Below, piece after piece: positions 1-32,863 of a stretch of 32,863 nucleotides of DNA. The position numbers and the translations under genes were made by a program. Source of the DNA: Arenimonas sp. GDDSR-1 (GTDB lineage Bacteria > Pseudomonadota > Gammaproteobacteria > Xanthomonadales > Xanthomonadaceae). The stretch's first letter is position 1. Every line of letters starts with the position of its first letter. Location of the stretch: assembly GCF_025980345.1 (NCBI RefSeq), contig NZ_JAPDUI010000012.1:1-32863 (forward strand), in the 5' to 3' direction. The notes beneath the pieces are model-generated. The model worked only from the letters and a program-made list of their open reading frames with translations. It was not told the origin of the DNA and did no database searches.

Positions 1-254
1 GCATCGAATACCGTCATTGCGCCATAGGGATAGGCCCGGCGGGCAAGCACTTCCGGCCAAAGCCCGAAGGACTCGATCAGCGTCTGGTTATCCAGCGCCA
101 AGGCCACCACCCGCAGATCGGGACTTTCCTGCCGCCAGGGTTTCGGCAGATGCGCTTCCACCAAGGCCACCTGCAGACCCTGCCGTGCCGCCATCAGGGC
201 GGCGCTCAGGCCAACCATGCCACCGCCAATGACCACGACATCCAAGGGTTTCAC
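1..254 (-). CDS. FAD-dependent ubiquinone biosynthesis hydroxylase, UbiI/VisC-like (3' part outside window)
   Basis: Only the first 84 codons are in the window; the gene runs off the left edge. The start is GTG at 254-252, preceded by an excellent AGGAGG at about 258-263, and it overlaps the ubiH stop by four bases (GTGA). The N-terminus is a Rossmann FAD-binding fold with the dinucleotide motif VIGGGMVG near residues 8-15 and an acidic residue (VEA) closing the second strand. The visible end (YPYGAMTVFDA) resembles UbiI/VisC proteins. Members of this flavoprotein family hydroxylate the benzoquinone ring during aerobic ubiquinone synthesis, in the cytoplasm or at the inner membrane face. A position right after ubiH matches visC/ubiI in other gammaproteobacteria, but the visible part cannot separate UbiI from UbiF or UbiM, so no symbol is given. 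Confidence 0.85.
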   Translation of the reverse strand, partial: MKPLDVVVIGGGMVGLSAALMAARQGLQVALVEAHLPKPWRQESPDLRVVALALDNQTLIESFGLWPEVLARRAYPYGAMTVFD

Positions 255-1453
255 AGGACCTCCTCGAAACGGCTGGAACCCCGGTAGCCCATGGCGCCGG
301 AAACCAGGCCGGCAGCAGCCTTCGGTGCCGAACCGAGCGTGGCGAGCGCCAATGATCGCAGCAGGTGCGCCGGTAGACCGGTGTTGGCGGTCATCCGTGC
401 CAGGCCATCGCTGAAGGCCAGCGTGCGCGAACGGTCATCAAGGCGTGAAGCGGCGTAGGCCTCGGCAGTGCCTGCCTGCAGGCCATCAGCAATGAGCAGG
501 CGCGCCAAGGACAAGGCATCGCGCAGGCCCAGATTGAAGCCCTGCGCGCCGATCGGATGGATGGTCTGCGCGGCATTGCCCATCAGCACGACCGAAGCGG
601 CGTGCAGGCGTTCGGCCAGAACCTGCTTGAGCGCATAGTGCGTGCGTTTGCCGGTCGCCTGAATTTTACCGACACGCCAACCGAAGCGGGATTGGAAGTA
701 AGCGGCATAGGCGGCATCGTCCATCGCCGCGATTTCCGGCGCGCGCTCACCGGCAACGCCGCAGATGGCGCCGAAAACCCCGTCAGCCATCGGCAGCAAG
801 GCCACGGGGCCCTGGTCGCTGAACCGCTCATACGCGTTGCCATTGCTGGCCTGTTCAGCCCGCAGCGAACAGACGAACAGGGTCTGCCGGTAGTCATGGG
901 TGCGGGTGGCAATGCCGGCGGCCGACCGAATGAATGAATCGGTGCCATCCGCGGCCACCACCAGCCGGGCCGTGAGGTGTTTTTCACCGTCGCCGCCCGC
1001 CAGCGTCAATCGGGCACCTTCAGCGGCAAAGCGGCAGGCTGAAACCCGGGCCGGGCAAATACGACGGGTCTGCTGCAGGCCACTGACACGCTTGGCCAGA
1101 GCCAGCCCCAGATCCTGGGCCAGCACCACGGCACCGAAGGCCGAATGACCGAAATCGGAAGCCTTCAGCAGGGTGCGCCCGAAATCCCCGGCCCGGCTGA
1201 CATGGATGCTTCGGATCGGGGTCGGCGGCGCCTGCAGCAGGGGCAGCACACCCAGACGCTCAAGCACGCTGATGCTGCGCTGGGCCAAGGCCAATTTGCG
1301 CTGATCGAAGCCGGGCGGGGCCTGCGGTGTTTCGGCGGCTTCAATCAAAGCGACCGACAGTCCGGAACGCTCAAGAGCACAGGCCAGACTGGATCCGACC
1401 AGTCCGCCGCCGACGATGGCGATATCCACATTTTCAGAAGCTTCGGACGCCAC
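251..1453 (-). CDS. ubiH: 2-octaprenyl-6-methoxyphenyl hydroxylase UbiH
   Basis: About 400 aa, the usual family length. This flavin monooxygenase hydroxylates an intermediate of aerobic ubiquinone biosynthesis. Seen directly: the N-terminal FAD motif IVGGGLVGSS, the middle VVAADGTDS motif and the second flavin motif GNAAQTIHPIGAQGFNLGLRD. The GNAAQT form, rather than GDAAHT, is the reason for calling UbiH rather than UbiI. The start is uncertain. The frame stays open to a TTG at 1465, but GTG at 1453 has GAGAG about five bases upstream and lies closer to the Rossmann motif, so I chose it; a GTG just before DIAIVGG is also possible. Its stop overlaps the GTG of the next hydroxylase (GTGA), so the two are co-transcribed and probably translationally coupled. 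It is divergent from the DUF6580 gene across about 68 bp. Confidence 0.93.
   Translation of the reverse strand: MASEASENVDIAIVGGGLVGSSLACALERSGLSVALIEAAETPQAPPGFDQRKLALAQRSISVLERLGVLPLLQAPPTPIRSIHVSRAGDFGRTLLKASDFGHSAFGAVVLAQDLGLALAKRVSGLQQTRRICPARVSACRFAAEGARLTLAGGDGEKHLTARLVVAADGTDSFIRSAAGIATRTHDYRQTLFVCSLRAEQASNGNAYERFSDQGPVALLPMADGVFGAICGVAGERAPEIAAMDDAAYAAYFQSRFGWRVGKIQATGKRTHYALKQVLAERLHAASVVLMGNAAQTIHPIGAQGFNLGLRDALSLARLLIADGLQAGTAEAYAASRLDDRSRTLAFSDGLARMTANTGLPAHLLRSLALATLGSAPKAAAGLVSGAMGYRGSSRFEEVL
258..263 (-). promoter_or_regulatory. Shine-Dalgarno site fixing the GTG start of the UbiI/VisC-like gene
   Basis: AGGAGG lies on the minus strand a few bases before the GTG at 254, inside the end of ubiH. 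With the GTGA overlap it supports the non-ATG start and coupled translation. Confidence 0.75.
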
Positions 1454-1521
1454 GGGTTCTCTCAAATCCAGTCGAATAAGGTATTCTATTACCGATTACT
1501 TTTTCCTGCTTCGAGACCCGT
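1454..1521. promoter_or_regulatory. Divergent intergenic region between ubiH and the DUF6580 gene
   Basis: This short AT-rich stretch separates two divergently transcribed operons and must hold both promoters. On the plus strand TATTCT (1482-1487) and TATTAC (1487-1492) are plausible -10 elements. Read on the minus strand the same bases give TAGAAT, one mismatch from TATAAT. No convincing -35 box is seen for either direction. The core promoter elements may overlap, which would link expression of the two units; this is inference. Confidence 0.35.
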
Positions 1522-2082
1522 ATGCCGAATCGTCCGTTTGCCCTCAATCTCACCGTGCTGACTGGCATGATTCTGGCGGTGGCACTGTCTCGGTTGATTC
1601 CGCACCCGCCGAATTTCTCGCCCGTCGAAGCCATGGCCCTGTTCGGCGGCGCCTATTTCTCCCGCAAATCGCTGGCCATCCTGGTGCCGCTGATTGCGCT
1701 GTTCGTTTCGGATCTGGCCCTGGGCCTGCTGATGGGCGGCGAATACTTCAGTTATTTCGTTTCGGCCGGCTTCTGGCTGGTGTACCTCACCATTGCCGCG
1801 CTGTCCGTGCTCGGCTTCGGTCTGCGCAACCGCGTCTCTGCGCTGCGCGTCGGCGGCTTCAGTCTGGCCGGCGCGGTGATTTTCTTCCTGGTCACCAATT
1901 TCGGGGTCTGGTTCGGTTCCGCCTTCTTTCCGCAGAACGCCGCCGGTCTGGCCGCCGCTTATACGGCCGGGCTGCCCTTCTTCCAGAACGGTCTGCTCGG
2001 CACCCTGTTCTATGCCACCGTGCTTTTCGGCGGCTATGAACTGCTGAAACAGCGCATTCCGGAAATGCGTCAAACCGCCTGA
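1522..2082 (+). CDS. DUF6580-family membrane protein, putative transporter S-component-like
   Basis: 186 aa, strongly hydrophobic, with about five to six predicted membrane segments (roughly 8-28, 35-65, 75-95, 105-128 and 145-172). The N-terminal signature PNFSPVEAMALFGGAYF and the later VTNFGVW are what I associate with DUF6580, a family annotated only as putative transport. The layout resembles substrate-binding S components of ECF vitamin transporters, but no energising ATPase or T component is nearby. The stop overlaps the start of the PduO-type cobalamin adenosyltransferase by one base (TGATG), so the two are one transcript. A role in corrinoid or cobalt handling is an inference from that partner, not shown by the protein. 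Only a weak Shine-Dalgarno (GAGA) precedes the ATG. Confidence 0.75.
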   Translation: MPNRPFALNLTVLTGMILAVALSRLIPHPPNFSPVEAMALFGGAYFSRKSLAILVPLIALFVSDLALGLLMGGEYFSYFVSAGFWLVYLTIAALSVLGFGLRNRVSALRVGGFSLAGAVIFFLVTNFGVWFGSAFFPQNAAGLAAAYTAGLPFFQNGLLGTLFYATVLFGGYELLKQRIPEMRQTA

Positions 2083-2636
2083 TGGGCAACCGGCTCACCA
2101 AGATCTACACCAAAACCGGCGATGATGGATCCACCGGTCTGGGCGATGGCAGCCGGGTGTCCAAGGATTCCGCACGGGTTACCGCTTACGGTACCGTGGA
2201 TGAAGCCAATTCCGCCATCGGTCTGATTCTGGCCTGCGACATACCGCAGGATGTCCGCGACCTGCTGGTTTCCGTCCAGCATCATCTGTTCGACCTCGGC
2301 GGTGAGCTCTGCATCCCGGGCCATGCCGCCATCTTCGATGCCGACATCGATCATCTTGAACGGCAATTGGATGGCTTCAACGCCGATCTTCCGGCGCTCA
2401 AGGATTTCATCCTGCCGGGCGGCGGCATGGCGGCCAGTCACTGCCATCTGGCCCGAACCATCTGCCGTCGCGCCGAGCGCGAGGTGGTGACCTTATCGCG
2501 CCACGATGCGGTCCGGCCGGAGGCCATCCGTTATCTGAACCGGCTCTCGGACCTGCTGTTCGTCCTGGCCCGCGTTCTGGCCCGCGCCAGCGGTCATGGC
2601 GAAGTGCTCTGGAATCACGAACGCCGCAAGTCCTAA
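2082..2636 (+). CDS. pduO: PduO-type ATP:cob(I)alamin adenosyltransferase
   Basis: 184 aa. This enzyme transfers the adenosyl group of ATP to cob(I)alamin to form coenzyme B12 in the cytoplasm. The N-terminal ATP-binding signature [19 protein letters not shown] (about 9-27) is followed by [12 protein letters not shown]. The C-terminal part has the conserved RRAEREVV and the [15 protein letters not shown] helix typical of the PduO family. No cobalamin biosynthesis genes are visible, so it probably serves salvage of imported corrinoids. It is co-transcribed with the upstream DUF6580 gene through a TGATG overlap. Its TAA overlaps the stop of the convergent msrB (2633-2636), leaving no room for a terminator. 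Confidence 0.95.
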
Positions 2637-3028
2637 ACCGCCGGCTTGAAATCCAAAGCCGCGGAATTGATGCAGTAGCGCAGACCGGTGGGTTGCGGAC
2701 CGTCGGTAAACACATGGCCCAAATGGGAGCGGCATCCGGCGCACTGCACCTCGGTGCGGCGCATGCCATGCGAATCATCGAACTCCAGCCGCAGGGCCTT
2801 GGCATCCGCCGGCTGGAAATAACTCGGCCAGCCGCTGCCGGAGTCGAATTTGCTGTCGGAGGCAAACAGCGCCTGGCCGCAGGCCACGCAATGGTACATG
2901 CCCTCGGCATGATGATCCCAGTATTTTCCGCTGAACGGCGGTTCGGTCGCCGAACAGCGGCAGACCGCATATTGTTCGGGGCTGAGCTGCTTGCGCCAAT
3001 CGGCATCGGTTTTGTCGGTATCGGCCAT
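2633..3028 (-). CDS. msrB: Peptide-methionine (R)-S-oxide reductase MsrB
   Basis: 131 aa from ATG at 3028. The frame stays open further upstream, but that extension overlaps lptD and lacks family similarity, and this start has a GGCGGA-type ribosome site. MsrB reduces methionine-R-sulfoxide in damaged proteins. Two zinc-binding CxxC pairs are visible (CVACG and [12 protein letters not shown]). The catalytic cysteine lies in [11 protein letters not shown] near the C-terminus. An early [15 protein letters not shown] segment matches the family. No signal peptide is seen, so it is cytoplasmic. It is monocistronic, divergent from lptD (65 bp between) and convergent with pduO with overlapping stop codons. 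Confidence 0.96.
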
Positions 3029-3093
3029 CTCGGGTCCGCCTAATCCTGAGTTTAAGGGGTAAAATACACCATAACTTCCGATTGGGGTCATGC
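3029..3093 (+). promoter_or_regulatory. Divergent msrB/lptD intergenic region with candidate lptD -10 box
   Basis: This 65-bp gap must hold both promoters. TAAAAT at 3060-3065 is a reasonable -10 element for lptD, about 28 bases before the chosen GTG. No clear -35 is found at 16-18 bp spacing. I see no match to the sigma-E consensus known for lptD in enteric bacteria. Confidence 0.35.
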
Positions 3094-5301
3094 GTGCGTC
3101 ATACCCGTTTATTCCTTGCCTGCCTGAGCCTGCTCGCTGCCGCAGACGGTCATGCCCAGAATCAGGAGAGCGGCACCGGTTGGCAGCTCTGCGCGGATCC
3201 CGAGTACCTGCCGCTTTTCCAGCCGCTGATCGGTGACAAAAGCGATCCGGCAACGCTGCCCGCGGATATCGTCTCGGACAGCCTGGACATCGGTACGCGC
3301 GATCAATCGCTGTTCGAAGGCAATGTCGAGGTCCGCAGGGGCAGCGAATGGCTGGCCACCGACGCCCTGCGCTTCGATCATGCCCAACAGACCTACCGCA
3401 CCGAAGGCCTGGTCCGGTTCCAGAACAATGCCCTGCGGATGACGGCGAAAAGCGCCGAGGGCAACCAGAAAACCGGCGACATCGCGCTCAGCGGCCTGCA
3501 ATACCAGTTCAATGAAAGCAACGGCAACGGCACAGCCGAATCGGTCGTGGTGCGGAAAGACGGCAGCCGACTCCGTCGCGCCGGTTTCTCCACCTGTCCG
3601 AGCAACCAGAAGCAATGGCAGTTCGTCGCCGATGAGATCAACGTCAATGACGAAACCCATCAGGGCGTGGCCAAGAATGTCAAACTGGAAGTCGGCGGCG
3701 TACCCATCCTGTGGTTGCCGGCCATGCGCTTTCCGACCGACAGCGCGCGCTCTTCCGGCATGCTTACGCCGAAGATCGGTCAGGACAGCCTGAACGGATT
3801 CGACATTTCGGTGCCGGTGTATCTCAATCTTGCGCCGAATTATGATGCCACCCTGACCCCCCGGTACCTCAGTGAACGCGGCTTGATGCTGGGCACCGAG
3901 TTCCGTTATCTGACTGAAGCCAACAGCGGCATTTTCGAGGGCAGCTATCTGCCCGGCGACGACATCCGGGGCGGCGACCGTTACCGGATCGGATGGGAAC
4001 ATTTCACCGCGATGAACCGGGCCTGGTATTTCCAAAGCAGTCTGAATAAAGCCAGCGATGTGTATTATTTTTCCGATTTCGGAAATTCAATCACCGAAAC
4101 TTCGACGGCGCTGCTGAAAAGCGAACTGGGTTTCCATGGCCGCGGCAAATACTGGAATCTGGAACTGACCGCTGCCAACTGGGAAATCGCCAACCCGACC
4201 CAGGCTCCGGGATCGGAGCCCTACCGGCGCATGCCGCGTCTGGCCCTGAGCGGCAGCAAACCGTTTGGTCCCTGGTTTGAGGCCGGCTTGAACGCCGAAG
4301 CCGTTGTGTTTGCGCATGATGTTCTCAACGACGGACGACGCATCGATGTCACGCCGTTCATCAAGTTTCCGTTGACCGGCCGCAACTGGTTCGCGACCCC
4401 GAGCCTGAGCTGGCGGCAAACCGAATACTGGATCGATCCCGATCCGTTCGATGTCACCGCACCAACGCGGCTAAGCCGGGGCCTGGGCATTTTCAGCCTC
4501 GATGCCGGCGCATATTTCGAAAGACCCACGACATTTGCCGGTCTGGACTTCATCCAGACCTTGGAACCGCGTCTGTTTTACCTGAATGTGCCGTACCGCG
4601 ACCAGAACGACATTCCGGCATTCGACACCCAGCCTTTGACTTTCATGTGGCCTTCGCTGTTCCGGGAAAACCGGTACGGCGGCGCCGACCGCCAAAGTGA
4701 CGCCAACCAGCTGACCACGGCGCTGACCACACGCTTCCTGAACTCGGAATCGGGCAAAGAGCGGATGAACTTCAGTCTGGGCCGGATCACCTATTTCAGT
4801 GCGCCGCGGGTCACCTTGCCGGGTGAAGTTCCGCAGTCGGCCGATGGCTCGGCCTGGGTGGCCGAAGCCAATATCCGGCTCAGCGATGAATGGCAGATCG
4901 GCATCACCCAGCACTGGAACCCGGCCGACCGCAACACCGAGCTGTCCTCGATCCGCGGCTACTGGTCGCGGCCGAACGGCCTGCAGCTCAACGCCAGTTA
5001 CCGTTTCCGCCAGGGGTTTGCGGAACAAACCGACTTCGCGGTTGTCCTACCCATCAACGACAATTGGCGGGCGCTGGGACGCTGGAATTACTCCCTGCGC
5101 GACAACCAGAACCTGGAAACCCTGCTCGGTTTCGAATGGCGCAGCTGCTGCATGGCGTTTCGCGTGTTCGGACGGCGCTACATCCGCAGTTTCGACAGCC
5201 GCGAGAACACCGGCGTGTTCCTGGAGCTGGAGCTGAACGGCCTGGGCAGCATGGGCAGCCGGCCAGAATTGTTCAAGGATAATGGTATCCTAGCGTACTG
5301 A
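3094..5301 (+). CDS. lptD: LPS-assembly outer membrane protein LptD
   Basis: About 735 aa. LptD forms the outer-membrane beta-barrel that, with LptE, inserts lipopolysaccharide into the outer leaflet. GTG at 3094 is preferred over a TTG at 3082 because it has GGGG about six bases upstream and yields a clean signal peptide ending in DGHA. An N-terminal OstA-like jellyroll (about 55-160: [23 protein letters not shown]) precedes the barrel. The four cysteines that make the family's interdomain disulfides are present: one near residue 33 (QLCADPEY), one near 168 (FSTCPSN) and the adjacent pair near 685-686 (RSCCMAF). It heads the lptD-surA-pdxA-rsmA cluster; surA, which encodes its folding chaperone, follows after 46 bp. 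Confidence 0.97.
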
Positions 5302-5347
5302 TTTACCGACCCGATTTCCCCGATTTAGACCGTTTCCGGAGTGTTGC

Positions 5348-6655
5348 ATGTCTGTCATCCCCAAATCCCTGGCGCTTGTCCTTCTGTTCGGTCTTGGCGC
5401 CTCCGGCCCGGCCGCCGCCCAGAGCACGCAGGCCAGCACCGCAGTCGACAGCATCGTCGCCGTCATCGATGAGGATGTGATCCTGCGCAGCGAGCTGGAA
5501 CGTGCCATCGGCAACATCAAGACCCAGTATGCCAAGCAGGCCGGCCAGCTGCCGCCGGACAACGTGCTTGAACGCCAGGTGCTCGAACGTCTGATTCTGC
5601 AGCGCCTGCAGGTCAACCGTGCCAAGGACATCGGCATCCGCGTTTCCGATGCCGAACTCAACCAGGTCATCCAGAACATCGCCGGTTCCAACAAGATGTC
5701 GCAGGAGCAGTTCATGCAGCGCCTGCAGCAGGAAGGCATCGGCTTCGAGGACTACCGCAACAACCTCAGCGATGAACTGCTCCAGCAGCGCCTGCGCCAG
5801 AGCTATGTGCAAAGCCGCGTCCAGGTCAGCGAATCGGAAGTGGATCAGTATGTGTCCAGCCAGAAAGCGGCCGGTCCGGAAGTCCTGCTGGCCAATCTGC
5901 TGGTCGCGCTGCCCGAAAACCCCAGCCCCGACCAGGTGGCTACCGCCAAACGCAAGATCGACGGCATCCGCGAACTGATCGCGACCGGCAAGATGGATTT
6001 CAAAGCCGCCGCCATCCGCTACTCCGATGCACAGAACGCCCTGGATGGCGGCATCATCGGCTGGCGCAGTTTTGATTCCATCCCGCCGCAATTCACCGCC
6101 ATGATTTCGGAAATGAAAGCCGGGGATGTCTCGCAACCGGTGCGGGGCCCGAGCGGCTATCAGCTGATCCAACTCGCCGAAACCCGCGATGCCGCCCAGG
6201 TCAAACAAGTCGATGAATTCCGGGCGCAGGCCATCCTGATCGATCCGGTGCGGGTCGGCGGCGATGAAGTGGCCCGCCAGAAAGCGGAAGAAATGCTGTC
6301 GCGCATCGGCAAAGGCGAAGACATGGGCAAGCTGGCCAAGGAATTTTCCAGCCCCGATTTGAACGCCGAGGCCGGCGGCATCCTTGACTGGTTCACCCAG
6401 AACCAATGGGGCGCCCAGATCGGCAGCCAGATCGTGCTGCTCAAAGACGGCGAGGTATCGCCGGTCATCCAGACCGACGCCGGATTCCTGGTCATGAAGC
6501 GTCTGGGCAAACGCTCATCGGACGCCAATGCCGAAAACAAACGCCGTGAGGCCCGCGAAGCCATCGGCCAACGCAAGGCCGAAGAAGAATACGAACGTTT
6601 CCTGCGCCAGTTGCGGGCGGAAGCCTTCGTCGAGTCGCGCCTCGCCCCGATCTGA
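5348..6655 (+). CDS. surA: Periplasmic chaperone and peptidyl-prolyl isomerase SurA
   Basis: 435 aa, the normal length. SurA escorts outer-membrane proteins such as LptD through the periplasm. A signal peptide (about 1-24, ending PAAAQ) is followed by the SurA N-terminal chaperone domain (VDSIVAVIDEDVILRSEL) and two parvulin domains, about 178-279 and 293-387. The first shows FKAAAIRYSDAQNALDGGIIGW; the second has the shortened EFSSPDLNAEAGGILDW. A C-terminal helix (residues 390-430) completes the chaperone core. The start has a CCGGAG ribosome site about eight bases upstream. The stop overlaps the pdxA start by one base (TGATG). Confidence 0.97.
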   Translation: MSVIPKSLALVLLFGLGASGPAAAQSTQASTAVDSIVAVIDEDVILRSELERAIGNIKTQYAKQAGQLPPDNVLERQVLERLILQRLQVNRAKDIGIRVSDAELNQVIQNIAGSNKMSQEQFMQRLQQEGIGFEDYRNNLSDELLQQRLRQSYVQSRVQVSESEVDQYVSSQKAAGPEVLLANLLVALPENPSPDQVATAKRKIDGIRELIATGKMDFKAAAIRYSDAQNALDGGIIGWRSFDSIPPQFTAMISEMKAGDVSQPVRGPSGYQLIQLAETRDAAQVKQVDEFRAQAILIDPVRVGGDEVARQKAEEMLSRIGKGEDMGKLAKEFSSPDLNAEAGGILDWFTQNQWGAQIGSQIVLLKDGEVSPVIQTDAGFLVMKRLGKRSSDANAENKRREAREAIGQRKAEEEYERFLRQLRAEAFVESRLAPI

Positions 6656-7632
6656 TGGCCGTCCGGCCGCACCTGGCATTGGTTCCCGGTGAGCCCAGCG
6701 GCATCGGACCGGAACTGTGTGTCCGCATTGCCCAGCGTGAGCACGGCTGCCATCTCACCGTTCTGGCCGATCCGGTTGTTTTATCGGCCGCAGCCGATGC
6801 CATCGGTCTGCCGCTGCGCTGCAAATCCCCCGGCGAGCCCTGCGCTGTCGGCGAACTGGCCGTAATGCCCTTCCCGTTGCCCCAACCGGTGCACTTCGGC
6901 CGGCTGAATCCGGACAACTCCGCAACGGTCATCGCCGCCCTGAACCGCGCCGGCGAAGCCTGCCTGCAAGGCGAATTCGACGGTCTGGTGACCGGTCCGG
7001 TGCACAAGGCTGCAGTCAACGCCGCCGGCATCGCCTACACCGGCACTACCGAATTATTGGCCGAACAGGCCGGTGTTCCGGTGGTGATGATGCTTGCCAC
7101 CGAATCGCTGCGCGTGGCGCTGGCCACCACGCACCTGCCCCTGCGGGAGGTGCCTGATGCGCTGACTCCGGAACTTCTCGAACAGGTCCTTCGCATTGTC
7201 CGGCAGGATCTGCGCCGTCACTTCGGCGTTCCCGAACCCCGCATGGGCGTGCTCGGCCTGAATCCGCATGCCGGGGAGGATGGCCTGCTCGGGGGCGAAG
7301 AAATCGAGGTGATGCTTCCGGTTCTGGAAAAACTGCGCGCCGAAGGATTCCTCCTTCAGGGTCCGCTGCCGGCCGACACCGCTTTTCTGCCGGCGCGATT
7401 GGCCCAGTGCGACGTCATCATCGCCATGTACCACGACCAGGGACTTCCCGTACTCAAGTTCTCCGGATTCGATCATGCCGTCAATATCACGCTCGGCCTG
7501 CCCTACCCGCGCGTCGCGGTCGATCACGGCACCGCACTGGAGTTGGCCGGCACCGGCCAGGCCAGCGGGGAAAGCCTGTGGCAGGCCATAAGGCTGTGCA
7601 GAAAACTGGCTGCAAAGGGAGAACCCGCATGA
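6655..7632 (+). CDS. pdxA: 4-hydroxythreonine-4-phosphate dehydrogenase PdxA
   Basis: 325 aa. It oxidises 4-phosphohydroxy-L-threonine in the DXP-dependent pathway to pyridoxal phosphate, in the cytoplasm. Family motifs are intact: PGEPSGIGPEL at the N-terminus, TGPVHKAAVN, and the metal-binding histidines in TTHLPLREV, MYHDQGLPVLKF and DHGTALELAGTG. It is translationally coupled to surA (TGATG) and to rsmA (ATGA), with no separate promoter visible. The surA-pdxA-rsmA order is conserved in many gammaproteobacteria. Confidence 0.97.
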   Translation: MAVRPHLALVPGEPSGIGPELCVRIAQREHGCHLTVLADPVVLSAAADAIGLPLRCKSPGEPCAVGELAVMPFPLPQPVHFGRLNPDNSATVIAALNRAGEACLQGEFDGLVTGPVHKAAVNAAGIAYTGTTELLAEQAGVPVVMMLATESLRVALATTHLPLREVPDALTPELLEQVLRIVRQDLRRHFGVPEPRMGVLGLNPHAGEDGLLGGEEIEVMLPVLEKLRAEGFLLQGPLPADTAFLPARLAQCDVIIAMYHDQGLPVLKFSGFDHAVNITLGLPYPRVAVDHGTALELAGTGQASGESLWQAIRLCRKLAAKGEPA

Positions 7633-8423
7633 GCCATTTCAAAGCACCGCCGAAGAAGAATCTCGGGCAGCACTTTTTGACCGACCGCAGCATCATCGAA
7701 CACATCGTGCACTCGGTCGACCCGAAACCGGGCGATGTACTGGTTGAAATCGGACCGGGCCAGGGCGCCATCACCTTCCCGTTGCTGAAGAAGCATGGCA
7801 GCCTGACCGTGATCGAGTTCGACCGCGACCTGATCACCCCGCTGAGTGAAGCCGCACACGGCATCGGCGAGCTGACCATCGTGCATAAGGATGTTTTGCA
7901 AGTCGATTTCGGCAAGCTCGCCGGTGACAACCGGATACGTCTGGTCGGCAACCTACCTTACAACATTTCGACCCCGATTCTGTTCCATGTGCTCGAGCAC
8001 TGCACCCAGGTGCGCGACATGCATTTCATGCTCCAGAAGGAAGTGGTCGAACGCATGGCCTCTGAACCGGGAAGCAAGGTTTACGGCCGACTGAGCGTCA
8101 TGTTGCAGGCGGTATGCGAAGTAATTCCGCTGTTCGATGTGCCTCCGCAGAGTTTCAATCCGCCGCCGAAAGTCGATTCGGCCGTGGTCCGCCTGATTCC
8201 GCGTGATCCGTCCGAGATCGGCATCCACAATCCGGAACTGTTTGCAGCCATCGTCCGCGATGCCTTCGGCCAGCGCCGGAAAACCCTGCGCAACGCCCTG
8301 TCGCGCATATGTACCGGCGAGCAGCTGCAGGCCGCCGGCATCAAGCCGGAAACCCGCGCCGAACAGCTTCCGGTCGCGAGCTTCGTGCATCTGGCCAACG
8401 TCCTTTCGGAATCCGCGGCCTGA
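7629..8423 (+). CDS. rsmA: 16S rRNA (adenine1518-N6/adenine1519-N6)-dimethyltransferase RsmA (KsgA)
   Basis: 264 aa from ATG at 7629, inside the pdxA stop (ATGA) and preceded by AAGGGAG. The frame extends upstream, but only as a shadow of pdxA. It dimethylates two adjacent adenines near the 3' end of 16S rRNA as a late 30S maturation check, using S-adenosylmethionine. Seen: the N-terminal KKNLGQHFLTD, the SAM motif VEIGPGQGAIT, the catalytic NLPYNIST, and the C-terminal FGQRRKTLRNAL. It is the last gene of the lptD cluster before a fresh promoter candidate for apaH. The apaG gene commonly found next is absent. Confidence 0.97.
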   Translation: MSHFKAPPKKNLGQHFLTDRSIIEHIVHSVDPKPGDVLVEIGPGQGAITFPLLKKHGSLTVIEFDRDLITPLSEAAHGIGELTIVHKDVLQVDFGKLAGDNRIRLVGNLPYNISTPILFHVLEHCTQVRDMHFMLQKEVVERMASEPGSKVYGRLSVMLQAVCEVIPLFDVPPQSFNPPPKVDSAVVRLIPRDPSEIGIHNPELFAAIVRDAFGQRRKTLRNALSRICTGEQLQAAGIKPETRAEQLPVASFVHLANVLSESAA

Positions 8424-8500
8424 CGAGGCGGCCTATTCAGGCGGCCATGCCGCACCGGCGCTATAATGGCCGGGACTGAAAAATTCGGATTACCCACTCA
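8424..8500 (+). promoter_or_regulatory. rsmA-apaH intergenic region with perfect -10 box for apaH
   Basis: The gap holds TATAAT at 8462-8467, a perfect sigma-70 -10 hexamer placed to start a transcript about 25 bases before apaH. No good -35 lies at 16-18 bp; the nearest is TTCAGG, 20 bp away. A direct repeat of GGCGGCC (about 8429-8435 and 8440-8446) lies just upstream. No apaG-like reading frame fits in the gap. Confidence 0.4.
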
Positions 8501-9340
8501 ATGACAACCTATGCCATTGGTGATTTGCAGGGCTGCTACGACGTACTGGCCCGGCTGCTGGACCATATCAAATTCGACCCGGCCCAGGACCATCTCTGGT
8601 TCTGCGGCGATCTGGTCAACCGCGGCGGCCAATCACTGGAAACGCTCAAGCTGGTGCACTCCCTGCGCGAACGCAGCACGGTGGTACTCGGCAACCACGA
8701 CATGTCGCTGCTGGCCATCGCCCAGCGCAGCGAAGCCGACCAGAACAAGGTCAACCCGGATCTGCACCGGGTTCTGTTTTCAGCCGAGCGCGATGAACTG
8801 GTCGGCTGGCTGAGCCGGCAGAAGCTGTTCCATGTCGACCGCACGCTCGGTTTTGCCATGGTGCACGCCGGCCTGTCGCCGAAATGGACCTTGGATATGG
8901 CCTCGGCACGTGCGCGCGAGGTCGAGAAGATCCTGCAGAGCGACCAGGCCGCACGCCACTTGAAGGCGATGTACGGCAACCAGCCGAACTGGTCGCCGAA
9001 ATTGAACGGCACCGACCGGTTCCGCGCCATCGTCAACATCTTCACCCGCATGCGTTACTGCACGCCGAACGGACGCATCGGCTTCGAGGAAAAAGGCAAA
9101 CCGGGCACCCAGCAGCCGGGCTTCTATCCCTGGTTCTCGACACCGGGCCATGCCCAGCGCGAACTGCCGATTGTCTGCGGCCACTGGTCGACGCTGGGTC
9201 TGTTCATGGGTCTGGGCATTTACGCCATCGATACCGGCGCGGTCTGGGGCGGCACGCTGACGGCACTGGAGCTTGGTCCGGCGCTCCGCATCCATCAGGT
9301 TCCCGGGCGCAGCGACGGGTTCAGCAAAAACCGCGACTGA
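8501..9340 (+). CDS. apaH: Symmetrical bis(5'-nucleosyl)-tetraphosphatase ApaH
   Basis: 279 aa, close to the roughly 280 aa of enteric ApaH. It splits Ap4A into two ADP and also removes Np4-type caps from RNA 5' ends. The metallophosphatase signature is complete: GDLQGC (7-12), FCGDLVNRGG, VVLGNHDM, VHAGLSP, and C-terminal CGHWSTLG with the active-site histidine. The ribosome site before the ATG is weak. The stop lies three bases from the end of the convergent folA. Confidence 0.97.
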   Translation: MTTYAIGDLQGCYDVLARLLDHIKFDPAQDHLWFCGDLVNRGGQSLETLKLVHSLRERSTVVLGNHDMSLLAIAQRSEADQNKVNPDLHRVLFSAERDELVGWLSRQKLFHVDRTLGFAMVHAGLSPKWTLDMASARAREVEKILQSDQAARHLKAMYGNQPNWSPKLNGTDRFRAIVNIFTRMRYCTPNGRIGFEEKGKPGTQQPGFYPWFSTPGHAQRELPIVCGHWSTLGLFMGLGIYAIDTGAVWGGTLTALELGPALRIHQVPGRSDGFSKNRD

Positions 9341-9343
9341 CGC

Positions 9344-9841
9344 TCAAGGCAGATTCAGCCGGAAATAATCGGCAAAGCGGAACGCGAATGCATGCCGCTC
9401 ATCGGCGGCATGACTTTCACTGGCCGTTTCCAGCCAGTCGTTATCCTCGATTTCCGGAAACCAGGCATCCGCCTGCGGCAACACCGTATCGACATGGGTC
9501 AGATGCATCTGCCGGGCAAGCGGTAATGCCAACGCGTAGATCTCGCCACCGCCGATCACCATCAATTCGTCGCCCGCGCACAGATCCACCGCCTGCTCCA
9601 GCGTACCGACCGCCTGCATGCCTTCGAACGGCACCGCACCGCTGCGGGTCAGCACCAGATTGCGCCGTTCCGGCAGCGCTCGGCCCAGCGACTCGGCGGT
9701 CTTGCGGCCCATCACCACGGTTTTACCCAGGGTCAGTGCTTTGAAACGCTTCAGGTCGTCCGGCAGCCGCCACGGCAGGGAATTGGCGAAGCCGATGGCC
9801 CGACCCCGGTCGAGCGCGGCAATCAGGGTGATGCGGCTCAT
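9344..9841 (-). CDS. folA: Dihydrofolate reductase
   Basis: 165 aa, a normal chromosomal type I DHFR. It reduces dihydrofolate to tetrahydrofolate with NADPH and so restores the cofactor consumed by ThyA. Motifs: [30 protein letters not shown] with the substrate-binding Asp, [12 protein letters not shown] for NADPH, and MVIGGGEIY. The start overlaps the thyA stop by four bases (ATGA). The coupling fits the function, because every thymidylate made by ThyA generates one dihydrofolate. It is the last gene of the lgt-thyA-folA run. Confidence 0.97.
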
Positions 9842-10653
9842 ACCGCGACCGGCGCCTTGATGGCCGCCTGCGGTTCGTATCCGGTGATTTCAATGTCCTC
9901 GAATGTGAATGCGAACAGATCGGTCACCGCCGGATTCAGACGCAGCTGGGGCAGCGGACCCGGCGTCCGGGAAAGCTGCTCCTTCACCTGCTCGAAGTGA
10001 TTGCTGTAGATATGGGCATCGCCGAAACTGTGCACGAAATCGCCGACATCCAGATCGCAGACCTGCGCGATCATATGCGTGAGTAACGCATAGCTGGCGA
10101 TGTTGAACGGCACGCCGAGAAAGATGTCGGCGGAGCGCTGGTAGAGCTGGCAACTCAGGCGCGGTCGGCCGCCGGCCTGCTTGGGCGGCGCGACATAGAA
10201 CTGGAACAGGCAGTGGCAGGGCATCAACGCCATCTGCGGCAGCTCGCCGACATTCCAGGCACTCACAATCAAACGGCGCGAATCGGGATTGCGGCGAATT
10301 TCACCGACCAGCCAGCTGATTTGATCAACCACCGTGCCGTCTTTGCCTTCCCAGCTGCGCCATTGCTTGCCGTACACCGGCCCGAGATCGCCGTTGGCAT
10401 CGGCCCATTCGTCCCAGATGCTGACTTTGTTGTCTTTCAGGTAGGCGATGTTAGTTTCGCCTTTGAGGAACCACAGCAGTTCGTGGATGATCGAGCGCAG
10501 ATGAAGCTTCTTGGTGGTCAGCAGCGGAAAGCCCTCGGACAGATCGAAGCGCATCTGGTAGCCGAATACCGAACGCGTTCCCGTACCGGTGCGGTCGTTT
10601 TTGTCCAGACCGTTGGCCATCACATGCCGCAGGAAATCGAGATAGGTTTTCAT
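9838..10653 (-). CDS. thyA: Thymidylate synthase ThyA
   Basis: 271 aa from ATG at 10653, which has AGGAG about nine bases upstream and overlaps the lgt stop (ATGA). The frame extends ten codons upstream without family support. ThyA methylates dUMP to dTMP using methylene-tetrahydrofolate. Seen: the N-terminal [19 protein letters not shown] with the phosphate-binding Arg, the catalytic cysteine in [30 protein letters not shown], and GDAHIYSNH for uracil and folate. A short Lys/Gly-rich insertion (PPKQAGGRP) follows the catalytic strand. Confidence 0.97.
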
Positions 10654-11510
10654 GCCTTGTGCTCCTGCCGGCGCGACAGCCACAGCAATGCCACACCCAA
10701 GGCAATCAAGGGCAGGGAAAGCAGCTGGCCCATGGTCAGCCAGTTCCAGGCCAGGTAGCCGATGTCGGCATCCGGCTGGCGGATGAATTCGACCAGGAAG
10801 CGGAACACGCCGTAGCCGAGCGCGAACAGTCCGGATACGGCGTAGCGCGGCCGGGGTTTGCGCGAGTACCAGAACAGAATGACGAACAGCAACAGCCCTT
10901 CCAGCGCCGCCTGCACCAGTTGCGAGGGATAGCGTGCGTAACGGTCAAGCAGCCCCGACTCGTGTAGAACATGCAGCTGGGCGACACTTTGGCCGTAAAG
11001 ATCGGGTTCGGCACGCGGGAAAATCACGCCCCAGTCCCTGCCGGTATAACGGCCCCACAACTCGCCGCCGATGTAATTGCCGAGACGTCCGAACATCAGG
11101 CCCGGCGGCACCAGCGGCGCCAGGAAATCAAGGGTGTCGAACACGTGCTTTTTGGTCTGCATCGACCAGAAGGCAACCGCCGCCATGACGCCGAGCAGCC
11201 CGCCGTGGAAACTCATGCCGCCTTCGTTGATGCGCAGCAGAAACATCGGGTCGGCGATGAAATCGGACCAGCCGTAAAACAGCACGTAGCCGACACGGCC
11301 GCCGATGACCACGCCGAGCATGCTGTTGAACAGCAGATCGCTGAATCGGTTCTCGTCGATGCCGGGGAATCGTCCTGCACGGATCCGGTATCTGCCGAGC
11401 CCGTAGGCGGCGGCGAAACCGAGCAGATACATGATGCCGTACCAATGAATGCCATGCGGCCAGAACGGCAGCGGCAGGGCGACGGGGTCGATATCGTGCA
11501 GGAGGGTCAT
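10650..11510 (-). CDS. lgt: Prolipoprotein diacylglyceryl transferase Lgt
   Basis: 286 aa from ATG at 11510; a GTG at 11534 would add eight residues but lacks a ribosome site and fits the family N-terminus less well. Lgt attaches diacylglycerol from phosphatidylglycerol to the lipobox cysteine of prolipoproteins in the inner membrane. About seven membrane helices are present. Key motifs: [11 protein letters not shown] with the conserved Tyr, MSFHGGLLG with the essential His, and [14 protein letters not shown] with the Arg and Asn of the Lgt signature. LemA, encoded just upstream, carries a lipobox and is a likely substrate. The stop is coupled to thyA by an ATGA overlap. Confidence 0.96.
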
Positions 11511-11581
11511 GGAAGTGTCCGCAGGTACAGACACTATTGTGCCCGAAAAAAGGGCGGGGACGCGAGCCGGATTTCAGCGGT

Positions 11582-12073
11582 TCAGAGGATCACCGGCTCG
11601 TCCGGCAGTTCTCTCGGGTTATCGGCCGCTGCCGGAAAATGCAGCGCCAGCAGAGCATTGATCCGGCCCAGACAGTCCAGAACCGCCCGGTCCGGTTGGC
11701 CATGGCGCATGGCCTCTGCGAAATCGGCGCACAAGGCATCCCAGCCCGCCTGCGGCACTTTGGCGGCGATACCGCGGTCGGCAATGATTTCAACCCGGCG
11801 CTCGGCCAATTGCAGATAGACCAGGACGCCGCTGTTCTCGGCCGTGTCCCAGATGCGCAAGGCTGAGAACAGTTGCTCGGCACGGCCGCGGGTGTGGATT
11901 CCGGCCAACAGTGCCATCGGGGAATAGCGCGCCTCGACGGCAAAGCACAGTTCGCCGGCATGACCGCGTTCGCCTTCGGCAATAAGGTCCCGGATGGCTT
12001 TCATGCGCTCGGGCGGAAACCAGCGACTCAGCTGGAACCAGCCGGAAAAAAGATTCTTTGCTATGCGATTCAT
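11582..12073 (-). CDS. TPM-domain protein, short form without signal peptide
   Basis: 163 aa from ATG at 12073, which overlaps the preceding stop by one base (TGATG) and has GGGAGGG upstream; a GTG at 12079 is less likely. It matches the TPM (YgcG, DUF477-like) fold through GELCFAVEARYS, FSALRIWDTAENSGVLVYLQLAERRVEIIADRGIAAKV and the helical tail. The family has been linked to acid phosphatase activity in plants and to membrane maintenance in bacteria, but the function here is unknown. No signal peptide or membrane helix is evident, unlike the upstream TPM protein. It ends the lemA-tpm-tpm group, and lgt starts 71 bp later. Confidence 0.85.
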   Translation of the reverse strand: MNRIAKNLFSGWFQLSRWFPPERMKAIRDLIAEGERGHAGELCFAVEARYSPMALLAGIHTRGRAEQLFSALRIWDTAENSGVLVYLQLAERRVEIIADRGIAAKVPQAGWDALCADFAEAMRHGQPDRAVLDCLGRINALLALHFPAAADNPRELPDEPVIL

Positions 12074-12939
12074 CACCACCCTCCCGATGCGCCGCCGCCG
12101 CCAAAGCCGCCGCCTCCGCCGCTCCAGCCGCCCGAACCACCGCCCCAGCCGGAACCGCCGCCGGGGAAGGACCCCCAGCTGCCGCCGCCGGAACTGAAGC
12201 GGCCGGGACCGGAACTGGCGATGAAAAAGGCAATCAGCGCGGCCAAAATGCCGTAGCCCAAGGTGCTGAGCACCAGAAAGCCGATGCCGCCCGCAACAAG
12301 ACCCGCTCCGAAGCGCCGCAGGAAAACAGGTTTCAGCCGGGTTCCGGCCGCCATGAGCCCGATGAACACGCCGATGAACAGCGCGAATACGCCGCTGGGT
12401 GGCGGTTGGTTTCCCGGCTCTTCCTGCAAGGGCGGCGGTAATTCCTCGCCGTCGATCAGCTGGACGATGGCGCCGGTCGCCTCGTTGATGCCTTGGTAAT
12501 AGTCGCCCTTTCTGAAGTTCGGGGCCAGATATTCCCGGATGATGCGCCCGGCTTTGGCATCGGGAATCGCACCTTCCAGACCGTATCCGACTTCAATCCG
12601 TACTTTCCGGTCATCCTTGGCGATGAACAGCAGCACGCCGTCATCGATTTTGGCGCGGCCCAGCTTGTTTTTCTCGGCCACTGCCAACGTGGCATCCTCC
12701 AGGGACTGCCCGTCCAGACTCGAAACCATGTACACCGCGACCTGGCTGCCTTTGCGCTGCTCGAATTCCGCCAGACGCTGCTCGAGCCCGGCTATCTGAT
12801 CGGCACTCAGGGTGCCGGTCCGGTCGGTGACGTGCTGCTCCAGCCTCGGTGCGGGCGAAGGAGCAGGTGCCGCCTGGCTCCGGCATTCACCGGAACCCAA
12901 TAACAGCAGCAGACCGCAGAGCGCCAGGGCGCGCGGCAT
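12073..12939 (-). CDS. TPM-domain membrane protein (YgcG-like) with glycine-rich tail
   Basis: 288 aa. An N-terminal hydrophobic segment (about 4-17) acts as signal peptide or anchor, followed by a Pro/Ala linker. The TPM domain spans about 34-165: VTDRTGTLSADQIAGLEQRL, GSQVAVYMVSSL, DDGVLLFIAKDDRKVRIEVGYGLEGAIPDA. Two hydrophobic helices (about 182-200 and 215-240) and a final Gly/Trp/Ser-rich tail of about 45 residues complete the YgcG layout, so the TPM domain should face the periplasm. Such proteins often occur beside LemA, as here: the lemA stop is three bases upstream. The biochemical role is not known. The tail is encoded by low-complexity CCG-rich DNA at about 12073-12205. Confidence 0.92.
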   Translation of the reverse strand: MPRALALCGLLLLLGSGECRSQAAPAPSPAPRLEQHVTDRTGTLSADQIAGLEQRLAEFEQRKGSQVAVYMVSSLDGQSLEDATLAVAEKNKLGRAKIDDGVLLFIAKDDRKVRIEVGYGLEGAIPDAKAGRIIREYLAPNFRKGDYYQGINEATGAIVQLIDGEELPPPLQEEPGNQPPPSGVFALFIGVFIGLMAAGTRLKPVFLRRFGAGLVAGGIGFLVLSTLGYGILAALIAFFIASSGPGRFSSGGGSWGSFPGGGSGWGGGSGGWSGGGGGFGGGGASGGW

Positions 12940-12942
12940 GAC

Positions 12943-13560
12943 TCAGCCGCCGGGTGCGGGAGCCGGCGCGGCCGGTGCGAACTCGACCGTCGGCGCTTTG
13001 GAAATGGCCGCTTCGTTTTCCACCGAGAAATTCGCTTTCGGCTGATAGCCGAACAGTTTGGCGGTGATATTCACCGGAAACTGGCGGATGTGCGTGTTGT
13101 AGGCCTGCACCGACTGGATGTAGCGGTTGCGGGCAACGGTCACGCGGTTTTCGGTGCCTTCCAGCTGCACCTGCAGATCACGGAAATTCTCGTTCGATTT
13201 CAGCTCCGGATAGTTTTCGGAAACCACCAACAGGCGCGACAGCGCACCGGACAGCTCGCCCTGGGCGGCCTGGAATTTCTTCAGGGTTTCCGGATCGGAA
13301 GCCTGATCGGCACTGATGTTCATCTGGCCGACGCGCGAGCGGGCATTGGTCACTTCAGTCAACACACGCTCTTCCTGGGCCGCGAAGCCTTTGACCGTGG
13401 CGACCAGATTCGGCACCAGATCGGCGCGGCGCTGGTACTGGTTCAGCACCTCCGACCACTGCGCCTTGACGGCTTCATCCTGCTGCTGGATGGTGTTGTA
13501 GCCGCAACCGGACAGCATCGCGGCAAGGACGATGAGGGAAAAAAGACGGAATCGTTGCAT
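12943..13560 (-). CDS. lemA: LemA family lipoprotein
   Basis: 205 aa. A signal peptide ends in the lipobox LSGC near residue 19, so Lgt, encoded in the same run, probably lipidates it. The body is the LemA alpha-helical bundle: EAVKAQWSEVLNQYQRRADLVPNLV, FAAQEERVLTEVTNARS, and VARNRYIQSVQAYNTHIRQFP. A Pro/Ala tail (APAAPAPAPGG) ends it. The ATG is preceded by GAGGTG. It forms a conserved pair with the TPM protein that follows three bases later; function is unclear, and an envelope role is inferred. Confidence 0.95.
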   Translation of the reverse strand: MQRFRLFSLIVLAAMLSGCGYNTIQQQDEAVKAQWSEVLNQYQRRADLVPNLVATVKGFAAQEERVLTEVTNARSRVGQMNISADQASDPETLKKFQAAQGELSGALSRLLVVSENYPELKSNENFRDLQVQLEGTENRVTVARNRYIQSVQAYNTHIRQFPVNITAKLFGYQPKANFSVENEAAISKAPTVEFAPAAPAPAPGG

Positions 13561-13602
13561 GGCGCACCTCGTGGGACGGGATGGCCTTATCCTACCGCAA
13601 AA

Positions 13603-14319
13603 TCAGCGTTTCTGACGCCGCCGGGACAGGATGTTCAGCGATTCGACAGCCGCGGAGAACGCCATGGCGAAATACAGCAGACTACGCTCGATATGAATGC
13701 CGAAACCGTCGGCAATCAGAGCCACGCCGACCAGGATGATGAACGCCAGCGCCAGCATCTTGACCGTCGGATGGCGGTCGATGAAATCGCCGATCGGATT
13801 GGAGGCGAAGATCATCACCGCCACCGCGATGACGATGGCGGCGACCATTACGGCGCGGTTATCGACCATGCCGACCGCGGTGATGACCGAGTCGAGCGAG
13901 AATACGATGTCGATGATGGCGATCTGGGCGATGACATAGCCGAACACCGCCGAAGGCTTGGTGTCGATGTCCTCTTCCTCGCCACGGCCCTCGACCGAAT
14001 CGTGGATCTCCAGAGTCCCTTTGACCAGCAGGAACAGGCCGCCGCCGATCAGTACCAGATCACGGACCGAGAAATTCTGCCCGAACAGCGAAAACAGATC
14101 GGACTGCATGCGCGCCAGATAGGCCAGCGACAGCAGCAGCATGATCCGGGTCACGCAGGCCAGCATCAGGCCGAACTTGCGCGCGGCCGGGCGGCGTTCC
14201 GGCGGCAGCTTGCTGACTGCAATGGAGATGAACACCAGGTTGTCGATGCCCAGCACGATTTCGAGCGTCGCCAGCGTGAGCAGCGCGATCCAGATCTCGC
14301 CGTTGAAAATCCATTCCAT
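13603..14319 (-). CDS. TerC family integral membrane protein (YgdQ-like)
   Basis: 238 aa with about seven membrane helices. It has the TerC acidic intramembrane motifs: LATLEIVLGIDNLVFISI near residues 17-34, and IIDIVFSLDSVITAVGM in the second half, plus FASNPIGDFIDRHPTVKMLALAFIILVGV. TerC proteins are linked to metal ion export, notably manganese, and to metalation of exported proteins; the substrate here is not known. The start overlaps the dgkA stop by one base (TGATG), with AAGGA upstream. The gene resembles the short YgdQ/YoaE type without CBS domains. Confidence 0.9.
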   Translation of the reverse strand: MEWIFNGEIWIALLTLATLEIVLGIDNLVFISIAVSKLPPERRPAARKFGLMLACVTRIMLLLSLAYLARMQSDLFSLFGQNFSVRDLVLIGGGLFLLVKGTLEIHDSVEGRGEEEDIDTKPSAVFGYVIAQIAIIDIVFSLDSVITAVGMVDNRAVMVAAIVIAVAVMIFASNPIGDFIDRHPTVKMLALAFIILVGVALIADGFGIHIERSLLYFAMAFSAAVESLNILSRRRQKR

Positions 14320-14711
14320 CAGGAATCCTTACTCCATTGCGGCCACAGCACCAGCAGCCAGCAGACCACCACATTCACATCGGACAGGAATACCGCCGCC
14401 GAACCCATGTCCTTGGCGCGGCCGGCCAGATCGTGGTGCTCCGGCCCCCAACGATCGACCACGGCCTCAATGGCCGAATTAAGGACTTCGACAATCAGCA
14501 CCAGCAGCAAGACCGAAACCAGCAGGAAGCGTTCGACCCCGGTTTGGCCCAGATACAATCCGAGCGGCACCAGCACGATGCAAAGGTAAACCTCCAGGCG
14601 GAACGAGGATTCCACCTGCCATGCAGCGCGCAGGCCCTTCATCGACCATTGGAACGCCTGCCAGATGCGGAAAGGCGAGCGCGGGGCGTGTGTATCGTGA
14701 CTGTCGGCCAT
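14319..14711 (-). CDS. dgkA: Diacylglycerol kinase DgkA
   Basis: 130 aa, the expected small trimeric membrane enzyme with three helices (about 38-58, 62-82, 108-126). It phosphorylates diacylglycerol, a by-product of periplasmic glucan and LPS modification, to recycle it into phospholipid. The signature is intact: EVLNSAIEAVVDR, including the catalytic Glu and the Asn, followed by LAGRAKDMGSAAVFLS. The N-terminal amphipathic segment (FRIWQAFQWSMKGLRAAWQVESSFRLE) matches. It is the first gene of the long minus-strand run reaching folA; 136 bp separate it from the upstream DUF853 gene. Confidence 0.96.
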   Translation of the reverse strand: MADSHDTHAPRSPFRIWQAFQWSMKGLRAAWQVESSFRLEVYLCIVLVPLGLYLGQTGVERFLLVSVLLLVLIVEVLNSAIEAVVDRWGPEHHDLAGRAKDMGSAAVFLSDVNVVVCWLLVLWPQWSKDS

Positions 14712-14847
14712 GCGGATTCAGAAGTTTGCGGGTAACGGGGGCAACCGTACCGGAAACGCGGGCAATGGCAGGAAAATCGACATGAACGGCACTCGGAACA
14801 GCGGAAACACCCCTATTTTGCCATAAAGACAGGGCATCCGGCCGGAT
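14712..14847 (-). promoter_or_regulatory. Longest intergenic region in the window, upstream of dgkA
   Basis: This gap lies between the DUF853 stop and dgkA on the same strand. A perfect 12-bp palindrome, ATCCGGCCGGAT, occupies 14836-14847 directly after the DUF853 stop. It has no loop and no T-run, so it is not a convincing intrinsic terminator. An AT-rich patch at about 14812-14830 (CAAAATA on the minus strand) could be part of a dgkA promoter. I find no reading frame or RNA gene in it. Confidence 0.3.
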
Positions 14848-16314
14848 TCACCGCTTTTTGCCGAGCAGCCCGCCCAGAATGCCACGCATGAACTTGCGGG
14901 CCTGATACTTGGCTTCCTGCTCGATGACGCCCTGTCGACGTCCGTTGCCGAACAGGATTTCCTGCAGGAACCCGGGTTCTTCCTTGGCGGCTTTCTCGGT
15001 TTTCTCGGGTTTGGCCGGACCTTGATCTGCTGGAGAAGCGTTCTGCACCCGTGCGTTCAGCTTTTCCCGGGCCGATTCCCGGTTGATTTCCTGATCGTAT
15101 TTGGCGCCCAAAAGACTCTGTGCCAGAACCGCCTGGCGTTCGGCATCGGTAAGCGCGCCCATGCGGCAGCGCGGCGGGCAGATGATGGCGCGCTCGACCG
15201 GCATCGGGATGCCTTTGTCCTGCAGGGTAGAGACCAGCGCCTCGCCGACCGCCAGTTCGGAGATCACTTTGGCGACATCGATTTTCGGATTCGGCACGAA
15301 GGTTTCGGCGGCGGTACGCACGGCTTTCTGGTCGCGCGGCGTGTAGGCGCGCAGGGCATGCTGGATGCGGTTGCCGAGCTGGCCGAGCACGTTGTCCGGA
15401 ATGTCGTCGGGGTTCTGCGAACAGAAATACACCCCGACGCCTTTGGAACGGACCAGACGCACGACCTGCTCGACCCGCTGCAGCAGGGCCGGCTGGATGT
15501 CGCCGAACAGCAGATGCGCTTCGTCAAAGAAGAACACCAGCTTCGGCTGTTCCAGATCGCCGACTTCGGGCAGGGTTTCGAACAGTTCGCTGAGCAGCCA
15601 GAGCAGGAAGCTGGAATACAGACGCGGCTGCAGGATCAGCTGGTCGGCGGTCAGCAGGTTGATCATGCCGCGGCCGGAGGCATGGCGCTGCATGATGTCG
15701 GACAGTTGCAGTGCCGGCTCGCCGAAGAAATGCTCGCCGCCCTGCTGTTCCAGACGCAGCAGGGCGCGTTGGATGGCCGCCACCGAAGCCGGCGAAACCA
15801 GACCGTATTTGGCGGAAACCTCGGTTTTGCTTTCCGCAACATGATTGAGTACCGCACGCAGGTCTTCCAGATCCAGCAGGAGCAGTCCATCATCGTCCGC
15901 CAGTTTGAAGGCGATATCGAGCACGCCGGCCTGTGTTTCGTTCAACTCCAGCACGCGGGCGAACAGATCGGGACCGAATTCGGACACCGTGGTGCGCACC
16001 GGATGGCCCTTCTTGCCATACAGATCCCAGAATGCCACCGGGCTGGCTTCATTGACGTAATCGGGAATGCCGATGTCGGTGACGCGTGACTGGATTTTTT
16101 CATTCATGGTTCCGGCGATGGCCAGTCCGGCGATATCGCCTTTGACATCGGCCATGAACACCGGCACGCCCATGCGCGAGAAGCCCTCGGCCAGAACCAT
16201 CAGCGACACCGATTTGCCGGTGCCGGTGGCGCCGGCGACCAGTCCATGGCGGTTGCCGTACTTTGCGAGCAAGGATACTTGCTGTTCGCCCTTGCCGATC
16301 AGGATGTCGCTCAT
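14848..16314 (-). CDS. HerA-like ATPase, DUF853 family (YjgR-like)
   Basis: 488 aa, similar to the roughly 500 aa of YjgR proteins. It is a cytoplasmic P-loop ATPase of the HerA/FtsK superfamily. Walker A GATGTGKSVSL lies near residues 29-39, followed by PVFMADVKGDIAGLA; Walker B is LVFFFDEAHLLF, and a sensor-like CSQNPDDIPDNVLGQLGNRIQHALRAYT follows. The C-terminus has a charged Ala/Glu/Lys linker (about 430-460) and a basic end (GLLGKKR). The function of this family is not established; DNA or protein translocation is inferred from HerA. Its start overlaps the stop of the aspartic protease gene (ATGA). Confidence 0.93.
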   Translation of the reverse strand: MSDILIGKGEQQVSLLAKYGNRHGLVAGATGTGKSVSLMVLAEGFSRMGVPVFMADVKGDIAGLAIAGTMNEKIQSRVTDIGIPDYVNEASPVAFWDLYGKKGHPVRTTVSEFGPDLFARVLELNETQAGVLDIAFKLADDDGLLLLDLEDLRAVLNHVAESKTEVSAKYGLVSPASVAAIQRALLRLEQQGGEHFFGEPALQLSDIMQRHASGRGMINLLTADQLILQPRLYSSFLLWLLSELFETLPEVGDLEQPKLVFFFDEAHLLFGDIQPALLQRVEQVVRLVRSKGVGVYFCSQNPDDIPDNVLGQLGNRIQHALRAYTPRDQKAVRTAAETFVPNPKIDVAKVISELAVGEALVSTLQDKGIPMPVERAIICPPRCRMGALTDAERQAVLAQSLLGAKYDQEINRESAREKLNARVQNASPADQGPAKPEKTEKAAKEEPGFLQEILFGNGRRQGVIEQEAKYQARKFMRGILGGLLGKKR

Positions 16315-16892
16315 GGATTGTTCTCCAGAATTAGGGTGTCGCCGGATTGTTCGATATTGAGGGTTTTCAGGACATTCATGCCGAGCAGTGCATTGCCTTC
16401 GAAATTCTTGCTGACGCCGATATAGACCTCATGCAGGGTAAACTGGCCGAAATCCAATCGGTTTGCCTTGGCCACACAGGCATCGCGGTCGACACCCATG
16501 GCGGTCCTGAACTCGACCGACTGGCAATCACCCAAGCCCGCTCGCTTAGCCAGATCGGTAGAAATGACCGACAGTGATGCCCCGGTATCCACCATAAATC
16601 GTACTGCCACGCCGTTGACCGATCCATCGAGATAATAGTGTCCGTCCTCCGAGCGCTTGAGCGACTGTTGGCCGTAGAACAGGATTTTTTCAGGCTTGAC
16701 CTGAGTGATTTGCGCGACAGGATTCTGCGATGCCGCATCGTTCAGCTTCGCACGAACGTCTGAGTTTTGCTGCTGCGCCACCGCGTTTGGGCGCATTTGG
16801 GCATCAAGCAAGGCCTGTTCCTGCATGCCGTGCCGGCGACCGATGACATAGGCGATGCCGGCGAACAGAACGATGAGAAGGAGGGTGCGCAT
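16311..16892 (-). CDS. Membrane-anchored retropepsin-like aspartic protease (TIGR02281 type)
   Basis: 193 aa. ATG at 16892 overlaps the asparaginase stop by one base and has AAGGA upstream; a TTG at 16895 is the alternative. One N-terminal hydrophobic segment (about 3-18) anchors it. After a Gln-rich linker comes a single retropepsin domain with the catalytic motif FMVDTGASLSVIS (Asp about 102) and the second-half motif NALLGMNVLKTLNIEQ. Such domains work as homodimers, each giving one catalytic Asp. The orientation suggests a periplasmic active site. Targets are unknown. It sits between a periplasmic isoaspartyl peptidase and a HerA-like ATPase, all overlapping. Confidence 0.9.
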   Translation of the reverse strand: MRTLLLIVLFAGIAYVIGRRHGMQEQALLDAQMRPNAVAQQQNSDVRAKLNDAASQNPVAQITQVKPEKILFYGQQSLKRSEDGHYYLDGSVNGVAVRFMVDTGASLSVISTDLAKRAGLGDCQSVEFRTAMGVDRDACVAKANRLDFGQFTLHEVYIGVSKNFEGNALLGMNVLKTLNIEQSGDTLILENNP

Positions 16893-17878
16893 CAATCCTT
16901 GAAAATCGCCACGCCACGGCTACCGTCCGGCTTGATCCAGCCGCGGTACATGCCTTCGGTATTGAACGGCAGCGCGATGTTGCCGTCCCGATCAAGCGCG
17001 ATGGCGCCGCCGTCGCCGCCCATTTCCGGCACGACCTTCAGCAGCACCTCTTCCGCGGCCTGGGTCAGGGAATCGCCGCGGTATTTCATGCGCGCGCAGA
17101 TGTCGTGCGCTACCGCGGCACGGATGAAGAACTCGCCCCAGCCGGTCCCGGAGACGCCGCATTGATCATTGGCATAGGTGCCGGCACCGATGATCGGCGA
17201 ATCGCCGATGCGGCTCCAGCGTTTGTTGGTCATGCCGCCGGTGGAGGTCGCGGCGGCGATGTGGCCGTTGCGGTCGAGCGCCACCGCGCCGACCGTGCCG
17301 AAGTATTTGCCTTTCAGGTCATTCGAAGCGGTCTGTTTTTCTTCGGCCTGGGCTTTCAGCAGCTGCTTGTAGCGGTGCTCGGTGTCGAAGTACTCCGGCG
17401 GCACGCGTTCGATCTCTTTACGGGTGTCGGCGAAATGCTCGGCGCCCTCGCCCGCCAGCAGCACGTGCGGCGAATGCTGCATGACCGCCTCGGCGAGCAG
17501 AATGGGATTTTTGATGGTGCGTACGCCGGCCACGGCCCCGGCCTTGCCGGTATGGCCTTCCATGAGCGAAGCGTCCAGTTCGTGGCCGCCTTCGGCGTTA
17601 TAGACCGCACCCTTGCCGGCATTGAACAGCGGCGAGTCCTCCAGCACGGTGACGCTGGCGATGACCGCCTCGCGGGCGCTGCCGCCGCGTTGAAGCACGG
17701 CATTGCCGGCATCCAGCGCCGCATTCAGGGCTTTTTCATAACCGGCCTGGTCTTCGGCCGACAGTTGCGCCCGGGTGATGACCCCGGCGCCGCCATGGAT
17801 GACAAGGGCGGTTTTCGGCGGTGCGGCGGCGGCGATGGACGACATGAGCAGGATTCCGGCAAATACGGTGGACTTCAT
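16892..17878 (-). CDS. Isoaspartyl peptidase / type 2 L-asparaginase, periplasmic
   Basis: 328 aa. A cleavable signal peptide (about 1-19, ending IAAAAP) implies a periplasmic location. This Ntn-hydrolase matures by self-cleavage before a threonine: GTVGAVALD carries the likely nucleophile at about Thr195, and the following TSTGGMTNKRWSRIGDSPIIGAG is the family signature. An N-terminal ALVIHGGAG and LFNAGKGAV also match. It would remove isoaspartyl residues from peptides and may hydrolyse asparagine; sequence alone does not separate the two. It lies 49 bp after the efflux permease on the same strand, so co-transcription is possible. GGGGT precedes the start. Confidence 0.94.
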   Translation of the reverse strand: MKSTVFAGILLMSSIAAAAPPKTALVIHGGAGVITRAQLSAEDQAGYEKALNAALDAGNAVLQRGGSAREAVIASVTVLEDSPLFNAGKGAVYNAEGGHELDASLMEGHTGKAGAVAGVRTIKNPILLAEAVMQHSPHVLLAGEGAEHFADTRKEIERVPPEYFDTEHRYKQLLKAQAEEKQTASNDLKGKYFGTVGAVALDRNGHIAAATSTGGMTNKRWSRIGDSPIIGAGTYANDQCGVSGTGWGEFFIRAAVAHDICARMKYRGDSLTQAAEEVLLKVVPEMGGDGGAIALDRDGNIALPFNTEGMYRGWIKPDGSRGVAIFKD

Positions 17879-17927
17879 GGATTTTACCCCGACTGGCAGG
17901 CTTCCATCATACCCAATCCGGCCGGAA

Positions 17928-19157
17928 TCAGCCCTGATGCCTGAGCGCTTCGATCGGATCGAGCTGGGACGCCTTGCGGGCGGGGTAAATGCCGAAAAAC
18001 AGCCCGGTCGCCATCGAGCAGACCGCCGCCAGCGAAATCACCTTCCAGTTCAGCGCGACCGGCAGGGCCCCCATCTTCTCGACCAGCAACGAGAACCCGA
18101 CCCCGATGAAGATGCCGATCAAGCCGCCGCCGACCGAAATCAGCATGGCCTCGGTCAGGAACTGGCGTTGGATCTCCCTCGGTCCGGCGCCGACCGCCAT
18201 GCGCAGGCCGATTTCGCGGATGCGTTCGGTGACCGAGACCAGCATGATGTTCATGATGCCGATGCCGCCGACAATCAGCGAGATGCTGGCCACCGCGCCG
18301 AGCAGGAGTGACATGATGCGCGTGGTCTCGGTGCGGGTAGCGATGATTTCCGCGATGTTGCGCACCGTAAAGTCGTCTTCGGCACCCGGTTGGATCTTGT
18401 GCAGCTGGCGCATCAGCACTTCCACCTGCTCCTGCACGTAAGGAAGGTCTTCCGCACGCGCCACGCCCAGGGTAATCTGCTGCACGCCGCCGGGAAGCGT
18501 GTTGTTGCTGGCCAGACGCCGGCGCGCGGTTTCCAGCGGCACCAGCAACACGTCGTCCTGATCCTGGCCGAAACCGCCCTGGCCCTTGGATTCGAGCACA
18601 CCGACCACCTGGAACGGCGTTTTCCCGATGCGGATGCTCTCGCCGATGGCTTCGGATTCGCCGAACAGCTCACGGCGGATGGTCTCGCCGATGAGCACGA
18701 CCTTGCTCCCGGACTTGTAATCGGAATCCTGCAGCGGGCTGCCGCTGGCGATCTGCCACTCGTTGATGGCGAAATAATCCGGCTCGATGCCCTGCCAGCT
18801 GGTCGACCAGTTGTTCTCGGCATACACCACCTGAGTGCCGCCACGCAGGCTGGAGGTCACGTAAGCCACTTCCGGAATCTGCTGGCGGATGGCCTCGGCA
18901 TCGGATTGGGTCAACGTCATTCGCGAACCCGAACCGAACCGGACGCCCCCGGAACGGGAAGAGCCGGAGTTGATGTCCAGCCGGTTGGCGCCCAGACCGG
19001 ACACCATTTTCTCGATTTCATTCTGGGTGCCCTGCCCGACCGACACCATCACGATCACGGCGGCGATCCCGATGATGACGCCGAGCGAAGTCAGCGCACT
19101 GCGCAGCCAGTTGCCGCGCAGGGAAGACACGGCGGTGCGGAAGGTATCAAGCCACAT
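17928..19157 (-). CDS. MacB-type ABC transporter permease
   Basis: 409 aa. An N-terminal membrane helix (about 20-42: LTSLGVIIGIAAVIVMVSVGQG) leads into a MacB-type periplasmic core (about 45-255), followed by three helices of the FtsX-like domain (about 283-310, 335-362, 370-390). The VSVTERIREIGLRMAVGA loop and the final GIYPARKASQLDPIEALRHQ are hallmarks of the family. These permeases act as mechanotransmitters that drive export through an adaptor and an outer-membrane channel rather than moving substrate through themselves. Here the ATPase is a separate gene overlapping by 11 bases. No TolC-like channel gene is in view. Confidence 0.95.
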   Translation of the reverse strand: MWLDTFRTAVSSLRGNWLRSALTSLGVIIGIAAVIVMVSVGQGTQNEIEKMVSGLGANRLDINSGSSRSGGVRFGSGSRMTLTQSDAEAIRQQIPEVAYVTSSLRGGTQVVYAENNWSTSWQGIEPDYFAINEWQIASGSPLQDSDYKSGSKVVLIGETIRRELFGESEAIGESIRIGKTPFQVVGVLESKGQGGFGQDQDDVLLVPLETARRRLASNNTLPGGVQQITLGVARAEDLPYVQEQVEVLMRQLHKIQPGAEDDFTVRNIAEIIATRTETTRIMSLLLGAVASISLIVGGIGIMNIMLVSVTERIREIGLRMAVGAGPREIQRQFLTEAMLISVGGGLIGIFIGVGFSLLVEKMGALPVALNWKVISLAAVCSMATGLFFGIYPARKASQLDPIEALRHQG

Positions 19158-19842
19158 CGGCGATCTCCTCGCTCAACACGCCGTCGAGCATGTGGCAGAT
19201 GCGGTCGGCATGCGCGGCGACATGCTCGTCGTGGGTAATCAGGATGATGGTGTGGCCCTGCTGTTTGAGCGACTCGAACAGCGCCAGGATTTCAGCGCCG
19301 GTTTTCGAATCGAGCGCACCGGTGGGTTCGTCGGCGAGAATCATCGGCGGGCGGTTGACCAATGCCCGCGCGATGGCGATGCGTTGCTGCTGGCCGCCGG
19401 AAAGCTCGCCGGGCCTGTGATGCATGCGGCCGCCCAGACCCACGGCCTGCAGCGCGGTTTCGGCCATCGGCCGGCGCTCGGCCAGGGTGATGCCGGCGTA
19501 AGACAGCGGCATCATCACGTTATGCAGGGCATCCATGCGGCTGAGCAGGTTGAAGCTCTGGAACACGAATCCGATTTTCCCCAGCCGCAGTTTGGCCAAG
19601 GCCTCCTTGTCGAGACTGCGCACATCGATGCCATCGCAGTGGTAGCTGCCGGTGTAATCGGCATCCAGACAGCCCAGAACATTCATCAATGTGGACTTTC
19701 CGGAACCGGAAGCGCCCATGATGGCCACGAACTCGCCCGGCATGATCCGGAGACTGACCTGCTTGAGCGCGTCGACCTGCGCTTCGGTGCCCTGCGCATA
19801 GACCTTGCTCAGACCGCGGATGTCGATGACCGGCGTGTTCAT
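19147..19842 (-). CDS. MacB-type ABC transporter ATP-binding protein
   Basis: 231 aa. It is a complete nucleotide-binding domain: Walker A GASGSGKSTLMN near 40-51, Q-loop in VFQSFNLLSRM, signature LSGGQQQR, Walker B MILADEPTGALD and the switch histidine in LITHDEHVA. It belongs to the LolD/MacB group and should power the adjacent permease. The start overlaps the adaptor stop (ATGA), and its end overlaps the permease start by 11 bases. Substrate is unknown; lipids, peptides or drugs are all possible for this group. Confidence 0.96.
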   Translation of the reverse strand: MNTPVIDIRGLSKVYAQGTEAQVDALKQVSLRIMPGEFVAIMGASGSGKSTLMNVLGCLDADYTGSYHCDGIDVRSLDKEALAKLRLGKIGFVFQSFNLLSRMDALHNVMMPLSYAGITLAERRPMAETALQAVGLGGRMHHRPGELSGGQQQRIAIARALVNRPPMILADEPTGALDSKTGAEILALFESLKQQGHTIILITHDEHVAAHADRICHMLDGVLSEEIADVA

Positions 19843-21368
19843 GGCGTGCTGCGCGCGCTTCCGACGATGACCTGCTGCCCGTTCTTCAGGCCGCCGATGA
19901 CTTCACTGCGGCTGCCATCCGAAACGCCGAGCCGGATTTCAACCGCTACCGGCTCGCCTTTTTCGAGCACATACACGGTAGCGCGCTTGGCATTGAACAA
20001 GGCCTGGATCTGCTGGTCCCACAGGCGTTGCTTTTCGGGATCCAGCTGTGCACGCACGCCTTCGAAGGCCTTGGCGAAGCGATCGGCGAACCGGCGCGCG
20101 CCATTGCCGCCACCGCTCATGCCTTGCGGTGCCGAACCGGCGGATTGTCCGGCTCCGGCCCCGGCATTGGCACCTTGGGCAAAACGCTGCATCATGCGGG
20201 CGGCCTGCTGCTTGTAGGCCTCGGCCGATGCATCGAAATTCGAGAGCACTGCGGGGTCGGCCTTGCTCTGGACCAGGAATTGGCGCATCGCATCCAGCTG
20301 CGCCTGCATGCGCTTACTGCGCTCTTCCATGGATGGCGCCGTGGCCTGCGTCGGCGCGCCGAACGAGGGACCGGCATTGGCCGCTGCGGCACTGGCCGGA
20401 CGGAAGCGCAACGCCGCGTTCGGCACGGTCAGCACCTGGTTCTTTCGGCTGGTGATGATCTGTGCGGTGGCGGTCAGGCCGGGCAGCAGCACCTGCTCGG
20501 CGTTGTTGACTTCGATGACGACCGGAAAGGTGACGACATTGGAGACATTATTGGCTGCCAGGCGGATCTGCTTGACCTTGCCGCGGAAATTGCGGTCCGG
20601 GAAGGCATCCACGGTGAACGTGGCCTCCTGTCCGACCTGCAGCTGGCCGATGTCGGCTTCGTCGATGGCGAGGACAATTTCCATTTCGCTCAGATCGCCG
20701 GCGATCTTGAACAGCACCGGGGTCTGCAGGCTGGCGGCAACGGTTTGCCCGGGCTCGACATTGCGGGCCAGAACCGTGCCTTTCACCGGCGACCGGATGA
20801 TGGTTTTTGCCAGATCCAGCTGGGCGCTGTTGAGATTGGCCTGCTGCTGGCTGACTTGGGCCTGGGCCGACTGAACCCGCGCCTGCGCCTGCGCATTCTG
20901 GGCCTGGGCAATGTCGCGGTCGGTTTTCGAAATCAGCTGCTTGGCCGCCAGCTGGGATTTGCGCTCGAAATCGCGCGAGGCGTTGATGGCGGCGGCGCGG
21001 GCCTCGGCCAATCCGGCCTGGGCGCTGGCCAGCGCGGCACTGGCCTGCGCAACGCGGGCCTGGAAGGTGGACGGATCGATGCGGGCGATGATCTGGCCGG
21101 GCTCGACCTGATCGTTGAAATCGACATCGACCGACTGCAGGGTTCCGGAAACCTGGGTACCGACCTCGACCGTGGCGGTGGCGCCAAGGGTGCCGGTTGC
21201 GGAAATGCTCGAGGACAGATCGCCGACCTGTGCCGCTTCGGTGCGGTACTGGCTTTCGGCGTCATCGCTTCCGCCGGAAAGGCTGCGGTAACCGAACCAA
21301 ACCGCCAGGACGGCAACGGCAGCGAGGGCGATTTTGCCGAGGGGAAGTCCGGAGGATTTTAAGTTCAT
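19839..21368 (-). CDS. MacA-like periplasmic adaptor subunit with a large C-terminal-half insertion
   Basis: 509 aa, against about 370 for E. coli MacA. An N-terminal membrane anchor (about 10-27) is followed by a first lipoyl half (VGTQVSGTLQSVDVDFNDQV), an Ala/Gln-rich alpha-hairpin (about 100-190), the second lipoyl half (IIRSPVKGTVLARNVEPGQTV) and a beta-barrel (about 225-305). After VPNAALRFRP (about 315-324) the membrane-proximal domain is interrupted by about 140 residues rich in Ala, Gln, Met and Gly, resuming at ATVYVLEKGEPVAVEIRLG. The adaptor should link the inner-membrane permease to an outer-membrane TolC-like channel. It starts 16 bp after the histidine kinase gene. Confidence 0.93.
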   Translation of the reverse strand: MNLKSSGLPLGKIALAAVAVLAVWFGYRSLSGGSDDAESQYRTEAAQVGDLSSSISATGTLGATATVEVGTQVSGTLQSVDVDFNDQVEPGQIIARIDPSTFQARVAQASAALASAQAGLAEARAAAINASRDFERKSQLAAKQLISKTDRDIAQAQNAQAQARVQSAQAQVSQQQANLNSAQLDLAKTIIRSPVKGTVLARNVEPGQTVAASLQTPVLFKIAGDLSEMEIVLAIDEADIGQLQVGQEATFTVDAFPDRNFRGKVKQIRLAANNVSNVVTFPVVIEVNNAEQVLLPGLTATAQIITSRKNQVLTVPNAALRFRPASAAAANAGPSFGAPTQATAPSMEERSKRMQAQLDAMRQFLVQSKADPAVLSNFDASAEAYKQQAARMMQRFAQGANAGAGAGQSAGSAPQGMSGGGNGARRFADRFAKAFEGVRAQLDPEKQRLWDQQIQALFNAKRATVYVLEKGEPVAVEIRLGVSDGSRSEVIGGLKNGQQVIVGSARSTP

Positions 21369-21384
21369 GGGATTACGGCCTGTT

Positions 21385-22689
21385 TCATGTCAATTCGGAA
21401 TAGGATGCTTCGGGAATCAAAAGCGTCGCAAGGGTTCCCTGGCCGGGTGCGCTGACCAGCTCGATGCGCCAGCCGAAACGGTCGCAGAAGCGCTTGACCA
21501 ACGACATGCCGATGCCCTTGCCGCCGGCATTGGTGGTTTCACCGCGGTAGAACAAATCGAAAACGCGTTCCAGCTGCTGCGCACTCATGCCGACTCCCGT
21601 ATCGCGGACTTCCAGTTTTCCGCTGCTGACGCGGATATCGATATGGCCGCGATCGGTGTAATGGCAGGCATTGCGTACCAGATTGCCGATGACCGTCGAC
21701 ACCACGTAGTACGGCACGTCGATGCGGAAATCGGCGGCGATCTCGAGCACCAGTTCGACCGGCTTGCCATTGATCAGCAACTTCGCTTTCTCGACCTCTT
21801 CGGCGGCGGCTTCTGAAATCCAATACGGCTGCTCGCTGTGCCCGTAATCATCTTCGCGCGCGAGCAGCAGGAAGCCTTCGATCAGGGATTCCATTTCCTG
21901 GCTGGCTTTCTGGATGCGGGTGATGGAACGCTGCGCCATCGGCGACAGACAGGTTTCACCGGCGACCATGTCACTGGCGACACGGATGACCGTGAGCGGC
22001 GTGCGCAGTTCGTGCGAGGCGTTGGCGGTGAAATTCTGCTCGCGCTCGACGAACTGGCCGATGCGTTGGCCGAAATCATGCAGCGCTTCGGCCAGCACCT
22101 TGGCCTCGTTGTCCATGTCGCCGGGCAGCTTCTCGGCAGCCAGCACCGAGACATCCGGTTTTTTCGGATCCCAGCCACGGACCTGGTTCGACAGCCAGAT
22201 GACCGGCGATACCAGCTTTTTCGAGGTCCGGTAACTGAAAAAAACCATGGCATAGACCACCACCAGCAGCAGCGCCAAAGGCACCACGCCGAACCAGAAC
22301 GCCAGGGCATCGACCTGCTCCTGCTTGAAAATCAGGAACAGGCGCCGGTTCTCGCGCGTTTCCACCCAGATCAGTTCGCCGCCACGGTCTTTGTCGAGGC
22401 TGTGATACCCGTTGCCGAGCGCACGGTAGGTGGCCGGCATGGCATCGACCTGCGCCAAGGGCAGCAGGAAGCCCTTCATGTTGAAGGTGTCGGGGACCTG
22501 CACGTTCGGATTGTTCTGGTAAAGGCTCCAGAAGTGCCTCGCCTCATCCTGCAGCGCCTGCTTGATCAGGATGTCCTTGATGACCACCGATGCTCCGTAA
22601 ACGCCGATCACCGCCGCGAAACAGATGGCGGCGGTCTGCAGGACGAATGCGGTCCAGAATTTCTTCCGGAGGCCGTGCCGGTCGCTCAT
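21385..22689 (-). CDS. Sensor histidine kinase of the efflux operon
   Basis: 434 aa. Two membrane helices (about 12-36 and 131-152) flank a periplasmic domain of about 95 residues that I do not recognise. HAMP-like linker (about 153-205), then the dimerisation domain with the phospho-accepting His226 in NASHELRTPL, the N box NLVRNACHY (about 336-344), G1 DTGVGM, F box VFDLFYRG and G2 GKGIGMSL. The start overlaps the response-regulator stop (ATGA), so they are a cognate pair. The export genes follow directly, so the sensor probably detects the exported compound or envelope damage; that is inference. Confidence 0.95.
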   Translation of the reverse strand: MSDRHGLRKKFWTAFVLQTAAICFAAVIGVYGASVVIKDILIKQALQDEARHFWSLYQNNPNVQVPDTFNMKGFLLPLAQVDAMPATYRALGNGYHSLDKDRGGELIWVETRENRRLFLIFKQEQVDALAFWFGVVPLALLLVVVYAMVFFSYRTSKKLVSPVIWLSNQVRGWDPKKPDVSVLAAEKLPGDMDNEAKVLAEALHDFGQRIGQFVEREQNFTANASHELRTPLTVIRVASDMVAGETCLSPMAQRSITRIQKASQEMESLIEGFLLLAREDDYGHSEQPYWISEAAAEEVEKAKLLINGKPVELVLEIAADFRIDVPYYVVSTVIGNLVRNACHYTDRGHIDIRVSSGKLEVRDTGVGMSAQQLERVFDLFYRGETTNAGGKGIGMSLVKRFCDRFGWRIELVSAPGQGTLATLLIPEASYSELT

Positions 22690-23399
22690 GCCTTGGGCTG
22701 TTCGTCGAGATCGACGATGCGGTAACCGGCGGTCTGCACGGTGTGCAGCAGCTGTTTCTCGAAGCCGCGATCGACCGCCTTGCGCAGGTTGTACAGGTGG
22801 CTGCGCAGGGTATCGGATTCGGGCAGTTCATCACCCCAGATTTCACGCTCGATGTCGCGCCGGGTCACCACGCGGGGCGACTCCCGCATCAGGATGCCGA
22901 GCAGGCGCAGTGCGATCGGCGACAGGGTCAGATCACGGCCGCCCCGCGTCGCACGCAGGCTGCCGGTATCCAGCACCAGATCGGCGACTTTGTAGACTTC
23001 GGTGCTGACTTGACGGCGTTCACGGCGGATCAAGGCGCGGATACGCGCCTCCAATTCCTGGATGGCGAAAGGTTTGATCAGATAGTCATCGGCACCGGCT
23101 TCGAGCCCAAGCACCTTGTCGGACACGGCATCACGTGCGGTCAGCATCAGCACCGGCGTGGCGATCTTGCCTTCCTCGCGCAGTTTGCGGCAGACCTGCA
23201 GGCCGTCCATGCGCGGCAGATTGAGGTCAAGCACGATCACGTCGTAACTGTTCTTGGTGGCCAGACGATAGCCATCGACCCCGTCTCCGGCATAATCCAC
23301 GCCGAAGCCTTTGCTCTCAAAATATTCGCCGACCACCTCGGACAGGCTGCGGTTGTCTTCAACCAGCAGGATCAAACCGGCTTGGGTATCTCGTTTCAT
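22686..23399 (-). CDS. OmpR/PhoB-family response regulator
   Basis: 237 aa. The receiver domain (about 8-125) has the acidic pair Glu14-Asp15, the phospho-acceptor Asp58 (VIVLDLNLPRMDG), Thr87 and Lys109 (LIKPF). The C-terminal winged helix (about 138-232) shows LTLSPIALRLLGILMRESPRVVTRRDIEREIWG and SHLYNLRKAVDRG, the DNA-recognition region of the OmpR class. It is the first gene of the five-gene regulator-kinase-adaptor-ATPase-permease operon and has the strong ribosome site AAAGGAG. Autoregulation through the upstream region at 23400-23470 is likely but unproven. Confidence 0.96.
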   Translation of the reverse strand: MKRDTQAGLILLVEDNRSLSEVVGEYFESKGFGVDYAGDGVDGYRLATKNSYDVIVLDLNLPRMDGLQVCRKLREEGKIATPVLMLTARDAVSDKVLGLEAGADDYLIKPFAIQELEARIRALIRRERRQVSTEVYKVADLVLDTGSLRATRGGRDLTLSPIALRLLGILMRESPRVVTRRDIEREIWGDELPESDTLRSHLYNLRKAVDRGFEKQLLHTVQTAGYRIVDLDEQPKA

Positions 23400-23470
23400 G
23401 GGCTTCTCCTTTCAGGGCTTCAGCTTTGTGAAGAATGCCCCCTACGGGGTGATTGCCGTGTGAACCGGCC
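23400..23470 (-). promoter_or_regulatory. Upstream region of the response regulator operon, with inverted repeat
   Basis: This 71-bp gap separates the DUF962 stop from the regulator start on the same strand. It contains the perfect inverted repeat CTTCA-N6-TGAAG at 23418-23433, directly upstream of the AAAGGAG ribosome site. That is a candidate operator, possibly for the regulator itself, though it sits close to the start codon. No clear -10/-35 pair is recognised. Confidence 0.35.
23439..23449 (-). terminator. Weak hairpin after the DUF962 gene
   Basis: CCCC-N3-GGGG can fold into a short GC-only stem 22 bases after the DUF962 stop. On the minus strand it is followed by GCATTCTTC, which is only partly T-rich. 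It could weakly end the nudE operon transcript, or be part of the regulator's leader. Confidence 0.22.
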
Positions 23471-23773
23471 TTAGAACGGGATTTTTCCGGTCAGGATGTC
23501 CCGGTACATCAGCCAATCCGAGACGAACGAATACAGCGGATGGCGGAAGGTGGCCGGCTTGTTCTTCTCGAAGGCGAAATGCCCGACCCAGGCGAACCCG
23601 TAGCCGCAGAAAAAGGCGGCCGGCAGCCAGTACCACTGGCCGGTCAGCACCAAGGCCGCGATGCAGCCGAGGACCAGCGAGCTGCCGACGAAATGCAGGC
23701 GCCGGCAGGTCAGATTTTGGTGTTCCCCCAGATAATAGGGGTAGAACTCGGCAAGGGAATTAAATCGGGTCAT
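23471..23773 (-). CDS. DUF962 (Mpo1-like) membrane protein
   Basis: 100 aa. Matches the DUF962/YGL010w family by RRLHFVGSSLVLGCIAALVL and the pattern GYGFAWVGHFAFEKNKPATFRHPLYSF. It has about two to three membrane segments and conserved histidines (HFVG, GHFAFE, RHP) suited to metal binding. Yeast Mpo1 is an Fe(II) dioxygenase for 2-hydroxy fatty acids; the bacterial short forms are uncharacterised, so that activity is only a suggestion. The ATG at 23773 overlaps the mazG stop by 14 bases. It is the last gene of the nudE-cysQ-mazG group. Confidence 0.9.
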   Translation of the reverse strand: MTRFNSLAEFYPYYLGEHQNLTCRRLHFVGSSLVLGCIAALVLTGQWYWLPAAFFCGYGFAWVGHFAFEKNKPATFRHPLYSFVSDWLMYRDILTGKIPF

Positions 23774-24566
23774 TGGCGGCCTCCTGGGTTTTTGCCTGTT
23801 GCCATAGGGTTTCCTGCGCGGTCAGATCCAGATCGGACAGTCTGCGGCCGGATTGCAGTGCCAAGGACTCGATGGCCCGGAACCGGCGTTCAAATTTCGC
23901 ATTGGCACGACGCAGGGCGGCGCCGAAATCGACCCCGGCATGGCGAGCCAGATTCACGCACACGAACAGGATATCGCCGATTTCATCTTCCAGCGCCTCA
24001 TGACCGCGCCCTTTGGCCAATTCGGCCTGCGCTTCGGCCATTTCTTCGGTCAGCTTGTCGAACACCAAAGAGACATCGGGCCAGTCGAAACCGACTGTTG
24101 CCGCCCGATTCTGCAGTTTGAGGGCACGCTGCCACTCCGGTAATCCGGCGGCTATTCCGGCCAGGGCACTGTCGTCCGAGCCGTTGCGTGCACGGCGCTC
24201 TTCCTGCTTCATGCGTTCCCAGGCCTCGGTCTGGGCGGCGGCATCGGCCACACTGGCGTCGCCGAACACATGCGGATGCCGATCGGTCATCTTCCGGTTG
24301 ATGGCCGCAACCACATCATTGAAGGTAAACAGGCCCTGCTCCTGAGCCAATTGGGCATGGAACACCACCTGAAACAGCAGGTCGCCGAGTTCATCCCGGA
24401 GATCTTCAGGTCCGCCGCGCTCTATGGCATCCGCGACCTCGTAAGCTTCTTCAATGGCATACGGCGCCAGGGATTTGAAGTCCTGCTGCAGATCCCAGGG
24501 GCATCCGTTTTCGGGATGGCGCAGTGCGCGCATGATGGACAGCAGCTGCTCGATCGGTGTGCTCAC
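23760..24566 (-). CDS. mazG: Nucleoside triphosphate pyrophosphohydrolase MazG
   Basis: 268 aa from GTG at 24566, overlapping the cysQ stop (GTGA). The frame is open further upstream, but those residues are a shadow of cysQ. The start gives VSTPIEQLLSIMRALRHPENGCPWD, the standard MazG N-terminus, and a length near the 263 aa of E. coli. Two MazG domains are visible: the first with EEAYEVADAIE and ELGDLLFQVVFHA, the second with EEMAEAQAEL and EDEIGDILFVCVNLA, each carrying the ExxE...ExxD metal-binding pattern. It hydrolyses NTPs to NMPs and pyrophosphate, clearing aberrant nucleotides. Confidence 0.96.
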   Translation of the reverse strand: MSTPIEQLLSIMRALRHPENGCPWDLQQDFKSLAPYAIEEAYEVADAIERGGPEDLRDELGDLLFQVVFHAQLAQEQGLFTFNDVVAAINRKMTDRHPHVFGDASVADAAAQTEAWERMKQEERRARNGSDDSALAGIAAGLPEWQRALKLQNRAATVGFDWPDVSLVFDKLTEEMAEAQAELAKGRGHEALEDEIGDILFVCVNLARHAGVDFGAALRRANAKFERRFRAIESLALQSGRRLSDLDLTAQETLWQQAKTQEAANDPI

Positions 24567-25342
24567 AGCCAGTCCTGCCAGCCAATGGACAGATCGCCGA
24601 CCGCAATGAAATGGGGATTGAGCAGGGACTCTTTGCTGTTGTAGCGCAAGGGTGCGCCATCGAGCGTGAATACGCCGCCGCCGGCGGCTTCCAGCACCGC
24701 CTGCGCCGCCGCCGTATCCCACTCCGAAGTCGGTCCGAACCGGGGATACAAATCGACGTCACCGGTGGCGATTTTGCAGAATTTCAGGGAAGAACCGAGA
24801 CCGACGGTGTCCACTGAACCGATCCGGTCCAGATAGGCCTGGGTGATGTCATCGCGATGCGAACGGCTGGCGGCAACCCGCAACGGATTCGGCGCACCGG
24901 CGACACGGGCGATGCCTGTTTGCGTACCCTGCTGCCAACGGGTGCCCAGCCCCTGGCCGCCGACCAGCAACCAATCCATGGCCGGCGCATAGACCGCACC
25001 CAGCACCGGAACACCGTTGTCGATCAAGGCGATATTAACGGTGAACTCGCCGTTCTTTTTGATGAACTCGCGGGTACCGTCGAGCGGGTCGACCAACCAG
25101 TAACGCGACCAAGCCCGGCGCGCCGGCCAATCGATGTGAGCCGACTCTTCGGAAAGAATCGGCAGGCCGCCATCAAGCTCCGGCAGCAGCGAAACGATGC
25201 AGCGGTGTGCCGCCAGATCGGCCTGCGTCAGCGGCGAAGCATCGGCTTTTTCGGTGACCGCGAAATCCTGGGCATACACGGCCATGATTTCATCGCCGGC
25301 CCGGCGGGCAATATCCGCAATTCGGTCAGCCCAGAGCCTCAT
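24563..25342 (-). CDS. cysQ: 3'(2'),5'-bisphosphate nucleotidase CysQ
   Basis: 259 aa. It converts 3'-phosphoadenosine 5'-phosphate, the by-product of sulfate assimilation, to AMP and so relieves its toxicity. It belongs to the inositol monophosphatase-like, lithium-sensitive superfamily: metal ligands in ILSEES, the core WLVDPLDGTREFIKKNGEFTVNIAL, and the C-terminal SEWDTAAAQAVLEAAGG. The start overlaps the nudE stop by four bases (ATGA) and the end overlaps mazG (GTGA). Confidence 0.96.
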   Translation of the reverse strand: MRLWADRIADIARRAGDEIMAVYAQDFAVTEKADASPLTQADLAAHRCIVSLLPELDGGLPILSEESAHIDWPARRAWSRYWLVDPLDGTREFIKKNGEFTVNIALIDNGVPVLGAVYAPAMDWLLVGGQGLGTRWQQGTQTGIARVAGAPNPLRVAASRSHRDDITQAYLDRIGSVDTVGLGSSLKFCKIATGDVDLYPRFGPTSEWDTAAAQAVLEAAGGGVFTLDGAPLRYNSKESLLNPHFIAVGDLSIGWQDWL

Positions 25343-25884
25343 GTGCCGGAATGCACCAGTTCCTTGATGACCAGCAATGCGGCCAGACTGCGTCCTTCCG
25401 AGCAGTCTTCGCGCAGCACGAGCTCGTGCAGGCGATCAAGACGCCACGGCACCACTTCCAGTACTTCCGGTTCATCGCCGACCAGGCGCTCCGGGTAAAG
25501 ATCCTCGGCCAGTACCAGATCGATGGCATGGGTCATGTATGTCGGCGCCAGGGTAATGGAGCGCAGGATGCGCAGGCTGCGTGCGCCGAAACCGGCCTCT
25601 TCCTTGAGCTCGCGGTTGGCGGCCTCCAGCACCGTTTCGCCGGGATCAATCCGCCCTTTCGGCAGACAGAGTTCGTAGCGGTGGGTGCCGGCGGCATACT
25701 CCTTGATCAGCAACACGGTATCCTTGTCGGGCATGGCGGCGATCATTACCGCACCATGGCCCTGATGCAGGGCCCGTTCATAGCGGCGGCGTTCGCCGTT
25801 GGAAAACTCCAGATCGATGCGCTCGCGCCTGCCGTGGCTGTTTTCAATCAGCTCGCGGGAATGGATAATAGGCAGGGAATTCAT
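25339..25884 (-). CDS. nudE: ADP compounds hydrolase NudE (Nudix family)
   Basis: 181 aa from ATG at 25884; the open frame runs further upstream through bioA DNA, but the family N-terminus begins about here and the length matches NudE (about 186). The Nudix box is complete: GRIDPGETVLEAANRELKEEAGFG. VDLEFSNG-type (IDLEFSNGERRRYER) and EYAAGTHRYEL segments also match E. coli NudE. It hydrolyses NADH, Ap3A, Ap2A and ADP-ribose type compounds. It heads the nudE-cysQ-mazG-DUF962 operon, where all neighbours overlap, and is divergent from bioA over 51 bp. Confidence 0.94.
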   Translation of the reverse strand: MNSLPIIHSRELIENSHGRRERIDLEFSNGERRRYERALHQGHGAVMIAAMPDKDTVLLIKEYAAGTHRYELCLPKGRIDPGETVLEAANRELKEEAGFGARSLRILRSITLAPTYMTHAIDLVLAEDLYPERLVGDEPEVLEVVPWRLDRLHELVLREDCSEGRSLAALLVIKELVHSGT

Positions 25885-25935
25885 GGTTTCATTGTCGCGC
25901 GTTTCGGCAAAGCTGGCTAGAGAGGAAGGCGAATT
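25885..25935. promoter_or_regulatory. Divergent nudE/bioA intergenic region
   Basis: Fifty-one bases must carry both promoters or have them extend into the coding regions. A strong ribosome site for bioA (AGAGGAAGG, about 25919-25929) is the only clear signal. No -10/-35 pair or BirA/BioR-type palindrome is recognised. Confidence 0.35.
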
Positions 25936-27297
25936 ATGTCCACATTCACCCCGCCACGGGATCTGGCCGAATGGCACCGGCGAGATCTCGGCGTACTCTG
26001 GCATCCCTGCACGCAGATGGCCGAACACCCGGAGACCTTGCCGCTGATACCCATCCGCTCCGGGCACGGTGTCTGGCTCGAAGCTATTGATGGAAACCGC
26101 TATCTGGATGCCATCAGCAGCTGGTGGACCAATCTTTTCGGCCATTCCGAACCTCGTATCGCAGCGGCCATTGCCCGTCAGGCCGGCACTCTGGAGCATG
26201 TGATTTTCGCCGGGTTCTCGCATGAGCCGGGACTGCAGCTGGCCGAGCGCCTGTGCGCCTTGGCCCCGGACGGCCTGACCCGGGTGTTCTATGCCGACAA
26301 CGGTTCAGCTGCGGTCGAGATCGCGCTGAAAATGAGTTTTCACAGCTTCGCCAACCGCGGCATGGCCGGCCGGAACCGCTTCATGGCGCTGCAAAACAGC
26401 TACCACGGCGAAACACTCGGCGCGCTTTCCATGGCCGACATCCCCCTGTACCGCAGGGTTTACGCGCCGCTGCTGCTGGAGCCGCTGTTCGCGCCCTCGC
26501 CGGATGCTTTCGGCAAGTCCGAGGGCGAGACCGATGCCGATTGCGCCATGCGCGCCGCAGCCGGACTCGAAGTGTTGGTGGAAAAACACCAGCATGAACT
26601 GTGCGCCCTGATCCTCGAGCCGCTGGTGCAGTGCGCCGGCGGCATGCGCATGTACCACCCGGTGTATCTGTCCGAAGCCCGACGGATCTGCGAGCGTTTC
26701 GGCATCCACCTGATCGCCGATGAAATCGCAGTCGGATTCGGTCGTACCGGCACCTTCTTCGCCTGCGAACAGGCCGGCATCCGGCCGGATTTCCTGTGTC
26801 TGTCGAAAGGCCTGACCGGCGGCTTCCTGCCGATGTCGGCGGTGTTGACCACGGAAGCGGTATTCGCCGATTTCCTGTCCGATGAACGCAGCCGCGGCTT
26901 TCTGCACTCGCACAGCTATACCGGCAACCCGCTCGGCTGCGCGGCGGCGCTGGCCAGTCTCGACATTTTCGCGCAGGACGACATCCTCGTGCGCAACCGC
27001 GCGACGGCAAGGCAGATGGGCGTTCTTGCCGCAACCCTGCAGGACCACCCGAATCTGCAGCAGGTGCGCCAGACCGGGATGATCGTGGCTTTTGAGCTTG
27101 GCCGCGACCGCCGCACTGCCTTCGATGCCGCCGAACGCCGTGGACTGCGCGCCTACCGCGCCGGTCTGGAGCGCGGTGTGTTGCTTCGACCGTTGGGCGA
27201 TATCCTGTACTGGATGCCACCTTACTGCATCCGTCCCGAGGAGCTGGAATTGCTCGCCGCTGCCACGCAACAAGCAATCGAGGAGGCCTGCCGATGA
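25936..27297 (+). CDS. bioA: Adenosylmethionine-8-amino-7-oxononanoate aminotransferase BioA
   Basis: 453 aa. It makes 7,8-diaminopelargonate in biotin synthesis, using S-adenosylmethionine as amino donor. It is a class III PLP aminotransferase. Seen: the N-terminal HPCTQMAEHPE, DAISSWWTNLFGH typical of BioA, YADNGSAAVEIALKM, NSYHGETLGALS, the cofactor-binding IADEIAVGFGRTGTFFACEQ, and the Schiff-base lysine in FLCLSKGLTGG. It stands apart from any other bio gene in view. The stop overlaps the rsmE start (ATGA). Confidence 0.97.
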   Translation: MSTFTPPRDLAEWHRRDLGVLWHPCTQMAEHPETLPLIPIRSGHGVWLEAIDGNRYLDAISSWWTNLFGHSEPRIAAAIARQAGTLEHVIFAGFSHEPGLQLAERLCALAPDGLTRVFYADNGSAAVEIALKMSFHSFANRGMAGRNRFMALQNSYHGETLGALSMADIPLYRRVYAPLLLEPLFAPSPDAFGKSEGETDADCAMRAAAGLEVLVEKHQHELCALILEPLVQCAGGMRMYHPVYLSEARRICERFGIHLIADEIAVGFGRTGTFFACEQAGIRPDFLCLSKGLTGGFLPMSAVLTTEAVFADFLSDERSRGFLHSHSYTGNPLGCAAALASLDIFAQDDILVRNRATARQMGVLAATLQDHPNLQQVRQTGMIVAFELGRDRRTAFDAAERRGLRAYRAGLERGVLLRPLGDILYWMPPYCIRPEELELLAAATQQAIEEACR

Positions 27298-28022
27298 GAA
27301 CCATCCGGAGTTACATCGATGCGACGCTGAAACCCGAACAGGAGCTGGTCCTGCCGGAACTGGTCAGCAACCACATCGTGCGCGTGCTTCGTCTTGAAAC
27401 CGGTGACATTTTCCATCTATTCAACGGCGACGGTCACGACTACCCGTGCCGCATCCTGAGTCTCGAGAAGCGCGGCGCACGTGTCCGCATACTGGAAAAA
27501 ACGGCCGTAAGCAATGAATCGCCACTGCGCATCCATCTGTTCCAGAGCATCGCACGCGGCGAGAAAATGGACTGGATCCTGCAGAAAGCCACCGAACTCG
27601 GTGTCGCCGAGTTCACGCCGATGGTGTCGGACCGCACCGAAGTGAAACTGGATGGCGAGCGCAGCGATAAGAAGCTCGCCCATTGGCAGGGCGTCGTTCG
27701 CTCGGCCTGCGAACAGTCCGGCCGCGCGTCGGTTCCGGTGGTGAATCCGCCGATTGCCATACACCGGATCGATGCGGCAGGCATGGCGGGTGCATTCTAC
27801 CTACAACCGGATGCCGAAAGCGGCATTGCCGGGCTGGCGATTCCCGCGGATGGCCGGATCGTCCTGGCCATCGGGCCGGAGGGCGGGTTTACCGAGCGCG
27901 ACATCCGGCTCTTGCAGACGGCGGGTTTCAGCGGGCTGCGTGTCGGTCCCCGGATACTGCGCACGGAGACTGCAGGTATTGCGGTTACCGCCGCGTTGCA
28001 GTCGCACTACGGCGACTGGTAA
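27294..28022 (+). CDS. rsmE: 16S rRNA (uracil1498-N3)-methyltransferase RsmE
   Basis: 242 aa. It methylates U1498 of 16S rRNA using S-adenosylmethionine. A small N-terminal PUA-like domain (about 1-70: NHIVRVLRLETGDIFHLFNGDG) precedes a SPOUT knot domain. Knot motifs are clear: AIGPEGGFTERDI and VGPRILRTETAGIAVTAALQ. KATELGVAEFTPMVSDRT is also diagnostic. It overlaps bioA by four bases with AGGAGG upstream. Its TAA abuts the stop of the convergent chpC with no base between. Confidence 0.97.
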   Translation: MRTIRSYIDATLKPEQELVLPELVSNHIVRVLRLETGDIFHLFNGDGHDYPCRILSLEKRGARVRILEKTAVSNESPLRIHLFQSIARGEKMDWILQKATELGVAEFTPMVSDRTEVKLDGERSDKKLAHWQGVVRSACEQSGRASVPVVNPPIAIHRIDAAGMAGAFYLQPDAESGIAGLAIPADGRIVLAIGPEGGFTERDIRLLQTAGFSGLRVGPRILRTETAGIAVTAALQSHYGDW

Positions 28023-28472
28023 TCAAAGCGCGTCGCGGATGGTTGCTTCGACCGTTTCCAGGTTCGGAATCGATACCCCATCGCCATCCAGATAGGCGGA
28101 GTAATAGTACTCACTGGCGTGTTCGGGATCATCGATGAGATGGTCGGAAGCGATGTTGACAAGACGCGGAAAGCCCGAGGTCAGAATGGCGAAGTACGGC
28201 AGTTTGGTCTCGCCGGAAAGGCCTTTGAGAACGGCGATTTTCGCACCCGCCACGGACTCCCGGGGGGTCCATCCCGCCATCGCCGAAAACGAAACCAGAG
28301 GCAATCGGTAGCCCTTCCAGCGGATGACACCGAGAAACCAGTCCGGCTTGCCTTCAACGGCTTCCGGTGCGGCATAGGTGATGATTTCGGACACGGTGGT
28401 GTTCGGCAGCATCAATTTGCCGCCGGGCAGCGCCATCAATACCGCACGCATCTGTTCGACTTGGGTTTCCAT
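28023..28472 (-). CDS. chpC: CheW-like protein of the twitching chemosensory system (ChpC-like)
   Basis: 149 aa, a single CheW domain: MLPNTTVSEIITYAAPE, FLGVIRWKGYRLPLVSF, PYFAILTSGFPRLVNI. CheW proteins bridge chemoreceptors and CheA-type kinases. The name follows gene order chpA-chpB-chpC in Pseudomonas; similarity alone would only say CheW. It lies 12 bases after the chpB-like gene and ends the cluster. The start has only a weak ribosome site. Confidence 0.88.
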   Translation of the reverse strand: METQVEQMRAVLMALPGGKLMLPNTTVSEIITYAAPEAVEGKPDWFLGVIRWKGYRLPLVSFSAMAGWTPRESVAGAKIAVLKGLSGETKLPYFAILTSGFPRLVNIASDHLIDDPEHASEYYYSAYLDGDGVSIPNLETVEATIRDAL

Positions 28473-28484
28473 AGATTATTCCGT

Positions 28485-30212
28485 TTAAGTGAACCACTTC
28501 GCCATAAGCTCTTCCGTCAGCAGCGGCGCACCGGCATTGGCCAGTTCACGCGCTACGCCGGCGTCGTAACATTCTTCCGGATCCTGCACAAACAGGGTTT
28601 TGCAGGCACCACTGAACGCCATCAATGCCGAAGCCAATGCCGGATCGGCACCGCTCAACACCAGAATTTTTGCCGATTTCGACTGGAGGGTGATGAACGG
28701 CCTCAGACCAGCACGGGCCTGGCATTGGTATCCCAGTGCAGTCACGGCGATGCCGCAGTCGGGCGGGAGCAGATAAACGGTTCCCGACAGCAGATGTTCA
28801 TCGCTTTCGGCAACCCGAAGATCGGCATCGGTGACTTTCTGCAGCTGTGCGCGCAGACGCTCCAATTGCGCGGCGCCGATTTGGAGTGACAGGACCATAA
28901 CACCGGCGAAGGTGCGTGGGACTTTCTGCAACAGCGTACGTACCGCGCCCGGTCCGCCGACACCGGATACCACCAGAAACAGACGGTCGTGCGCGGCGTC
29001 TTCAACCGGCAATGGAACATGAACGGGCGCTGCCGCAAAAGCCGGCATGGCTGGCGCCGGCGCCGGTTCGCCCAGCGTCGCTGCCGGCGTGCCCGTTGAA
29101 GGGGCGGAGACATCATCCACCAGAGAGAACATCGACAGGTCGAACTCGCGGGGCGGTGCTGCAGCCGTGACGGCAGGCACCGCCATCGCGGCATCGGCGC
29201 TCAGAGACAGTGCGGAAAAATCGGGCGCGGCGACCGGCTCCGGCACGGCCTGAACGCTTGCGGCCGGAATCTCGGGAACCGCGAAATCGGGCATCAAGGT
29301 GGGATCGATGTCGTAGTTGAACATTGATTTTTCTTCATCGCTCAACGGCAACAGGGCCTCATCTGCGGCACCTTCCGAAGACACCGGCGGATGCGACAGG
29401 CTGTCTTCCATCTGTTGCAGGGCGCCTGCCAATTCCGTCGAGTCCAGATCGAAACTGAAACCGTCGCCGTCATGCCATTCGGTCGAACCGGAACGGCCGA
29501 TGTCGAGCTTCTCGACGGTCGGCAGCGCATCGGTCTGCGGATTCTGTCCTGATTCAAGCAGTGCACGCTCTTCTTCGGTCAAAGGCAGCAGCTGTTCGGA
29601 ATCAACACGCACTTCCGGGCCGTCATGGCCATGGGCCAACTCGGAGTCGACTTTCGACAGCGCCAAGGCCAGCGCATCCGGATCGATGGCGAGATCGTCG
29701 TAATGTCCGGTATCCTGCCAATGCGCGGATTCGTCGGTTTCTGCCGGCGCGGCAAAACCGGCCGCGACCGGGATATCCTCATGGCTGCCACCGATCGGCC
29801 GGTAATCCGGCAATCCGTCATCCGGCGCCTGCATCGCCTCCTTGGCATCGGCGTCCATCGGCAGCGGCGGCAGAACATCACGGTCAAGCAGTTTTGCCGC
29901 CATATGGCGGGCCCAGCGGTTGAGGTCCCATCCGCTCAGCCCGCTGGTGGTTTCGGCATCATCGAAAAGAACCGTCATCGAGGGTTGGCTGAGGAATTCG
30001 CTGTAAGGTTCAAGCTCCAGCTCGGTGGCCGGTTCGAGACTGATCACGATTTTGTTCGGAGCCAGCTGCGTCAGCGCATCCGGCGACGTCTGTGACGGCT
30101 TGCCGACCCAGACCGGATGCACGCCAAGATCGGTCAGGGCGCCGACCAGTTGTTCGCGGGCCTGACCCTCCCGGCCGAGCACCACGACTCGTTGTGCGCC
30201 ATTGGCCATCAT
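28485..30212 (-). CDS. ChpB-like protein: degenerate receiver plus degenerate CheB methylesterase domain
   Basis: 575 aa. The N-terminal 110 residues look like a response-regulator fold (RVVVLGREGQAREQLVGALTDLGV) without the acidic pair or phospho-acceptor Asp. Residues about 112-405 are an acidic, Pro/Ala-rich linker with a duplicated module (176-222 and 256-301), each with LLPL[TS]xEE[RK]. The last 165 residues align by eye with the CheB methylesterase domain (LFLVVSGVGGPGAVRTLLQKVP, SGTVYLLPPD). However, the Ser of GASAGG appears as Gly, the His of VQHM is replaced and the TGMGSDG Asp motif is lost. CheB normally demethylates chemoreceptors; this protein probably cannot. It starts three bases after chpA and precedes chpC, matching the chpA-chpB-chpC order. 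Confidence 0.75.
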   Translation of the reverse strand: MMANGAQRVVVLGREGQAREQLVGALTDLGVHPVWVGKPSQTSPDALTQLAPNKIVISLEPATELELEPYSEFLSQPSMTVLFDDAETTSGLSGWDLNRWARHMAAKLLDRDVLPPLPMDADAKEAMQAPDDGLPDYRPIGGSHEDIPVAAGFAAPAETDESAHWQDTGHYDDLAIDPDALALALSKVDSELAHGHDGPEVRVDSEQLLPLTEEERALLESGQNPQTDALPTVEKLDIGRSGSTEWHDGDGFSFDLDSTELAGALQQMEDSLSHPPVSSEGAADEALLPLSDEEKSMFNYDIDPTLMPDFAVPEIPAASVQAVPEPVAAPDFSALSLSADAAMAVPAVTAAAPPREFDLSMFSLVDDVSAPSTGTPAATLGEPAPAPAMPAFAAAPVHVPLPVEDAAHDRLFLVVSGVGGPGAVRTLLQKVPRTFAGVMVLSLQIGAAQLERLRAQLQKVTDADLRVAESDEHLLSGTVYLLPPDCGIAVTALGYQCQARAGLRPFITLQSKSAKILVLSGADPALASALMAFSGACKTLFVQDPEECYDAGVARELANAGAPLLTEELMAKWFT

Positions 30213-30215
30213 GGT

Positions 30216-32863
30216 TTATTTCTTGAAGATCTCGTTGACCTGCCGCATCAGTTCGAATTCCTGATAGGGCTTACCGAGATAGCGCTCGACGCCGAGGTCG
30301 AATGCCCGCTGGCGGTGCTTCTCGCCGGTCCGGGAGGTGATCATCATGATCGGCACATGCTGGAGACGGGCATCGGATTTCATGTTCTGCGCGACTTCAT
30401 AGCCGTCCATGCGGGGCATTTCGATGTCGAGCAGCACCAGATCGGGGACCTGTTCGGCCATTTTCTCGATGGCCTCGAGACCATCCCGTGCGACCACGAC
30501 TTCGAAATTGTTGCGCTCCAGGATGCGCGAGGTGACCTTGCGCATGGTGATCGAGTCGTCGACCACCATGACCAGCGGCATCGAGCGTGACGTATCCTCA
30601 ACCGCTTCCGGCGCATGCGGAATCTGGCGCTCGGCATTGTGACGAACCAGCGGGGCAAGATCCAGAATGACCACCACGCCGCCGTCGGGCATGATGCTGG
30701 CGCCGTAAACACCGGGTACCGAGGTGACCTGAGGGCCGACCGGTTTGACCACGATTTCCTGGCTGCCGAGCACCTGATCGACGCAGATCGCGATGCGGTC
30801 CTGCCCGGACTTGGACAGCAGCATCGGCATCTGCATGCTTCCAGCCGCTTTTGCGGTCGGAAGATCGAGCAATGTTCCGAGATCGTAGATTTTGTGACGG
30901 TTGCCGGCGTAGTTGAACTCCGGGGATTCCAGCCGCAGCTTTTCATCCAGTTCTTCACGGCCGATCCGGCCGACGCCGTCGACCGATGCAATCGGAATGG
31001 CGAACTGGCTTTCGCCGATTTTGACGAATACGGCTTTGGTCACCGCCAGGTTCAGCGGCAGTCGGATGATGAATTCGGTACCGCGGCCAAGCGTGCTTTG
31101 AATGCCCAGACTGCCGTTCAGATTGCGGATTTCGCTGCTGACCACATCCATGCCGATACCCCGGCCGGCCAGTCGGGTCACCGTGTCGACGGTCGAGAAG
31201 CCGGTCTGGGTAATCAGGGCGAGAACCTGGGCTTCGCTGAGTTCCTCATCGGCACCGATGAGACCGCGTTGCAGCGCTTTATTCCGGATCTGGGCGACAT
31301 CAAGACCATGACCGTCATCGCGGACGGAAAGCACGACTTCCGTACCTTCCTGGGCGACATTGATGACCACGTTGCCGGTTTGCGGCTTGCCGGCGCTACG
31401 GCGCTGCTCCGGCGCCTCGATGCCATGGGCGACGGCATTGCGCAGCAGGTGTTCCAGCGGTGCGGTCATGCGATCGAGAACAGAACGGTCCATTTCACCC
31501 TGCGCGCCGTCGATCCGCAGATCGACCTGCTTGCCGCTGTCTTCGGCGGCCTGGCGCATGACGCGGCGCAGGCGGGGCAGCAGCGTTTCGAAAGGCACCA
31601 TGCGCGTACGCATGAGACCTTCCTGCAGCTCCGAACTGACGCGCGACTGCTGAAGCAGCAGGGTTTCATGGTGACGGGTCAGGTCATCGAGCGTGGCCTG
31701 CAGGTTGATCAAGTCATTCGAGGATTCCGCGAGCGAACGCGACAGCTGCTGCTGCGTGGTGAACCGGTCGAGTTCGAGCGGATCGAAATCCTTGTTGCCT
31801 TCATCGGCTTCCCGGATGTTGCGGGCGGCGATCTGGGCTTCGGTTTCGATATCCAGTCGGCGGAGCTGTTCGCGCAGACGCGATGTGGTCTGGTCGAGTT
31901 CGACCAGATTGGTCTTGAACTGGCCCAGCTGTTGTTCGAGGCGGGCGCGGTAAATAGCGACTTCACCGGCGAAATTGACCAGCTGATCGAGCAGGTCGGC
32001 ACGGATGCGGACCACATCCTGCGGCGTGCGCAGACCCTCATCGGTATCGAGATCCTGCAGATCGATCGGGCCGGACAGCGGCTTGGCTACTTTTGCCGCC
32101 GTGGTTTGTGCAGACGGTGCGGATTCCGGAGCGGCGCTGACACCGCCGGCGTCCAGCAGTTGAATCAAGGCGTTCGGCGACTCTGGCGCAGCGCGTTCTT
32201 CAACCTGATCGGCCATCCGGTGCAGGGCATCCAGGGCTTTCTCAATGACCCCGAGTTGCGCGGCATCGGGAACCACGCCTTGCTCGGCGCCGGCCTGGAT
32301 GAAGCTTTCCAGACTGTGGCTGAGTTCGCCGATGCTGAACAGACCGGCCATGCGGGCGCCGCCCTTGAGGGTATGCAGATTGCGTTGCAAGCCGAGCAAC
32401 GGCTCGACGCTTTCCGAGGACTGCTTCAACTGGACCAGCAGATTATCGCTCTGATCGAGCAGATCCTTGGCCTCTTCGGTGAAGATGTCCAGAAGTTCTT
32501 CATCCAGATCACGGGTATCCAGTCGATCCATTGCGGTACCCTGCCCTTCATCAACCGACGTTTGGACGGATGCTTCGTTCATCAATGGTGCCGGCGGCAA
32601 TGCTTCAGATTCCGGCTTGGCAAGGTCTGCAGCGACTTTCATGACCGCAGGAGCGGCAGCCTCGATATCGGATGCTTCATCCGGCTGGTAGTTCGGATCG
32701 GTCAAGCGCTCAAGCTCTTCCAGGCTCATGCCATCATAATCATTGGCTTCTGCCTTCCCGGCAGCGGCTTGTTCGGCGGCGGCTTGTTCGGCGGCGGCTT
32801 GTTCGGCGGCGGCTTGTTCGGCGGCGGCTTGTTCGGCGGCGGCTTGTTCGGCGGCGGCTTGTT
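30216..32863 (-). CDS. chpA: ChpA-like hybrid chemosensory histidine kinase, C-terminal part (5' end outside window)
   Basis: 881 codons are visible and the frame stays open to the right edge, so the ATG at 32729 is internal and the true start lies beyond. ChpA-type CheA hybrids control type IV pilus twitching. In order: the (EQAAA)n repeat, an Hpt domain with the phospho-His in NLHTLKGGARMAG (codon 32373-32375), a dimerisation segment with RIRADLLDQLVNFAGE, the HATPase domain (HLLRNAVAHGIE, RDDGHGLD, LAGRGIGMDVV), a CheW-like domain, and a receiver whose Asp in LVLLDIEMPRMDG is codon 30426-30428. More Hpt domains are expected upstream, as in other ChpA proteins. The chpB-like gene follows after three bases. 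Confidence 0.94.
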   Translation of the reverse strand, partial: QAAAEQAAAEQAAAEQAAAEQAAAEQAAAEQAAAGKAEANDYDGMSLEELERLTDPNYQPDEASDIEAAAPAVMKVAADLAKPESEALPPAPLMNEASVQTSVDEGQGTAMDRLDTRDLDEELLDIFTEEAKDLLDQSDNLLVQLKQSSESVEPLLGLQRNLHTLKGGARMAGLFSIGELSHSLESFIQAGAEQGVVPDAAQLGVIEKALDALHRMADQVEERAAPESPNALIQLLDAGGVSAAPESAPSAQTTAAKVAKPLSGPIDLQDLDTDEGLRTPQDVVRIRADLLDQLVNFAGEVAIYRARLEQQLGQFKTNLVELDQTTSRLREQLRRLDIETEAQIAARNIREADEGNKDFDPLELDRFTTQQQLSRSLAESSNDLINLQATLDDLTRHHETLLLQQSRVSSELQEGLMRTRMVPFETLLPRLRRVMRQAAEDSGKQVDLRIDGAQGEMDRSVLDRMTAPLEHLLRNAVAHGIEAPEQRRSAGKPQTGNVVINVAQEGTEVVLSVRDDGHGLDVAQIRNKALQRGLIGADEELSEAQVLALITQTGFSTVDTVTRLAGRGIGMDVVSSEIRNLNGSLGIQSTLGRGTEFIIRLPLNLAVTKAVFVKIGESQFAIPIASVDGVGRIGREELDEKLRLESPEFNYAGNRHKIYDLGTLLDLPTAKAAGSMQMPMLLSKSGQDRIAICVDQVLGSQEIVVKPVGPQVTSVPGVYGASIMPDGGVVVILDLAPLVRHNAERQIPHAPEAVEDTSRSMPLVMVVDDSITMRKVTSRILERNNFEVVVARDGLEAIEKMAEQVPDLVLLDIEMPRMDGYEVAQNMKSDARLQHVPIMMITSRTGEKHRQRAFDLGVERYLGKPYQEFELMRQVNEIFKK
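32767..32863. repeat. Perfect 15-bp tandem repeat inside chpA
   Basis: Six complete identical copies of GCTTGTTCGGCGGCG start at 32767, 32782, 32797, 32812, 32827 and 32842. A seventh begins at 32857 and is cut by the window edge. In the chpA frame each copy encodes Glu-Gln-Ala-Ala-Ala, so the array gives an in-frame helical (EQAAA)n linker. The copies show no base differences. Confidence 0.97.

Follow-up and report, generated by a model that had tools for sequence, protein, structure and literature searches.

The tandem array of EQAAA units that runs into the end of the sequence analysed here occupies part of the linker that joins the penultimate Hpt domain to the last one in a predicted ChpA/PilL-type CheA kinase, and is probably part of a long alpha-helical, rod-like spacer, of which selection would mainly keep the rod while its length is loosely held. 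Between close species, the repeat content of this linker turns over at several times the rate of the kinase core, and the net length of the linker in close pairs with dense arrays changes no more than in array-poor pairs. A helical spacer with repeats that are continually rewritten while its length drifts is the most likely reading of these arrays. The window, that is the whole stretch of DNA analysed, corresponds to an entire contig (C76, 32863 bp) of an Arenimonas genome (Lysobacteraceae) of 2.04 Mb in 89 contigs.

Judging from its domains and its neighbours, the gene that carries the array belongs to a type IV pilus chemosensory cluster and encodes a CheA of the ChpA/PilL type, because these features fit the Pil-Chp system, the type IV pilus chemosensory system that has ChpA as its kinase (PMC12632253, PMC10782961). 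Indeed, the kinase core is present in the half of the gene found in the window (H-kinase_dim, HATPase_c and CheW), and the neighbouring genes encode a PilJ-domain receptor (PF13675), two CheW proteins, a receiver and a CheB_methylest protein, in an order that is kept at the orthologous locus of Arenimonas maotaiensis (L021). Hpt stretches number one in the window half and three in the half carried by contig C86, and four were found in the unsplit A. maotaiensis orthologue. A P2 (CheY-binding) domain was searched for, and no P2 family was matched in the window half at E values up to 0.001; with E values up to 0.01 allowed, the A. maotaiensis orthologue and the C86 half gave none either. These domains and Pil-Chp neighbours agree with the original prediction of a chemosensory kinase of a surface-motility pathway, and the array does stand beside an Hpt domain, since it precedes the last one (PF01627). 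The features are listed in Table 1.

Table 1. Features of the kinase gene, its array and its downstream neighbours; positions are those of the window unless a contig is named, and gene and domain names are predicted assignments.
Feature	Position	Strand	Remarks
Perfect period-15 tract, sense unit GAACAAGCCGCCGCC (EQAAA), reaching the contig end	32764..32863	-	100 bp
Complete identical 15-bp units (n=5)	32775..32849	-	
Sixth identical unit	32850..32863	-	14/15 bases before the contig end
Seventh, edge unit	32760..32774	-	single silent change (GCT for GCC)
chpA/pilL, C-terminal 881 codons	30216..32863	-	
chpA/pilL, N-terminal 976 codons	C86:1-2928	-	locus L018
YDGMSLEELERLTDP, short segment directly after the array	32694..32738	-	
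Last (C-terminal) Hpt domain	32220..32498	-	PF01627, residues 122-214 of P0001
H-kinase_dim (P3-type dimerisation) domain	31851..32018	-	
HATPase_c catalytic domain	31050..31460	-	
CheW-like domain	30639..31034	-	
C-terminal receiver (Response_reg) domain	30237..30572	-	
ChpB-like protein with CheB methylesterase domain	28485..30212	-	
ChpC-like CheW protein	28023..28472	-	

Tandem Repeats Finder delimits the period-15 array of the window at 32759-32863 (7.0 copies, 98% matches). The exact two-unit pattern occurs four times, against a mean of 0.00 in dinucleotide shuffles. All Gln codons of the array in the window are CAA; across four neighbouring genes and the remainder of this gene, CAA makes up 15% of 170 Gln codons. 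Codon bias was rejected as the source of the identity of the units, six identical codon strings having a probability of about 1e-7 under independent choice. At least six perfect, in-frame copies without a single silent change had been predicted. The tandem array itself and its frame were confirmed, the 15-bp units reading (EQAAA)n on the minus strand and keeping the reading frame, so that a change in copy number inside the coding region would preserve the frame and could not act as a frame switch. The count and the absence of silent change did not stand in full: only five identical units are complete, the sixth having 14 of its 15 bases, and, although the visible block is perfect, the edge unit carries GCT and the units on contig C86 vary silently. 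Apart from these two points, the observation is sound.

The window ends where its contig ends, and the copy number of the array is therefore not readable from it. A search of the same genome with a 24-base array query (up to 3 mismatches) returned ten places, split evenly between the end of C76 and the start of C86 (five each); a reversed-pattern control tells nothing for this search, as the backward reading of the unit is one of its own rotations. Contig C86 starts within the array, and the 976 residues that it encodes on its minus strand end in (EQAAA)n. Most units of C86 read GAACAAGCCGCTGCC; one has a second GCT, and those at the 5' edge are irregular. GCT thus stands at the second Ala codon, or at the first and second, and silent changes do therefore exist in the array. 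The kinase gene is single-copy in this genome, and a single contig of A. maotaiensis carries both halves of the gene together with the flanking genes, in unchanged order; the halves on C76 and C86 consequently belong to one gene, in which the assembly broke inside the array. The array could be followed past the window edge only in part: it continues on C86, but the two contig ends share no overlap, either exact or within 6% mismatch, and the length between them is missing. The edge tract measures 63 bp on C86, against the 100-bp perfect tract on C76, and the idea that the latter reflects the k-mer of the assembler was dropped, as one value does not fit both edges. The copy number in the window is set by the assembly and not by biology. 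An assembly artefact at a contig end, which the original prediction named as the finding that would overturn it, is thus half true: the array best explains why the contig ends here, but like arrays are found inside the long contigs of other species.

The same place is fragile in other assemblies of the genus. Among the 25 matched genus genomes, the gene leaves its contig upstream of the last Hpt domain in 11 (that of the window included), where about 1.8 would be expected for breaks placed uniformly in 1.25 kb (sizes and contig numbers rounded), and the edge falls within a called tandem repeat in eight of these 11 breaks, weakly so in one (G013). Two further genes (G018 and G019) are broken inside the kinase core, and three (G003, G011 and G041) show an apparent frame break in or beside the linker, with a run of unknown residues at the break in G011; these frame breaks may be assembly or read errors. 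In draft genomes of the genus, the gene is thus often broken here, and a 'missing' Hpt domain or a split kinase can be an effect of assembly.

At the threshold used, the gene was matched in 25 of 27 genus genomes and in 118 of 120 genomes of the family sample. The genes of all 24 other matched genus genomes were read, as were those of 60 out of 113 further family genomes with a match (84 genes in total), and 67 of them, which have both Hpt domains in one frame, were measured. The remaining 17 comprise 13 genes reaching a contig end (12 plus G036), the three with a frame break mentioned above, and G034, whose stretch began at the first base of its contig. A comparison of linker length among orthologues had been proposed as a check on the array, and it revealed wide variation across the genes of these 67 species: the linker between the penultimate and last Hpt domains spans 153-604 aa, plus one of 886 aa (mean 380, SD 122). 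In the first 47 genes, the linker spans 158-886 aa (mean 377, SD 126), and the part from the start of the core to the end of the protein spans 535-624 aa (SD 12). In these 47 genes, the coefficient of variation of length is 0.33 for the array linker, 0.46 for the stretch before the penultimate Hpt domain and 0.31 for that from the last Hpt domain to the core. The array linker is therefore set apart by its absolute length and its repeat content and not by its relative variability, because two other linkers vary as much in proportion.

A called tandem repeat is present in 62 of the 67 linkers, and repeats cover at least 30% of the linker in 43 genes, the best period being a multiple of 15 bp in 36 of these 43 dense linkers. 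The other 24 linkers are less than 30% covered, and dense arrays are therefore not essential to ChpA. Called periods are multiples of three in 170 of 171 cases (47-gene set), and the units differ by lineage (EQAAA, EAAAA, EAERL, RLAEEA and others). At the protein level, residue identity over the 67 linkers peaks at lags 5, 10, 15 and 20; at lag 5 it reaches 0.302, against 0.157 after shuffling, with a clear excess in 39 of the 67 genes, although these counts are not independent trials, as family genes share descent. For comparison outside the family, 20 of the 27 non-family genomes with a match were drawn on, giving 20 genes, each from a different family of the class. No lag-5 signal was found in the 200 aa before the last Hpt domain of these genes (0.077 vs 0.083 shuffled, 0 of 20 genes), and the five-residue feature is therefore not general. 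The linker of these genes is often short (15-287 aa in the 14 of 20 genes in which both Hpt domains were identified). In one of the 20 (G189), a 15-bp array of 5.7 copies lies further upstream, and a few of them have short arrays elsewhere. A segment resembling YDGMSLEELERLTDP is found in nine of the ten complete Arenimonas genes and in two of the 57 other complete genes; a general docking motif after the array, resembling YGMSLEELEALTSP, was rejected, as it occurs in 11 of the 67 complete linkers, nine of them among the ten Arenimonas genes, and is therefore not a feature of the family.

The composition of the repeats points to a helix. Pro and Gly together make up 0.8% of the 8111 repeat codons of the 43 dense genes, against 11.8% of the 7339 other linker codons of the same genes, and would make up 26% and 17% if the repeat DNA were read in the other two frames. 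The AlphaFold model of the window half has a helix at residues 2-40 (block pLDDT 77-87 for residues 1-30 and 61 for residues 31-40), and that of the A. maotaiensis protein has one helix at residues 135-253 (block pLDDT 71-94 for residues 141-240, with 52 and 63 at its two extremities), beyond which a stretch of low confidence leads up to the last Hpt domain. These models come from shallow alignments (12 and 2 rows), and AlphaFold readily draws Ala/Glu-rich low complexity as helix; one continuous helix is a feature of the models only. A classical coiled-coil stripe would not be expected, because successive equivalent residues of a five-residue period should lie 140 degrees apart on a helix.

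The nearest species compared (G025, locus L020) has 92% protein identity and at least 12 EQAAA units, also at a contig end. The C-terminal halves of the window and G025 genes differ at 149 of 433 fourfold sites (corrected distance 0.46), and their arrays have different codon maps, the six visible units of the window having no differences among themselves. A rough hand estimate gives 18 x 0.23 = 4 changes expected at the fourfold sites of the units since the split from G025; none is present (P ~0.02), and the perfect block is therefore probably younger than this split. Ongoing turnover, as originally proposed, is upheld at the level of species. Indeed, in four close pairs with dense arrays, mismatch in the linker amounts to 11, 24, 30 and 22%, against 2.2, 4.7, 4.7 and 6.6% in the core, whereas three array-poor pairs show 2.4, 3.0 and 10% in the linker against 2.0, 4.2 and 5.4% in the core; repeats are easily misaligned, which inflates the mismatch counts of the linker. 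In the closest dense pair (G102/G141), the cores are 99.8% identical with a fourfold difference of 7%, and the linkers, of 604 and 599 aa, differ by three 15-bp indels and by mismatches at 197 of 1782 aligned bases (11%). An acceleration of length change by dense arrays was not borne out: among pairs with a fourfold difference below 0.2, linker lengths differ by a median of 19 aa in the 17 dense pairs and of 29.5 aa in the six array-poor pairs. In one of these six (G099/G120), gaps of 96, 81 and 9 bases leave a difference of 56 aa. On the whole, the interpretation of the array that accompanied the original prediction is partly supported.

The probable helical spacer would separate the N-terminal phosphotransfer block from the last Hpt domain and the kinase core. 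Change would proceed by whole 15-bp units, which slippage or unequal recombination would add, remove or overwrite with copies of other units; this would keep local stretches identical, and selection would mainly preserve a stiff, soluble, helix-forming rod, with its length loosely held. At 0.15 nm per residue, each unit would add about 0.75 nm to the rod, which could set the distance of the N-terminal Hpt domains from the catalytic core and the C-terminal receiver. A more specific role, as an evolvable ruler in the ChpA of Lysobacteraceae, seems unlikely: a single pentad helix would set the reach and orientation of the Hpt block and would be rewritten, extended and trimmed per unit, with about 0.75 nm and 140 degrees of rotation each, and copy number would serve as a heritable dial of phosphate flow to the pilus response regulators.

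Several of these observations could also be read without a rod. That the linker is unconstrained, with 15-bp units spread by easy slipping and neither length nor helix of importance, is a real, if minor, possibility, which the wide variation of length between species, the 24 of 67 genes without dense arrays and the differing residues of the arrays (EQAAA, EAAAA, EAERL, RLAEEA) would favour. However, helix breakers are nearly absent from the repeats and common both in the remaining linker and in the alternative frames of the repeat DNA, a period of five residues is shared by genera whose units differ, and the closest dense pairs combine fast change in content with little net change in length. 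Tuning, as originally suggested, or switching of pilus signalling between strains by frequent copy change within species is decidedly unlikely: the 15-bp unit is unable to switch the frame off, and G102 and G141 are separated by only three 15-bp indels and a net five residues at 7% fourfold divergence, even though perfect in-frame copies stand locally in a signalling gene, the codon maps of the two nearest species differ, and, between close species, the core evolves several times more slowly than the repeat content.

Two further explanations can be given very little weight. The arrays stop exactly at contig ends in C76, C86 and G025, as they would if the assembler had produced or multiplied the repeats, but this is extremely improbable, since two contigs bear the array with different silent variants, the related species G025 has at least 12 units of its own, and comparable arrays lie inside long contigs of A. 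maotaiensis and other species. There is likewise only a very slight chance that the repeat acts as a nucleic acid, by an RNA hairpin or a rare-codon pause, and not as protein; such a role would suit the use of CAA, a minority codon in the region, throughout the array of the window, but the amino-acid period persists in other species whose units are different, and RNA structure as a cause was rejected, the repeat RNA folding less stably than shuffles (z = +1.98, with 197 of 200 shuffles folding at least as well).

ChpA is already known, and none of the titles and abstract openings listed for open-licence papers described a repeat-built spacer in it. The reason for its many phosphotransfer domains is called poorly understood (PMC12632253). 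One bacterial family offers a natural series of very different spacer lengths between the last two Hpt domains, often with a five-residue helical period, in which the importance of reach and stiffness between Hpt domains can be explored.

Five-residue or Ala-rich helical repeat spacers include the rigid (EAAAK)n linkers and the Ala/Glu-rich domain II of TolA; unlike these, the array described here is natural, lies inside a multi-Hpt histidine kinase and turns over at the DNA level. Like strain-typing VNTR loci, it consists of tandem DNA units able to change by whole copies (PMC4045669, PMC3838355); compared with such loci, it is known from one genome per species. The kinase resembles ChpA of Pseudomonas aeruginosa in its several N-terminal Hpt domains, core, CheW-like domain and C-terminal receiver, and in its PilJ, PilI, ChpB and ChpC-like neighbours (PMC12632253, PMC10782961). 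It differs from ChpA outside the family in the dense five-residue arrays that precede the last Hpt domain in many Lysobacteraceae genes, the lag-5 signal being absent from the 200 aa before that domain in all 20 genes compared from elsewhere, P. aeruginosa not being among the 20. A further parallel is offered by the periscope proteins, in which coding tandem repeats vary the length of a rod and thereby set the distance of a functional domain (PMC8201768); however, periscope proteins stand at the cell surface and contain arrays of folded domains, whereas the protein considered here is a kinase, expected to be cytosolic, with five-residue repeats.

Directly after the (EQAAA)n array of chpA, a short segment resembling YGMSLEELEALTSP is encoded, which is modelled with low confidence in the AlphaFold prediction for the half of the protein lying in the window. 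Among the 67 complete family genes compared, a similar segment is present in 11, including nine of the ten complete Arenimonas genes, and is rare outside this genus; a docking role specific to Arenimonas is one possible reading of this motif.

The linker between the penultimate and last Hpt domains can also differ in length where dense repeats are absent. The kinase cores of loci L140 (genome G099) and L141 (G120) are 99.1% identical and their linkers differ by 56 aa, a difference that arises via two large indels, neither species having dense repeats there. In three chpA genes (L062 in G011, L069 in G003 and L097 in G041), an apparent frame break lies within or adjoining the repeat linker, and the gene of G011 contains a run of unknown residues. 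Errors in the reads or the assembly would account for these breaks, unless the kinases are genuinely split. In other families, tandem arrays are also found at other places in the chpA open frame (see table).

Features in and around chpA
Feature	Location	Strand	Remarks
YGMSLEELEALTSP-like segment	window 32694-32738	minus	directly after array; counterparts among L059-L080
ChpB-like protein, 575 aa	window 28485-30212	minus	CheB domain
Hybrid histidine kinase, 1175 aa	L018:7920-11447 (contig C86)		upstream of pil-chp genes
15-bp array	L149 (G188) chpA		close to open-frame start
12-bp EPEP array	L160 (G185) chpA		last Hpt-to-core interval
90-bp-unit array	L155 (G146) chpA open frame		

The hybrid kinase on the contig carrying the N-terminal half of chpA comprises a two-component-regulator propeller, Y_Y_Y, HisKA, HATPase_c and receiver domains. 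In the ChpB-like protein beside chpA, the CheB domain is confined to residues 414-562, and the whole protein shares 42% identity with its Arenimonas maotaiensis orthologue, compared with 68-93% for the other cluster proteins compared.
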